The notes beneath the pieces were generated by a model. That model was not told where the DNA came from. It did not search any database and saw only the letters and a program-made list of their open reading frames with translations. A program made the position numbers and the translations under genes. From Enterobacter sp. RHBSTW-00175 (GTDB taxonomy: Bacteria > Pseudomonadota > Gammaproteobacteria > Enterobacterales > Enterobacteriaceae), in contig NZ_CP055930.1 in the NCBI RefSeq assembly GCF_013927005.1, positions 3,782,001 to 3,846,000 of the forward strand: a DNA stretch of 64,000 nucleotides, given 5' to 3'. Shown here one piece after another: positions 1 through 64,000 of this stretch (positions are counted from its first letter, which is position 1; every line of letters begins with the position of its first letter).

Positions 1-806
1 GGATGACCTTCAGCGAAGGGGCAACCTTTAATGCGGAACAGTTGGCTGGCCGGGCGCAGGTGGTTGTGCTGGACGCCAACTCGCGCAGGCAGCTTTTCCC
101 GGATAAAACGAATGTGGTGGGTGAAGTTATCCTGGTAGGAAACATGCCAGCCACGGTTATCGGTGTGGCGGAAGAGAAACAGTCGATGTTTGGCAGCAGC
201 AAGATTTTGCGCGTCTGGCTGCCCTATACCACGATTTCCGGGCGGATCATGGGGCAGTCGTGGCTGAACTCCATCACTGTGCGCGTGAAGGAAGGCTATG
301 ACAGCGCGCTTGCCGAACAACAGCTTGAGCGTCTGCTGACGTTGCGCCACGGGAAGAAGGATTTCTTTACCTGGAATATGGATGGCCTGTTGAAAACGGC
401 TGAAAAGACCACACATACTCTTCAGTTGTTCCTGACGCTGGTCGCGGTGATTTCGCTGGTTGTGGGTGGCATCGGGGTGATGAATATCATGCTGGTGTCG
501 GTGACAGAGCGCACCCGCGAGATTGGTATTCGCATGGCGGTTGGGGCCAGGGCAAGCGATGTGCTGCAACAGTTTTTGATTGAAGCGGTGCTGGTGTGCC
601 TGGTAGGAGGCGCGATGGGGATTGCCTTATCGATGATTATTGCCTTTACCTTAAAGCTCTTTTTACCCGGCTGGGAGATTGGCTTCTCGCCTGTGGCGAT
701 CCTCACCGCATTTTTGTGTTCGACCTTTACCGGTATCTTGTTTGGCTGGCTGCCTGCGCGCAATGCAGCGCGATTAGATCCGGTGGATGCGCTGGCGCGG
801 GAATAG
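1..806 (+). CDS. macB: MacB macrolide/enterotoxin export ABC transporter, C-terminal part
   Basis: Partial: the window opens inside the gene and about 268 residues of the roughly 650-residue family length remain. MacB is the inner-membrane ATPase/permease that works with MacA and TolC to export macrolides, enterotoxin and other substrates. What is seen is the end of the periplasmic MacB_PCD domain, then the FtsX-like permease part with three membrane segments at about residues 140-165, 190-220 and 230-255 of the visible piece. The piece includes the conserved TERTREIGIR stretch and the typical ending with DPVDALARE. The ATPase domain is upstream and out of view. The position next to a convergent cspD matches E. 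coli macAB-cspD-clpSA. Confidence 0.95.
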   Translation, partial: MTFSEGATFNAEQLAGRAQVVVLDANSRRQLFPDKTNVVGEVILVGNMPATVIGVAEEKQSMFGSSKILRVWLPYTTISGRIMGQSWLNSITVRVKEGYDSALAEQQLERLLTLRHGKKDFFTWNMDGLLKTAEKTTHTLQLFLTLVAVISLVVGGIGVMNIMLVSVTERTREIGIRMAVGARASDVLQQFLIEAVLVCLVGGAMGIALSMIIAFTLKLFLPGWEIGFSPVAILTAFLCSTFTGILFGWLPARNAARLDPVDALARE

Positions 807-810
807 CCCG

Positions 811-846
811 AAAATAAAAATGCCAGCCGATCGGGCTGGCATTTTG
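811..846. terminator. Bidirectional terminator between macB and cspD
   Basis: A 9-10 bp inverted repeat (ATGCCAGCC/GGCTGGCAT around GATC) lies between two convergent genes. It has a short T-run on the + side and a T-rich tract on the - side, so it can serve both macB and cspD. Confidence 0.8.
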
Positions 847-876
847 CCTGCGGGATGTACACAATGAAACAGAGGG

Positions 877-1098
877 CTACGCAACAACTTCCGCTTCGAT
901 GGGCACGATGACGCTGGCATGATTGCCCTTCGGCCCCTGGTGTACATCGAACCGAACCGATTGTCCGGCTTTGAGCGTTCTGTAACCATCCATCTGAATG
1001 GTGGAATAGTGAGCGAAGATATCCTCGCCGCCGCCTTCGGGGCAGATAAACCCAAACCCTTTGGCGTTGTTGAACCACTTAACAGTACCCATTTCCAT
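877..1098 (-). CDS. cspD: Cold shock-like protein CspD (stationary-phase replication inhibitor)
   Basis: A 73-residue cold-shock domain protein. RNP1 (KGFGFI, residues 13-18) and RNP2 (DIFAHY, 26-31) are intact. CspD binds single-stranded DNA and RNA as a dimer; in E. coli it is made in stationary phase or starvation, blocks replication initiation and elongation, and is not itself cold induced. It is transcribed divergently from clpS across a 267-bp gap, as in E. coli. The start chosen is MEMGTVKWF, which matches the family start. Confidence 0.95.
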   Translation of the reverse strand: MEMGTVKWFNNAKGFGFICPEGGGEDIFAHYSTIQMDGYRTLKAGQSVRFDVHQGPKGNHASVIVPIEAEVVA

Positions 1099-1365
1099 GC
1101 TTCGACATCCTTCGTAAATCTTATAAATTAAGATGGAATGAACCGGTGGTGGAGTGGGGGCTGTTCAAAACCTCGCCATCTCACGCCTGTACAATTTAGA
1201 TAAACGAAACAGGGCGTCAAGAGTTTGGCGCTGGAGTTGGGACAATAATCAACCAAAATTTGAAGCAGTTAACGCTATTGCAACAGTTTGTGACAGACAT
1301 CGCGGATGACAGTAATAGATGATTGTTATCTAACATCTGAGGTAGATTCAAAGTGATTATGCAAA

Positions 1366-1686
1366 ATGGGTAAGACGAACGACTGGCTGGATTTTGACCA
1401 GCTGGCGGAAGACAAAGTGCGTGACGCGCTAAAACCGCCATCCATGTATAAAGTAATGTTAATGAACGATGATTACACGCCGATGGAATTTGTTATTGAC
1501 GTGCTACAAAAGTTCTTTTCTTATGATGTAGAACGTGCAACGCAACTGATGCTTACCGTTCATTATCGTGGCAAAGCTATCTGCGGCATCTTTACCGCCG
1601 AAGTGGCGGAAACCAAAGTAGCGATGGTGAACGACTACGCAAGGGAGAACGAGCATCCGTTGCTGTGTACGCTGGAAAAGGCCTGA
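1366..1686 (+). CDS. clpS: ClpS, N-recognin adaptor of ClpAP
   Basis: A 106-residue adaptor, the usual E. coli length. It binds proteins with N-degron residues (Leu, Phe, Tyr, Trp) and delivers them to ClpA. The binding-pocket region is visible ([10 protein letters not shown], about residues 34-43, and the AKVAM/HPLL part near the C-terminus), preceded by the flexible N-terminal extension needed for delivery. It sits 27 bp before clpA, most likely in one transcription unit. Aat, which attaches Leu/Phe to N-termini and so creates ClpS substrates, is encoded 15 kb away in the same window. Confidence 0.97.
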
Positions 1687-1713
1687 TAAGGCATAAAATT
1701 GGGGGAGGTGCCT

Positions 1714-3993
1714 ATGCTCAATCAAGAACTGGAACTCAGTTTAAACATGGCTTTCGCCAGAGCGCGTGAGCACCGACATGAGTTTATGACCGTCGAGCAT
1801 TTACTGCTCGCACTGCTTAGCAACCCATCCGCCCGCGAAGCGCTGGAAGCCTGCTCCGTGGATCTGGTGGCGCTACGTCAGGAACTCGAAGCCTTCATCG
1901 AACAAACCACACCGGTGCTGCCAGCCAGTGAAGAAGAGCGCGACACGCAGCCGACGCTCAGCTTCCAGCGGGTATTGCAGCGCGCGGTCTTCCACGTCCA
2001 GTCTTCCGGGCGTAGCGAAGTGACTGGTGCAAATGTGCTGGTTGCCATCTTTAGCGAGCAGGAGTCACAGGCTGCCTATCTGCTGCGCAAACACGAAGTC
2101 AGCCGACTCGACGTGGTTAACTTTATCTCTCACGGAACGCGAAAAGACGAGCCTAACCAGGCATCGGATTCCAGCAATCAGGTCAATAACAATGAAGAGC
2201 AAGCAGGCGGGGAGGATCGTATGGAAAACTTCACCACCAACCTTAACCAGCTTGCTCGCGTTGGCGGTATCGACCCGCTGATTGGCCGCGATAAAGAGCT
2301 GGAGCGCGCGATCCAGGTGCTGTGCCGTCGCCGCAAGAACAACCCGCTGCTGGTGGGTGAGTCTGGCGTGGGTAAAACTGCGATTGCCGAAGGGCTGGCC
2401 TGGCGTATTGTGCAGGGCGACGTGCCGGAAGTGATTGCCGATTGCACGATCTATTCGCTGGATATTGGTTCACTTCTGGCGGGCACCAAATACCGTGGTG
2501 ATTTCGAAAAACGCTTTAAGGCGCTGTTAAAACAGCTGGAACAAGACACCAACAGCATTCTGTTTATCGATGAAATTCATACCATCATCGGCGCAGGTGC
2601 GGCCTCTGGTGGCCAGGTGGATGCCGCTAACCTGATCAAACCGCTGCTCTCCAGCGGCAAGATCCGCGTGATTGGCTCCACGACCTACCAGGAGTTCAGC
2701 AACATCTTTGAGAAAGACCGTGCGCTGGCGCGTCGCTTCCAGAAAATCGACGTGACTGAACCGTCCGTTGAGGAAACGGTGCAGATCATCAACGGCCTAA
2801 AACCGAAGTACGAAGCGCACCATGACGTGCGTTATACCGCGAAAGCGGTGCGTGCGGCGGTAGAGCTGGCGGTTAAATACATCAACGACCGTCATCTGCC
2901 TGATAAGGCAATTGACGTGATTGATGAGGCGGGTGCGCGCGCGCGCCTGATGCCAGCCAGCAAGCGTAAGAAAACCGTTAACGTGGCGGATATTGAGTCT
3001 GTAGTCGCCCGTATCGCGCGTATCCCTGAGAAGAGCGTTTCTCAGAGCGACCGCGACACGCTGCGTACGCTCGGCAATCGCCTGAAAATGCTGGTCTTTG
3101 GTCAGGATAAAGCCATTGAGGCCTTAACCGAGGCTATCAAGATGGCCCGTGCCGGACTGGGGCATGAGCATAAACCAGTGGGTTCCTTCCTGTTCGCCGG
3201 CCCGACCGGTGTGGGGAAAACCGAGGTGACGGTTCAGCTCTCTAAAGCGCTGGGCATTGAGCTGCTGCGTTTTGATATGTCCGAGTACATGGAGCGTCAC
3301 ACCGTCAGTCGTCTGATTGGTGCGCCTCCGGGATATGTGGGCTTCGACCAGGGGGGGCTGCTGACCGATGCGGTTATTAAGCATCCGCACGCGGTACTGC
3401 TGCTTGATGAAATCGAGAAAGCGCACCCTGACGTGTTCAACATCCTGTTGCAGGTGATGGACAACGGTACGCTGACCGATAACAACGGGCGCAAGGCGGA
3501 CTTCCGCAATGTGGTGCTGGTGATGACCACCAACGCCGGGGTACGTGAAACCGAGCGTAAATCCATTGGGCTTATCCACCAGGATAACAGCACCGATGCG
3601 ATGGAAGAGATCAAGAAGGTCTTTACGCCAGAATTCCGTAACCGTCTGGACAATATTATCTGGTTCGATCACCTGTCGACTGAGGTTATCCATCAGGTCG
3701 TGGATAAGTTTATCGTCGAGTTGCAGGTTCAGCTGGATCAGAAAGGCGTGTCGCTGGAAGTGAGCCAGGAGGCCCGCAACTGGCTGGCTGAGAAAGGCTA
3801 CGACCGTGCGATGGGTGCGCGTCCAATGGCGCGTGTGATTCAGGACAACCTGAAGAAACCGCTGGCGAATGAACTGCTGTTTGGTTCGCTGGTGGATGGC
3901 GGCCAGGTGACGGTGGCGCTTGATCAGGCGAAGAGCGAGCTGACGTACGATTTTCAGAGTGCGGCGAAGCATAAGCCTGAAGCGGCTCACTAA
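1714..3993 (+). CDS. clpA: ClpA, AAA+ unfoldase of the ClpAP protease
   Basis: 759 residues, matching ClpA. The Clp N-domain repeats cover about residues 1-145. The first AAA+ module has Walker A GESGVGKT at 215-222 and Walker B LFIDEIH; the second has GPTGVGKT at 496-503 and [10 protein letters not shown]. The IGL loop used to dock on ClpP is present (KSIGLIHQ). The start is the ATG followed by LNQELE, preceded by GGGGGAGG; an earlier GTG/ATG-like extension is not needed. A second strong Shine-Dalgarno sequence precedes Met170 (separate entry). The gene ends in a clear terminator, and the accessory region begins directly after it. Confidence 0.98.
2208..2223 (+). promoter_or_regulatory. Internal translation start in clpA (short ClpA form)
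   Basis: A GCGGGGAGGAT ribosome-binding sequence lies 6-7 bases before ATG codon 170, just after the N-domain linker. E. coli ClpA is known to make a shorter polypeptide from Met169, which lacks the ClpS-binding N-domain. The strong in-frame site here suggests the same. Confidence 0.6.
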
Positions 3994-4012
3994 GTTAAAC
4001 GTTGAACTTAAA

Positions 4013-4037
4013 AACCGGGCATTTGCCCGGTTTTTTT
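4013..4037 (+). terminator. clpA rho-independent terminator
   Basis: CCGGGC-ATTT-GCCCGG hairpin followed by seven T residues, just after the clpA stop codon. Confidence 0.9.
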
Positions 4038-4089
4038 ATGCCTGCAAGGTAAAAGCAAAACGGCAACGGCGTTGTCGTTTTTAGTGTTT

Positions 4090-4131
4090 GTTCCCTCTCC
4101 CTGTGGGAGAGGGTTAGGGTGAGGGCATCAG
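4090..4131. repeat. REP-like palindromic repeat
   Basis: A CCCTCTCCC/GGGAGAGGG hairpin followed by GTTAGGGTGAGGGC. Sequences of this type are common intergenic repeats in Enterobacter/Klebsiella genomes (from memory). It sits at the boundary between the clpA terminator and the accessory region. Confidence 0.6.
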
Positions 4132-4296
4132 GACGCAGAGGAATTTTGCGAGGCGCTTTCCAGTTTCTTTCGAAGTCAGTTGCTGGATAAATCCACAGTA
4201 ATAAAATGGCGGCGCACCTGCAAAATCAGGTGCCGGGATTGGCGTCCTGATTACACACTAGAAATGATGTTGATGCGTCAACTATCATCAGGTTCG

Positions 4297-4325
4297 TTCA
4301 CACTTTTGAAAGCTAGCGATATAAT
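4297..4325 (+). promoter_or_regulatory. Strong sigma-70 promoter of the P4-like remnant
   Basis: TTCACA, a 17-nt spacer, then a perfect TATAAT. Transcription would begin near 4332 and read a roughly 140-nt leader before the next gene. Confidence 0.65.
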
Positions 4326-4331
4326 CCGCAG

Positions 4332-4473
4332 ACTCAATTATGGTGGGCTGAACCGGGGCTTCTTTTGAAGCGCCGATTTTCCCGTGTGGGTCGGTACGCC
4401 AAACCGGTTCAGTCTGCCACCTGAGTTGGCGTTCGGGTGGAGATCTCATAATTTCACACGGAGTCATAACCAA
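4332..4473 (+). ncRNA. Structured leader resembling a P4-satellite immunity (CI RNA) region
   Basis: A 9-bp inverted repeat (CTGAACCGG at 4348-4356 with CCGGTTCAG at 4404-4412) encloses most of the leader; a second pair, CGCCAA (4397-4402) with TTGGCG (4426-4431), could form a competing hairpin. The wording of this stretch, with GGTACGCCAA and the GGCGTTCGGGTGG box, recalls leaders upstream of ash/icd-like genes in P4-type satellite prophages. In P4 such leaders yield the CI RNA that controls immunity by premature termination. The family assignment is from memory and was not searched. Confidence 0.4.
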
Positions 4474-4911
4474 ATGGAACATAACAATTTTTCACAGCTA
4501 TACACCGAACTCTCCCTCAATCCCGATCTCCCAACGCTTGCTGAGCGTTGCAAACTGCTCACTGAAATCCTTCTGGACTGCAAATCACTTCCGCAGACTC
4601 AGCCTGTTTGTCGTTGTCTGGGGGCGTACCTCGAAGACGTTAAAACCGGCCTCGCAGAATCAATGCGAGATTTTCAGGTCGTTGAATTTGAAGCGGAAGA
4701 AGAACTGCCGGGCAAAAAAGAGTGGCTACTGGAAGATACGGAAACGAAGTGCGATTACTGCCGGGCTCTGAACCATGTGCTGCTCATATCACATTTTGAC
4801 CTCGACATGCTGCCGCACCTCTCGGGATTGCTTCATGACATCACGCATTCAATGGCGACAGATTTGGTGGCATCCGGTGGTGAAAACACTGTGATCCATA
4901 TTATTTCCTGA
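4474..4911 (+). CDS. Uncharacterised 145-aa protein, P4-like remnant
   Basis: The function is not recognised. The start is the ATG after CACGGAG; a longer ORF begins upstream but would be inside the structured leader. The product is acidic and soluble with no signal peptide or membrane segment. Visible features are a CxC (Cys46/Cys48), a CxxC (Cys93/Cys96) and a His-rich C-terminal part (His101, His107, His115, His121, His125), which could bind metal. It has its own strong promoter and structured leader and is followed by a hairpin, so it looks like a self-contained unit left from a satellite prophage. No integrase or other phage gene is nearby. A regulatory or host-takeover role is possible but not shown. 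Confidence 0.6.
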   Translation: MEHNNFSQLYTELSLNPDLPTLAERCKLLTEILLDCKSLPQTQPVCRCLGAYLEDVKTGLAESMRDFQVVEFEAEEELPGKKEWLLEDTETKCDYCRALNHVLLISHFDLDMLPHLSGLLHDITHSMATDLVASGGENTVIHIIS

Positions 4912-4922
4912 GTGCGGACTTG

Positions 4923-4950
4923 AGCGTCGGGGAACAACCCCGGCGCTTTG
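4923..4950 (+). terminator. Hairpin after the 145-aa gene
   Basis: A 10-bp stem AGCGTCGGGG/CCCCGGCGCT (one T-G wobble) with loop AACAA, 12 bases after the stop codon. The T-run after it is short, so it may be a weak terminator or a processing/stability hairpin. Confidence 0.5.
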
Positions 4951-4979
4951 TGGATGAACCCTTTTTTTTGGTGACTTTA

Positions 4980-5087
4980 TAACTTATTGATTTATAAAGA
5001 CAGGATAGTCTCACTTGAAAAAAGGGTTTACTGTCTTAAAGTTGATTATTTTCTTTACGAACAATAAGATGGCGTAGATTCGTTTCA
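4980..5087 (+). promoter_or_regulatory. Leader of CRISPR array 1 with IHF site and promoter
   Basis: AT-rich leader directly before the first repeat. TAACTTATTGATT (4980-4992) matches the reverse form of the IHF consensus (YAA-N4-TTGATW) perfectly, 96 bp from repeat 1. A candidate array promoter is TTGATT (5042-5047), 17-nt spacer, TAAGAT (5065-5070), giving a start near 5077. IHF bending of the leader is an established requirement for spacer integration in several type I systems, including I-F. Confidence 0.6.
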
Positions 5088-5895
5088 GTTCACTGCCGTA
5101 CAGGCAGCTTAGAAATCAAGCCATACGACATCATGGTTAGATAACCTGTTCACTGCCGTACAGGCAGCTTAGAAACTGTAGAATTGTTTTCTCTTTGTCT
5201 ACAACTAGTTCACTGCCGTACAGGCAGCTTAGAAATGAACGGATTTACCATCCGGCGAGATAATCACGTTCACTGCCGTACAGGCAGCTTAGAAATGATG
5301 GATTCATTGTCTCAGGGGGCTTAATGAGTTCACTGCCGTACAGGCAGCTTAGAAATTGCTCACTTGGGTGAACAGGCCGTACTCAATGTTCACTGCCGTA
5401 CAGGCAGCTTAGAAATTTTTGAGGCCACGGAAGGCAAGACGTGAAATGTTCACTGCCGTACAGGCAGCTTAGAAATTTACCATCAAGCCAGTACAGCATT
5501 GCAATCGGTTCACTGCCGTACAGGCAGCTTAGAAAACCGAAAAGAATGGCCGCAACGATATTTGGATGTTCACTGCCGTACAGGCAGCTTAGAAAGAAGG
5601 CCGTCGATATGTCCCGCGCTAACAACCGTTCACTGCCGTACAGGCAGCTTAGAAATTCCCACTGCGCACCATTTTTGCGGGCAAAGCGTTCACTGCCGTA
5701 CAGGCAGCTTAGAAATGAATAGCCGAAGTCAAGAGCGCTCAGCACTTGTTCACTGCCGTACAGGCAGCTTAGAAATATCCCAGAAGTTTGAGAGTCTCCC
5801 GACTCTTGTTCACTGCCGTACAGGCAGCTTAGAAAGCATGGCGTCTGAAGTGTGGGTCACGTTTAACGTTCACTGCCGTACAGGCAGCAAAACTA
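5088..5895 (+). CRISPR. Type I-F CRISPR array 1 (14 repeats, 13 spacers)
   Basis: A 28-bp repeat (GTTCACTGCC...CTTAGAAA) recurs with an exact 60-bp period, so all 13 spacers are 32 bp. Thirteen repeats are identical. The last (5868-5895) keeps only its first 20 bases, that is the Cas6f hairpin, and loses the handle, which marks the trailer end and sets transcription on the + strand with the leader at lower coordinates. The repeat hairpin is CTGCC-GTACA-GGCAG. Spacer origins cannot be told without a search; spacer 13 contains ATGGCGTCTGAAGTG and reads like the start of a gene. ORFs running through the array are products of the repeat and are not genes. Confidence 0.99.
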
Positions 5896-6172
5896 AAACT
5901 AACCCTCTAAAACATTTATGGTATCTATTTAAAACTTAATATCAGCAAATCTGCACTCTTTATTTTTTTCACAATAAATAAAAAATTCATTCATATATTA
6001 ATTATATTTCAATAAATATATTATTCGTATCAATAATGCATTGAATGTGGAAATATTTTTTTCGATTTATTATCGCGGTAATGACTATTCATTCGATTCC
6101 CGTCACAGTTGTTTTCATCTTATTTTCGATAACATACTGTACATTCAATGTCTTGAAATGAAAGCCCTTGCC
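5896..6172. other. AT-rich gap between array 1 and cas1
   Basis: No gene is seen. The stretch is very AT-rich (H-NS-type composition) and must hold the cas1 promoter; TTCACA near 5969 followed by several TATATT-like boxes are candidates, but no single promoter stands out. A perfect 10-bp inverted repeat, CATTGAATGT (6039-6048) and ACATTCAATG (6141-6150), brackets the region just before the cas1 start. Confidence 0.5.
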
Positions 6173-7156
6173 ATGGCAGTAAACAGCATTACTCCAACTG
6201 ACTTAAAAACCATTCTGCATTCAAAACGTGCCAATATTTATTACCTGGAGAAATGTCGCATCCAGGTAAACGGTGGTCGCGTTGAATATGTTACTCAGGA
6301 AGGTAAAGAATCATTTTACTGGAATATTCCCATCGCCAATACCACAGCCGTCATGCTGGGCATGGGAACCTCCGTAACGCAAATGGCGATGCGGGAGTTT
6401 GCGCGGGCTGGTGTGATGGTTGGCTTTTGTGGAACGGACGGCACGCCGCTCTATTCCGCAAATGAAGTCGATATTGATGCCTCCTGGCTATGCCCGCAAA
6501 GCGAATATCGACCGACGGGATATTTGCAAAACTGGGTCTCATTTTGGTTTAACGAAGATATGCGTTTACAGGCGGCTAAGCATTTTCAGTTTATTCGTTT
6601 AGAGCAGATCGAAAAACAATGGTTAGGGTTGCGAATGCAGCGTGAAACCTCTTTTCAGCCGGATCCCGGGACGCTGAGAAATATCCTTGAACGCGCTCGA
6701 CAGGGTATGGAAAACGCTAACGACCACACCACATTGATGCTCCAGGAAGCACAGCTCACGAAATCGCTCTACAGGCTGGCCAGTCAAACCGTAGGTTACG
6801 GCAGCTTTACCCGGGCTAAACGGGGCGGCGGTGCAGATTCGGCAAATCGTTTTCTCGATCAAGGTAATTATCTGGCCTACGGATTGGCAGCGGTGGCGAC
6901 CTGGGTCACTGGTATCCCTCATGGCCTCGCGGTCATGCATGGTAAAACCCGACGTGGGGGACTGGTCTTTGATATTGCCGATTTAATAAAGGATGCGCTG
7001 GTAATGCCGCAGGCCTTTATCGCCTCGATGGAAGGGGAAGACAATCAACTTTTTCGTCAGCGCTGTATTAGCATCTTTCAGCAAACAGATGCGCTGGACG
7101 TAATGATTTCCACCTTGCAGGACACCTCGCAGACACTGGCGGAAAACGCATCATGA
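6173..7156 (+). CDS. cas1: Cas1, type I-F CRISPR integrase
   Basis: 327 residues, close to the 324 of the Pseudomonas aeruginosa I-F Cas1. Cas1 with the Cas2 part of Cas2-3 captures prespacers and integrates them at the leader end of an array. The metal ligands expected for the active site are present: Glu192, His256 (VMHGKTRRG), Asp267 and Asp270 (FDIADLIKD). The N-terminal block around LKTILHSKRAN and the IPIANTT motif are typical. The start is placed at the ATG giving MAVNS, which aligns with the family N-terminus; ATG at 6158 or TTG at 6041 would add residues the family lacks, though the Shine-Dalgarno sequence is weak for all. The stop overlaps the cas2-3 start (ATGA). Confidence 0.97.
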   Translation: MAVNSITPTDLKTILHSKRANIYYLEKCRIQVNGGRVEYVTQEGKESFYWNIPIANTTAVMLGMGTSVTQMAMREFARAGVMVGFCGTDGTPLYSANEVDIDASWLCPQSEYRPTGYLQNWVSFWFNEDMRLQAAKHFQFIRLEQIEKQWLGLRMQRETSFQPDPGTLRNILERARQGMENANDHTTLMLQEAQLTKSLYRLASQTVGYGSFTRAKRGGGADSANRFLDQGNYLAYGLAAVATWVTGIPHGLAVMHGKTRRGGLVFDIADLIKDALVMPQAFIASMEGEDNQLFRQRCISIFQQTDALDVMISTLQDTSQTLAENAS

Positions 7157-10100
7157 ATGTCCTGCTCATTTCCCGTTGTACAAAAAATGCCCGTGACGAA
7201 AGCTGTCGTCTCATCGACCAGTTTGCTGAACGAACAGGTGATGCGGCCTGGCAGACAACTATCACACTTGATGGCATTACCACCCTCAGAAAACTGCTGC
7301 GCAAGACGGCTCGTCGAAATACCGCGGTTGCCTGTCACTGGCTTAAGAAAAACGGGCAGACAGAGCTGCTGTGGATTGTCGGAAACCTCAGACGTTTCAA
7401 TGCGCAGGGGCGCGTTCCTACCAACCGTACCACTCAGCATGTCCTGAAAAATGGGGCAGAACATCAGTGGAACAGTGCCGAAAGCATCGCATTGTTGGCT
7501 GCCATCGCCGGGCTGTTTCACGATTTTGGTAAAGCCGGGATGAGTTTTCAGCAGACGCTGCGGGGAGAGAGCAAACATTTCAGTCAGCCCTATCGCCACG
7601 AGTGGATTTCGGTTCGATTGTTTCAGGCGTTTGTCGGTGAACAAACGGATGCGCAGTGGCTGGCGTCGCTCGAACACCTTAAAGCCACAGATGAAAAGGG
7701 TATGCTGAAAGCGCTAACGATGGATACGCCCGAAAAGAGCAACAGCCCGTTGCGAGAATTACCGCCGCTGGCAAAGGTGATTGCATGGCTGATGCTGTCG
7801 CACCATCGTTTGCCGCAATCTCACTCTGCACGCCCTCAAATGTTGTATTGCGATGGCTGGCTTGAACGTCAGCTGAATGCAGACTGGAATTCGCTCAACC
7901 ACATATCCACAGAAAAGCATCGCTGGACGGATCGCGACAGAAAAAATGTCTGGAAATTTCCGTATGGTACGCCTCTGAAGAGTCACACGTGGCGTGAGAA
8001 AGCGCGTCAAATTGGTAAACGTATTAGAAACATGCCTGCACTTCTTCATTATGGTGCAATGGATAATCTGTTCACCGTCCATCTTGCACGTTTGTCGCTG
8101 ATGCTGGCAGACCATGTTTACTCATCTCAATCCGCGTTTGTGGGATGGCAGGATGAAGCCGTCCAGACATGGGCCAACAGCGATCATCGGACGCATCTAC
8201 TCAACCAAAAACTTGATGAACACAATGTTGGCGTGGCGCACCTTGCATTGCTGATGGGACGCTCGTTCCCCACGTTACGCCGTACGCTGCCTGCTATTGC
8301 CCGGCATAAAGCCTTTCGGGAACGGGTGAAAAATCCCCGTTTCCACTGGCAGAACCAGGCGTGGGATGTTGCCGTGTCCCTGCGGGAAAAAAGCACTGAA
8401 CGGGGTTTTTTCGGCATTAATATGGCGTCAACCGGGTGCGGTAAAACCTTTGCCAACGCCAGGATCATGTACGGCCTGGCTGACGAGCAGGAAGGATGCC
8501 GGTTTAGCGTGGCGCTGGGATTACGGACGCTGACGCTACAGACTGGGCAGGCTTTGCAATCTCGATTGGGGCTGGATGATGACTCGCTGGCTGTGGTGAC
8601 CGGTGCGGCGGCGGTGAAGGAGTTGTACCAGGATAATGATGAAGAAGATACCGGCAGCGCCAGCGGCGAAGCATTTTTTGCCAGCCATCATTACGTCCAT
8701 TACGAAGGTGCCACCGGGAGCGGCATTGCCCAGCAATGGCTGGCGAAAGAACCGACTCTTAACAGACTGGTTAGCGCGCCAGTTCTGGTTACGACCGTAG
8801 ATCACCTGATGCCAGCCACCGAAGGTATACGCGGTGGTCGGCAGATCCCCGCCATGCTGCGTTTACTCACCAGTGATCTGGTGCTTGATGAGCCAGATGA
8901 TTTTGACATTGATGATTTGCCTGCCCTGTGCCGACTGGTGAACTGGGCGGGTATGCTCGGCTCCCGTGTACTTCTCTCTTCTGCGACATTACCGCCAGCA
9001 TTAACAGAAGCGCTGTTTGAAGCCTATTGGGAAGGTCGAAAAGTCTGGCAGGCTGAATGCGGTCACTCTGACAGGCCACTAAGCATCTGTTGCGCCTGGT
9101 TTGATGAGTATGGCGCGCAGTCGGAAGATGTGGCTGACGAAAATCATTTTCGTGAGGCGCACGGCAGATTTGCGAGCCAGCGCGTTAAGCGCCTGCCAGA
9201 CCAGCCACGGCTCCGATTGGGGAAACTGGCGGCTGTTGAGCCGCAGTCAACCAGCATTGCAGGCGTAATTTCAGCAGTGGCAGAAACCCTGCACCAGCAA
9301 ATGATTGAACTCCATCGCCAGCACCACTCTGCGCATCCCAACGGCAAAACCGTGTCGTTTGGCCTGATTCGTATGGCCAATATCAACCCGCTGGTTGCCG
9401 TCGCACAAGCGCTGATGGCATTACCCTCACCAGAAAACTACCGCATCCATTATTGCATTTATCACAGCCAGCATCCGCTGGCGGTGCGTGCGGCAATTGA
9501 AAAGCGGCTGGATCGCGCTTTTACCCGGCATGAGCCGGAGCAGGTCTGGCAACTGCCGGAAGTGCAGCAGGCGCTGGCCTCGTCGGAGCAGCATCATCTT
9601 TTTGTCGTGCTCGGAACCTCTGTCCTGGAGGTTGGGAGAGATTTTGATGCTGACTGGGGAATTGTCGAACCCAGTTCGATGCGTTCGCTTATTCAGTTTG
9701 CCGGGCGTATTCAACGCCACCGTCAGCAGGTTCCTGAACGTGAAAATCTGGTGATTCTGGCACAGAACATACGCGCGCTTCGGGGGGAAACCGTGGCCTA
9801 TTGTCGACCCGGTTTTGAAACCGAACGCTATATGTTGCCTGGTCACGATCTTCACGACCTGCTCAGCGAAGAGGGGTATCGCGCACTGAATGCAATTCCA
9901 CGCATTGTTGAGGGGGTTGCGGGCAATGCGCTGGCGGCGCTGGAACATACCCGGCTGCGTGCTGCGCTGCTGGAAGACGGAGATAAATCAGAAGCGATAG
10001 CGGCATCCTGGTGGCGGCTTCCCCTGACGTGGAACGGTGAGCTTCAGCAACGTACGCCGTTTCGCCGCACGTCGCCGCAGACCTCGTTTTTTTTGAGTAT

Positions 10101-10383
10101 GGAAGAAGACGACGACATCCCCGAGTTTTGTCTGATGCAGGAAAACGGTGGGTTAAAGCCGGCAGGGGGATTTAGCCTACAAACGCTTTCCACGGCTGAA
10201 GGCGTGGACGCGTGGATTGCAGTTGATTATGCAGAGGTACTCCAGGCACTGGCCGAGACGAAGCATATGGAGTTGACGGCTGTATCACGACGGTATGGTG
10301 AAATTACGTTGAGAGTCGGGAGGGGAGACGAGACAGAGCAGTGGCTGTATCACCCGGTGTTGGGTGTGTTTCGCGCCCCCTGA
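7153..10383 (+). CDS. cas3: Cas2-Cas3 fusion, type I-F adaptation and target-degrading nuclease-helicase
   Basis: 1076 residues, the size typical of I-F Cas2-3. The Cas2-like domain covers about residues 1-95. The HD nuclease domain starts with the His-Asp pair at 123-124 (FHDFGKA). The SF2 helicase has Walker A STGCGKT (426-432), Walker B DEPD (Asp579-Glu580), the SSATLPP motif III and a late QFAGRIQRH motif VI. It joins Cas1 for spacer acquisition and is recruited by the Csy complex to unwind and degrade targets. All key motifs are intact. The stop codon lies in the stem-loop of a GC-rich hairpin (10372-10394), and beyond it starts the mini-CRISPR on the opposite strand. Confidence 0.97.
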   Translation: MNVLLISRCTKNARDESCRLIDQFAERTGDAAWQTTITLDGITTLRKLLRKTARRNTAVACHWLKKNGQTELLWIVGNLRRFNAQGRVPTNRTTQHVLKNGAEHQWNSAESIALLAAIAGLFHDFGKAGMSFQQTLRGESKHFSQPYRHEWISVRLFQAFVGEQTDAQWLASLEHLKATDEKGMLKALTMDTPEKSNSPLRELPPLAKVIAWLMLSHHRLPQSHSARPQMLYCDGWLERQLNADWNSLNHISTEKHRWTDRDRKNVWKFPYGTPLKSHTWREKARQIGKRIRNMPALLHYGAMDNLFTVHLARLSLMLADHVYSSQSAFVGWQDEAVQTWANSDHRTHLLNQKLDEHNVGVAHLALLMGRSFPTLRRTLPAIARHKAFRERVKNPRFHWQNQAWDVAVSLREKSTERGFFGINMASTGCGKTFANARIMYGLADEQEGCRFSVALGLRTLTLQTGQALQSRLGLDDDSLAVVTGAAAVKELYQDNDEEDTGSASGEAFFASHHYVHYEGATGSGIAQQWLAKEPTLNRLVSAPVLVTTVDHLMPATEGIRGGRQIPAMLRLLTSDLVLDEPDDFDIDDLPALCRLVNWAGMLGSRVLLSSATLPPALTEALFEAYWEGRKVWQAECGHSDRPLSICCAWFDEYGAQSEDVADENHFREAHGRFASQRVKRLPDQPRLRLGKLAAVEPQSTSIAGVISAVAETLHQQMIELHRQHHSAHPNGKTVSFGLIRMANINPLVAVAQALMALPSPENYRIHYCIYHSQHPLAVRAAIEKRLDRAFTRHEPEQVWQLPEVQQALASSEQHHLFVVLGTSVLEVGRDFDADWGIVEPSSMRSLIQFAGRIQRHRQQVPERENLVILAQNIRALRGETVAYCRPGFETERYMLPGHDLHDLLSEEGYRALNAIPRIVEGVAGNALAALEHTRLRAALLEDGDKSEAIAASWWRLPLTWNGELQQRTPFRRTSPQTSFFLSMEEDDDIPEFCLMQENGGLKPAGGFSLQTLSTAEGVDAWIAVDYAEVLQALAETKHMELTAVSRRYGEITLRVGRGDETEQWLYHPVLGVFRAP

Positions 10384-10394
10384 AAAAGGGCGCG
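10372..10394. terminator. GC-rich hairpin over the cas2-3 stop codon
   Basis: CGCGCCC (10372-10378) pairs with GGGCGCG (10388-10394), loop of 9 bases containing the TGA. There is no T-run on either side, so it is not a classic terminator. It lies 3' of the last hairpin of the minus-strand mini-CRISPR RNA and could help define the 3' ends of both transcripts. Confidence 0.4.
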
Positions 10395-10464
10395 AGCTGC
10401 TTGTACAGCAGTAATAAATAATAGGGACTTTATATATTTCTAAGCTGTCTAAACGACAGTGAGT
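10389..10464 (-). ncRNA. Degenerate mini-CRISPR: predicted crRNA-like regulatory guide (CreR/CreA-like)
   Basis: Read on the - strand: a degenerate repeat (10464-10437) matching the array repeat at 22 of 28 positions, a 20-nt pseudo-spacer TATATAAAGTCCCTATTATT (10436-10417), and a second degenerate repeat (10416-10389) in which only the hairpin core is kept. The upstream repeat ends in the exact 8-nt I-F handle CTTAGAAA. Its hairpin is CTGTC-GTTTA-GACAG and the downstream one CTGCT-GTACA-AGCAG; each differs from the array hairpin by one base-paired change on both arms, so pairing is kept. Cas6f cutting would release a guide with a 25-nt stretch between handle and 3' hairpin instead of the usual 37. 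CreTA and CreR RNAs of other CRISPR types have this layout; assignment here is inference. Confidence 0.75.
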
Positions 10465-10468
10465 GAAG

Positions 10469-10496
10469 ATTATATTCATTTGTGGGGTTTTGACAA
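10469..10496 (-). promoter_or_regulatory. Minus-strand promoter of the mini-CRISPR
   Basis: On the - strand TTGTCA (10496-10491), a 16-nt spacer, then a perfect TATAAT (10474-10469). The start would fall near 10462, at the first degenerate repeat, so the RNA would begin with the first Cas6f hairpin. The -35 box overlaps that of the divergent csy1 promoter. Confidence 0.6.
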
Positions 10497-10518
10497 GTTA
10501 ATCATCTTTGAATAGTAA
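10490..10518 (+). promoter_or_regulatory. Predicted csy operon promoter
   Basis: A perfect -35 TTGACA (10490-10495), a 17-nt spacer and a weak -10 TAGTAA (10513-10518); TAATAT (10521-10526) is an alternative -10. This is the best sigma-70 candidate in the gap and leaves a leader of about 195 nt before csy1. Confidence 0.5.
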
Positions 10519-10529
10519 CTTAATATAGG
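10508..10529 (-). promoter_or_regulatory. Predicted partial protospacer (with CC PAM) for the mini-CRISPR guide
   Basis: On the - strand CC (10529-10528), the type I-F PAM, is followed by 20 bases (10527-10508) that match the pseudo-spacer at 14 positions. Matching positions from the PAM are 1-5, 7-10 and 13-17; mismatches are 6, 11, 12 and 18-20. In type I effectors every sixth guide base is flipped out and does not pair, so positions 6, 12 and 18 are expected to be tolerated. The site covers the -10 region of the csy1 promoter. Confidence 0.6.
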
Positions 10530-10723
10530 TGTAGATAAGAAAATTGAAATGGGTTAATTTATCATTGGTTTGATAATGGGATTATTTATTACGATGATAA
10601 TTAATAGGTTTTTATTTTTCTCATTTATTGTTTTTGTCTTTTTGTACTCAAAGTATTCATATTGATTATAAATTTGTTTTTTATATTTATATGATTTATT
10701 GATATGGAAAATTAAGGTGATAT
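10530..10723 (+). other. AT-rich csy1 leader with a short hydrophobic ORF
   Basis: The untranslated stretch before csy1 is strongly AT-rich. It contains an ATG-started 29-codon ORF (10576-10665) whose product would be almost wholly Phe, Ile, Leu, Val and Tyr with one Arg and one Lys. T-rich DNA yields such peptides by chance and no good Shine-Dalgarno sequence precedes it, so it is not called as a gene. Weak additional promoter-like boxes (TTGTAC at 10642, TATAAA at 10667) are present. Confidence 0.4.
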
Positions 10724-12034
10724 ATGAGTGAAGGAGCACTGTTCTCATTTATTTCAGCCTATATAGCCGGGCGACGGCAAGCAAAGCTGGAAGCATTTGA
10801 CAAAGGGGCCGCAAAACGTAGCGATGAAGATAGTGCGACGCTTGCGGCTGAACGACGGGAGCTGGAGCGTCGCTATGAACCGAAAGCGTGGCTGACGGAT
10901 GCGGCGAAGCGAGCCTGTCAAATTAACCTCGTGACCCATGCGGCGAAATTTACCCACGGGGATTCAAAAAGCAGCAGTATTTACAGCGAGGCAGCGGCGG
11001 AAGGAGGTTATCTCAGCAGCGCAGCGTTGTCAGGTCTGGAACCGGATGCCGTTGGAAATGCTGCGGCGCTGGATGTGGCAAAAATGCTGCAAATGCGGAT
11101 TGATGGTGGCGATTCTCTACTGGCGAGCCTGAAACGCGGCGATCGCCGTGCTCTGGCCGTTTTTACCAATGATGCTGATCAGTTGAATGAGTGGGTTGAA
11201 GGATTTTCGCAAGCCTTTTCGCCCGGAGTGCCTGTCTCGCACAAGCTTGCTAAACAGGGCTATTTCCCGGTAGGTGACGAGTACCATTTGTTAAGCCCGC
11301 TATTTGCCACTTCGCTCGTTCACGCGGTGCATCAGAAAATGATTGCCCTTCGATTTGGTGATGAAGTTAAAGCTATCTGGAAAGCCCGACGTGAGAAGAC
11401 CTGGCATCCAGGCACGCTAACGTCATTCCCGGATTCAGCAGAAATGCATTTTGGTGGCACTAAACCGCAGAATATTTCTTACCTCAACAGCGTGCGCGGT
11501 GGGCGTATGTGGCTGCTGTCTTGCCAGCCGCCACAGTGGAAAAGAGCAGAGAAACCGCCGACAAATTTACAGTCTATTTTCACATTGGGCGGCCAGTTTG
11601 ATCGGCGTGCGAAAGGCACCGTCAGGCTGCTTGTTTCCTTGTTAAAAAGCGCCGGGGATTACACCAATTTTCGTATTCGCGAAGCGCGTGATGAGTATAT
11701 TGATGCGCTGATCGACCTGCTGTTTGTCGTGGCGTCAGAACTTCAACGAAGCGAGTGGCAGCACTGGACAATTAAATGCCCTCAATTAGCCAGTCATCAA
11801 ATGCTCTGGCTCGATCCCTGGCGCGCAAAAACAGACGAAGCTTTCCGTCTTGAACGTGAAAAAGAAGACTGGCAGGCAAGCGTCGCAACAGATTTTGCCC
11901 TCTGGCTGAACGTTCGTTTGAATAAGGAATTAAAGGACTTTGGGAAAGTAGAGCAACGTGAGTGGGAAACCCGCGAACGCTTACGCTCCAACCTGCGCGA
12001 GATGGAAAAAATCATCCAGGAGGCGCTTATATGA
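10724..12034 (+). CDS. csy1: Csy1 (Cas8f), large subunit of the type I-F surveillance complex
   Basis: 436 residues, close to the 434 of the P. aeruginosa protein. Csy1 pairs with Csy2 at the 5' handle of the crRNA and reads the CC/GG PAM in target DNA. The sequence matches the family along its length, including an N-terminal helix rich in charged residues, the KFTHGDSKSSS stretch, the Gly-rich GGTKPQNISYLNS region that is very conserved in Csy1, and a C-terminal helical part. The start is the ATG behind AAGGTGATAT. It overlaps csy2 by the ATGA arrangement, so translation is likely coupled. A 340-bp gap carrying the mini-CRISPR separates it from cas2-3. Confidence 0.96.
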   Translation: MSEGALFSFISAYIAGRRQAKLEAFDKGAAKRSDEDSATLAAERRELERRYEPKAWLTDAAKRACQINLVTHAAKFTHGDSKSSSIYSEAAAEGGYLSSAALSGLEPDAVGNAAALDVAKMLQMRIDGGDSLLASLKRGDRRALAVFTNDADQLNEWVEGFSQAFSPGVPVSHKLAKQGYFPVGDEYHLLSPLFATSLVHAVHQKMIALRFGDEVKAIWKARREKTWHPGTLTSFPDSAEMHFGGTKPQNISYLNSVRGGRMWLLSCQPPQWKRAEKPPTNLQSIFTLGGQFDRRAKGTVRLLVSLLKSAGDYTNFRIREARDEYIDALIDLLFVVASELQRSEWQHWTIKCPQLASHQMLWLDPWRAKTDEAFRLEREKEDWQASVATDFALWLNVRLNKELKDFGKVEQREWETRERLRSNLREMEKIIQEALI

Positions 12035-12966
12035 GTTCATTGATTCTGCTTCGCCGTATTCGGGTCGAAAACGCTAATGCGATAGCTGGCCTGACGTATG
12101 GTTTTCCTGCTATCACCCATTTTTTGGGTTTTTCCCATGCGCTCTCGCGCAGGTTAACTGAAACCCAGGGGCTGCATATTGACGGATGTGCGGTCATAAG
12201 CCATGAGCAGCAAATTCATGCGCATTCTTCCGGGCGTGATTATCAGTTCGCGCTAACCCGTAATCCCCTGACGCGTGAGGCAAAAACCGCCTCCTTCAAT
12301 GAAGAGGGGCGTATGCATATGACGGTGTCGTTACTGCTCGAATGTCATGGTGAAATCCCAAATGGTGAATATGGGCAGCGTGACCTGGCTGAGTATCTTA
12401 CCCGGGTGTGCCCAACGCTTCGGCTGGCGGGCGGAATAATCGTCGATATCCAGAATATCTCTGTTATGGCAATGCCTGCCAGTAGTCGAGAGATGGCGCG
12501 ATTACAGTGGCAACTGATGCCGGGCTTTGCGCTGCGCGATCGCAGCGGCTGGTTGAATACACATCATCAAACCCTTCTGGAAAATGATCCAAATGCCACA
12601 CTGCTTGACGCCTGGTTCGATTTTTCGGCTTTGAAAACACGGGCTGAGCCGCTCGAACAGGGCGACATTCAAGAAGGTGACGCTGTCCGGTGGCAGTACG
12701 TTCCCAAACCCAACCCCGGTTATCTGGTGCCGCTAATGACGGGTTACCAGCGTATTTCCGAGCTATTTGCCCCGGGCGTGGTAGCGAATGCGCGTGACGC
12801 AGAAACACCTTTCGCGTTTACCGAAGCGGTGTATGGCGTGGGCGAATGGTGTGGGCTGCATCGAATTCAGTCTCTTGACGAGATTTTCTGGCGTTATCGC
12901 ACGACGGAAACGGGCTATTACTGTCAGGGTGCGGGCGCACCGGTGACATCTGAACATCTAATTTAA
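12031..12966 (+). CDS. csy2: Csy2 (Cas5f), type I-F complex subunit
   Basis: 311 residues from the ATG that overlaps the csy1 stop; CAGGAGG lies just before it. An upstream in-frame ATG would add 23 residues not seen in the family. Csy2 forms a heterodimer with Csy1 at the foot of the complex and holds the crRNA handle. Family features visible are the start [26 protein letters not shown], shortened here to its opening [12 protein letters not shown], then [15 protein letters not shown], and the conserved [12 protein letters not shown] near residue 234. It is followed after 13 bp by csy3. Confidence 0.96.
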
Positions 12967-12979
12967 AAAGGACTTCTCT

Positions 12980-13978
12980 ATGGCAAAGGCTCCAACAGCC
13001 GTTAAAACGGCGTCTGTACTGGCATTTGAACGTAAGCTTGCGACCTCGGATGCGGTGATGTATTCCGGAAACTGGGACGGTGACCAGTGGCAGCCCATTC
13101 GCATTCAGGAAAAGGCCGTTCGCGGCACGATTTCGAATCGTTTAAAAAATGCACTCACCAACGATCCGGCGAAACTGGATGCTGAGATCCAGAAAGCCAA
13201 TCTCCAGCGGGTGGATGTGGCTGCATTACCAACAGATGCAGATACCTTAAAGGTTAAATTTACCCTGCGCATTCTGGGAAATCTGTCGATCCCTTCAGTG
13301 TGTAATGACCGGGCCTATCAGGATGAGCTTCAGCAGGTCATCGACGGTTATATCAGTGAACAGGGTTTTACCGAACTGGCACGCCGTTATGCCACCAACC
13401 TGGCGAATGGCCGTTTTTTATGGCGTAACCGTGTTGGCGCCGAAAAAATTGTTGTGAAGGTTACAGGCAGTCAGTCGTGGGTGTTTGACGCTTACGATTA
13501 TGCATTGCGCGATTTTTCCTCCAGCGATAACAATCTCAATGCACTGACTCAGGAAATCGAAAAAGGGCTTAGCGGCGAAGGATTTGTTTTATTGAATGTA
13601 GAAGCGCAGGTCCTTCTCGGCGAGGGTCAGGAGATCTTCCCGTCTCAGGAGCTGGTGTTGGACAGTAATAGCAGCAAAAGCCGCCTGTTGTATCAGGTGG
13701 AGGGGGTTGCCGGTATGCACTCACAGAAAATCGGCAACGCGCTGCGCACCATAGACACCTGGCATCCTAATGCTGATGAATTGGGGGCCATTGCGGTAGA
13801 ACCCTATGGTTCCGTTACCAGCCGCGGCGTGGCGTGCCGGCAGCCAAAGGAGAAAATGGACTTCTACACGTTGCTTGATAACTGGGTAACGAAAGGTCAA
13901 AAGCCAGATGTTGAACAGCAGCATTATGTGATGGCTGTACTGATTCGTGGCGGTGTCTTCGGTGAGAAGGGCGAGTAA
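12980..13978 (+). CDS. csy3: Csy3 (Cas7f), backbone subunit of the type I-F complex
   Basis: 332 residues; the P. aeruginosa Csy3 has 342. Six copies normally wrap the crRNA spacer and form the backbone, each kinking out one guide base per six. The N-terminus with [20 protein letters not shown] and the [14 protein letters not shown] stretch are family hallmarks. A good Shine-Dalgarno sequence (AAAAGGA) precedes the ATG. Because the number of Csy3 copies follows guide length, the short pseudo-spacer of the mini-CRISPR would load fewer copies; that is inference. Confidence 0.97.
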
Positions 13979-13987
13979 GGAGTCGAT

Positions 13988-14542
13988 ATGGATCACTACT
14001 TTCAGATCCGCGTGCTGCCAGATCCAGAGTTCAGCGAGGAGATGCTAATGGCTGCGCTGGTGGCGAAGCTGCATCGTGCGCTGGGACAAAGAGGGCTGGG
14101 CGATATTGGCATTAGCTTCCCTGCACACGACATTAAGCCTGGTGCAGTTTTACGTCTGCACGGGCATAGCCAGGCGTTACGTGAACTCGAGTTACTGGCA
14201 TGGCGAAAAGGATTGGGTGACTACAGTTTGTCATCGGAAATCAAACCTGTTCCTGACGTCAACCAATGGCGATGTGTGAGTCGTGTTCAGGTTAAAAGCA
14301 ACGCGCAGAGGCTTATGCGACGTTCAGTGAATAAAGGATGGATGACTGAACAGGAGGCTCAGCAACGCATACTGACGATGCAAGACGTGAAGACAGATTT
14401 GCCCTGGCTTCAGTTGCGTAGCCTCTCTACTGGTCAGTCGTTCAGGCTCTTTATCCAGCATGGTGATTTATGCTCTACGCCTGTTGCAGGGACGTTCTCA
14501 ACTTATGGGCTAAGTTCTACCGCAACGGTTCCCTGGTTCTGA
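13988..14542 (+). CDS. cas6f: Cas6f (Csy4), crRNA-processing endoribonuclease
   Basis: 184 residues; the P. aeruginosa enzyme has 187. It cuts the repeat just 3' of its hairpin, leaving the 8-nt CTTAGAAA handle, and stays bound to the 3' stem-loop as part of the complex. The catalytic His29 is present (AKLHRAL), as is the serine of RSLSTGQ (Ser147). The RNA-groove helix, rich in Arg, is at about residues 99-116 (SRVQVKSN then RLMRR). The C-terminus ends in VPWF, as in the family. It is the last gene of the csy operon and is followed at once by a terminator. Confidence 0.97.
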   Translation: MDHYFQIRVLPDPEFSEEMLMAALVAKLHRALGQRGLGDIGISFPAHDIKPGAVLRLHGHSQALRELELLAWRKGLGDYSLSSEIKPVPDVNQWRCVSRVQVKSNAQRLMRRSVNKGWMTEQEAQQRILTMQDVKTDLPWLQLRSLSTGQSFRLFIQHGDLCSTPVAGTFSTYGLSSTATVPWF

Positions 14543-14550
14543 GACTTTAG

Positions 14551-14580
14551 CCGCATCCGCTTTCAGGGTGCGGTTTTTTC
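14551..14580 (+). terminator. csy operon terminator
   Basis: CCGCATCC/GGGTGCGG hairpin (one T-G wobble) followed by TTTTTT, 8 bases after the cas6f stop. The stop codon of the convergent toxin gene lies in its loop. Confidence 0.9.
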
Positions 14581-15036
14581 TGCCAGACGGTTATCGAAAA
14601 TGAAAGGCAGTGGCTGAACTGTGTTCAGTGTTTCGCGGAATGCAGGATGTAACGGATTAAGTATGGCATTGTTTTCATAAGGGATAATGCAGGATGGCAG
14701 GATAAGTGCGAGGGCTCCGTTAGCCTGTAACCAACCGGTGCCCAGATCCATTGTTGATACAGGTGCCGGATTTTCCTGCCAGTCTTCGGGTAGCCAGGCC
14801 TTATCGAGATAATCAATCTGTTCATCCGGGATTTCAATACTGAAAAGCTGATACTGATTGAGCACTGTGCCTTCTTTAACGTGCACCAGGATTTCCAGAG
14901 ATGCCAGTGAGATGGAGGTAGACACATAGACTGCCGGATGCCCTTTATGATTCCAGCGTCCGCCATACTGGTTTGCGCCAATTCCACTCCACGCTTCACT
15001 GGCATAACGTCCCGTCACCAGCCGGTAAAAAATCAT
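14563..15036 (-). CDS. RES-domain toxin (MbcT/ParT/Res family)
   Basis: 157 residues. RES toxins fold like ADP-ribosyltransferases and either break down NAD+ or ADP-ribosylate host enzymes such as phosphoribosyl pyrophosphate synthetase. The RES signature is visible: Arg27 in YGGRWN, Tyr37 in AVYVS, and Glu48 in SLASLEILVH. The start is the ATG that overlaps the antitoxin stop codon (ATGA); a longer reading frame upstream is just antitoxin DNA in another frame. It is convergent with cas6f. The gene pair lies between the csy operon and array 2. NAD+ cleavage versus ADP-ribosylation cannot be told from sequence. Confidence 0.9.
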   Translation of the reverse strand: MIFYRLVTGRYASEAWSGIGANQYGGRWNHKGHPAVYVSTSISLASLEILVHVKEGTVLNQYQLFSIEIPDEQIDYLDKAWLPEDWQENPAPVSTMDLGTGWLQANGALALILPSCIIPYENNAILNPLHPAFRETLNTVQPLPFIFDNRLAEKTAP

Positions 15037-15476
15037 GCAAACACTCCATGTTCCAGACGACCAAGTAAATCGGTAACTTCCAGCGCACCGGTTTCGGTTG
15101 CAATCAGATCGACGGGGGCGACATTGCCAAGCCCGCGCACCGGTGATTGCAGCCAGTTCCATGCCTCATCTTTAGTGCCAAAATAATCGACGGCAGCGTC
15201 CAGCACGCGAACGAAACGCGCTACGCGTTCGCTTTCGTCAGGTGTTAGCGTCCGGCCAGCACTTTTACGCCGTGCGACATTGCGCTCATTAATCCCGGTT
15301 ACACGTAAAATGTCTGCCTTTGACATCTCAGTCCATTCATGGATGTTGTCGAGCACGCTGACGGGTAATCCCTGATTGAGGTATTCGACCAGCCGCATGC
15401 CCCGGTTAGCAGGTAAACCTGCAAACCGCCAAAGGGCGTCATCAGCCGGTTTCTGCGCGGGGATCCAGGTTCTCAT
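15033..15476 (-). CDS. Xre/MbcA/ParS-family antitoxin
   Basis: 147 residues, the first gene of the toxin-antitoxin operon. The N-terminal half looks like an Xre-type helix-turn-helix (about residues 50-75, including MSKADILRVTGINERNVARRK). The C-terminal half is the DUF2384/MbcA domain that covers the RES toxin active site, ending in the characteristic Ala-Phe-Trp-type pattern of AWNWLQSP and a Leu/Gly-rich tail. The ATG follows AGGAGGG. A direct repeat overlapping its promoter is a likely autoregulatory operator. These pairs are widespread on plasmids and in islands. Confidence 0.88.
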   Translation of the reverse strand: MRTWIPAQKPADDALWRFAGLPANRGMRLVEYLNQGLPVSVLDNIHEWTEMSKADILRVTGINERNVARRKSAGRTLTPDESERVARFVRVLDAAVDYFGTKDEAWNWLQSPVRGLGNVAPVDLIATETGALEVTDLLGRLEHGVFA

Positions 15477-15493
15477 ATTCCCTCCTGTTTAAT

Positions 15494-15527
15494 GTCATTT
15501 GTCATGTTTCAGTATAGTCATTTGTCG
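15494..15527 (-). promoter_or_regulatory. Promoter/operator of the RES-Xre operon
   Basis: Two copies of GTCATTTGTC (15494-15503 and 15517-15526), 23 bp apart, that is two helical turns, flank a minus-strand -10 TATACT (15516-15511). This arrangement suits binding by the Xre antitoxin and autorepression. Confidence 0.55.
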
Positions 15528-15605
15528 GGTGAGATGGAATGCGTGTTTTTTGGGCGGGCAGTGTAAGAGAACGCCAGTAGTTGACCCTAATTTTGGAGTG
15601 ATTAG

Positions 15606-15714
15606 TAATTAGTTGATTTTAAAATGGATATTCGACAGGGGGAAAAAGAGGGTAAGAGAAGGTTTTTTAGCTTTTTTTGTATGAAAATCAGGATGGTGTG
15701 GCGTTAGTATTCCA
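15606..15714 (+). promoter_or_regulatory. Leader of CRISPR array 2 with IHF site
   Basis: TAATTAGTTGATT (15606-15618) is a perfect reverse-form IHF consensus, 97 bp from the first repeat, against 96 bp in array 1. The end of the leader (GGATGGTGTGGCGTTAG...TTCCA) is similar to that of array 1 (AGATGGCGTAGATTCG...TTTCA). The middle is A/G- and T-rich. Confidence 0.6.
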
Positions 15715-16463
15715 GTTCACTGCCGTACAGGCAGCTTAGAAATACACCCGAAAGCAACCACGCCGCAGGATGCCGTTCACTGCCGTACAGGCAGCTTAGA
15801 AATTACGAACGGCAGAGGGAAGGGTGAAGAAATCGTTCACTGCCGTACAGGCAGCTTAGAAATTGCTGATATGTCAAATCAGCACGAACACAACGTTCAC
15901 TGCCGTACAGGCAGCTTAGAAAACAACAAGCCAACCGGGTGGCCCTCAACGGTCGTTCACTGCCGTACAGGCAGCTTAGAAACCAGTTGATCGCGTTATC
16001 GCTGTACAAGATGAGTTCACTGCCGTACAGGCAGCTTAGAAAAAATGTATTGCGGAAACGTGGGTTAAGCCTATGTTCACTGCCGTACAGGCAGCTTAGA
16101 AAAAATCCACGCTTGGGAACGATAACGACCTGATGTTCACTGCCGTACAGGCAGCTTAGAAAATGAACTATTCGAAATTCCTCCAGACCTGGCAGTTCAC
16201 TGCCGTACAGGCAGCTTAGAAAATATGATGAAAGTACTGGTTACGCTTCTTTGCCGTTCACTGCCGTACAGGCAGCTTAGAAACCCGCCGCTCAGCTGTG
16301 ACGGATAGGCATTCTGTTCACTGCCGTACAGGCAGCTTAGAAAAGAGCTACGGTTAAACATAGAACGCTGGATGTGTTCACTGCCGTACAGGCAGCTTAG
16401 AAAATTGCGAGAATAGCTCCATTGGGAATTACCCTGTTCACTGCCGTACAGGCAGTCCCAAAA
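15715..16463 (+). CRISPR. Type I-F CRISPR array 2 (13 repeats, 12 spacers)
   Basis: Same 28-bp repeat as array 1. Starts are at 15715 and every 60 bp to 16195, then 16256, 16316, 16376 and 16436. Spacer 9 (16223-16255) is 33 bp, the others 32. The last repeat keeps its first 20 bases (the hairpin) and then diverges, so this is the trailer end and the array reads on the + strand. It has its own leader. Spacer 8 (starting ATGAACTATTCG) and spacer 9 (containing ATGATGAAAGTA) look like starts of coding sequences. Spacer sources are unknown. Confidence 0.99.
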
Positions 16464-16530
16464 CATCTGATTAAATAATCTACAGCTTTTTTATATCCCT
16501 GGTAAGCGCAGCCCCACCGGGAGAACAAAC

Positions 16531-16566
16531 GACAAAAAAATAAGGCCGGGAATATCCCGGCCTTAA
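16531..16566 (-). terminator. infA terminator
   Basis: TAAGGCCGGG-AATAT-CCCGGCCTTA hairpin with a run of seven T on the minus strand, just downstream of infA. Confidence 0.9.
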
Positions 16567-16600
16567 TTTAATATTCATCTGCCATTACAGGCGAAACTAA

Positions 16601-16819
<219 letters not shown>

Positions 16820-17103
16820 CTAATCCTCTGGGGTATCACTACCAAGTTTTGAACCGGCAAGATAATGCCGAAATTCATCAATTAAGTAAAGAATTGCGCG
16901 TTTAAAACGCAGCAAAACAGTTTCGGCGCATTGCCCAAGCGTCACGGTACAACCGAACGAGAAACGCATTCGTAAAGGGGAGACAACAGGATAAACGTCA
17001 GGACGTTATCTGAAGCGAGGGTCCCAAACGGCGGCGGGGCAACAGGCAGAAGCTACTCTGCGGCGTAATTATAACACCCTCGTAAAAAATGTGCGGAAAA
17101 CAT

Positions 17104-17808
17104 TTAGGCATTGGGCAGAAAGAGCGTTCTTGGTACCCAGAAGTCGCGCGGGAGCTTCTCCTGCCGGTAAATATCCAGATGCTCAATGTAGTCGCGGCGG
17201 GCGATTTCAACGGCACCAAGTGAGGCGGTATGCTCATTAAGCACCTGGCAATCCAGCAGCTGTCCGCCGCGATTTGCAAACTCCTGGCAGAAAACCAGCA
17301 GCGCTGTTTTCGAGGCGTTTACCGCCCGGGAGAACATCGACTCGCCACAGAACAATGTTCCTTGCGCCACACCGTACATACCGCCAACCAGCTCGCTTTT
17401 ATCCCAGACTTCGATGGAATGCGCATAACCAAGCTCATGCAAACGGTGGTAAGCGGTGATGATATCCTGGGTGATCCATGTCCCTTCGTGACGATCGCTA
17501 GCGCATCCTTCAATGACCTGGCCAAAAGCATGGTTGAGAGTCACGCGATAAGGTGATTTAGCGTGAAACCGCTTCATGCTGCGGCTGAGGTGAAAATGGG
17601 CAGGCCAGAGCACGGCACGCGGGTCGGGCGACCACCACAAAATAGGATCGCCTGGGGAAAACCAGGGGAAGATCCCGCGCTGGTATGCCATCAAGAGTCG
17701 AGCAGGGCTGAGATCGCCGCCTAATGCCAGCAACCCGTTGGGCTCACGTAATGCGCCCTCCGGGGAAGGGAACGCGATATTATGACGAGAAAGCTGGACC
17801 AGGCGCAT
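17104..17808 (-). CDS. aat: Leucyl/phenylalanyl-tRNA-protein transferase
   Basis: 234 residues, the E. coli length. It moves Leu or Phe from tRNA onto proteins with N-terminal Arg or Lys, marking them for ClpS/ClpAP, both encoded upstream in the window. Conserved stretches include [20 protein letters not shown] (about residues 45-65) and the GESMFSR motif in the GNAT-like domain. It lies just downstream of cydC on the same strand (46-bp gap), so it may be read through from the cyd genes. Confidence 0.97.
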
Positions 17809-17854
17809 GACAGCAGAACTCCAATACGCGAGTTAGGATCGGTTCAAATATAGT

Positions 17855-19576
17855 CTACAGACGCTGTTTAAACTGGTAGTAGCGACCCTGTTTCGCTAAC
17901 AGTTCTGCGTGACTACCTTGCTCAATAATGTGCCCGTTGTCCATCACAATTATCTGATCAAAACTCGCCAGTCCGCGCAGGCGGTGTGTCACCATAATCA
18001 CCGTTTTACCGACCATTGCATTGGCCAGTAAATCAAGGATTTGACTCTCGGTCGTGGCGTCCAGCCCTTCAGTTGGTTCATCCAGCAGCATCAGCGGCGC
18101 ATCGTGCAGCAACGCACGTGCAATCGCCAGTCGGCGTAACTCGCCACCGGAGAGCTGGCGACCACCTTCACCCAACCAGCTATTCAGGCCGTCATCTTCG
18201 AGCAGCTTGTGCAGCCCAACGCGTTCAAGCATTGCACTCAGCACGTCGTCACTGGCTTCGGGGGCTGCCAGACGCAAGTTCTCACGTAGCGTGGCACTGA
18301 ACAGGTGCACGCGCTGTGGTACAACACTGACAGTCTTACGCAGGGCGTGCTCGCTTAATACGCGTAGTGGTACGTCGTTAAACAGAACGTTCCCGTGCTG
18401 CGGATCCCATGCGCGGGTTAACAGCTGTAACAGTGTCGATTTACCACAGCCTGTCCGCCCGAGCAGGGCGATACGTGAACCGGCAGAAACCGACAAATTA
18501 ACGCCTTCCAGGGCGTTCTGCGCTTGTCCATCATAGGCAAAGGTGATGTCCTGGAGTTGAAGCGCAACCTGTGCCGGGACTGCGGTTTGTTGTGTCTGGA
18601 ACTGCACTTCTGGCTCTTGTTCGGTAATTTGCGTGATACGTACCGCGGAAGCGATAACCTGCCCGAGATGCTGGAAAGCGCCAGTGACAGGGGCCAGTGC
18701 CTCAAATGCAGCCAGCGCACAGAAGACAAACAGTGCAATGAGCGCGCCAGGCTGCGTATTGCCACCCACACCGCCAGATGCCATCCACAGCATTGCCACG
18801 ACGGCAAAACCACCAATGAGCATCATCAGCGCTTGCGAAAAGGCCGTCAGTTCAGATTGCCTGCGTTGGGCTTCATGCCAGTTTAGCTCTGTGCTTTCCA
18901 TCCGGGCGCGATAGCGCTGGCTGGCACCAAAGATGGTGAGTTCAGCTTGTCCCTGTAACCATGATGTCAGCTGCTGGCGGTACTCGCCGCGCAGACGCGT
19001 CAGGTTTTCTCCGGTTGGCTTTCCTGCGCGGTAAAACAGCGGCGGCAGCAGGAACAGCGTCAGCAGCATAATGCCGCCCAGCGTCAGGGCGATAGGGGCA
19101 TCGAGCGTACAAAGCCCAAGAGTGACCACCACAATCACCACAAATGCCCCCACCAGCGGGGAAATCACGCGCAGATAAAGGTGATCCAGGGTATCGACAT
19201 CCGCGACCACGCGGTTGAGCAATTCACCCTGGCGAAAACGCGCCAGCCCGGCAGGGGAGAGGGGCAATAATTTGCTGAAGGTGTAAACACGCAGATGCTG
19301 AAGCACACGGAATGTCGCATCGTGGCTGACCAGACGCTCAAAATAACGTCCGGCAGTGCGGGTAATCGCCGCACCGCGAACACCCGCAGCCGGCAGCATA
19401 TAGTTAAAGCTGTACAGCCCGGCAACACCCACAACAGCAGAGGCCGACAGGAACCAGCCGGAAAGCGTGAGCAGCCCGATACTGGCAAGCAATGTCACAA
19501 TCGCCAGAACAATCCCGAGCGTCAGCATCCATTTGTGGCGTTTATACAGGGCAAGATAGGGGAGCAGGGCGCGCAT
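17855..19576 (-). CDS. cydC: CydC, glutathione/L-cysteine exporter ABC subunit
   Basis: 573 residues, the E. coli length. CydDC is a heterodimeric ABC exporter of glutathione and cysteine to the periplasm, needed to assemble cytochrome bd oxidase and periplasmic c-type cytochromes. Six membrane segments lie in about residues 15-310. The nucleotide-binding domain has Walker A GRTGCGKS near residue 370, signature LSGGELRR, and Walker B LMLLDEPTEGLD. Its ATG shares one base with the cydD stop codon (TGATG), so the pair is translationally coupled. Confidence 0.97.
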   Translation of the reverse strand: MRALLPYLALYKRHKWMLTLGIVLAIVTLLASIGLLTLSGWFLSASAVVGVAGLYSFNYMLPAAGVRGAAITRTAGRYFERLVSHDATFRVLQHLRVYTFSKLLPLSPAGLARFRQGELLNRVVADVDTLDHLYLRVISPLVGAFVVIVVVTLGLCTLDAPIALTLGGIMLLTLFLLPPLFYRAGKPTGENLTRLRGEYRQQLTSWLQGQAELTIFGASQRYRARMESTELNWHEAQRRQSELTAFSQALMMLIGGFAVVAMLWMASGGVGGNTQPGALIALFVFCALAAFEALAPVTGAFQHLGQVIASAVRITQITEQEPEVQFQTQQTAVPAQVALQLQDITFAYDGQAQNALEGVNLSVSAGSRIALLGRTGCGKSTLLQLLTRAWDPQHGNVLFNDVPLRVLSEHALRKTVSVVPQRVHLFSATLRENLRLAAPEASDDVLSAMLERVGLHKLLEDDGLNSWLGEGGRQLSGGELRRLAIARALLHDAPLMLLDEPTEGLDATTESQILDLLANAMVGKTVIMVTHRLRGLASFDQIIVMDNGHIIEQGSHAELLAKQGRYYQFKQRL

Positions 19577-21342
19577 CAGATATCCTCCTGACGGTTAGCC
19601 AGCAGGGTGGCAAATGGCCCCTGCGCAGCAACGAGAGAGGCGTAATCGCCTTGCTCGACAATATGACCATTCTCCATGACCCAAATCTGATCCCAGTCGG
19701 TGATACCTTCCAGCTGGTGTGTGACCATGAGTGTGGTTTGTTGCAATGAGGCTGCGTTCAGGGCCTGCATCACCCGTTGTTCGCTGTGCGCATCAAGGCT
19801 GGCTGCGGGTTCATCCAGCAGCATTAACTGACATGGATTAAGCAGGGCGCGGGCAAGGGCAACACGCTGGGCCTGACCAACGGATAAGCCAGCTGCCTGG
19901 TCGCCCACCACAGTATCAACACCTTGCGCAAGCAAAGGCAGAAACTCACTGACCCAGGCACGGTCAAGAACCGATTGCAGCTCATCTTCACGCGCATCAG
20001 GGCGTGCAAGTAGCACGTTCTCACGCAGCGTGGCGGCAGGTAATTGCGGATTCTGCCCCACCCAACTGAGTTGTTTACGCCATGCATCAGGGTCAAGCTC
20101 GCGCAGTTCGGCATGATTAATACGCAGCGAGCCGGTATAGGCCATAAAACCTGATAACGCATTCAGCAGTGAGCTTTTACCTGAACCGCTGGTTCCAACC
20201 AAAACAACGCGTTGACCCGCAGAAAGCGTAAAGTTCAGCGGTCCGGCCAGCACTTTGCCTTCCGGCGAGAGAACCGAGAAATCGACCGCTTCAACGGTAA
20301 CTGGCTCTTTGCTGTTCAGCGTGATTTCACCGCGCTCCGGGTGAGCAAGCGGCGTTTCAAGGAAGGTTTTCAGGCTATCAGCGGCACCCACGGCCTGCGC
20401 TTTGGCATGATAGAAAGTGCCAAGATCGCGAAGCGGCTGGAAAAATTCAGGCGCCAGGATCAGGGCAAGAAAACCAGCAGAGAGGGTAACGCCAGTGCCG
20501 TAATGGCCAAAATCGAGTTCGCCAAGATAGGAGAAACCAAAGTACACCGCCACCACCGCAATCGACAGGGAGGTGAAGAATTCGAGTACGCCAGACGACA
20601 GAAACGCCAGACGCAATACTTCCATTGTCCGCTGACGGAAATCCTGCGACGCCACACGGATATTTTCGGTTTCGGCTTCACCGCGGCCAAAAATACGCAA
20701 TGTCTCCATTCCGCGCAGGCGGTCCAGGAAATGGCCGCTTAAACGGCCAAGCGCCAGGAAGTTGCGGCGGTTAGCATCTGCCGCGCCCATCCCCACCATC
20801 GCCATAAACAGCGGAATAAGCGGAGCGGTACAGAGCAGAATAAGGGCGGCTACCCAGTTAGACGGGAAAATGGTGGCCACAATCAACAGCGGCACGCATA
20901 CGGCCAGCGCCATCTGTGGAATATAGCGTGCGTAATAGTCGTGCATATCGTCAATCTGCTCAAGGATAAGCGTCGCCCAGCTTCCGGCGGGCTTGCCCTG
21001 TATCCAGGCGGGACCCGCTTGCTGGAGCCTGTCGAGCACCTGGCGGCGAATTTCGAAGCGTATATGCTGTCCGGCGTGGAACCCGACACGTTCACGCAGC
21101 CAGACCACCCAGGCGCGCAGAACAAAGATCAGGACTAATACGATAAAGGGCATCAGAAGCGCTTCGCGCGGGATGTTCTCCATGATCATATGATTGAGAA
21201 TGCGGGCCAGCAGCCATGCCTGGGCAACAATCAACAGACCGCTGATAAGTCCCAGCAGACGGGAAATATTCAGCCAGCGGCGGGAAATAACGCTTTGCTT
21301 TTTAAGCCAGCGAGTTAACTCTTGTTGACGGGTTTTTTCCAT
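19576..21342 (-). CDS. cydD: CydD, glutathione/L-cysteine exporter ABC subunit
   Basis: 588 residues, matching E. coli CydD, the partner of CydC. The membrane domain (about residues 20-330) precedes Walker A GTSGSGKSS near residue 385, the signature LSVGQAQR (in place of LSGGQ, usual for CydD) and LMLLDEPAASLD. It is the first gene of cydDC and lies 114 bp downstream of trxB on the same strand. Confidence 0.97.
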   Translation of the reverse strand: MEKTRQQELTRWLKKQSVISRRWLNISRLLGLISGLLIVAQAWLLARILNHMIMENIPREALLMPFIVLVLIFVLRAWVVWLRERVGFHAGQHIRFEIRRQVLDRLQQAGPAWIQGKPAGSWATLILEQIDDMHDYYARYIPQMALAVCVPLLIVATIFPSNWVAALILLCTAPLIPLFMAMVGMGAADANRRNFLALGRLSGHFLDRLRGMETLRIFGRGEAETENIRVASQDFRQRTMEVLRLAFLSSGVLEFFTSLSIAVVAVYFGFSYLGELDFGHYGTGVTLSAGFLALILAPEFFQPLRDLGTFYHAKAQAVGAADSLKTFLETPLAHPERGEITLNSKEPVTVEAVDFSVLSPEGKVLAGPLNFTLSAGQRVVLVGTSGSGKSSLLNALSGFMAYTGSLRINHAELRELDPDAWRKQLSWVGQNPQLPAATLRENVLLARPDAREDELQSVLDRAWVSEFLPLLAQGVDTVVGDQAAGLSVGQAQRVALARALLNPCQLMLLDEPAASLDAHSEQRVMQALNAASLQQTTLMVTHQLEGITDWDQIWVMENGHIVEQGDYASLVAAQGPFATLLANRQEDI

Positions 21343-21402
21343 TGCGTACTTTGCAGGTGACGTTATTAGAAATTGGGCACGGCAATGTTACAACGGAGAG
21401 AC

Positions 21403-21432
21403 AATAAAGGCGACTTATCGCCGCCTTTATTT
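21403..21432 (-). terminator. Hairpin after trxB
   Basis: AATAAAGGCG/CGCCTTTATT stem in the trxB-cydD gap. The T-run on the minus strand is short, so partial read-through into cydDC is possible. Confidence 0.55.
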
Positions 21433-21456
21433 ACGTTTGTTACTGACTTGTAAAGA

Positions 21457-22969
<1,513 letters not shown>

Positions 22970-23464
22970 ATGGTAGATAGCAAGAAGCGCCCTGGCAAAG
23001 ACCTCGACCGTATCGATCGTAACATTCTTAATGAATTGCAAAAGGATGGGCGTATTTCCAACGTCGAGCTTTCAAAACGTGTGGGACTTTCCCCGACGCC
23101 GTGCCTTGAGCGTGTGCGCCGACTGGAAAGACAGGGTTTTATTCAGGGCTATACGGCTCTGCTGAACCCGCATTATCTGGATGCCTCACTTCTGGTATTT
23201 GTTGAGATTACTCTGAATCGTGGTGCGCCGGATGTGTTTGAGCAATTTAACTCCGCTGTACAAAAACTTGAAGAAATTCAAGAGTGTCACTTGGTTTCCG
23301 GTGATTTCGACTACCTGTTGAAAACCCGTGTGCCAGACATGTCCGCCTACCGTAAGCTGCTGGGTGAAACCCTGCTGCGTCTGCCAGGCGTGAACGACAC
23401 ACGTACCTATGTGGTGATGGAAGAGGTCAAACAGAGCAATCGTCTGGTTATTAAGACGCGCTAA
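22970..23464 (+). CDS. lrp: Leucine-responsive regulatory protein
   Basis: 164 residues, essentially the E. coli protein. The N-terminal helix-turn-helix (LDRIDRNILNELQKDGRI, then NVELSKRVGLSPTPCLERVRRLE) is followed by the RAM/AsnC ligand domain that binds leucine and oligomerises to octamers and hexadecamers. Start: the ATG at the end of AATAATAATG, after a purine-rich GGAAGGAA. Lrp controls amino-acid, pilus and transport genes, and in some enterics cas genes too, though no Lrp site is claimed here. Confidence 0.98.
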   Translation: MVDSKKRPGKDLDRIDRNILNELQKDGRISNVELSKRVGLSPTPCLERVRRLERQGFIQGYTALLNPHYLDASLLVFVEITLNRGAPDVFEQFNSAVQKLEEIQECHLVSGDFDYLLKTRVPDMSAYRKLLGETLLRLPGVNDTRTYVVMEEVKQSNRLVIKTR

Positions 23465-23504
23465 CACGGAACAGGTGCAAAATCAGCGTAGTTTGATTAC
23501 ACTC

Positions 23505-23520
23505 CTGTTAATCCATACAG
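23505..23520 (+). promoter_or_regulatory. LexA (SOS) box upstream of ftsK
   Basis: CTGTTAATCCATACAG has both CTGT and ACAG half-sites with the right 8-bp spacing. E. coli ftsK (dinH) is SOS-induced from a LexA-controlled promoter at this place. Confidence 0.75.
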
Positions 23521-23557
23521 CAACAGTGCCGGGGATACCCGGCGCTGTTGTCCGTTT
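23521..23557 (+). terminator. lrp terminator
   Basis: CAACAGTGCCGGG-GATA-CCCGGCGCTGTTG hairpin followed by TCCGTTTT, directly after the LexA box. Confidence 0.8.
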
Positions 23558-23599
23558 TAGCAAACAGGCAGGACATGCCTGATACCTGGAGAGCCTTTC

Positions 23600-26500
23600 T
23601 TGAGCCAGGAATATACTGAAGACAAAGAAGTCACACTATCGAAGCTAAGCAGCGGACGTCGACTCCTTGAGGCGTTGCTGATTGTTATTGCCCTTTTTGC
23701 CGTCTGGCTGATGGCAGCCTTACTCAGTTTCAACCCCTCAGATCCGAGCTGGTCGCAAACCGCATGGCATGAGCCTATCCATAATTTAGGTGGCACGCCC
23801 GGCGCCTGGCTTGCGGACACCCTGTTTTTCATCTTCGGTGTCATGGCCTATACCATCCCGGTGATCATCATCGGTGGCTGCTGGTTTGCCTGGCGTCATC
23901 GTCAGAACGACGAATACATCGATTATTTCGCGGTTTCGCTGCGCCTGATTGGTGCTCTGGCACTGATCCTGACCTCCTGCGGGTTGGCGGCGATTAATGC
24001 CGACGATATCTGGTATTTCGCTTCCGGTGGAGTGATTGGCAGTTTGCTGAGCACCGCGCTGCAACCGATGCTGCATAGCAGTGGAGGCACCATTACGCTG
24101 CTCTGTATCTGGGCTGCGGGATTAACTCTGTTTACCGGTTGGTCATGGGTGAGCATTGCCGAAAAACTCGGCAGTCTGATCCTTACTATTTTGACGTTTG
24201 CCAGCAACCGTACTCGTCGTGATGATACGTGGGTAGATGAAGACGAATACGAATACGAAGATGAGGACGAAGAGGATACCGCTTCAGCTCCGCATCGCGA
24301 ATCTCGCCGCGCGCGTATTCTGCGTGGCGCGCTGGCGCGCCGCAAACGTGTGGCAGAAAAATTTGCTAATCCGTTAGGACGCAAAACAGATGCTGCGCTC
24401 TTCTCCGGCAAACGCATGGATGACGACGAGCAGGTTGAATACCGTGCTGCGGGTGCCCACGTTGACCCTGATGATGTGCTCTTCTCTGGCAGCCGCGCCA
24501 CTCCAGGTGATTACGACGAATACGACCCGTTGTTAAATGGTCATTCTGTTAGCGAACCTGTCGCGGCGGCAGCTGCGGCAACGACAGCCGCTCAGGCCTA
24601 TGCTGCGCCTGTTGAGGCAGTCATGCCTTCCGCGCCGGTGTATGAGCCAGAGCCTCTTACCCAGCAACCTGCGGTTGAGTGGCAAGACGCGCCTGCAATC
24701 CCTGCACATCAGCCGGTTATTGCCCCTGAACCGCAAAGCTATGCGCCAGCACAGCCGCAGGAACAGTGGCAGCAGCCATACCAGCCGGAACCGGAATACG
24801 CGCCGCAGCCGTACGCGGAGTATGAAGCGCCGGTGTCTCAGCCTTATCAGGACTGTGTCCCGGTTGCGGTTGAGCCTGCTCAGCCTGACGCTGAACCGCA
24901 AGTTGAAGTGGAAGAGGTCAAACCGACTCGCCCACCAATGTACTATTTTGAAGAAGTTGAAGAACGCCGAGCGCGTGAGCGCGAACAGCTGGCTGCCTGG
25001 TATCAGCCCGTACCGGAACCGAAGCAAGAACCTGTGACCAGGGCTCCTTCCGTTACTGTTCCGCCAGTTGACCCAACACCTGTTGTTGCGCCAGTGGCGG
25101 AAAGTGTGAAGCACGCTACCGCGGCGGCGGCAGTTGCTTCGCCTGTCTTTAGCCTTGCATCTGGTGGCGCGCCGCGTCCACAGGTGAAAGAGGGTATTGG
25201 CCCGCAGCTTCCTCGTCCTAATCGCGTGCGTGTTCCTACCCGCCGTGAGCTGGCGTCCTATGGCATCAAATTACCTTCTCAGCGTATGGCTGAGGAGAAA
25301 GCGCGTGAATCTGAGTACGAAGATGACGCCGATGAGATGCAGCAGGATGAGCTGGGGCGTCAGTTTGCCGCACAACAGCAGCAGCGTTATGGCGAAGAGT
25401 ATCAACATGAAGCCCGCCCGACTCATGTTCATGAAGAGGATGAAGACGACGTTGCCGAAGCAGAGTTAGCGCGCCAGTTTGCTGCCACTCAGCAGCAGCG
25501 CTATTCCGGTGAGCAGCCTACGGGAGCGAATCCGTTCTCGTTATCTGACTTCGAATTCTCGCCAATGAAAGATTTGGTTGATGATGGCCCGAGCGAACCT
25601 TTATTCACCCCAGGTGTGATGCCTGAAACGCAAACTGCGCACCAGCAGCCTGCACCTGCGCCGCACGTGCAGCAGCCAGCGCCACAGGCTTATGCGCAGC
25701 CGCAACAGCCTCAGCACGCGCCGCAGTTCCAGCAGCCAGCGGCACAGCCGAAGGAAAGCCTGATTCACCCGCTGCTGATGCGCAATGGTGATAGCCGTCC
25801 GCTGCAACGCCCAAGTACGCCGCTGCCGTCGCTGGATCTGTTAACGCCGCCTCCGTCTGAAGTTGAACCGGTGGATACCTTTGCACTGGAGCAGATGGCG
25901 CGTCTTGTGGAAGCGCGTCTGGCTGATTTCCGCATTAAGGCGGACGTGGTGAATTATTCCCCAGGTCCGGTTATTACCCGTTTCGAACTAAACCTGGCGC
26001 CAGGTGTTAAAGCCGCGAGAATTTCTAACCTGTCCCGTGACCTGGCTCGCTCGTTGTCGACCGTTGCGGTGCGTGTGGTGGAAGTTATCCCGGGTAAACC
26101 TTATGTCGGCCTGGAGCTGCCAAATAAGAAACGCCAGACCGTCTATCTGCGTGAAGTGTTGGATAACGCCAAGTTCCGCGAGAATCCATCGCCGTTGAGT
26201 GTGGTGCTGGGCAAAGACATCGCAGGCGATCCTGTGGTGGCCGACCTCGCAAAAATGCCACACCTGCTGGTTGCGGGTACGACGGGCTCGGGTAAGTCGG
26301 TCGGTGTGAACGCCATGATCCTGAGTATGCTCTACAAAGCGCAGCCGGAAGATGTGCGTTTCATCATGATCGACCCGAAAATGCTGGAACTCTCTGTTTA
26401 TGAAGGTATCCCGCATCTGCTGACTGAAGTGGTCACCGACATGAAAGACGCTGCTAACGCCCTGCGCTGGAGCGTTAATGAGATGGAGCGTCGCTATAAG

Positions 26501-27295
26501 TTAATGTCGGCACTGGGCGTACGTAACCTGGCCGGTTATAACGACAAGATCGCGGAAGCAGTTCGTATGGGGCGCCCAATTCCGGATCCTTACTGGAAGC
26601 CGGGTGACAGTATGGATGCCCAGCATCCGGTGCTGGAAAAACTGCCTTATATTGTCGTGCTGGTAGACGAATTCGCTGACCTGATGATGACCGTCGGCAA
26701 GAAAGTCGAAGAGCTGATTGCCCGTCTGGCGCAGAAAGCACGTGCGGCCGGTATTCACCTTGTACTGGCAACGCAGCGTCCATCCGTGGACGTCATCACC
26801 GGTCTGATTAAAGCTAACATCCCTACGCGTATCGCGTTTACCGTATCGAGTAAAATTGACTCGCGTACCATCCTCGACCAGGGCGGCGCAGAGTCGCTTT
26901 TGGGTATGGGTGATATGCTGTATTCAGGCCCGAACTCCACCTCTCCGGTGCGTGTCCACGGTGCATTCGTCCGCGATGAGGAAGTTCACGCGGTCGTTCA
27001 GGACTGGAAAGCGCGTGGTCGCCCACAGTACGTGGATGGTATTACCTCTGACACTGAAAGCGAAGGTGGTGGCGGTGGCTTTGACGGTGGCGAAGAGCTG
27101 GATCCGTTATTCGATCAGGCGGTTAACTTCGTGACTGAGAAACGTAAAGCGTCCATTTCTGGGGTACAGCGTCAGTTCCGTATTGGCTACAACCGCGCAG
27201 CCCGAATCATCGAGCAGATGGAAGCACAGGGCATCGTGAGCGAGCAGGGCCATAACGGTAACCGTGAGGTGCTGGCTCCGCCGCCGTTTGATTGA
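23600..27295 (+). CDS. ftsK: DNA translocase FtsK
   Basis: 1231 residues with a TTG start behind CTGGAGAG, as in E. coli. FtsK anchors at the division septum and pumps DNA to bring dif sites together for XerCD resolution. The N-terminal domain has four membrane segments (about 25-190). A long linker rich in Pro, Gln, Glu and Ala follows (about 200-760); it is shorter than in E. coli FtsK (1329 residues), which fits its known length variability. The motor has Walker [10 protein letters not shown] near residue 892 and Walker [14 protein letters not shown]. The gamma domain (winged helix, last about 65 residues) reads KOPS and contacts XerD. Confidence 0.98.
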
Positions 27296-27423
27296 CCCTT
27301 CACCGATTGCAAAGAAGGGTAAATCAGCAAAAATTAAGCATTTTCTTCTGTCGCCTGCCTGCGGGCAGGTTCACAATAGATGACAGAACCCCATATCGGG
27401 ATGACGTATTTTAAGGAATAACA

Positions 27424-28038
27424 ATGAAAAAATTCGCAATCGCCTGTGCATTACTGACCAGTTTTGTTGCCAGCAGCGTCTGGGCTGATGCAGCCAGCGA
27501 CCTTAAAAGCCGACTGGATAAAGTGAGCAGCTTCCACGCCAGCTTCACCCAAAAAGTGACTGACGGCAGCGGTAATGCGGTGCAGGAAGGTCAGGGGGAT
27601 TTGTGGGTAAAACGCCCGAATCTGTTTAACTGGCACATGACGCAGCCGGATGAAAGCATTCTGGTGTCAGACGGTAAAACCTTGTGGTTTTTCAACCCGT
27701 TTGTTGAGCAGGCAACTGCGACCTGGCTGAAAGATGCCACCAGTAATACCCCGTTTATGCTGATTGCACGTAACCAGTCCAGTGACTGGCAGCAGTACAA
27801 CATCAAACAGAATGGTGATGAGTTTGTTCTGACGCCGAAAGGCAGCAACGGTAACCTGAAACAGTTCACCATTAACGTAAGCACCAACGGAACCATTAAT
27901 CAGTTTGGTGCGGTTGAGCAGGACGATCAGCGTAGCAGCTACCAGCTCAAATCCCAGCAAAACGGCGCTGTCGATGCATCGAAATTCACCTTTACCCCGC
28001 CGCAGGGCGTAACGGTGGACGACCAACGCAATAAGTAA
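27424..28038 (+). CDS. lolA: Outer-membrane lipoprotein carrier LolA
   Basis: 204 residues. A Sec signal peptide covers residues 1-21 (Lys-Lys start, hydrophobic core, Ala at the cleavage site before DAASDL). LolA takes lipoproteins from the LolCDE complex and carries them through the periplasm to LolB. The unclosed beta-barrel family pattern fits ([11 protein letters not shown] near the mature N-terminus, then [14 protein letters not shown]). It lies 9 bp before rarA, so the two are likely cotranscribed. Confidence 0.97.
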
Positions 28039-28047
28039 GAGGCGTGA

Positions 28048-29391
28048 GTGAGCAACCTGTCGCTCGATTTTTCAGATAATGCGTTTCAACCTCTGGCCGC
28101 CCGTATGCGGCCAGAAAATTTAGCGCAGTACATCGGTCAACAGCATCTGTTGGCTGCGGGTAAGCCGTTGCCGCGTGCCATCGAAGCAGGGCATCTGCAC
28201 TCCATGATCCTGTGGGGGCCACCAGGTACGGGTAAAACGACACTCGCAGAAGTGATCGCCCGCTATGCGAACGCTGATGTTGAACGCATTTCCGCAGTGA
28301 CCTCCGGCGTGAAGGAGATCCGCGAAGCTATCGAGCGTGCAAGGCAGAACCGCAATGCTGGACGCCGCACTATCCTCTTTGTCGATGAAGTCCACCGTTT
28401 CAATAAGAGCCAGCAGGATGCGTTCCTGCCGCACATTGAAGATGGCACCATTTTCTTTATTGGCGCGACGACCGAAAACCCCTCCTTTGAACTGAACTCG
28501 GCACTGCTTTCCCGTGCACGTGTTTATCTGCTCAAATCGCTGACAACTGACGATATCGAAAAGGTTCTCACTCAGGCGATGGAGGACAAGGCACGTGGTT
28601 ATGGCGGGCAGGATATCGTGCTGCCAGACGAGACGCGGCTTGCGATCGCGGAGCTGGTCAATGGGGATGCGCGCCGTGCCTTAAATACGCTGGAAATGAT
28701 GGCTGATATGGCCGAAGTGGATGATTCCGGTAAGCGTGTACTGAAACATGAACTGCTCACCGAAATTGCCGGTGAACGCAGTGCGCGTTTCGATAACAAA
28801 GGTGATCGTTTTTACGATCTGATCTCGGCCCTGCACAAGTCGGTGCGAGGCAGCGCACCGGATGCAGCGCTGTACTGGTATGCACGGATCATTAGCGCTG
28901 GTGGCGATCCACTGTATGTTGCTCGCCGCTGCCTGGCTATTGCATCGGAAGATGTCGGTAATGCCGATCCTCGCGGGATGCAGGTTGCGATTTCAGCCTG
29001 GGATTGCTTTACCCGCGTGGGGCCTGCGGAAGGGGAGCGCGCAATCGCGCAGGCGATTGTTTACCTGGCCTGCGCGCCGAAAAGTAATGCCGTCTATACC
29101 GCGTTTAAAGCGGCGATGGCGGATGCGCGTGAACGCCCGGACTATGATGTACCGGTTCATCTGCGCAACGCGCCGACCAAACTGATGAAAGAGATGGGTT
29201 ACGGGCAGGAGTACCGATATGCCCACGACGAACCCAATGCCTATGCCGCCGGAGAGGAATATTTTCCGCAGGAGATGGCACAAACCCGCTATTATCACCC
29301 CACAAACAGAGGTCTTGAAGGCAAGATTGGCGAAAAGCTCGCCTGGCTCGCCGGACAGGATCAAAATAGCCCTATAAAACGCTACCGTTAG
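28048..29391 (+). CDS. rarA: Replication-associated recombination protein A
   Basis: 447 residues, the E. coli RarA (MgsA) length. It is an AAA+ ATPase related to clamp loaders that acts at stalled forks and single-strand gaps and binds SSB. Walker A is GPPGTGKT (57-64); Walker B and the following sensor stretch read [19 protein letters not shown]. The start codon is GTG (after AAGAGGCGTGA). It follows lolA closely and precedes serS. Confidence 0.97.
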
Positions 29392-29462
29392 TTCAATCGT
29401 TGCGGTAATGTTGGCGTAGTATCCTTGTGGCCGCAGGCTGTGGTCACATTTTCCTATTTTAA

Positions 29463-30776
<1,314 letters not shown>

Positions 30777-30792
30777 TTTGTCTTAAATTAAG

Positions 30793-30817
30793 AAAGCGCC
30801 TAAGGGCGCTTTTTTTA
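30793..30817 (+). terminator. serS terminator
   Basis: AAAGCGCC-TAA-GGGCGCTTT hairpin followed by a T-run. Confidence 0.9.
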
Positions 30818-30984
30818 TGCCCCTGCTTTGACGCGAAACAATAACGCCTCCCTCTAAAGTAGTAATACTCCTCCAAATGAAAGTCAGCATAAAAAACTAA
30901 TAACGGAGAAATTCGTTATAAATATCACTACATAGCGATTTTTACCGTATCTCTTTTATTTGTGAGCAACCAAAGTGAGTCTTT

Positions 30985-33429
30985 ATGAAAATCAAAGCGC
31001 CTGATGCTTTACTGGCTGCCGAGGTCACTCGCCGTGGGTTGATGAAAACCACGGCAATAGGCGGTCTGGCTGTTGCCAGCAGTGCGTTAACTCTGCCTTT
31101 TTCTCGTATGGTGTCGGCAGCGGATGCGCTGTCCCCGGCATCAGCCCCGGAAAAAATGGTGTGGAGCGCCTGTACTGTTAACTGTGGTAGCCGTTGTCCG
31201 CTGCGGATGCATGTGGTGGATGGCGAAATCAAATATGTCGAAACAGATAACACCGGCGACGATAACTATGACGGGTTACATCAGGTTCGCGCCTGTTTAC
31301 GTGGCCGCTCAATGCGCCGCCGCGTCTATAACCCGGATCGCCTCAAGTACCCGATGAAACGCGTGGGAAAACGCGGGGAAGGAAAGTTCGAGCGCATTAG
31401 CTGGGACGAAGCCTACGACATCATCGCGACCAACATGCAGCGTTTGATTAAAGAGTTCGGTAACGAATCTATCTACCTGAACTACGGTACAGGTACGCTC
31501 GGCGGCACCATGACCCGCTCCTGGCCGCCAGGAAAAACGCTGGTTGCACGCCTGATGAACTGCTGCGGCGGTTATCTCAATCACTACGGCGACTACTCTT
31601 CCGCGCAGATCGCGGCAGGGCTGAATTACACTTACGGTGGCTGGGCAGATGGCAACAGTCCGTCTGATATCGAAAACAGCAAACTTGTGGTGCTGTTCGG
31701 TAACAACCCGGGTGAAACCCGCATGAGCGGCGGCGGGGTGACGTACTATCTTGAGCAGGCTCGTGCTAAATCTAATGCCCGCATGATCATCGTCGATCCG
31801 CGTTACACCGATACCGGTGCCGGACGTGAAGATGAGTGGATCCCTATCCGTCCGGGTACCGATGCCGCACTGGTAAGCGCGCTGGCATGGGTGATGATCA
31901 CTGAAAACCTCGTTGATCAGCCTTTCCTTGATAAATATTGCGTCGGTTACGACGAGAAAACCCTGCCAGCCAGTGCCCCTGCTAACGGGCATTACAAAGC
32001 GTATATCCTTGGCCAGGGTAGTGACGGCGTGGCAAAAACGCCTCTGTGGGCATCCACGATCACCGGTATTCCGGTAGAACGTATTGTTCAGCTGGCGCGT
32101 GAAATTGGTTCGGCGAAACCGGCTTATATCAGCCAGGGCTGGGGGCCGCAGCGTCATGCGAACGGTGAAATCGCCACCCGTGCCATTTCAATGCTCTCTA
32201 TTCTGACGGGCAACGTAGGTATCAATGGGGGTAACACGGGCGCGCGCGAAGGCTCTTATGAAGTGCCATTTGAACGTATGCCGACCCTGGACAACCCGGT
32301 ACAGACCAGTATTTCCATGTTTATGTGGACCGATGCGATTGAACGCGGCCCGGAAATGACGGCATTGCGCGACGGTGTGCGCGGTAAAGATAAACTGGAT
32401 GTCCCGATTAAGATGATCTGGAACTATGCTGGTAACTGTCTGATTAACCAGCATTCTGAGATCAACCGTACTCATGAGATCCTTCAGGATGATAAGAAGT
32501 GCGAGATGATTGTGGTCATCGACTGCCACATGACCTCGTCGGCGAAATATGCCGATATCATTCTGCCGGATTGCACCGCATCAGAGCAGATGGACTTCGC
32601 GCTGGATGCCTCCTGCGGCAACATGTCCTACGTTATCTTTACCGATCAGGCGATTAAACCGCGTTTCGAGTGCAAAACCATCTATCAGATGACGTCTGAA
32701 CTGGCGAAGCGTCTTGGCGTTGAGCAGCAGTTCACCGAAGGGCGCACTCAGGAAGGATGGATGCGTCATCTGCATGAACTTTCACGCAAAGCAATCCCTG
32801 ATCTACCGGACTTTGATACCTTCCGTCAGCAGGGTATGTACAAGCAGCGCGACCCGGAAGGGCATCATGTTGCTTATAAGGCATTCCGCGACGATCCTCA
32901 TGCCAATCCGCTGACCACCCCATCGGGCAAAATCGAAATCTACTCTGAAGAACTGGCAAAAATTGCATCCAGCTGGGAGCTGCCGGAAGGGGATGTTATT
33001 GATCCACTGCCAATTTATACGCCAGGTTTCGAAAACTACAACGATCCGCTGACCGCGAAATTCCCGTTGCAGTTGACGGGCTTCCATTACAAAGCGCGGG
33101 TTCACTCGACTTACGGCAACGTTGATGTACTGAAAGCATCCTGTCGTCAGGAAATGTGGATCAACCCGATGGATGCGAAAGCGCGCGGCATTTCAAACGG
33201 CGATCGCGTGCGTATCTTTAACGGTCGTGGCGAAGTGCATATCGAAGCCAAAGTTACACCGCGTATGATGCCTGGCGTTGTCGCGTTGGGGGAAGGGGCC
33301 TGGTACAACCCGGATGCAAATCGCATCGACCAGGCTGGCAGTATTAACGTACTGACCACGCAGCGCCCATCGCCGCTGGCGAAGGGTAATCCGTCCCACA
33401 CAAACCTTGTTCAGGTTGAAAAGGTGTAA
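30985..33429 (+). CDS. dmsA: Dimethyl sulfoxide reductase, catalytic subunit
   Basis: 814 residues. A Tat signal with TRRGLMKTT and a cleavage-type VSAADA lies in the first 45 residues, so the folded enzyme is exported with DmsB. It is a Mo-bis-MGD enzyme reducing DMSO, TMAO and related compounds. The [4Fe-4S] motif is CTVNCGSRC plus a later Cys; the Mo-ligating serine lies in the GDYSSAQ stretch. It begins a dmsABC operon with 10- and 1-bp gaps. A NarL-type heptamer TACTCCT lies upstream at 30866-30872; no clear FNR site was found by eye. Confidence 0.97.
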   Translation: MKIKAPDALLAAEVTRRGLMKTTAIGGLAVASSALTLPFSRMVSAADALSPASAPEKMVWSACTVNCGSRCPLRMHVVDGEIKYVETDNTGDDNYDGLHQVRACLRGRSMRRRVYNPDRLKYPMKRVGKRGEGKFERISWDEAYDIIATNMQRLIKEFGNESIYLNYGTGTLGGTMTRSWPPGKTLVARLMNCCGGYLNHYGDYSSAQIAAGLNYTYGGWADGNSPSDIENSKLVVLFGNNPGETRMSGGGVTYYLEQARAKSNARMIIVDPRYTDTGAGREDEWIPIRPGTDAALVSALAWVMITENLVDQPFLDKYCVGYDEKTLPASAPANGHYKAYILGQGSDGVAKTPLWASTITGIPVERIVQLAREIGSAKPAYISQGWGPQRHANGEIATRAISMLSILTGNVGINGGNTGAREGSYEVPFERMPTLDNPVQTSISMFMWTDAIERGPEMTALRDGVRGKDKLDVPIKMIWNYAGNCLINQHSEINRTHEILQDDKKCEMIVVIDCHMTSSAKYADIILPDCTASEQMDFALDASCGNMSYVIFTDQAIKPRFECKTIYQMTSELAKRLGVEQQFTEGRTQEGWMRHLHELSRKAIPDLPDFDTFRQQGMYKQRDPEGHHVAYKAFRDDPHANPLTTPSGKIEIYSEELAKIASSWELPEGDVIDPLPIYTPGFENYNDPLTAKFPLQLTGFHYKARVHSTYGNVDVLKASCRQEMWINPMDAKARGISNGDRVRIFNGRGEVHIEAKVTPRMMPGVVALGEGAWYNPDANRIDQAGSINVLTTQRPSPLAKGNPSHTNLVQVEKV

Positions 33430-33439
33430 GGAGTAACCG

Positions 33440-34057
33440 ATGACAACCCAGTATGGATTTTATATTGATTCCAGCCGCTGCACCGGTTGCAAGACCTGCG
33501 AACTGGCCTGTAAGGATTATAAAGACTTAACCCCGGATGTCAGCTTCCGCCGTATTTACGAATACGCCGGTGGCGACTGGCAGGAGGATAACGGCGTCTG
33601 GCATCAGAACGTATTCGCCTACTACCTGTCGATTGCCTGCAACCACTGCGAAGATCCGGCCTGCACCAAAGTGTGTCCGAGCGGGGCGATGCACAAGCGT
33701 GACGACGGTTTTGTGGTGGTGGATGAAGATGTCTGTATCGGCTGCCGCTACTGCCACATGGCCTGCCCGTATGGTGCGCCGCAGTACAATGCCGCCAAAG
33801 GCCATATGACCAAGTGCGACGGTTGCTACACTCGCGTGGCCGACGGCAAAAAGCCTATTTGCGTGGAATCCTGTCCGCTGCGCGCGCTGGACTTTGGCCC
33901 GATTGAAGAGTTGCGCCAAAAACACGGCCAGCTTGCGGCGGTAGCACCATTGCCGTCAGCGCACTTCACCAGGCCGAGCATTGTGATTAAACCTAACGCC
34001 AACAGCCGCCCGACGGGTGATACCACCGGCTACCTGGCAAATCCGAAGGAGGTGTGA
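33440..34057 (+). CDS. dmsB: DMSO reductase iron-sulfur subunit
   Basis: 205 residues. Four cysteine clusters for four [4Fe-4S] centres are visible: CTGCKTCELAC, CNHCEDPACTKVCP, CIGCRYCHMACP, and CDGC with a later CVESCP. It passes electrons from DmsC to DmsA on the periplasmic side and has no signal of its own; it travels with DmsA. Start behind AAGGAGTAACC. Confidence 0.97.
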   Translation: MTTQYGFYIDSSRCTGCKTCELACKDYKDLTPDVSFRRIYEYAGGDWQEDNGVWHQNVFAYYLSIACNHCEDPACTKVCPSGAMHKRDDGFVVVDEDVCIGCRYCHMACPYGAPQYNAAKGHMTKCDGCYTRVADGKKPICVESCPLRALDFGPIEELRQKHGQLAAVAPLPSAHFTRPSIVIKPNANSRPTGDTTGYLANPKEV

Positions 34058-34058
34058 G

Positions 34059-34922
34059 ATGGGAAGTGGATGGCATGAATGGCCGCTGATGATCTTCACG
34101 GTCTTTGGGCAGTGCGTTGCGGGTGGTTTTATCGTGCTCGCCCTGGCGTTGTTAAAAGGCAATCTGAATACTGAACAGCAACAGCGTTTAGTACTGAGCA
34201 TGTTTGGTCTGTGGGTGCTAATGGGGATTGGCTTTATCGCCTCAACCTTGCACCTGGGTTCACCGATGCGGGCGTTTAATTCCCTGAACCGCGTGGGTGC
34301 ATCATCACTCAGTAACGAAATTGCCAGTGGCGCCATTTTCTTTGCTGTGGGCGGGCTGGGCTGGTTGCTGGTGGCACTGAAAAAGCTACCTTCAGGATTA
34401 CGTAGCCTGTGGCTAATCATCACGATGGTTCTGGGTGTGGTGTTCGTGTGGATGATGGTGCGGGTTTATAACACCATCGACACCGTTCCAACCTGGTATA
34501 GCGTCTGGACGCCAATGAGCTTCTTCCTGACGATGTTCATCGGTGGGCCGCTGTTGGGTTTCCTGCTGCTGCGTGTGGCGGGTGTAGACGGCTGGGCGAT
34601 GCGTTTACTGCCGGCGGTTTCACTCCTGGCACTGGTGGTGAGTGCCATCGTAGCCCTGATGCAAGGGGCAGAGCTTGCAACGATCCACAGCTCTATTCAA
34701 CAAGCATCTGCATTGGTGCCTGATTACGGCTCGCTGATGGCCTGGCGCGTGGTGTTGCTGGCGGTGGCGCTGGTGTGCTGGATTGTGCCTCAGCTTAAGG
34801 GTTATCAGCCTGCGGTACCGTTGTTGTCTCTGGCCTTTGTTCTGGTGCTGGCAGGTGAGCTGATCGGCCGTGGTGTGTTCTATGGCCTGCATATGACGGT
34901 TGGTATGTCCATAGCAAGTTAA
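34059..34922 (+). CDS. dmsC: DMSO reductase membrane anchor
   Basis: 287 residues from the ATG giving MGSGWHEWPL, behind AAGGAGGTG; an in-frame ATG 14 codons earlier is inside dmsB. DmsC has eight membrane helices, oxidises menaquinol and anchors the DmsAB dimer. Hydrophobic segments alternate along the full length. Confidence 0.97.
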   Translation: MGSGWHEWPLMIFTVFGQCVAGGFIVLALALLKGNLNTEQQQRLVLSMFGLWVLMGIGFIASTLHLGSPMRAFNSLNRVGASSLSNEIASGAIFFAVGGLGWLLVALKKLPSGLRSLWLIITMVLGVVFVWMMVRVYNTIDTVPTWYSVWTPMSFFLTMFIGGPLLGFLLLRVAGVDGWAMRLLPAVSLLALVVSAIVALMQGAELATIHSSIQQASALVPDYGSLMAWRVVLLAVALVCWIVPQLKGYQPAVPLLSLAFVLVLAGELIGRGVFYGLHMTVGMSIAS

Positions 34923-34942
34923 CGCTGTTTTTTTGTTATATA

Positions 34943-34975
34943 AAGCCGGGACAGAGTGCCCGGCTTTTTTGTTTT
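34943..34975 (+). terminator. dmsABC terminator
   Basis: AAAGCCGGG/CCCGGCTTT stem followed by a T-run. Confidence 0.85.
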
Positions 34976-35197
34976 CAATCATGAAATTTTTCGACTGTCT
35001 TTTGGTTTTAATTCCGGATATTGGTAAATAAAAACAATTAGATAGTTTGTATCGATAGCAGGCATTGCATTAGCAGGATTAGTTTTTTAAATCGACAGTG
35101 CACATATTGTGCGAGCGCCCTGAATCGGTGGATTGACTTTGTTTTTGCCAGTGGCATGATGCGCACGAAATCTGAACTTCCTCACGGTTTTTAATCC

Positions 35198-36346
35198 ATG
35201 TCCACCTATACCCGCCCAGTGCTCCTGCTGCTCTGTGGCCTGCTTTTGCTGACGCTGGCGATTGCGGTGTTAAACACCCTCGTCCCGCTTTGGCTCGCCC
35301 ATGAAAACTTACCAACCTGGCAGGTGGGCATGGTTAGCTCGTCCTTTTTTACAGGTAACCTTCTGGGAACGCTGGTAACAGGGAGCCTGATTAAGCGCGT
35401 TGGTTTTAACCGTAGCTATTATCTGGCATCGCTGATTTTTGCCGCCGGGTGCGCCGGGTTAGGCCTGATGGTGGGATTCTGGAGCTGGATGGTCTGGCGT
35501 TTTATCGCGGGTGTGGGCTGCGCAATGATCTGGGTGGTGGTTGAAAGTGCCCTGATGTGTAGCGGCACGTCGCGCAACCGTGGTCGCCTGCTGGCGGCAT
35601 ATATGATGGTTTACTACGTTGGAACCGTGCTTGGGCAACTGATGGTCAGTAAACTGCCAACCGACCTGATGAGCGTCCTGCCGTGGGTGACTGGCATGAT
35701 CCTGGCCGCTGTTCTGCCGTTGCTCTTTACCCGCATTGTTAACCAGCAGAGCGAACACCAGGAAGTGACCCATGTCTGGCCGATGCTGAGGCTGCGTCAG
35801 GCGCGTCTGGGAGTTAATGGCTGTATCATTTCCGGGATAGTGCTGGGTTCGCTTTATGGCCTGATGCCACTGTATTTGAACCATCAGGGCGTCAGCGATT
35901 CCGGGATCGGTTTCTGGATGGCGGTTATGGTCAGTGCGGGGATCGTCGGGCAATGGCCGATTGGTCGTCTTGCCGATCGCTTTGGCCGCCTGCTGGTGCT
36001 GCGCGTTCAGGTCTTTGTGGTGATCATGGGTTGCCTCGCGATGCTCAGCAGCGCTGCAATGGCGCCAGCGCTGTTTATTCTGGGGGCGGCGGGCTTCACT
36101 CTCTATCCGGTAGCCATGGCCTGGGCTTGCGAGAAAGTTGAACATCATCAGCTGGTGGCAATGAACCAGGCGCTGCTCCTGAGTTATACCATCGGCAGTT
36201 TACTGGGGCCGACGTTGACGGCCATGCTGATGCAGAATTATTCTGACAACCTGCTGTTTATCATGATTGCCAGCGTGTCGTTTATTTATCTCCTGATGCT
36301 GCTGCGCAAAGCGGGCGAACATCCAACTCCCGTGGCCCATGCCTGA
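35198..36346 (+). CDS. ycaD: MFS transporter YcaD
   Basis: 382 residues, 12 predicted membrane segments, major facilitator family; closest in memory to E. coli YcaD. The substrate is unknown. The conserved loop motif between segments 8 and 9 region reads [11 protein letters not shown]. coli has ycaC between dmsC and ycaD; here that gene is absent and the 275-bp gap has only the dms terminator and an AT-rich promoter area. Confidence 0.9.
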
Positions 36347-36353
36347 ATAAATA

Positions 36354-36380
36354 AAAGCCTGTCGATGACAGGCTTTTTTG
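36354..36380 (+). terminator. ycaD terminator
   Basis: AAAGCCTGTC-GAT-GACAGGCTTT hairpin followed by TTTTTT. Confidence 0.9.
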
Positions 36381-36469
36381 ACCCTATCAGAACTCAGAGT
36401 TTTACTTATTGTTTGTTTATTGCGCCAGGCGATAATTCAACTGAGTTCTATCACTAAAAGGCAGCAATC

Positions 36470-36967
36470 ATGTCTATACGTCGTTTTTCCACGACTGCTC
36501 TGGCAGTCGTGTTGTCCTTAACCTTCGCAACCGCGCCAGCCCTGGCGAATCCAGGTAATGGTCATGGCAATGGTAATGGCGGTGGGCAAGGCAACAGCGG
36601 CAACCATGGGAACGGGAATTCCGGTAATCATGGCAATAAACAAAATAATAGTAATCAGAGTCCCGGCAAATCAAATAAAAGCGTCGGTGATGATGTTGAT
36701 GCGCGCGTGAGCTTCGATCACGCCCGTCATCTGGCATTGAATTACGGTTTAACCGGTTATGATTCATTGCCGCCGGGCATTGCGAAAAATCTCGCACGCG
36801 GAAAACCACTGCCTCCGGGTATTGCGAAAAAAACAGTACCGGCGTCTATGCTGGGCCAGCTTCCTTCCTATCCTGGGTATGAATGGCGGGTAGTGGGTGA
36901 TGACCTGGTCTTAATTGCACTAAGTACGGCCATTGTGACCACGATCATTAACGGCGTGTTCAGATAG
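36470..36967 (+). CDS. CigR-like / RcnB-family periplasmic or membrane-anchored protein
   Basis: 165 residues. A Sec signal peptide covers about residues 1-26. Residues 27-66 are a low-complexity Gly/Asn/His repeat (runs of HGNGN and SGNHGN). The C-terminal half has a doubled PPGIAK motif (about 102-107 and 118-123), a Tyr/Trp-rich YPGYEWRVVGDDLVLI stretch and a final hydrophobic segment (about 146-163). This layout matches the CigR family of Salmonella, described as a secreted anti-virulence regulator, and the wider RcnB fold. In E. coli this place holds ycaM, ycaN and ycaK. No partner gene is nearby. The role here is unknown. Confidence 0.7.
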   Translation: MSIRRFSTTALAVVLSLTFATAPALANPGNGHGNGNGGGQGNSGNHGNGNSGNHGNKQNNSNQSPGKSNKSVGDDVDARVSFDHARHLALNYGLTGYDSLPPGIAKNLARGKPLPPGIAKKTVPASMLGQLPSYPGYEWRVVGDDLVLIALSTAIVTTIINGVFR

Positions 36968-36969
36968 CA

Positions 36970-37002
36970 TAAAAAAAGCCCGGTTAAACCGGGCTATTTT
37001 TT
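36970..37002. terminator. Bidirectional terminator between the CigR-like gene and pflA
   Basis: AGCCCGGTTAAACCGGGCT hairpin with an A-run on one side and a T-run on the other, serving both convergent genes. Confidence 0.9.
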
Positions 37003-37741
37003 AATACATAACTTTGTGTCCGTACTGCTCAAGAATGCCTTTCACGCGTTCCATGGTTTCTTTCTTCGGTGGTTTAACGCCATCGAGCTTATATTCTTCA
37101 CCCATCGCCACCCATTTATGTTTACCCAGTTCGTGATAGGGCAGCAGCTCAATTTTTTCTACGTTGCCCATGTCGCGAGTAAATTCGCCCAGTCGATGTG
37201 CAGAGTCATCATCATCTGACCAGCCAGGTACAACCACATAGCGGATCCAGGTGTTGATACCCTTACCTGAGATGTATTTGGCGAACTCCAGGGTACGATG
37301 GTTGGAAACACCAACCAGATTCTGGTGGATCTCATCGTTCATCTGTTTGAGATCGAGCATCACCAGATCGGTCACTTCAAGCAGTTCATCGATGACCGGA
37401 TCGTAACGACGTACAAAACCGTTAGTATCAAGGCAGGTGTGAATACCTTCTTTACGGCAGGCGCGGAACCAGTCGCGCACAAACTCGGCCTGAAGAATGG
37501 CTTCACCACCAGAAGCGGTAACACCACCACCCGATGCGTTCATAAAGTGGCGATAGGTCACAACCTCTTTCATTAAATCATCAACAGTGATTTCTTTGCC
37601 GCCGTGTGTATCCCATGTATCACGGTTATGACAGTACAGGCAGCGCATCAGGCAGCCCTGGAAGAAGGTAATAAAGCGGATCCCTGGGCCATCGACAGTG
37701 CCACAGGATTCAAAGGAGTGAATGCGACCAATAGTTGACAT
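37001..37741 (-). CDS. pflA: Pyruvate formate-lyase-activating enzyme
   Basis: 246 residues from the ATG giving [10 protein letters not shown]; a further 18 in-frame codons upstream are not in the family. Radical-SAM enzyme that sets the glycyl radical on PflB under anaerobic conditions. The cluster motif is Cys30-x3-Cys34-x2-Cys37 ([11 protein letters not shown]). It lies downstream of pflB with a terminator-like hairpin between them, as in E. coli, where pflA also has its own promoter. Confidence 0.98.
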
Positions 37742-37880
37742 TGCGGTGATATCTCCAGCATCGACCCGTCCGGGGCCTGAGTATGCACAGCTCAAAACCG
37801 GCTGTGTTTAAATCTGTTTTGGCTGATATCCATAAAGTATAGATAGCGGACAAAAGAGACTGGGGTGGAGAAGGTGTTAA

Positions 37881-37907
37881 AAAGGCCCCACTTGCGTGGA
37901 GCCTTTA
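37881..37907 (-). terminator. pflB terminator
   Basis: AAAGGC-CCAC/GTGG-GCCTTT stem with one mismatch, loop TTGC, between pflB and pflA on the minus strand. Confidence 0.6.
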
Positions 37908-37945
37908 TTGTACGCTTTTTAACGCGTGATTTCAGTCAATTCCAG

Positions 37946-40228
<2,283 letters not shown>

Positions 40229-40279
40229 GTAACACCTACCTTCTTAAGTGGATTTTTTATTTACTGCCTGAGATAACCA

Positions 40280-41137
40280 TCAATGATGGTCGTCGCCACG
40301 CAGGTAAATGACCCAGTATGTCAACCCAACTAACAGACCCCCACCGATAATGTTCCCGATAGTGACAGGGATCAGGTTATCAGTAATGAAGTTCATAATA
40401 GTCAGGTGAGAGAAACTTTCCGGGGTTGAACCAACCGCGGTCCAGAACTCCGGGCTCGCAAAGTTGCGGATTACAATTCCCATAGGGATCATAAACATGT
40501 TTGCGATACTGTGCTCAAAGCCGCTGGCAACAAACATCGCAACCGGCAGAACCATAATCATGGCTTTGTCCATCAGGCTACGACCAGAGTAGCTCATCCA
40601 GACAGCCAGGCAGACCATCAGGTTTGCGAGAATGCCAAGAGCGACAGCTTCGATAAATGTGTGGTGCATTTTGTGGTCTGCGGTTTGCAGGACGTTAAGC
40701 CCCCAGCCGCCGTTGGCGGTCATGTATTCGCCAGATAACCACATCAACAAAACAAAGAGCAGACACCCAATCAGGTTACCAACATAGACGTTTAACCAGT
40801 TACGCGCCAGTTGGCCCCAGGTTATTCTTCCGCTCGCTTTTGCGACGACAATCAGCACCGTTGAGGTGAAGAGGTCAGCGCCGCAGATGACGCAAAGAAT
40901 CAGTCCCAGTGAGAAGCAAATACCGCCAATCAGTTTAGCCATGCCAAAAGGCATTGTGGCAGTACCGGTTGTGGCAGTGATGTAAAAGACAAAAGCAATG
41001 GAGATGAACACACCCGCGGTGATCGCCAGATAGAAGGTCTTCATCGGGTGTTTCGTTGCTTTATAGACACCCGCTTCTTCGGCAACTTTGGCCATCGCAG
41101 CTGGGAGTAAAAGATCAAAAGGGTTGTCAGCTTTCAC
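40280..41137 (-). CDS. focA: Formate channel FocA
   Basis: 285 residues from a GTG start giving MKADNPFDLL, as in E. coli; the ORF extends 14 codons upstream but the family starts here. FocA is a pentameric formate/nitrite transporter of the inner membrane that exports and re-imports formate made by PflB. Six membrane segments are visible, with the conserved LFTSTVLIV and GFEHSIANM stretches that line the pore. First gene of the focA-pflB operon, controlled by anaerobic regulators. Confidence 0.97.
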   Translation of the reverse strand: MKADNPFDLLLPAAMAKVAEEAGVYKATKHPMKTFYLAITAGVFISIAFVFYITATTGTATMPFGMAKLIGGICFSLGLILCVICGADLFTSTVLIVVAKASGRITWGQLARNWLNVYVGNLIGCLLFVLLMWLSGEYMTANGGWGLNVLQTADHKMHHTFIEAVALGILANLMVCLAVWMSYSGRSLMDKAMIMVLPVAMFVASGFEHSIANMFMIPMGIVIRNFASPEFWTAVGSTPESFSHLTIMNFITDNLIPVTIGNIIGGGLLVGLTYWVIYLRGDDHH

Positions 41138-41197
41138 ACTAACTCTCTCTTTATTAAGTCGGCGACGAGATACTAACAAAGCATTATAGAAGAGAAA

Positions 41198-41211
41198 TTG
41201 ATATAGATCAT
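41198..41211. promoter_or_regulatory. FNR box upstream of focA-pflB
   Basis: TTGATATAGATCAT matches the FNR consensus TTGAT-N4-ATCAA at 9 of 10 positions, about 61 bp before the focA start. E. coli focA-pflB is activated by FNR and ArcA from several promoters in this region. Confidence 0.8.
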
Positions 41212-41463
41212 ATCTCGCCTGGCTTATAGGCCCGCAATGTGTATGGTTTTACAGCGAAAGCGGAGTAAGTATTTGATTATCCGTATAAAAATAAATTTTA
41301 AAAGTTATGAAAAGAGTTGAATTTTTTCGTGCGCGCTCCCGTAAAACAGTTAATTAAAATGGAGTATTTACCATAAAAAGTAACAGTCAAGCTTAGGTAA
41401 GTATTATTATATTTACCCATATTTAACTTTATTATTACAATCAAAAATCATTGCGAAAGAAAT
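41212..41463. promoter_or_regulatory. Upstream regulatory region of focA-pflB
   Basis: No gene is present between focA and ycaO. The E. coli counterpart carries several stacked anaerobic promoters; this AT-rich stretch is the matching place, but apart from the FNR box no single site stands out by eye. Confidence 0.4.
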
Positions 41464-41492
41464 AAAAAAACGGGGCAATGAAATTGCCCCGT
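41464..41492 (-). terminator. ycaO terminator
   Basis: CGGGGCAAT-GAA-ATTGCCCCG hairpin with a seven-T run on the minus strand. Confidence 0.9.
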
Positions 41493-41543
41493 AATATAGC
41501 CCAGACGATTGAATCCGCCTACAGTTGGTAATGTTATATGCGC

Positions 41544-43304
41544 TTATTTTGACCAGTAAGCGGCTTTAGCCTTCTGTAACTTCTCATACGCGTTCAGCAG
41601 CGACTGATGTGCCGGGAAGGCTTTCAGATCGTTATCTACAGCGTGCAGGCCGTAGAACGGTTCTTCACCGCTCAGGGCCGCGCTGGCAGCTTCTACAGCG
41701 TCTGCGCCATACATACGCACGAAGGCATTCAGATATTGCAGCGGCTGACGTTCGTCTTCCTGCGAGAGCAGCAGCAGGGTTTGCAGGCAACGGTAGTAGT
41801 TTGCGCGTTCTGCGGAGAAGACAGACTGGTTGAACTCCATCGTCCATTCCGTCCATGCCAGCGCCTGATCAAGATCACCACCTGCTAAGGCCAGCATCGC
41901 TTTCAGCTCACCAATACGCAGGGTATACCAGCCATTGTCTTTACCGGTTGCCAGACCGAGCAACTCACGCACACGGGTAAAGTCATCGTGACCTTCGTCG
42001 TCCAGTTGCGCGATCAGGTTCAGATAGTCTTCCTTTTCCCACTCGCTACCTGGCAGAGACAGTAGTGTTTCACGAAGATGCGCACCCATACTGTTATTTG
42101 CCAGCCACAGATCTTCTGCCGGATAAATATCAGACATGCCAGGTACCAGAATACGGCAAGCGTATACGCTCAGGTGTTCGTAGTCGGCAATATAGACTTC
42201 TTTATCTTCAGCTTTGAAGATGGCCATCAGGGTGGCGAACTCTTCTTCAGTGGTGCCTGCAAAGCTCCAGTCTACAAACGGGTAGTCCGCATCCTGCTTA
42301 AACATATCCCAGGAGATCAAACCGCTTGAATCGATGAAGTGGGTTTCGAGGTTCGCGTGTTCAGCCACTTCTTCGTCGTCGAAGGTTGGCGGGGTAAACA
42401 CGTCGAGGTCTTTCAGGCTACGGCCCTGAAGCAGTTCGGTGACCGTACGTTCCAGCGCGACACCAAAGTCAGGATGCGCACCAAAGGAAGCGAAGCAGGT
42501 ACCGTTCGCCGGGTTGAACAGCACCACGCAGATAACCGGGTATTTACCTCCCAGAGAACCATCATAGGCAAAGATTGGGAACCCTTCAGCTTCCAGCTTC
42601 GCGATAGACTCCACAACGCCCGGGTAACGCGCCAGAACCTCGGCCGGAATTTCAGGCAGGCTGATGGATTCTGCGATAATGCGGTTTTTAATGTGGCGTT
42701 CGAACACTTCAGACAGACCCTGCACACGCGCTTCGTTGCGGGTGTTCCCGGCAGACATACCGTTCGACACATACAAGTTACCGACGATGTTCATCGGGAT
42801 GTATACGGTCTGCTCATCAGACTGACGGGTAAACGGCAGGGCACAGATACCGCGATCCTCATTACCGGACTGTAAATCGATAAGCATACTGGCGGTCAGT
42901 TCGTTATCGGCGTCGTAAAACGCGCGCAGTCGGGCATCCAGAATGCCTTCCGGCAGTTCGTCATCTTCGGTCAGCGGGAACCATTTTTCATTCGGGTAGT
43001 GAACAAATGGGCCATTAGCGATGGTGTCACCCAGCCAGAAGTCGGCGAAGAAATAGTTGGTGGACAGACGCTCAAAATACTCACCCAGCGCAGAGGCCAG
43101 TGCGGCTTTTTTGGTTGCGCCTTTACCGTTGGTAAAGCACAACGCGCAGTCTTTGTCGCGAATATGCACGGACCAGACGTGAGGAACCGGATTCAGCCAG
43201 GAGGCTTCTTCAATATTAAAGCCCAGGTCGGTCAGTTTCTGCTGGAAGCGAGCGATGGAATCTTCCAGAGCGGCGTCTTTGCCGGGGATAAACGTTTGAG
43301 TCAT
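41544..43304 (-). CDS. ycaO: YcaO, ribosomal protein S12 methylthiotransfer accessory factor
   Basis: 586 residues from the ATG giving MTQTFIPGKD; eleven codons before it are in frame but not in the family. It is the founding member of the YcaO superfamily, whose members use ATP to activate amide backbones. In E. coli it is linked to beta-methylthiolation of S12 with RimO. The N-terminal ATP-binding YcaO domain spans about residues 50-400; the C-terminal part (about 430-580) is helical, TPR-like. It is divergent from ycaP. Confidence 0.95.
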   Translation of the reverse strand: MTQTFIPGKDAALEDSIARFQQKLTDLGFNIEEASWLNPVPHVWSVHIRDKDCALCFTNGKGATKKAALASALGEYFERLSTNYFFADFWLGDTIANGPFVHYPNEKWFPLTEDDELPEGILDARLRAFYDADNELTASMLIDLQSGNEDRGICALPFTRQSDEQTVYIPMNIVGNLYVSNGMSAGNTRNEARVQGLSEVFERHIKNRIIAESISLPEIPAEVLARYPGVVESIAKLEAEGFPIFAYDGSLGGKYPVICVVLFNPANGTCFASFGAHPDFGVALERTVTELLQGRSLKDLDVFTPPTFDDEEVAEHANLETHFIDSSGLISWDMFKQDADYPFVDWSFAGTTEEEFATLMAIFKAEDKEVYIADYEHLSVYACRILVPGMSDIYPAEDLWLANNSMGAHLRETLLSLPGSEWEKEDYLNLIAQLDDEGHDDFTRVRELLGLATGKDNGWYTLRIGELKAMLALAGGDLDQALAWTEWTMEFNQSVFSAERANYYRCLQTLLLLSQEDERQPLQYLNAFVRMYGADAVEAASAALSGEEPFYGLHAVDNDLKAFPAHQSLLNAYEKLQKAKAAYWSK

Positions 43305-43431
43305 GGCGTTCACTTTTATCGTACGTAAAGCGCGCAATGATACGGGTTTTGCGTGACGGGTGCTATCTTCGGCGAAAATAAATGACTGGGCTATGCTTAG
43401 TGACAGTAACTCTCTGTTAAGGCATAAAAAA

Positions 43432-44124
43432 ATGAAAGCATTCGATCTTCATCGGATGGCATTTGACAAAGTTCCACCCGATTTTTTATGGGAGGTGGCG
43501 CTGCGTAGTCTTTATACCTTCATCCTGGTCTTTCTTTTCCTCAAAATTACCGGGCGTCGCGGTGTTCGCCAGATGTCGCTTTTTGAAGTGCTTATTATCC
43601 TGACGCTAGGGTCCGCGGCCGGGGATGTTGCCTTTTATGACGATGTGCCGATGGTGCCGGTCTTCGTGGTTTTTGTCTCACTGGGCCTGCTGTACCGGCT
43701 GGTGATGTGGCTGATGTCAAAAAGCGAAAAGCTGGAAGACCTGTTTGAAGGGAAACCGGTGGTCATCGTCGAAGATGGGCAACTGGCCTGGGAGAAAGTC
43801 CGCGGCGCCAATATGACGGAATTTGAATTCTTTATGGAGTTGCGGCTCAACAGCGTAGAACAGCTCGGGCAGGTGCGTCTGGCCATCATGGAAACGAACG
43901 GACAAATCAGCATTTATTTCTATCGCGATGATGATGTGAAGCCTGGCCTGTGTATCCTTCCTGAAAGCTTCGTTGAGCGGTTTAAGACGATACCTGAAAC
44001 GGGTGAGTATGCCTGTATAAGATGCAGCCATGTCGAAGCGATGCAGGCAGGAGAGCATCAATTATGTCCCCGTTGCACGAATCCAGAATGGTCGAAGGTT
44101 AGCCGGGCCAAACGTATCACCTGA
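43432..44124 (+). CDS. ycaP: YcaP, DUF421 membrane protein
   Basis: 230 residues from the ATG giving MKAFDLHRM, matching E. coli YcaP; the longer frame upstream is not in the family. Three N-terminal membrane segments (about 20-40, 45-65, 70-92) are followed by the DUF421 soluble domain. A C-terminal zinc ribbon is visible as CIRC and, 18 residues later, CPRC. The function is not established. Confidence 0.93.
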   Translation: MKAFDLHRMAFDKVPPDFLWEVALRSLYTFILVFLFLKITGRRGVRQMSLFEVLIILTLGSAAGDVAFYDDVPMVPVFVVFVSLGLLYRLVMWLMSKSEKLEDLFEGKPVVIVEDGQLAWEKVRGANMTEFEFFMELRLNSVEQLGQVRLAIMETNGQISIYFYRDDDVKPGLCILPESFVERFKTIPETGEYACIRCSHVEAMQAGEHQLCPRCTNPEWSKVSRAKRIT

Positions 44125-44285
44125 CAGCCATTTTGTCGGTTTTGTTACAGCGAGGTGGCAGATTGTATTGTGTGACGACGGGCACATTTCGCCGGTCATA
44201 AGTTTTAGACATTGCGGCGCGTGTCACTGAATGATAAAACCGATATCCACAGTAATAACTTATTGCTTTTAGCGTGGTGAGGGAA

Positions 44286-45374
44286 ATGGCTCAAGTCTTT
44301 AATTTCAGTTCAGGTCCGGCAATGTTACCGGTGGATGTGCTCAAACAGGCTCAACAGGAACTTTGTGACTGGCAGGGTCTGGGCACGTCGGTGATGGAAA
44401 TCAGTCACCGTGGCAAAGAATTTATTCAGGTAGCTGAAGAAGCAGAAAAGGATTTTCGTGATCTGCTGAATATTCCCTCGAACTACAAAGTATTGTTCTG
44501 CCACGGCGGCGGGCGCGGTCAGTTTGCGGGCGTACCGTTGAACATCCTGGGCGACAAAACCACTGCTGACTACGTTGACGCTGGCTACTGGGCGGCAAGC
44601 GCCGTTAAAGAAGCCAAAAAATACTGCTCACCAAATGTTATCGACGGCAAAATCACCGTTGATGGCCTGCGCGCCGTTAAGCCGATGAGCGAGTGGCAGC
44701 TTTCTGACAACGCTGCGTACCTGCACTATTGCCCGAACGAAACCATTGACGGTATTGCCATCGATGAAGTGCCGAATTTCGGCAAAGATGTGGTGGTTGC
44801 TGCCGACTTCTCCTCAACAATCCTCTCCGCGCCAATTGATGTCAGCCGTTTCGGCGTTATCTACGCGGGCGCGCAGAAAAATATCGGGCCGGCTGGGCTG
44901 ACGCTGGTCATCGTGCGTGAAGATTTGCTGGGCAAAGCCCATACTTCATGCCCGTCAATCCTTGATTACACCGTGCTGAACGACAACGACTCTATGTTCA
45001 ACACCCCGCCAACATTTGCCTGGTATCTGGCAGGCCTGGTCTTCAAATGGCTGAAGCAGAATGGCGGCGTGGCGCAGATGGACAAGATCAATCAGCAAAA
45101 AGCCGATCTGCTGTACGGTGTGATTGATAAGAGCGATTTTTACCGCAACGACGTGGCGCAATCCAACCGTTCCCGCATGAACGTACCTTTCCAGCTCGCC
45201 GACAGCAGCCTGGATAAGCTCTTCCTTGAAGAGTCCTTCGCGGCGGGTCTGCACGCGCTGAAAGGCCACCGTGTGGTGGGTGGGATGCGTGCTTCTATTT
45301 ATAACGCCATGCCGCTGGAAGGCGTGAAAGCGTTGACCGATTTCATGGTCGACTTCGAACGTCGCCGCGGTTAA
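44286..45374 (+). CDS. serC: Phosphoserine aminotransferase
   Basis: 362 residues from the ATG giving [13 protein letters not shown] enzyme of serine synthesis (3-phosphohydroxypyruvate to phosphoserine) that also acts in pyridoxine synthesis. The PLP lysine is Lys198 in [10 protein letters not shown]. It forms an operon with aroA; a hairpin between them gives partial termination in E. coli. Confidence 0.98.
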
Positions 45375-45391
45375 TCACGCTGATTTTTCAC

Positions 45392-45418
45392 CCCCGCAGT
45401 TATGCTGCGGGGTTTTTA
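45392..45418 (+). terminator. serC-aroA intergenic hairpin
   Basis: CCCCGCAG/CTGCGGGG stem, loop TTATG, then TTTTTA. In the E. coli serC-aroA operon a partial terminator sits here. Confidence 0.8.
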
Positions 45419-45444
45419 TTATGTTGAGTTGAGAGTTAAGTTTC

Positions 45445-46728
45445 ATGGAATCCCTGACGTTACAACCTATCGCGCGGGTAGATGGCACCATTAATCTGCC
45501 TGGTTCAAAAAGTGTCTCGAACCGCGCTCTGCTGCTGGCAGCTCTGGCAAACGGCACCACCGTCCTTACAAATCTGTTGGACAGCGATGATGTTCGCCAT
45601 ATGCTCAATGCGCTGAAAGCGTTGGGAGTTCATTACACGCTATCTGATGATCGCACGCGTTGCGAAGTGACCGGTAACGGTGGTGCGTTGCACTCTGGCG
45701 AAGCGCTAGAACTGTTTCTGGGGAACGCCGGTACCGCGATGCGTCCGCTGGCAGCTGCCCTGTGCCTGGGCAGCAACGACATTGTGTTGACCGGCGAGCC
45801 GCGCATGAAAGAGCGTCCAATCGGTCATCTGGTGGATGCCCTTCGTCAGGGCGGCGCGCAGATTGATTATCTGGAGCAGAAAAATTATCCGCCACTGCGT
45901 CTGCGCGGTGGTTTTACCGGTGGCTCCGTTGAAGTTGACGGCAGCGTCTCAAGCCAGTTTCTGACAGCCCTGTTGATGACCGCGCCACTGGCACCGCAGG
46001 ATACAGTCATTACCATTAAAGGTGATCTGGTTTCTAAACCTTACATTGATATCACGCTGCACCTGATGAAAACCTTCGGTGTTGACGTTGAAAACCAGAC
46101 GTATCAACGCTTTGTCGTGCGTGGCGCGCAGCAATATCAGTCCCCGGGCAACTACCTGGTTGAAGGCGATGCGTCATCTGCCTCTTACTTCCTGGCTGCC
46201 GGCGCGATTAAAGGCGGTACGGTGAAAGTGACCGGTATCGGGCGTAACAGCGTGCAGGGCGATATCCGTTTCGCTGACGTGCTGGAGAAAATGGGGGCTG
46301 TTGTGACCTGGGGTGATGATTTCATCTCCTGTACACATGGCGAGCTGAACGCCATCGATATGGACATGAACCATATCCCGGATGCCGCAATGACCATTGC
46401 GACAGCTGCGCTGTTTGCGAAAGGTACTACCACGCTGCGTAATATCTATAACTGGCGCGTGAAAGAAACCGATCGTCTGTTTGCGATGGCGACTGAATTG
46501 CGTAAAGTGGGTGCAGAGGTAGAAGAGGGCGAAGATTACATTCGCGTGACACCTCCGGCCAAATTGCAGGTTGCAGAAATTGGTACCTACAATGATCACC
46601 GTATGGCGATGTGCTTCTCGCTGGTGGCGTTGTCCGACACGCCTGTGACTATTCTCGACCCGAAATGTACGGCGAAAACCTTCCCGGACTACTTTGAGCA
46701 GCTGGCGCGCATTAGTACGCTGGCCTGA
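45445..46728 (+). CDS. aroA: EPSP synthase (3-phosphoshikimate 1-carboxyvinyltransferase)
   Basis: 427 residues, the E. coli length. It joins shikimate-3-phosphate and PEP in the shikimate pathway. Substrate-binding stretches [17 protein letters not shown] (Lys22) and [11 protein letters not shown] (around residues 92-102, with the Gly and Pro typical of class I glyphosate-sensitive enzymes) are present. In E. coli ycaL follows; here it is absent and cmk comes next after 185 bp. Confidence 0.98.
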
Positions 46729-46735
46729 TGACATT

Positions 46736-46762
46736 ATGCCGCATTCTGCGATGCGGCATTTC
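46736..46762 (+). terminator. aroA terminator
   Basis: ATGCCGCAT-TCTGCG-ATGCGGCAT hairpin followed by a short T-run. Confidence 0.75.
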
Positions 46763-46913
46763 CTTACGCTTCCTGACGTTCATTCCTGCCCATTTCTTCT
46801 ACACTCTGCTTCATTAAATCCGTAATTTGCACGCAAAGGTAACAGTTGCGCACGTTGGCGCGTATAATGCGCGGCGTTTATGTTAACGGTATGCCTTGAT
46901 TAAGGAGAAAAAG

Positions 46914-47597
46914 ATGACGGCAGTTGCCCCGGTAATCACCATTGATGGGCCTAGTGGCGCAGGGAAAGGTACTCTGTGCAAGGCGATGGCGGAAGCATTG
47001 CAATGGCATCTTTTAGATTCAGGAGCAATCTATCGCGTGCTGGCCCTGGCTGCGTTGCATCACCATGTGGATGTCGCATCTGAAGAAGCGCTGGTACCGC
47101 TGGCGGCGCACCTGGATGTGCGTTTTGTGTCGACCGACGGCAACCTTGAAGTGATCCTGGAAGGGGAAGATGTGAGCGGAGAAATCCGCACGCAGGAAGT
47201 GGCTAATGCCGCCTCTCAGGTTGCTGCATTTCCACGCGTTCGCGAGGCGCTGCTGCGTCGCCAACGTGCCTTCCGTGAAGCGCCAGGTCTGATAGCCGAT
47301 GGGCGTGATATGGGTACAGTGGTATTCCCTGATGCACCTGTTAAAATTTTCCTTGATGCTTCCTCTGAAGAACGTGCGCATCGCCGTATGCTTCAGTTGC
47401 AGGAGAAGGGCTTTAGTGTTAACTTTGATCGCCTTTTATCCGAGATAAAAGAGCGCGACGACCGCGATCGTAACCGCGCCGTTGCCCCACTTGTTCCTGC
47501 AGAAGATGCATTAGTTCTGGATTCCACCAGTTTAACTATTGAGCAAGTGATTGAAAAAGCGCTACAATATGCGCGCCAGAAACTGGCACTCGCGTAA
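46914..47597 (+). CDS. cmk: Cytidylate kinase
   Basis: 227 residues from the ATG giving [10 protein letters not shown], behind AAGGAGAAAAAG. It phosphorylates CMP and dCMP. Walker A is GPSGAGKGT (residues 12-20); the CMP-binding insert is at about 60-100. In E. coli it is upstream of rpsA, and some rpsA transcripts start in or before it. Confidence 0.97.
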
Positions 47598-47706
47598 TTG
47601 CGACCGATTTAGCAGTACCCCCGCTGCAATGGATTGACGGCGGGTATGTGAAACAACCCCATCCGGCAGGAGCCAGGTGGACGTTATATTAACCTGAAGA
47701 TTAAAC

Positions 47707-49380
47707 ATGACTGAATCTTTTGCTCAACTATTTGAAGAATCCTTAAAAACAATCGAAACCCGTCCGGGTTCCATCGTTCGTGGTGTTGTTGTTGCTATCG
47801 ACAAAGACGTAGTACTGGTTGACGCCGGTCTGAAATCTGAGTCCGCCATTCCGGCAGAGCAGTTCAAAAACGCCCAGGGCGAGCTGGAAATCCAGGTTGG
47901 TGACGAAGTTGACGTTGCTCTGGATGCAGTAGAAGACGGCTTCGGTGAAACCCTGCTGTCCCGTGAAAAAGCTAAACGTCACGAAGCTTGGATCACGCTG
48001 GAAAAAGCTTACGAAGAAGCTGAAACTGTAGTCGGTGTTATCAACGGCAAAGTTAAAGGCGGCTTCACTGTTGAGCTGAATGGTATTCGTGCGTTCCTGC
48101 CAGGTTCTCTGGTAGACGTTCGTCCAGTTCGTGACACCCTGCACCTGGAAGGCAAAGAGCTTGAGTTCAAAGTAATCAAGCTGGACCAGAAGCGTAACAA
48201 CGTTGTTGTTTCCCGTCGTGCTGTTATCGAATCCGAAAACAGTGCAGAACGTGATCAGCTGCTGGAAAACCTGCAGGAAGGCATGGAAGTCAAAGGTATC
48301 GTTAAGAACCTCACTGACTACGGCGCATTCGTTGACCTGGGCGGCGTTGATGGCCTGCTGCACATCACCGACATGGCGTGGAAACGCGTTAAGCACCCAA
48401 GCGAAATCGTGAACGTTGGCGACGAAATCACTGTTAAAGTGCTGAAGTTCGACCGCGAACGTACTCGTGTATCCCTCGGCCTGAAACAGCTGGGCGAAGA
48501 TCCATGGGTTGCTATCGCTAAACGTTACCCAGAAGGTACTAAACTGACTGGTCGCGTTACCAACCTGACTGACTACGGCTGCTTCGTTGAAATCGAAGAA
48601 GGCGTTGAAGGTCTGGTGCACGTTTCCGAAATGGACTGGACCAACAAAAACATCCACCCATCCAAAGTTGTTAACGTTGGTGATGTAGTGGAAGTTATGG
48701 TTCTGGATATCGACGAAGAACGTCGTCGTATCTCCCTGGGCCTGAAACAGTGCAAAAACAACCCATGGCAGCAGTTCGCGGAAACCCACAACAAGGGCGA
48801 CCGTGTTGAAGGTAAAATCAAGTCTATCACTGACTTCGGTATCTTCATCGGCCTGGACGGCGGCATCGATGGCCTGGTTCACCTGTCTGACATCTCCTGG
48901 AACGTTGCAGGCGAAGAAGCAGTTCGTGAATACAAAAAAGGCGACGAAATCGCAGCAGTTGTTCTGCAAGTTGACGCAGAGCGTGAGCGTATCTCCCTGG
49001 GCGTTAAACAGCTCGCAGAAGATCCGTTCAACAACTGGGTTGCACTGAACAAGAAAGGCGCAATCGTAAACGGTAAAGTGACTGCAGTTGACGCTAAAGG
49101 CGCAACCGTAGAACTGGCTGACGGCGTTGAAGGTTACCTGCGCGCTTCTGAAGCTTCACGTGACCGCGTTGAAGATGCAACTCTGGTTCTGAGCGTTGGC
49201 GACGACGTTGAAGCTAAGTTCACCGGTGTTGACCGTAAGAACCGCGCTATCAGCCTGTCCGTACGTGCTAAAGACGAAGCTGACGAGAAAGATGCAATCG
49301 CAACTGTTAACAAACAGGAAGATGCAAACTTCTCTAACAACGCAATGGCTGAAGCTTTCAAAGCAGCTAAAGGCGAGTAA
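47707..49380 (+). CDS. rpsA: Ribosomal protein S1
   Basis: 557 residues, the E. coli length, with six S1 (OB) repeats. It brings mRNA with structured or weak leaders to the 30S subunit and controls its own translation. Repeats of the pattern [15 protein letters not shown] and [17 protein letters not shown] are clear, each followed by a basic ISLGLKQ end. Extreme codon bias gives a long antisense frame that is not a gene. Confidence 0.98.
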
Positions 49381-49480
49381 TATCAAGTTCTCTGCATCAT
49401 TTTGAGCTGTAACGCAATTACAGTGAGAAGGATGAGGAGCAGACTTGACAGATTGCAGGATTCGTCCTGTAATCAATAAC

Positions 49481-49507
49481 AAAGGGCGGCTACGGCCGCC
49501 CTTGTTT
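49481..49507 (+). terminator. rpsA terminator
   Basis: AAGGGCGGC-TAC-GGCCGCCCTT hairpin followed by a short T-run. A weaker hairpin (GATTGCAGGA/TCCTGTAATC) precedes it. Confidence 0.8.
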
Positions 49508-49550
49508 AATGAGCTGTTCAGCTAATTGGTTTGAAGGAACCGGAGGAATC

Positions 49551-49838
49551 ATGACCAAGTCAGAATTGATTGAGAGACTTGCCAGTCAGCAACCGCATGT
49601 CCCGGCGAAGGCCGTGGAAGATGCTGTTAAAGAGATGCTGGAGCATATGGCCACCACTCTTGCCCAGGGCGAGCGCATTGAAATCCGCGGTTTCGGAAGT
49701 TTTTCTCTGCACTACCGTGCTCCACGTACCGGGCGTAACCCGAAGACAGGCGATAAAGTAGAGCTGGAAGGTAAATACGTTCCACACTTTAAGCCAGGTA
49801 AAGAACTGCGCGATCGCGCCAATATTTATGGCAACTGA
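49551..49838 (+). CDS. ihfB: Integration host factor subunit beta
   Basis: 95 residues, one more than in E. coli, from the ATG behind CGGAGGAATC. With IhfA it bends DNA at WATCAA-N4-TTR sites and takes part in recombination, transcription and CRISPR spacer integration. The beta-arm stretch [10 protein letters not shown] with its intercalating proline is intact. IHF sites are seen in both CRISPR leaders in this window. Confidence 0.98.
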
Positions 49839-49871
49839 GTTTAGCCTTCAGGGTTAAACTGGGTTAAAAAG

Positions 49872-49896
49872 AAAGCACCTTAGGGTGCTTTTTTTG
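49872..49896 (+). terminator. ihfB terminator
   Basis: AAAGCACC-TTA-GGGTGCTTT hairpin followed by a T-run. Confidence 0.9.
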
Positions 49897-50050
49897 TTTG
49901 ACGTTATTCTATTCTGAAGATGCCTCGCAATTCTGTATCCGCTTTTCTGCAAACTGAAAAAATCATTACAGCGCCCGCTGTCGTTCTCACTTTCTCTGCC
50001 TGACTCTCACCCTTAACAGCCACATACTCCTGCAAAACAGGGAGGTTGTG

Positions 50051-52315
50051 ATGGGGATACCGACGATCAGTATGTGCGCGATTCTGGCAGTAATACCACT
50101 GCTCTGGTTGCCCGTGTTGCCAGGTATGCATGGGGTATGGGTGATGATCGCGACAGGGGTTTTATTCTCATTACACCGGTTAACGGGAATGCGCTTTACA
50201 GGCCTGTGGATGCTCTTTTTTTCCTGGGCAGTACTGTCGGCAATGGAGCTCGTCTGGCCGATGCAGCATTTAACCCACGAAGCGCAACAGGCTGAGGTGG
50301 TGATCACTGAAACGGATGGTGCAACGACCCATAAAGGAAAGATTGTTTCCCTGAATGGAAAGCGCTGGTGGCCCACAACTGGCGTGGTGCTATACGGCAA
50401 TGAGTTACCGCAGCCAGCCTGCGCAGGGCAGCGTTGGGCGTTGACACTGCGCCTCAGGGCCGTACATGGTGAGTTAAATGATGGCGGCTTTGATTCACAG
50501 CGAAATGCATTTGCCCGGCACCAGACATTGACCGGCAGATTTACAGCGGCAGAAATTGTCGATGGATCCTGTAGTTTACGCTCACGCTATCTGGCTTCTT
50601 TGCAAAACACACTTTCTTCTTATCACTGGGGGCCGGTGATCCTGGGCCTGGGGATGGGAGAGCGTCTGGCAGTGTCCCGGGAAATCAATAATCTGATGCG
50701 TGAGACCGGCACGATACATCTGATGGCAATATCCGGGTTACACATTGCACTTGCTGCATCAGTTGTATGGCTACTGGCCCGGGGCGTGCAGTTTTTCTTA
50801 CCCTGCCACTTCATTAACTGGCGAATGCCTTTACTGGCGGGGCTTTTTTTTGCCGCCTTCTACGCGTGGCTGACAGGCCTGCAACCGCCCGCGTTACGTA
50901 CGGTTATCTCGCTCGCAACCTTTGCGGCATTACGACTCAGCGGGCGATGCTGGTCAGCCTGGCAGGTTTGGTTATGCTGCGTGGCAGCCATTCTGGTTGC
51001 CGACCCGATGTCTGTACTTTCCCAGAGCCTCGTATTGTCAGCTTTTGCCGTAGCGGCACTGATATTCTGGTATCAGTGGTTACCGCTGCCGCCCTGGCGA
51101 CTAACCCACTGGTTACGGCCATTGGGACATCTGCTGTATCTACAGGTGGGGATGTTGCTGCTGCTGTTGCCATTGCAGGTGCTGATTTTCCATGGATTCA
51201 GCCTCTCTTCACTAGTGGCTAATCTGTTTGCCGTACCCCTGGTGACGTTTATCTCTGTTCCACTGATCCTGCTTGGCCTGTTACTGCATTTGTTGCCGTT
51301 AGCTGCTCTGGAAATGGCTATCTGGCTCGCGGCGGATAAATCAATGGCGTTGCTTTTCTGGTTATTGATGCATTTACCCGACGGATGGCAGGACATCGAT
51401 GAACGCTGGCAGTATCTAACACTGCTGCCCTGGTTCGCCGTTATTGGCTGGCGCTTGCACATCTGGAAAACAGCGCCGGCGGTGTGCCTGGCGGGTACTG
51501 TTTTACTGACGTTCCCGCTCTGGAGAACGATGAAAAATGATAGCTGGACGCTGCATATGCTGGATGTGGGACAGGGGCTGGCTATGGTTATTGAACGTGA
51601 GGGCAGGGCGATTCTTTACGATACCGGGCTTGCCTGGCCAGGCGGTGATAGCGCCCAGCAGATCATTATTCCCTGGCTACGCTGGCATCACCTGGCCCCC
51701 GACGGTGTCATTGTGAGCCATGAGCATCTTGATCATGCCGGGGGCCTGCAATCATTACAAAAAGTCTGGCCGGTCATGTGGATAAGAAGCTCACTGCGCT
51801 GGGCGGGGCATCTTCCGTGTTTCCGTGGTCAACAGTGGCGATGGCATGGGTTAACATTCACCGTTCACTGGCCACCTGAAGATCTGTCTGTAGCGGGTAA
51901 TAATCGCTCTTGCGTGGTAAAAATCGATGATGGCAGGCAGAGCGTTCTGTTGACGGGCGATATTGAGGCTAAGGCTGAACAGGCGATGGTAAGCCATCAC
52001 TGGCGTTATCTTACGTCTACACTCATTCAGGTGCCTCATCATGGGAGCAATACCTCTTCCTCACTGCCACTGGTTCAGCGCACGGACGGAAAAGTTGCGT
52101 TGGCCTCTGCAGCACGCTATAACGCATGGCGATTTCCGTCGGTAAAAGTGGTCGGACGTTACAGAAAAGAGGGCTATTTATGGCTGGATACACCTCAATC
52201 TGGACAAATCTCCGTGACTTTTTCGCAACATAGCTGGCAAATCCGCCGCTTACGCGATCAATATTTACAGCGTTGGTATCATCAGTGGTTTGGCGAGCCA
52301 GTAGATAACGGGTAG
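50051..52315 (+). CDS. ycaI: ComEC/Rec2-family DNA uptake channel protein YcaI
   Basis: 754 residues from the ATG behind GGAGGTTGTG, the E. coli YcaI length; a GTG one codon earlier is too close to the Shine-Dalgarno. Membrane segments at the start and through about residues 200-480 form the Competence domain. The C-terminal metallo-beta-lactamase-like domain has the VSHEHLDHAGG metal-binding motif and a later HHGSNTSSS. In naturally competent bacteria ComEC moves one DNA strand across the inner membrane; in enterics its use for DNA as nutrient or in transformation is reported. Confidence 0.94.
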   Translation: MGIPTISMCAILAVIPLLWLPVLPGMHGVWVMIATGVLFSLHRLTGMRFTGLWMLFFSWAVLSAMELVWPMQHLTHEAQQAEVVITETDGATTHKGKIVSLNGKRWWPTTGVVLYGNELPQPACAGQRWALTLRLRAVHGELNDGGFDSQRNAFARHQTLTGRFTAAEIVDGSCSLRSRYLASLQNTLSSYHWGPVILGLGMGERLAVSREINNLMRETGTIHLMAISGLHIALAASVVWLLARGVQFFLPCHFINWRMPLLAGLFFAAFYAWLTGLQPPALRTVISLATFAALRLSGRCWSAWQVWLCCVAAILVADPMSVLSQSLVLSAFAVAALIFWYQWLPLPPWRLTHWLRPLGHLLYLQVGMLLLLLPLQVLIFHGFSLSSLVANLFAVPLVTFISVPLILLGLLLHLLPLAALEMAIWLAADKSMALLFWLLMHLPDGWQDIDERWQYLTLLPWFAVIGWRLHIWKTAPAVCLAGTVLLTFPLWRTMKNDSWTLHMLDVGQGLAMVIEREGRAILYDTGLAWPGGDSAQQIIIPWLRWHHLAPDGVIVSHEHLDHAGGLQSLQKVWPVMWIRSSLRWAGHLPCFRGQQWRWHGLTFTVHWPPEDLSVAGNNRSCVVKIDDGRQSVLLTGDIEAKAEQAMVSHHWRYLTSTLIQVPHHGSNTSSSLPLVQRTDGKVALASAARYNAWRFPSVKVVGRYRKEGYLWLDTPQSGQISVTFSQHSWQIRRLRDQYLQRWYHQWFGEPVDNG

Positions 52316-52351
52316 AATATGCGGCTATTTCAACAAGTGCTGGTTTTTTGA

Positions 52352-54100
52352 ATGCATAACGACAAAGATCTCTCCACGTGGCAAACGTTCCGCCGACTCT
52401 GGCCGATGATTGCACCTTTTAAAACAGGCTTGATCGTGGCGGGCGTAGCGTTAATCCTCAACGCAGCCAGCGATACTTTTATGCTATCGCTCCTCAAACC
52501 GTTACTGGATGACGGTTTTGGTAAAACGGATCGCTCAGTGTTGCTATGGATGCCTCTGGTGGTTGTCGGACTGATGATCTTACGCGGTATCACCAGCTAT
52601 ATTTCCAGTTACTGCATTTCATGGGTATCGGGAAAAGTGGTTATGACCATGCGTCGTCGGCTGTTCAGTCATATGATGGGGATGCCCGTCTCTTTCTTTG
52701 ACAAGCAGTCTACCGGGACGTTGTTGTCACGTATCACGTATGACTCAGAGCAGGTGGCATCGTCATCCTCCAGCGCACTGATTACCGTTGTGCGTGAAGG
52801 CGCGTCGATCATCGGCCTGTTTATCATGATGTTCTACTACAGCTGGCAGCTGTCGATCATCCTCATTGTTCTGGCACCAATTGTTTCTATTGCAATCCGC
52901 ATGGTTTCTAAACGTTTTCGTAATATCAGTAAGAACATGCAGAACACTATGGGGCAGGTGACGACCAGCGCAGAGCAGATGCTGAAAGGGCATAAAGAAG
53001 TGTTAATTTTCGGCGGTCAGGAAGTCGAAACGAAACGCTTTGATAAGGTCAGCAACAAAATGCGTCTCCAGGGGATGAAAATGGTGTCGGCCTCTTCTAT
53101 TTCCGACCCGGTCATTCAGTTGATTGCATCCCTTGCACTGGCATTTGTTCTGTATGCCGCAAGCTTCCCAAGCGTGATGGAAACCCTGACTGCCGGTACG
53201 ATCACCGTGGTCTTCTCCTCGATGATTGCGCTGATGCGTCCGCTGAAATCACTGACTAACGTGAACGCGCAGTTCCAGCGCGGTATGGCGGCTTGCCAGA
53301 CACTGTTCAGCATCCTGGATTCCGAACAGGAAAAAGACGAAGGCAAACGTGTCATTGAACGCGCCCAGGGTGACGTTGAGTTCCGTAACGTCACCTTCAC
53401 CTACCCGGGCCGTGAAACCCCTGCGCTGCGCAACATCAGCCTGAATATTCCGGCGGGTAAAACCGTTGCGCTGGTGGGGCGTTCTGGTTCAGGTAAGTCA
53501 ACTATTGCCAGCCTGATCACGCGTTTCTACGACATTAACGAAGGTGAGATCCTGTTAGACGGTCACGACCTCAGGGAATACACACTGCAATCGCTGCGTA
53601 ATCAGGTTGCGCTGGTGTCCCAGAACGTTCATCTGTTTAACGATACAGTTGCCAACAACATCGCTTATGCACGTACGGAAGAATACAGCCGCGAGCAGAT
53701 TGAAAACGCTGCACGCATGGCCTACGCGATGGACTTTATCAACAAAATGGATAACGGTCTTGATACGGTCATCGGTGAGAACGGTGTACTGCTCTCGGGT
53801 GGTCAGCGTCAGCGTATCGCCATTGCGCGCGCACTGCTGCGTGATAGCCCAATCCTTATTCTGGATGAGGCGACCTCTGCGCTGGATACGGAATCTGAGC
53901 GAGCCATTCAGTCTGCGCTGGATGAACTGCAAAAGAACCGCACGTCACTGGTGATTGCACACCGCCTGTCGACTATCGAGCAGGCCGACGAAATCGTTGT
54001 TGTTGAAGATGGCCTGATTGTCGAACGTGGCAGTCATGCCGATCTGCTGGCACATCGTGGCGTTTACGCCCAACTTCACAAGATGCAGTTTGGCGAATGA
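52352..54100 (+). CDS. msbA: Lipid A flippase MsbA
   Basis: 582 residues, the E. coli length. Homodimeric ABC transporter that flips lipid A-core across the inner membrane. Six membrane segments in about residues 20-330; Walker A GRSGSGKS (376-383), signature LSGGQRQR, Walker [12 protein letters not shown]. Its stop overlaps lpxK (ATGA), so the two are coupled. Confidence 0.98.
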
Positions 54101-55074
54101 TCGCACGCATCTGGTCAGGTGAATCCCCACTGTGGCTGTTGCTTCTGCCGCTCTCCTGGCTTTATGGCCTGGTGAGCGGCGTCATTAGCCTGCTTTATCG
54201 TATGGGGATAAAACGTGCCTGGCGTGCGCCGGTTCCTGTTGTGGTGGTCGGTAACCTGACTGCCGGTGGAAATGGCAAAACGCCGGTCGTTATCTGGCTG
54301 GTGGAACAACTTAAAGCGCGCGGTATTCGCGTTGGGGTAGTGTCACGCGGTTACGGTGGCAAAGCGGCTCAGTACCCATTGTTGCTGACATCCGACACCA
54401 CGACGGCTGAAGCTGGTGATGAGCCTGTTTTAATCTACCAGCGAACAGGTGCGCCGGTTGCTGTGTCGCCTGTGCGTAGCGAAGCGGTTCAGGCTCTCCT
54501 GGCTGAACATGACGTACAAATCATCATCACTGACGACGGCCTGCAACATTACGCACTGGCGCGTGACAAAGAGATTGTGGTCATTGATGGCGTTCGTCGT
54601 TTTGGCAATGGCTGGTGGTTGCCCGCCGGGCCGATGCGCGAACGTGCTTCACGACTGAAGTCAGTTGATGCGGTCATTGTGAATGGTGGCGTGGCGGAGC
54701 AGGGCGAAATTCCTATGCATCTCCATCCCGGTCTGGCCGTGAATTTGCTGACCGGGGAGCGCAAGGCTGTTGCACTACTTCCGGCTCTGGTTGCAATGGC
54801 GGGGATTGGGCATCCACCTCGCTTCTTCACTACTCTGGAACAATGTGGTGCAAGGCTTGAGAGGCGTGTTCCGCTGGCCGACCATCAGGCATTCGTGCCG
54901 GAACAGGTTGCAGCCTTCACCGTTCCCGGACAGACGTTGATCATGACAGAAAAAGACGCGGTGAAATGCCGCGCCTTTGCAAAAGAGAACTGGTGGTATC
55001 TGCCGGTTGACGCTGAACTCAGCGGTGAGCAACCGGAACAATTGCTAAAGGACCTGATTGCGTTGGTGCATTAA
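54097..55074 (+). CDS. lpxK: Tetraacyldisaccharide 4'-kinase
   Basis: 325 residues, three shorter than E. coli LpxK. It phosphorylates the lipid A precursor at the 4' position. An N-terminal membrane helix (about 13-33) and Walker [13 protein letters not shown] (about 50-61) are visible, followed by the conserved VSRGYGGK and [12 protein letters not shown] stretches. Operon with msbA. Confidence 0.97.
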
Positions 55075-55118
55075 TCGCAAACGCGGTTCTGGTGGCGCTT
55101 TGACTGACAGGAAAACGC

Positions 55119-56348
55119 ATGTCTCTACCGCAACTCTCACTCTCAGCCGCACGTAACTTACATCTTGCCGCGCAGGGGCTGCTGAAAAAGCCTCGTCGCC
55201 GCGCACAACCTTCCGATATTCTTTCCACCGTGCAGCGTATGTCTCTGCTGCAAATCGACACCATTAACATCGTGGCCCGTAGCCCCTATCTGGTGCTGTT
55301 TAGCCGCCTGGGGGCGTATCAGCCTCAGTGGCTGGACAATGCGCTCAGCCAGGGCGAGTTAATGGAGTACTGGGCGCATGAAGCCTGCTTTCTGCCGCGC
55401 AGCGATTTTTCGCTGGTGCGTCACCGGATGCTCTCCCCGGATAAAATGGGCTGGAAATACCGCCAGGAGTGGATGCGGGAGCACGCCGCTGAAATCGAAC
55501 AACTTATTGCCCATATACAGGAAAACGGCCCGGTTCGTTCGGTTGATTTTGAGCATCCACGAAAAGGGGCGAGTGGCTGGTGGGAGTGGAAACCGCACAA
55601 ACGCCATCTTGAAGGATTGTTTACTTCAGGAAAGGTGATGGTGATAGAACGCCGCAATTTTCAGCGGGTGTATGACCTCACGCATCGCGTAATGCCGCAC
55701 TGGGATGACCAGCGCGATCTGCTCTCGCAGGGGGATGCTGAAGCCATCATGCTGGCAAACAGCGCCCGAAGTCTGGGGATCTTTCGCCCACAGTGGCTGG
55801 CGGATTACTACCGGCTTCGCCAGCCAGTGCTAAAACCTCTGCTGGACATGTGGCACCAGGCGCAGCGTGTTATCCCGGTTGAAGTCGAAACGCTTGGTGA
55901 GATGTGGCTGGACGCTGATTTGCTGCCCCTGTTGCCGCAGGCTCAGGAGGGTAAACTCCAGGCGACGCACAGCGCGGTGCTTTCACCTTTTGATCCGGTG
56001 GTCTGGGACAGAAAACGTGCCGAGCAGTTGTTTAATTTCAGCTACCGGCTGGAGTGCTACACCCCGGCGCCAAAACGTCAGTACGGCTATTTTGTTCTAC
56101 CGCTGCTGCACAAAGGGCAACTGGTCGGGCGTATGGATGCCAAGATGCACCGCAAAACGGGAGTACTCGAGGTTATCGCCCTCTATCTTGAAGAGGGGGT
56201 AAAAGTGACCGCAACGCTTGATAAAGGGTTAGCAACCGCAATTACGGATTTTGCCGTCTGGCAGGGTGCCCGGGAAGTGACGCTGGGGCGTTTACCTGAC
56301 GGGCTGTTTACAGCCTGTCGAAGTGGCTGGGAAACAGGCACTCCCTGA
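55119..56348 (+). CDS. ycaQ: YcaQ, interstrand-crosslink DNA glycosylase
   Basis: 409 residues, one fewer than E. coli YcaQ. HTH_42 (AlkZ-like) family glycosylase that unhooks DNA interstrand crosslinks and excises N7-alkylguanine. The catalytic QxD motif is Gln45-Ile46-Asp47 (LLQIDTINIV), the form typical of YcaQ rather than the QxQ of AlkZ. Winged-helix repeats make up most of the chain. It lies 44 bp after lpxK. Confidence 0.95.
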   Translation: MSLPQLSLSAARNLHLAAQGLLKKPRRRAQPSDILSTVQRMSLLQIDTINIVARSPYLVLFSRLGAYQPQWLDNALSQGELMEYWAHEACFLPRSDFSLVRHRMLSPDKMGWKYRQEWMREHAAEIEQLIAHIQENGPVRSVDFEHPRKGASGWWEWKPHKRHLEGLFTSGKVMVIERRNFQRVYDLTHRVMPHWDDQRDLLSQGDAEAIMLANSARSLGIFRPQWLADYYRLRQPVLKPLLDMWHQAQRVIPVEVETLGEMWLDADLLPLLPQAQEGKLQATHSAVLSPFDPVVWDRKRAEQLFNFSYRLECYTPAPKRQYGYFVLPLLHKGQLVGRMDAKMHRKTGVLEVIALYLEEGVKVTATLDKGLATAITDFAVWQGAREVTLGRLPDGLFTACRSGWETGTP

Positions 56349-56393
56349 AAAGGGATTGTGTTAAGCTTTAGGGATTACCCATACGGAGGAACT

Positions 56394-57319
<926 letters not shown>

Positions 57320-57463
57320 TCTCTCAGCATCCCCTCGCCTGGGGGGATGTTTAACCGCCTGGGCTTTTCTCCTTTTTCTTTCCCATAATTGATCTCATTC
57401 GGGTGACAACCGTCGCCACCACGCTCATTATAAAAGCAGTAGTCTTGATGGGGGTAATCTCAT

Positions 57464-58357
57464 ATGGAACAGCTGCGTGCCGAACTTAGCCATCTGCTTG
57501 GCGAAAAATTAAGCCGGGTTGAGTGCGTGAATGAGAAGGCAGACACCGCGCTATGGGCATTGTATGACAGTCAGGGAAACCCAATGCCGCTGATGGCCAG
57601 AAGTTTTACCTCGCCGGGTGTCGCCAGACAGCTGGCCTGGAAAATGTCGATGCTGGCACGAGAAGGAACGGTGCGGATGCCAACGGTATACGGCGTAATG
57701 ACGCACGAAGAACACCCCGGCCCGGATGTACTGCTGATTGAACGGTTACGCGGGGTGTCCGTTGAAGCCCCTGCACGTACGCCGGAACGCTGGGAACAGC
57801 TGAAAGATCAGATTGTCGAAGCTCTGCTCGCATGGCATCGGCAGGACAGCCGTGGTCTGGTGGGCGCCGTCGATAGCACACAGGAAAATCTGTGGCCTCT
57901 CTGGTATCGCCAGCGGGTTGAAGTGTTATGGGGTACGCTTAATCAGTACAGCAATACCGGTCTGACCATGCAGGATAAACGCATCCTGTTTCGCACCCGC
58001 GAGTGCTTACCGGCTTTGTTTGAAGGGTTTAACGACAACTGTGTGCTGATCCATGGCAATTTTACCCTGCGCAGTATGTTAAAAGACTCCCGCAGCGATC
58101 AGCTACTGGCGATGGTTGGGCCGGGGGTCATGCTCTGGGCACCGCGTGAGTTCGAGCTGTTCAGGCTAAACGACAGCGCTTTCGCTGAAGGGTTACTGTG
58201 GCATTACCTGCAACGCGCGCCAGTTGCTGAGGCATTTATCTGGCGGCGCTGGCTCTATCTGTTATGGGATGAAGTGGCGCAACTGGTTAATACCGGGCGA
58301 TTTAATCGCGCTAACTTCGATCTCGCGACCAAATCACTCCTGCCCTGGCTCGCCTGA
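57464..58357 (+). CDS. ycbJ: YcbJ, aminoglycoside-phosphotransferase-like protein
   Basis: 297 residues, matching E. coli YcbJ. The fold resembles the APH/choline kinase family, with a likely catalytic-loop stretch CVLIHGNFTLRSML in place of the usual HGDxxxxN; the Asp is replaced by Asn, so kinase activity is uncertain. The substrate is unknown. Its 3' end overlaps the convergent elyC by 24 bp. Confidence 0.88.
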   Translation: MEQLRAELSHLLGEKLSRVECVNEKADTALWALYDSQGNPMPLMARSFTSPGVARQLAWKMSMLAREGTVRMPTVYGVMTHEEHPGPDVLLIERLRGVSVEAPARTPERWEQLKDQIVEALLAWHRQDSRGLVGAVDSTQENLWPLWYRQRVEVLWGTLNQYSNTGLTMQDKRILFRTRECLPALFEGFNDNCVLIHGNFTLRSMLKDSRSDQLLAMVGPGVMLWAPREFELFRLNDSAFAEGLLWHYLQRAPVAEAFIWRRWLYLLWDEVAQLVNTGRFNRANFDLATKSLLPWLA

Positions 58358-59113
58358 TGAGCCTTTCAGCCACTGCCAGATGCGCCCGAGCGTCTCGTAG
58401 CCCACGCGATCGCTGTGCATCAACCATACCGGGGACGGGATCGCCCGTTCCCACGGGTTAAGAGGCGCAGAGATAGCCATCTGGTTAGCGGGTGCCGGCA
58501 GCGGGTGTAAACCCTGTTTTTCGAAGAAAATCATCGCCCTGGGCAGGTGCGACGCAGATGTCACCAGTAAGAACGGCGCATCGCCAATGGCCTGTTTCAC
58601 CGCGGCAGCCTCTTCTTCCGTGTCTTTTGGACTGTCCAGTGTGATGATAGATGAACGCGGCACGCCCAGCGATTCAGCGACTCTGGCGCCAGCTTCTGCC
58701 GTGCTGACCGGATTCGTTTTTGCCGCCGCCCCGGTGAAGATGATCTTGGCCCCCGGATTCGCCAGCCACAGGCGTATACCTTCATTTAGCCGGGGAAGGC
58801 TGTTATTGATCAGGTTTGAACTTGGCGCCCACTGCGGATCCCAGGTGTAACCGCCACCCAGCACCACGATAAATCCGATTTTCTGATTTCCCTGCCAGGT
58901 CGGGTACTTATTTTCAATCGGGCGCAATAAGCTATCTGCGACGGGTTGCAGGCTTAACAACAGCAACGCCAGCCAGCCGAGCGTAATGAGCGATTTGCCA
59001 CTTTTCTGAAAGCGACTAAACCACACCAGCGCCAGGCCCAGTGCGATAAGCATCAGCAGCAGAGGAAGGGGAAGCATCATGCCCCCAATGTATTTTTTCA
59101 GGGTAAAAAGCAT
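58334..59113 (-). CDS. elyC: ElyC (YcbC), envelope biogenesis factor
   Basis: 259 residues, DUF218 family. Two N-terminal membrane segments (about 12-31 and 38-58) and a DUF218 domain (about 80-250) with VVLGGGYTWDP and the GAAAKTNPVSTAEAGARVAESLGV stretch, shortened here to its central motif TAEAGARVAESLG. In E. coli it is needed for peptidoglycan synthesis at low temperature and affects enterobacterial common antigen. Convergent with ycbJ. Confidence 0.93.
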   Translation of the reverse strand: MLFTLKKYIGGMMLPLPLLLMLIALGLALVWFSRFQKSGKSLITLGWLALLLLSLQPVADSLLRPIENKYPTWQGNQKIGFIVVLGGGYTWDPQWAPSSNLINNSLPRLNEGIRLWLANPGAKIIFTGAAAKTNPVSTAEAGARVAESLGVPRSSIITLDSPKDTEEEAAAVKQAIGDAPFLLVTSASHLPRAMIFFEKQGLHPLPAPANQMAISAPLNPWERAIPSPVWLMHSDRVGYETLGRIWQWLKGSSGEPGQE

Positions 59114-59237
59114 CCTTTTTGGTTCCTTTTTTGACCATACAGCAGGCGATTACCTGTGATCTTACACCAGAGAGGTTCATTCTCCGCCCGGGTATGACAA
59201 AATAGCGGTTTTGCTGTTAGCGAGTGGAACTCTCCCA

Positions 59238-60023
59238 ATGCGGGATCGCAATTTTGATGACATCGCGGAAAAGTTTTCGCGCAACATTTATGGCACCACC
59301 AAAGGTCAGCTACGGCAGACGATCCTCTGGCAGGATCTGGACAAGCTGCTCGCTGATTTCGGTGACCGCAAGTTGCGCGTGCTGGATGCCGGTGGCGGGG
59401 AAGGTCAGACTGCCATACTGATGGCTCAGCGGGGCCATCACGTCACGCTTTGCGATTTGTCTGCAGAGATGGTTGCGCGAGCACAACGTGCGGCAGAAGA
59501 GAAAGGTGTGAGCGACAACATGCATTTTATACATTGCGCCGCTCAGGACATCCCGCAGCATTTGGAAACTCAGGTTGATCTGATATTGTTTCATGCTGTG
59601 CTCGAATGGGTGGCCGAACCGCAAGCGGTCTTAAAAACGCTGTGGTCGATGCTGTGCCCTGGCGGTGCGTTATCGCTGATGTTCTACAATGCAAATGGCC
59701 TGCTGATGCGTAACGTATTGGTGGGCAATTTTGGCTACGTGCAGCAGGGTATGTATAAAAAGAAACGGCGCACGCTTTCACCGGATTTCCCGCGCGAACC
59801 GCAGCAGGTTTACGGCTGGCTGGAGGAGATCGGCTGGGAGATCACCGGTAAAACAGGCGTGAGGGTGTTTCATGATTATCTGCGTGATAAACAAAAACAG
59901 CATGACTGCTTAGATGCCTTAACAGAAATAGAAACGCGGTATTGCCGCCAGGAGCCTTACCTGAGCCTTGGCCGCTACATTCACGTCACCGCGCGCAAGC
60001 CGCAGAGCAAGGATAATCTATGA
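59238..60023 (+). CDS. cmoM: tRNA 5-carboxymethoxyuridine methyltransferase CmoM
   Basis: 261 residues from the ATG giving [13 protein letters not shown], the E. coli length; nine more codons are in frame upstream but are not in the family. SAM-dependent enzyme that methylates cmo5U34 to mcmo5U34 in tRNA. Motif I is [12 protein letters not shown] (about residues 48-59). Formerly called SmtA. The stop overlaps mukF (ATGA). Confidence 0.96.
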
Positions 60024-61342
60024 GTGAATTTTCCCAGACAGTCCCCGAACTGGTTGCCTGGGCCAGGAAAAATGATTTCTCCATCACGCTGCCGGTAGAC
60101 CGTCTCTCTTTCCTGCTGGCGGTTGCTACGCTGAACGGCGAGCGTCTGGATGGAGAAATGAGCGAGGGTGAACTGGTGGATGCGTTCCGCCATGTCAGTG
60201 ATGCGTTTGAGCAAACCAGCGAAACCATTAGCGTGCGTGCCAACAACGCGATCAACGATATGGTGCGTCAACGTCTGCTGAACCGCTTTACCAGCGAGCA
60301 GGCGGAAGGAAACGCCATTTATCGTCTGACGCCACTGGGCATTGGCATCACCGATTACTATATCCGCCAGCGCGAATTCTCCACGCTGCGCCTTTCTATG
60401 CAGCTGTCCATCGTGGCAGGCGAACTTAAGCGTGCCGCTGATGCGGCGGATGAAAACGGCGATGAGTTCCACTGGCACCGCAACGTCTATGCGCCATTGA
60501 AATATTCGGTGGCGGAAATTTTCGACAGTATCGACCTGACCCAGCGTCTGATGGACGAACAACAGCAGCAGGTGAAAGACGATATCGGTCAACTGCTGAA
60601 TAAAGACTGGCGCGCGGCGATTTCCAGTTGTGAACTTTTGCTGTCAGAAACGTCCGGTACGCTGCGTGAATTGCAGGATACGCTGGAAGCGGCAGGCGAT
60701 AAGCTTCAGGCCAACCTGCTGCGCATTCAGGATGCAACGCTGGCGCACGACGATCTGCATTTTGTCGATCGTCTGGTCTTTGATCTGCAAAGCAAACTCG
60801 ACCGTATTATCAGCTGGGGCCAGCAGTCTATTGACTTGTGGATTGGCTACGATCGTCACGTGCATAAATTTATCCGTACCGCGATCGATATGGATAAAAA
60901 CCGCGTCTTTGCCCAGCGTCTGCGTCAGTCGGTGCAAACCTATTTTGATGCACCATGGGCGCTGACTTACGCCAATGCCGATCGTCTGCTCGATATGCGT
61001 GACGAAGAGATGGCGCTGCGTGATGAAGAGGTGACAGGGGAACTGCCACCGGATCTCGAATACGAAGAATTCAACGAAATTCGCGAACAACTTGCAGCGA
61101 TGATCGAAGAGCAGCTCGCGGTCTACAAAACCAGACAAGTGCCGCTGGATCTCGGGCTCGTGGTGCGCGACTATCTGGCGCAATATCCACGTGCGCGCCA
61201 TTTCGATATTGCACGTATTGTTGTCGATCAGGCGGTTCGCCTGGGCGTAGCACAAGCAGATTTCACCGGCCTGCCGCCGAAATGGCAGCCGATTAACGAT
61301 TACGGAGCCAAGGTACAGGCGCATGTCATTGACAAATATTGA
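60020..61342 (+). CDS. mukF: Chromosome partition protein MukF (kleisin)
   Basis: 440 residues, the E. coli length. Kleisin subunit of MukBEF condensin, with an N-terminal winged-helix dimerisation domain (about 1-118), a helical middle and a C-terminal winged helix that binds the MukB head. First subunit of the mukFEB set; overlaps mukE by 20 bp. Confidence 0.98.
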
Positions 61343-62027
61343 ACAAGTGATGCCAGTTAAGCTGGCACAGGCGCTGGCGAATCCGTTGTTTCCGGCGCTG
61401 GACAGCCAGCTGCGTGCCGGTCGTCACATTGGCCTTGACGAGCTGGATAATCACGCCTTTTTGATGGATTTCCAGGAGTACCTGGAAGAGTTTTACGCGC
61501 GCTATAACGTTGAACTTATCCGTGCGCCGGAGGGTTTTTTCTACCTGCGTCCGCGCTCTACAACGCTTATTCCCCGCTCAGTGCTTTCTGAGCTGGACAT
61601 GATGGTCGGTAAAATTCTTTGCTATCTCTATCTCAGCCCGGAACGTCTGGCAAATGAAGGGATCTTTACCCAGCAGGAGCTTTACGACGAGCTGCTGTCG
61701 TTGGCAGATGAAAGCAAACTGCTCAAGCTGGTGAATAACCGCTCTACAGGGTCGGATCTCGATCGCCAGAAATTACAGGAAAAAGTTCGCTCTTCCCTGA
61801 ACCGCTTGCGTCGTCTGGGTATGGTCTGGTTTATGGGCCATGACAGCAGCAAGTTCCGCATCACCGAATCCGTCTTCCGCTTTGGCGCAGATGTACGTGC
61901 GGGCGATGATGCCCGTGAAGCGCAGCTGCGCATGATCCGTGATGGTGAAGCGATGCCGGTGGAAAACCAATTGCAGCTCAATGAAGAGCATGAAGAGAAC
62001 CAGGCGGATAGCGGGGAGGAAGAGTAA
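61323..62027 (+). CDS. mukE: Chromosome partition protein MukE
   Basis: 234 residues, the E. coli length. KITE (tandem winged-helix) protein that binds the MukF linker. The stop codon overlaps mukB by one base (TAATG). The C-terminal tail is acidic and Glu-rich, as usual. Confidence 0.98.
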
Positions 62028-64000
62028 TGATTGAACGCGGTAAATTTCGCTCACTAACGCTGATTAACTGGAACGGCTTCTTTGCCCGAACCTTCGATCT
62101 GGATGAGCTGGTTACGACGCTCTCCGGCGGTAACGGTGCGGGTAAATCCACGACCATGGCGGCGTTTGTCACAGCGCTTATCCCGGATTTAACGCTGCTG
62201 CACTTCCGTAATACCACCGAAGCAGGGGCAACAAGCGGCTCCCGTGATAAAGGCCTGCACGGTAAGTTGAAAGCTGGTGTCTGTTATTCCGTGCTGGACG
62301 TCATTAACTCCCGACACCAGCGTGTCGTTGTGGGTGTGCGTTTACAGCAGGTCGCCGGGCGCGACCGTAAAGTGGATATCAAACCTTTTGCGATCCAGGG
62401 GCTGCCAACGTCTGTGCAGCCGACCGCGCTGCTGACGGAAACACTGAACGAACGCCAGGCTCGCGTGCTGACGCTGCAAGAGCTAAAAGATAAGCTCGAA
62501 ACTATCGAAGGCGTGCAGTTCAAGCAGTTCAACTCCATTACCGATTACCACTCGCTAATGTTCGACCTGGGCGTGGTGGCTCGTCGTCTGCGCACTGCGT
62601 CTGACCGTAGTAAATATTACCGTCTGATCGAAGCCTCGCTGTACGGCGGTATTTCCAGCGCCATTACCCGCTCCCTGCGCGACTACCTGTTGCCGGAAAA
62701 CAGCGGCGTGCGTAAAGCCTTCCAGGATATGGAAGCGGCCTTGCGTGAAAACCGCATGACGCTGGAAGCCATTCGCGTTACTCAGTCCGATCGTGACCTG
62801 TTTAAACATCTGATCAGCGAAGCCACCAACTACGTGGCCGCAGATTACATGCGTCATGCTAACGAGCGGCGCGTGCATCTCGACCAGGCGCTTGAGTATC
62901 GTCGCGAACTGTTCACTTCCCGCAAACAGCTGGTGGCAGAGCAGTACAAACACGTTGAAATGGCGCGTGAGCTGGGCGAGCACAATGGTGCGGAAGGGGA
63001 CCTGGAGGCCGATTATCAGGCAGCCAGCGATCACCTGAACCTGGTGCAGACTGCGCTGCGTCAGCAGGAAAAAATCGAGCGCTACGAAGCGGATCTCGAT
63101 GAGCTGCAAATCCGTCTCGAAGAGCAAAATGAAGTGGTGGCCGAAGCCGCCGACATGCAGGAAGAAAACGAAGCCCGCGCCGAAGCTGCTGAACTGGAAG
63201 TGGATGAGCTGAAAAGCCAACTTGCCGATTACCAGCAGGCGCTGGATGTTCAGCAGACACGTGCAATTCAGTACACCCAGGCATTGCAGGCGTTACAACG
63301 TGCGAAAGAGCTGTGCCATCTGCCAGACTTAACGCCGGACAGCGCTGACGAATGGCTGGATACCTTCCAGGCGAAAGAGCAGGAAGCGACCGAAAAACTG
63401 CTGTCTCTCGATCAGAAAATGAGTGTGGCTCAGACGGCGCATAGCCAGTTTGAGCAGGCGTATCAACTGGTTGTGGCAATTAACGGCCCGCTGGCGCGTA
63501 ACGAAGCCTGGGACGTTGCCCGCGAATTGCTGCGCGACGGCGTGAATCAACGCCATCTGGCTGAGCAGGTTCAGCCGCTACGGATGCGTCTGAACGAACT
63601 GGAACAACGCCTGCGCGAACAACAGGAAGCCGAGCGTCTGCTGGCCGATTTCTGCAAGCGTCAGGGCAAAAATTACGATATTGACTCTCTCGAGACGCTG
63701 CATCAGGAGCTGGAAGCACGTATTGCCGCGCTTTCCGACACCGTATCCAGCGCGAGCGAACAGCGCATGACGCTGCGCCAGGAGATGGAACAACTTCAGT
63801 CCCGCTCACAGACGCTGTTGCAGCGTGCACCAGTCTGGCTTGCGGCGCAAAGTAGCCTGAGTCAGCTTAGCGAGCAGTGCGGTGAAGAGTTTGCCTCCGG
63901 TCAGGAAGTCACCGAATATCTGCAACAACTGCTGGAGCGCGAGCGCGAGGCGATTGTTGAGCGTGATGAAGTCGGCGCACGCAAGCGTGATGTTGACGAC
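62027..64000 (+). CDS. mukB: Chromosome partition protein MukB (SMC), N-terminal part
   Basis: Partial: 658 codons to the window end; the whole protein has about 1480. SMC-like ATPase of the MukBEF condensin. Walker A is GGNGAGKS (residues 34-41). The head domain (about 1-225) is followed by the long N-terminal coiled coil, seen as Glu/Leu/Gln/Ala heptads, running to the window edge. The hinge and C-terminal half are outside. The start is the ATG overlapping the mukE stop. Confidence 0.98.

Follow-up and report, generated by a model that had tools for sequence, protein, structure and literature searches.

In the original definition of CreTA (type VIII), the toxin is an RNA. The type I peptides of the Ibs/Hok kind are short, hydrophobic, probably single-span and restrained by RNA. 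An I-F1 mini-array that serves as a guide in regulation has reportedly been presented by Shmakov et al. (2023, NAR) in their paper on CRISPR-derived regulatory elements. The archaeal CreTA toxin is described as a tRNA-sequestering RNA (PMC8501985, PMC9458426). Among type I-F systems, a CreTA has been characterised in the cas3-csy1 gap of Acinetobacter (PMC10097628), with two degenerate repeats, a 20-nt pseudo-spacer (psiS), a CC PAM and a short ORF lying downstream and divergent from creA. As described there, psiS matches its target at all 20 positions except 6, 11 and 18, and CreT acts as an RNA with a 33-bp ORF. The toxin of the type I-E CreTA of Citrobacter rodentium (96-bp ORF) is reported to require translation (PMC12055562); that module lies in the cas3-casA gap, with creA on the opposite strand and a PAM-flanked target at the promoter. 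CreR mini-CRISPRs, according to their descriptions, encode a guide that partly matches a promoter beside a cas gene and have no toxin gene (PMC12737573, PMC12948488). In CrePA (Shu et al., Nat Chem Biol, as reported in PMC12737573), a CreA-like RNA represses a protein toxin, CreP, which typically has a KilA-N domain and is freed by anti-CRISPRs.

The window analysed here is a 64,000-nt stretch of DNA from Enterobacter sp. RHBSTW-00175. Its gene order cas1f-cas3f-gap-csy1-csy2-csy3-cas6f is that of a type I-F operon, every gene scoring above its NCBIfam cut-off. The operon is placed after clpA, with one CRISPR-DR4 repeat array (Rfam) on each side, built of 28-nt repeats spaced 60 nt. The cas2-3/csy1 gap measures 340 bp. 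Judging from the sequence, the minus-strand mini-CRISPR at 10389-10464 in this gap is probably a guide gene of the creA type. Its RNA, after a predicted cut by Cas6f, would direct the Csy complex to a partial match flanked by CC and in this way repress a short gene for a predicted membrane-peptide toxin (creT) ahead of csy1. The features are the following:

7153..10383, plus strand: cas2-3 (Cas3f)
10389..10416, minus strand: psiR2 of creA, 17/28 against the array repeat, handle lost
10397-10411, minus strand: psiR2 stem-loop CTGCTGTACAAGCAG, hairpin core kept
10417..10436, minus strand: psiS, pseudo-spacer of 20 nt, TATATAAAGTCCCTATTATT
10437..10464, minus strand: psiR1 of creA, 22/28 against the array repeat, reading ACTCACTGTCGTTTAGACAGCTTAGAAA
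10437-10444, minus strand: psiR1 handle, exact CTTAGAAA
10445-10459, minus strand: psiR1 stem-loop
10469..10496, minus strand: predicted creA promoter, TTGTCA (10491-10496), 16 nt, TATAAT (10469-10474)
10508..10529, minus strand: predicted guide target, PAM CC (10528-10529) and protospacer TATATTAAGTTACTATTCAA (10508-10527)
10532..10560, plus strand: possible creT promoter, TAGATA, 17 nt, TAATTT; weak, its position given by analogy with relatives
10576..10665, plus strand: candidate creT ORF of 29 codons, MGLFITMIINRFLFFSFIVFVFLYSKYSY, or of 23 codons with the ATG at 10594 as start
10724..12034, plus strand: csy1, the nearest gene past the module
11962..14542, plus strand: csy2, csy3 and cas6f

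This layout is shared with the Acinetobacter module in the gap that it occupies, the two degenerate repeats outside the arrays, the 20-nt psiS, the CC PAM and the short plus-strand ORF downstream of the target, divergent from the minus-strand creA. The Citrobacter rodentium module has the equivalent gap, the opposite-strand creA, the PAM-flanked target at a promoter (a possible one in the window) and, if the candidate creT acts as a peptide, a toxin in need of translation in common with the window, and differs in its type I-E effector and its ATG PAM. The guide that partly matches a promoter beside a cas gene is also a trait of CreR, from which the window is set apart by a predicted peptide gene between target and csy1.

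The mini-CRISPR agrees with the original prediction: two degenerate minus-strand repeats surround the pseudo-spacer, the upstream copy has the exact handle and a paired hairpin, and the downstream copy is reduced to the hairpin core. The stems are CTGTC/GACAG and CTGCT/AGCAG, compared with CTGCC/GGCAG in the array. One C-G pair has thus been replaced by T-A in each copy, at a different position in psiR1 and psiR2, a compensated change that had also been foreseen, as had the likeness of the downstream loss to the array ends, where the last repeat copies of both arrays are also without the handle. Outside the arrays, psiR1 is the top match to the array repeat in the window, ahead of a runner-up of 19/28; in 20 mononucleotide shuffles of the window, the top matches ranged from 17 to 20 of 28. 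Both stem-loops are present in the predicted fold of the mini-CRISPR. Rfam, at its gathering threshold, lists the array repeats and neither psiR1 nor psiR2. Across the modules of other loci described below, 8/12 distinct psiR1 stems are fully paired, with recurring stem changes.

The creA transcript is predicted to run leftward from about 10462. Its putative promoter holds 11 of the 12 consensus bases and would place the transcription start at the psiR1 edge. As a match to the consensus only, it is no more than suggestive: promoter-like sites in this region number 2, with 2.1 expected by shuffling, and the creA promoter scores over all modules barely exceed those of shuffles (8.5 vs 7.8).

The target, the predicted creA promoter and the small ORF were absent from the original prediction. 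On the same strand as creA and 43 bp beyond psiR1, the target reads 5'-CC-TATATTAAGTTACTATT. It pairs with psiS at positions 1-5, 7-10 and 13-17, which makes 14 of the first 17 bases, with mismatches at 6, 11 and 12; the match is partial, as in Acinetobacter. By chance, 14/17 together with CC was reached in 9/20000 shuffles of psiS and in 2/5000 dinucleotide shuffles of the gap.

Because the gap of the window, used as query in a DNA similarity search, gave no match in E. coli, relatives were reached through Csy1. The Csy1 searches gave 14/61 genus genomes, 60/392 sampled from the family and 60/394 sampled from the order, the samples overlapping. Among named loci, 80 were kept of 154 confirmed Csy1 matches. 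For the family, 50 of 61 placed matches were examined (30 loci and 20 fetched), the 11 most distant being left out, and for the order the best 30 matches. In total, 167 loci were examined, 147 of them distinct by their csy1 segment; L063, which duplicates L052, was left out. The detector was run on gaps of at least 180 nt, a module being defined as a mini-CRISPR and a target that both lie on the minus strand, the target being flanked by CC and matched at 11/17 or more.

A module was found in the cas3-csy1 gap of 47/147 distinct loci, one of them being the published control. Fewer than 60 nt separate cas3 and csy1 in 59/147 loci and 60-179 nt in 16/147, and the remaining 25/147 are unclear, have no module or are exceptions to the definition. 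The 47 modules comprise 39 distinct psiS/target pairs and eight loci duplicating the pair of another strain (L093, L100, L114, L130, L140, L146, L147, L160). They include the Acinetobacter LoGeW2-3 CreTA, the positive control, which was recovered by the same detector (L167, 14/17), and E. coli S88 (L168), which was added by hand. Named genera with a module include Enterobacter, Citrobacter, Escherichia, Leclercia, Cedecea, Pectobacterium and Brenneria, as well as Dickeya, Erwinia, Serratia, Yersinia, Rahnella and Photorhabdus. Within the genus of the window, 4/14 csy1 loci have a module (L001, L004, L006, L013), 9/14 have a gap of 15-25 nt, and the one left, L011, has a gap of 67 nt. Identical psiS and target are found in L004 and in Enterobacter cloacae DSM 26481 (L088). 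Several loci stand outside the 47. L025 and L110, which share a psiS, have the mini-CRISPR, the 14/17 target of L025 being on the other strand; L058, L131, L144 and L148 have repeats and no target of at least 11/17 in the detector; and L111 has a module with an altered handle (12/17) that was missed. In L131 (Mixta tenebrionis), the second stem starts only 14 nt after the handle, and on visual inspection psiS fits a CC-flanked site in the gap with its first 9 nt, the detector having chosen otherwise.

Across the modules, psiS and target change together. Among the 39 distinct ones, a gap is matched at 13.9/17 by its own psiS and at 8.2/17 by a swapped one, and the own psiS ranked first in 35/39. 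The numbers of modules matching at positions 1 to 10 are 39, 39, 39, 39, 38, 13, 39, 35, 38 and 37, and at positions 11 to 20 they are 38, 9, 33, 30, 23, 27, 25, 14, 18 and 12. Positions 6 and 12 are thus matched in 28% of cases and the rest of positions 1-17 in 89%. Over 29 representatives clustered by psiS, 40/58 cells at positions 6 and 12 are mismatched, a number reached in 0/20000 permutations. A base flipped every six nucleotides is the hallmark of the Cas7 backbone. The mismatches at 6 and 12 therefore indicate a guide of a Csy-type effector and not plain antisense pairing, which would show none.

The distance from the handle to the second stem points in the same direction. The offsets from handle to psiR2 stem show a period of 6 nt (29 representatives; Rayleigh R 0.57, p 8e-5), periods of 5 and 7 nt giving R 0.44 and 0.36, and the distances cluster near 19, 25, 30 and 35, in steps of about 6 nt. 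The longer offsets are 1-2 nt short of a 6N rule, the ladder lying near the prediction L = 6N-4. In the type I-F work described in PMC7296934, spacer length equals 6N - 4 for N Cas7f subunits. The 20-nt psiS of the window, 6x4-4, fits N = 4 Csy3 subunits, and over the modules the guide lengths look as if tuned to whole Csy3 subunits.

A Cas6f-cut, crRNA-like guide, borne by Csy and aimed at its own locus, had been put forward in the original prediction. It is well supported by sequence, through the CC-flanked target 43 bp away, the 39 modules with one published control among them, and complementarity of the effector type. The novelty then suggested for such a guide in type I-F is not supported, since the Acinetobacter CreTA already occupies the same gap (PMC10097628) and an I-F1 regulatory mini-array has reportedly been presented by Shmakov et al. 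(2023). What the guide controls had been left open; the evidence points to the small peptide gene.

The candidate creT ORF sits between the target and csy1, pointing away from creA. A hydrophobic ORF was defined as 19-80 codons between target and csy1 with a mean hydropathy of at least 2.2 over 13 residues. Such an ORF is found in 28/33 modules of the long-gap class, control excluded, compared with 2.0 expected from dinucleotide shuffles; the window (196 nt) belongs to this class. The peptides vary greatly in length and sequence among lineages. Eleven longer ones can be aligned, with a hydrophobic stretch, K-P in 9/11 and an S-I-F-S/T-like end. Amino-acid change is below that of a neutral simulation over five pairs (Fisher p 9e-4), which speaks for a peptide rather than an RNA as toxin, and dN/dS is 0.20-0.39 in 9 pairs, which are partly non-independent. 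For the only close pair of the window, L001/L004, the corresponding p is 0.44, and the ORF stretch is 62/90 identical, hardly more alike than its flanks (30/46 and 27/44). The hydrophobicity of the ORF is matched by 7.5% of shuffles in the window, 2% in L004, 0% in L006 and 2.5% in L015. The ORF of the window is not individually significant, and the case for it therefore comes from the family to which it belongs.

Of the peptides found, 8 were scanned with Pfam and 6 with NCBIfam, and none was assigned to a family, the lone Pfam row (E 0.13, 12.9 bits) being below its cut-off of 27. With long-form peptides as queries, the relatives in the protein database are hypothetical, uncharacterised or unnamed (2 and 17). 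In its shortness, hydrophobicity and restraint by an RNA, the candidate creT resembles the Ibs/Hok peptides, from which it differs by a predicted control through a Csy-guided block of the DNA and by predicted creA and creT transcripts that diverge without overlap. By comparison with the Acinetobacter CreT as described, the ORF of the window is longer, hydrophobic and, at family level, conserved as a protein, and it is a short hydrophobic peptide where CreP, in its description, typically has a KilA-N domain.

The signals for the creT promoter are less clear. In the window, the promoter scan favoured a different weak site over 10532..10560, and the sigma-70 scan around the targets is hardly above shuffles (8.6 vs 8.3). 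Only the positions of the -35 box cluster, the best box lying 0-3 nt past the GG of the target in 17/38 modules. A complex bound at a target adjoining the -35 box would sit at the promoter, that of the window itself being weak.

The main rival to the CreTA reading is CreR-type autorepression, in which the guide would repress a promoter serving csy1-csy4 and the small ORF would be untranslated or a mere leader. Such a class seems to exist in type I-F: in five short-gap loci (L064, L065, L068, L077, L153), the target is located 73-80 nt before csy1 and is followed by no hydrophobic ORF, and these are probably cases of CreR-type autorepression. Mini-arrays are said by Shmakov et al. (2023) often to match cas8 promoters, one I-F1 case having reportedly been tested. 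The terminator scan of the window's gap gave no G+C-rich terminator between the ORF and csy1, and a looser test, applied to eight loci, yielded weak hairpins, an A+T one of -5.5 kcal/mol in the window; csy1 may share the promoter, though the ORF intervenes between it and the target. The modules nevertheless fall into two classes, and the window is in the long-gap, ORF-bearing one and not in the CreR-like one. The excess of hydrophobic ORFs in that class and the amino-acid conservation over five pairs also argue against a mere leader, and a csy promoter of its own would hardly fit in the 59/147 loci with fewer than 60 nt between cas3 and csy1. We therefore regard autorepression alone as unlikely for the window, though it deserves the most attention among the alternatives.

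A decayed CreTA or array relic, no longer working in this genome, is a good deal less probable. Apparent relics are known, such as L011, whose 67-nt gap still holds part of psiR2, and L126, with only a toxin-like C-terminus; the mismatches of the window at 6, 11 and 12 and its weak creT promoter could be taken in the same sense. Against decay, the exact handle, the paired stem changes, the CC PAM, the 11/12 creA promoter and the open ORF occur together within 340 bp. A stray mini-array, or a decoy of the phage Racr kind that would titrate Cas proteins or inhibit them, is very improbable: solitary repeats are described as marking Racrs too (PMC10651486), yet a decoy needs no target, whereas psiS co-varies with a PAM-flanked site in 39 modules, and the locus lies inside the cas operon. 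Three known kinds of element were also compared and rejected. A Racr is a solitary repeat in a viral genome, whereas here two repeats with a target lie in a chromosomal cas operon. An ordinary CRISPR array has near-identical repeats and 32-nt spacers, compared with copies of 22/28 and 17/28 and a 20-nt spacer. A type I toxin-antitoxin with an antisense RNA does not fit a predicted creA transcript going leftward from ~10462 and an ORF going rightward from 10576, without overlap.

According to the CreTA reading, the products of csy2, csy3 and cas6f would process and carry the creA guide. Cas6f would cut the creA RNA, the Csy complex would be carried to the partial match, and at this site it would block creT. 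The 20-nt psiS would hold four Csy3 subunits, and the complex may bind the DNA without calling Cas2-3 to cut, because shortened I-F1 spacers are described as behaving in this way, with DNA bound and Cas2-3 not triggered (PMC7296934). Loss of csy, or an anti-CRISPR disabling Csy, would then release creT and stop the cell. As no G+C-rich terminator was found ahead of csy1, the release of creT might also raise csy expression.

A broader proposal is offered tentatively, as one that could well prove wrong: enterobacterial I-F loci, E. coli included, would bear widespread CRISPR-guarded membrane-peptide toxins, with a six-base-tuned creA guide and a shrunken Csy that binds and does not cut holding down one promoter for the peptide and the csy genes. 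Csy loss or an anti-CRISPR would at once poison the cell and order more Csy. As far as the searches show, three things are new: this family of peptides without annotation, the range of loci over which it is spread, and the six-base signature. No peptide toxin under I-F control is among the literature matches listed, subscription papers and preprints being mostly outside that search. If the proposal is true, toxic peptides without annotation guard many I-F loci in Enterobacterales and would be released in experiments using deletion, CRISPR interference or anti-CRISPRs; odd phenotypes of csy mutants could be explained, and there would be a bearing on how native I-F systems are used. The six-base mismatch and length signatures would offer a general route to regulatory guides, separating them from relics.

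With the S88 gap as query, an S88-type gap was found in 237/5426 complete E. coli genomes. In S88, csy2 has a stop at codon 72, and the gap is identical to that of LF82 (L172), where csy2 is open. Since the gap is unchanged beside a stopped csy2, this strain has not been made to lose the toxin by the loss of csy, so that addiction is not seen in it, and the comparison of S88 with LF82 shows no link between a broken csy and a broken creT in E. coli. The S88-type ORF, which may be inactive, is unlike those of other Escherichia in its second half. No csy gene is marked broken in eight further E. coli loci, LF82 among them. Over the 76 named loci with enough downstream DNA, the csy genes are whole in 23/24 loci with a detected module and in 48/52 without, which gives no contrast; L111, L131 and L144 were placed in the group without a module. 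The sole module locus scored as not whole, L105, is two codons under the 280-codon cut.

Some minor observations concern neighbouring elements and relatives. By eye, the toxin-like C-terminus upstream of csy1 in Photorhabdus asymbiotica (L126) is accompanied by no mini-CRISPR, and this gap is likely a remnant. A C4 antisense RNA, a regulator RNA of phage type, is found between clpA and array 1 of the window (Rfam, 66.9 bits; 4336-4424, plus strand). Array 2 contains one 33-nt spacer within 16195-16283 (repeat starts 16195 and 16256), its other steps being 60. Between cas6f and array 2, at 14563-15162 on the minus strand, lies the RES-domain toxin of a RES/Xre toxin-antitoxin pair (NF049844). 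Embedded systems under CRISPR supervision are described under the name CRISIS in a preprint (PMC12409349), and the RES/Xre pair is conceivable as an accessory system supervised in this way.
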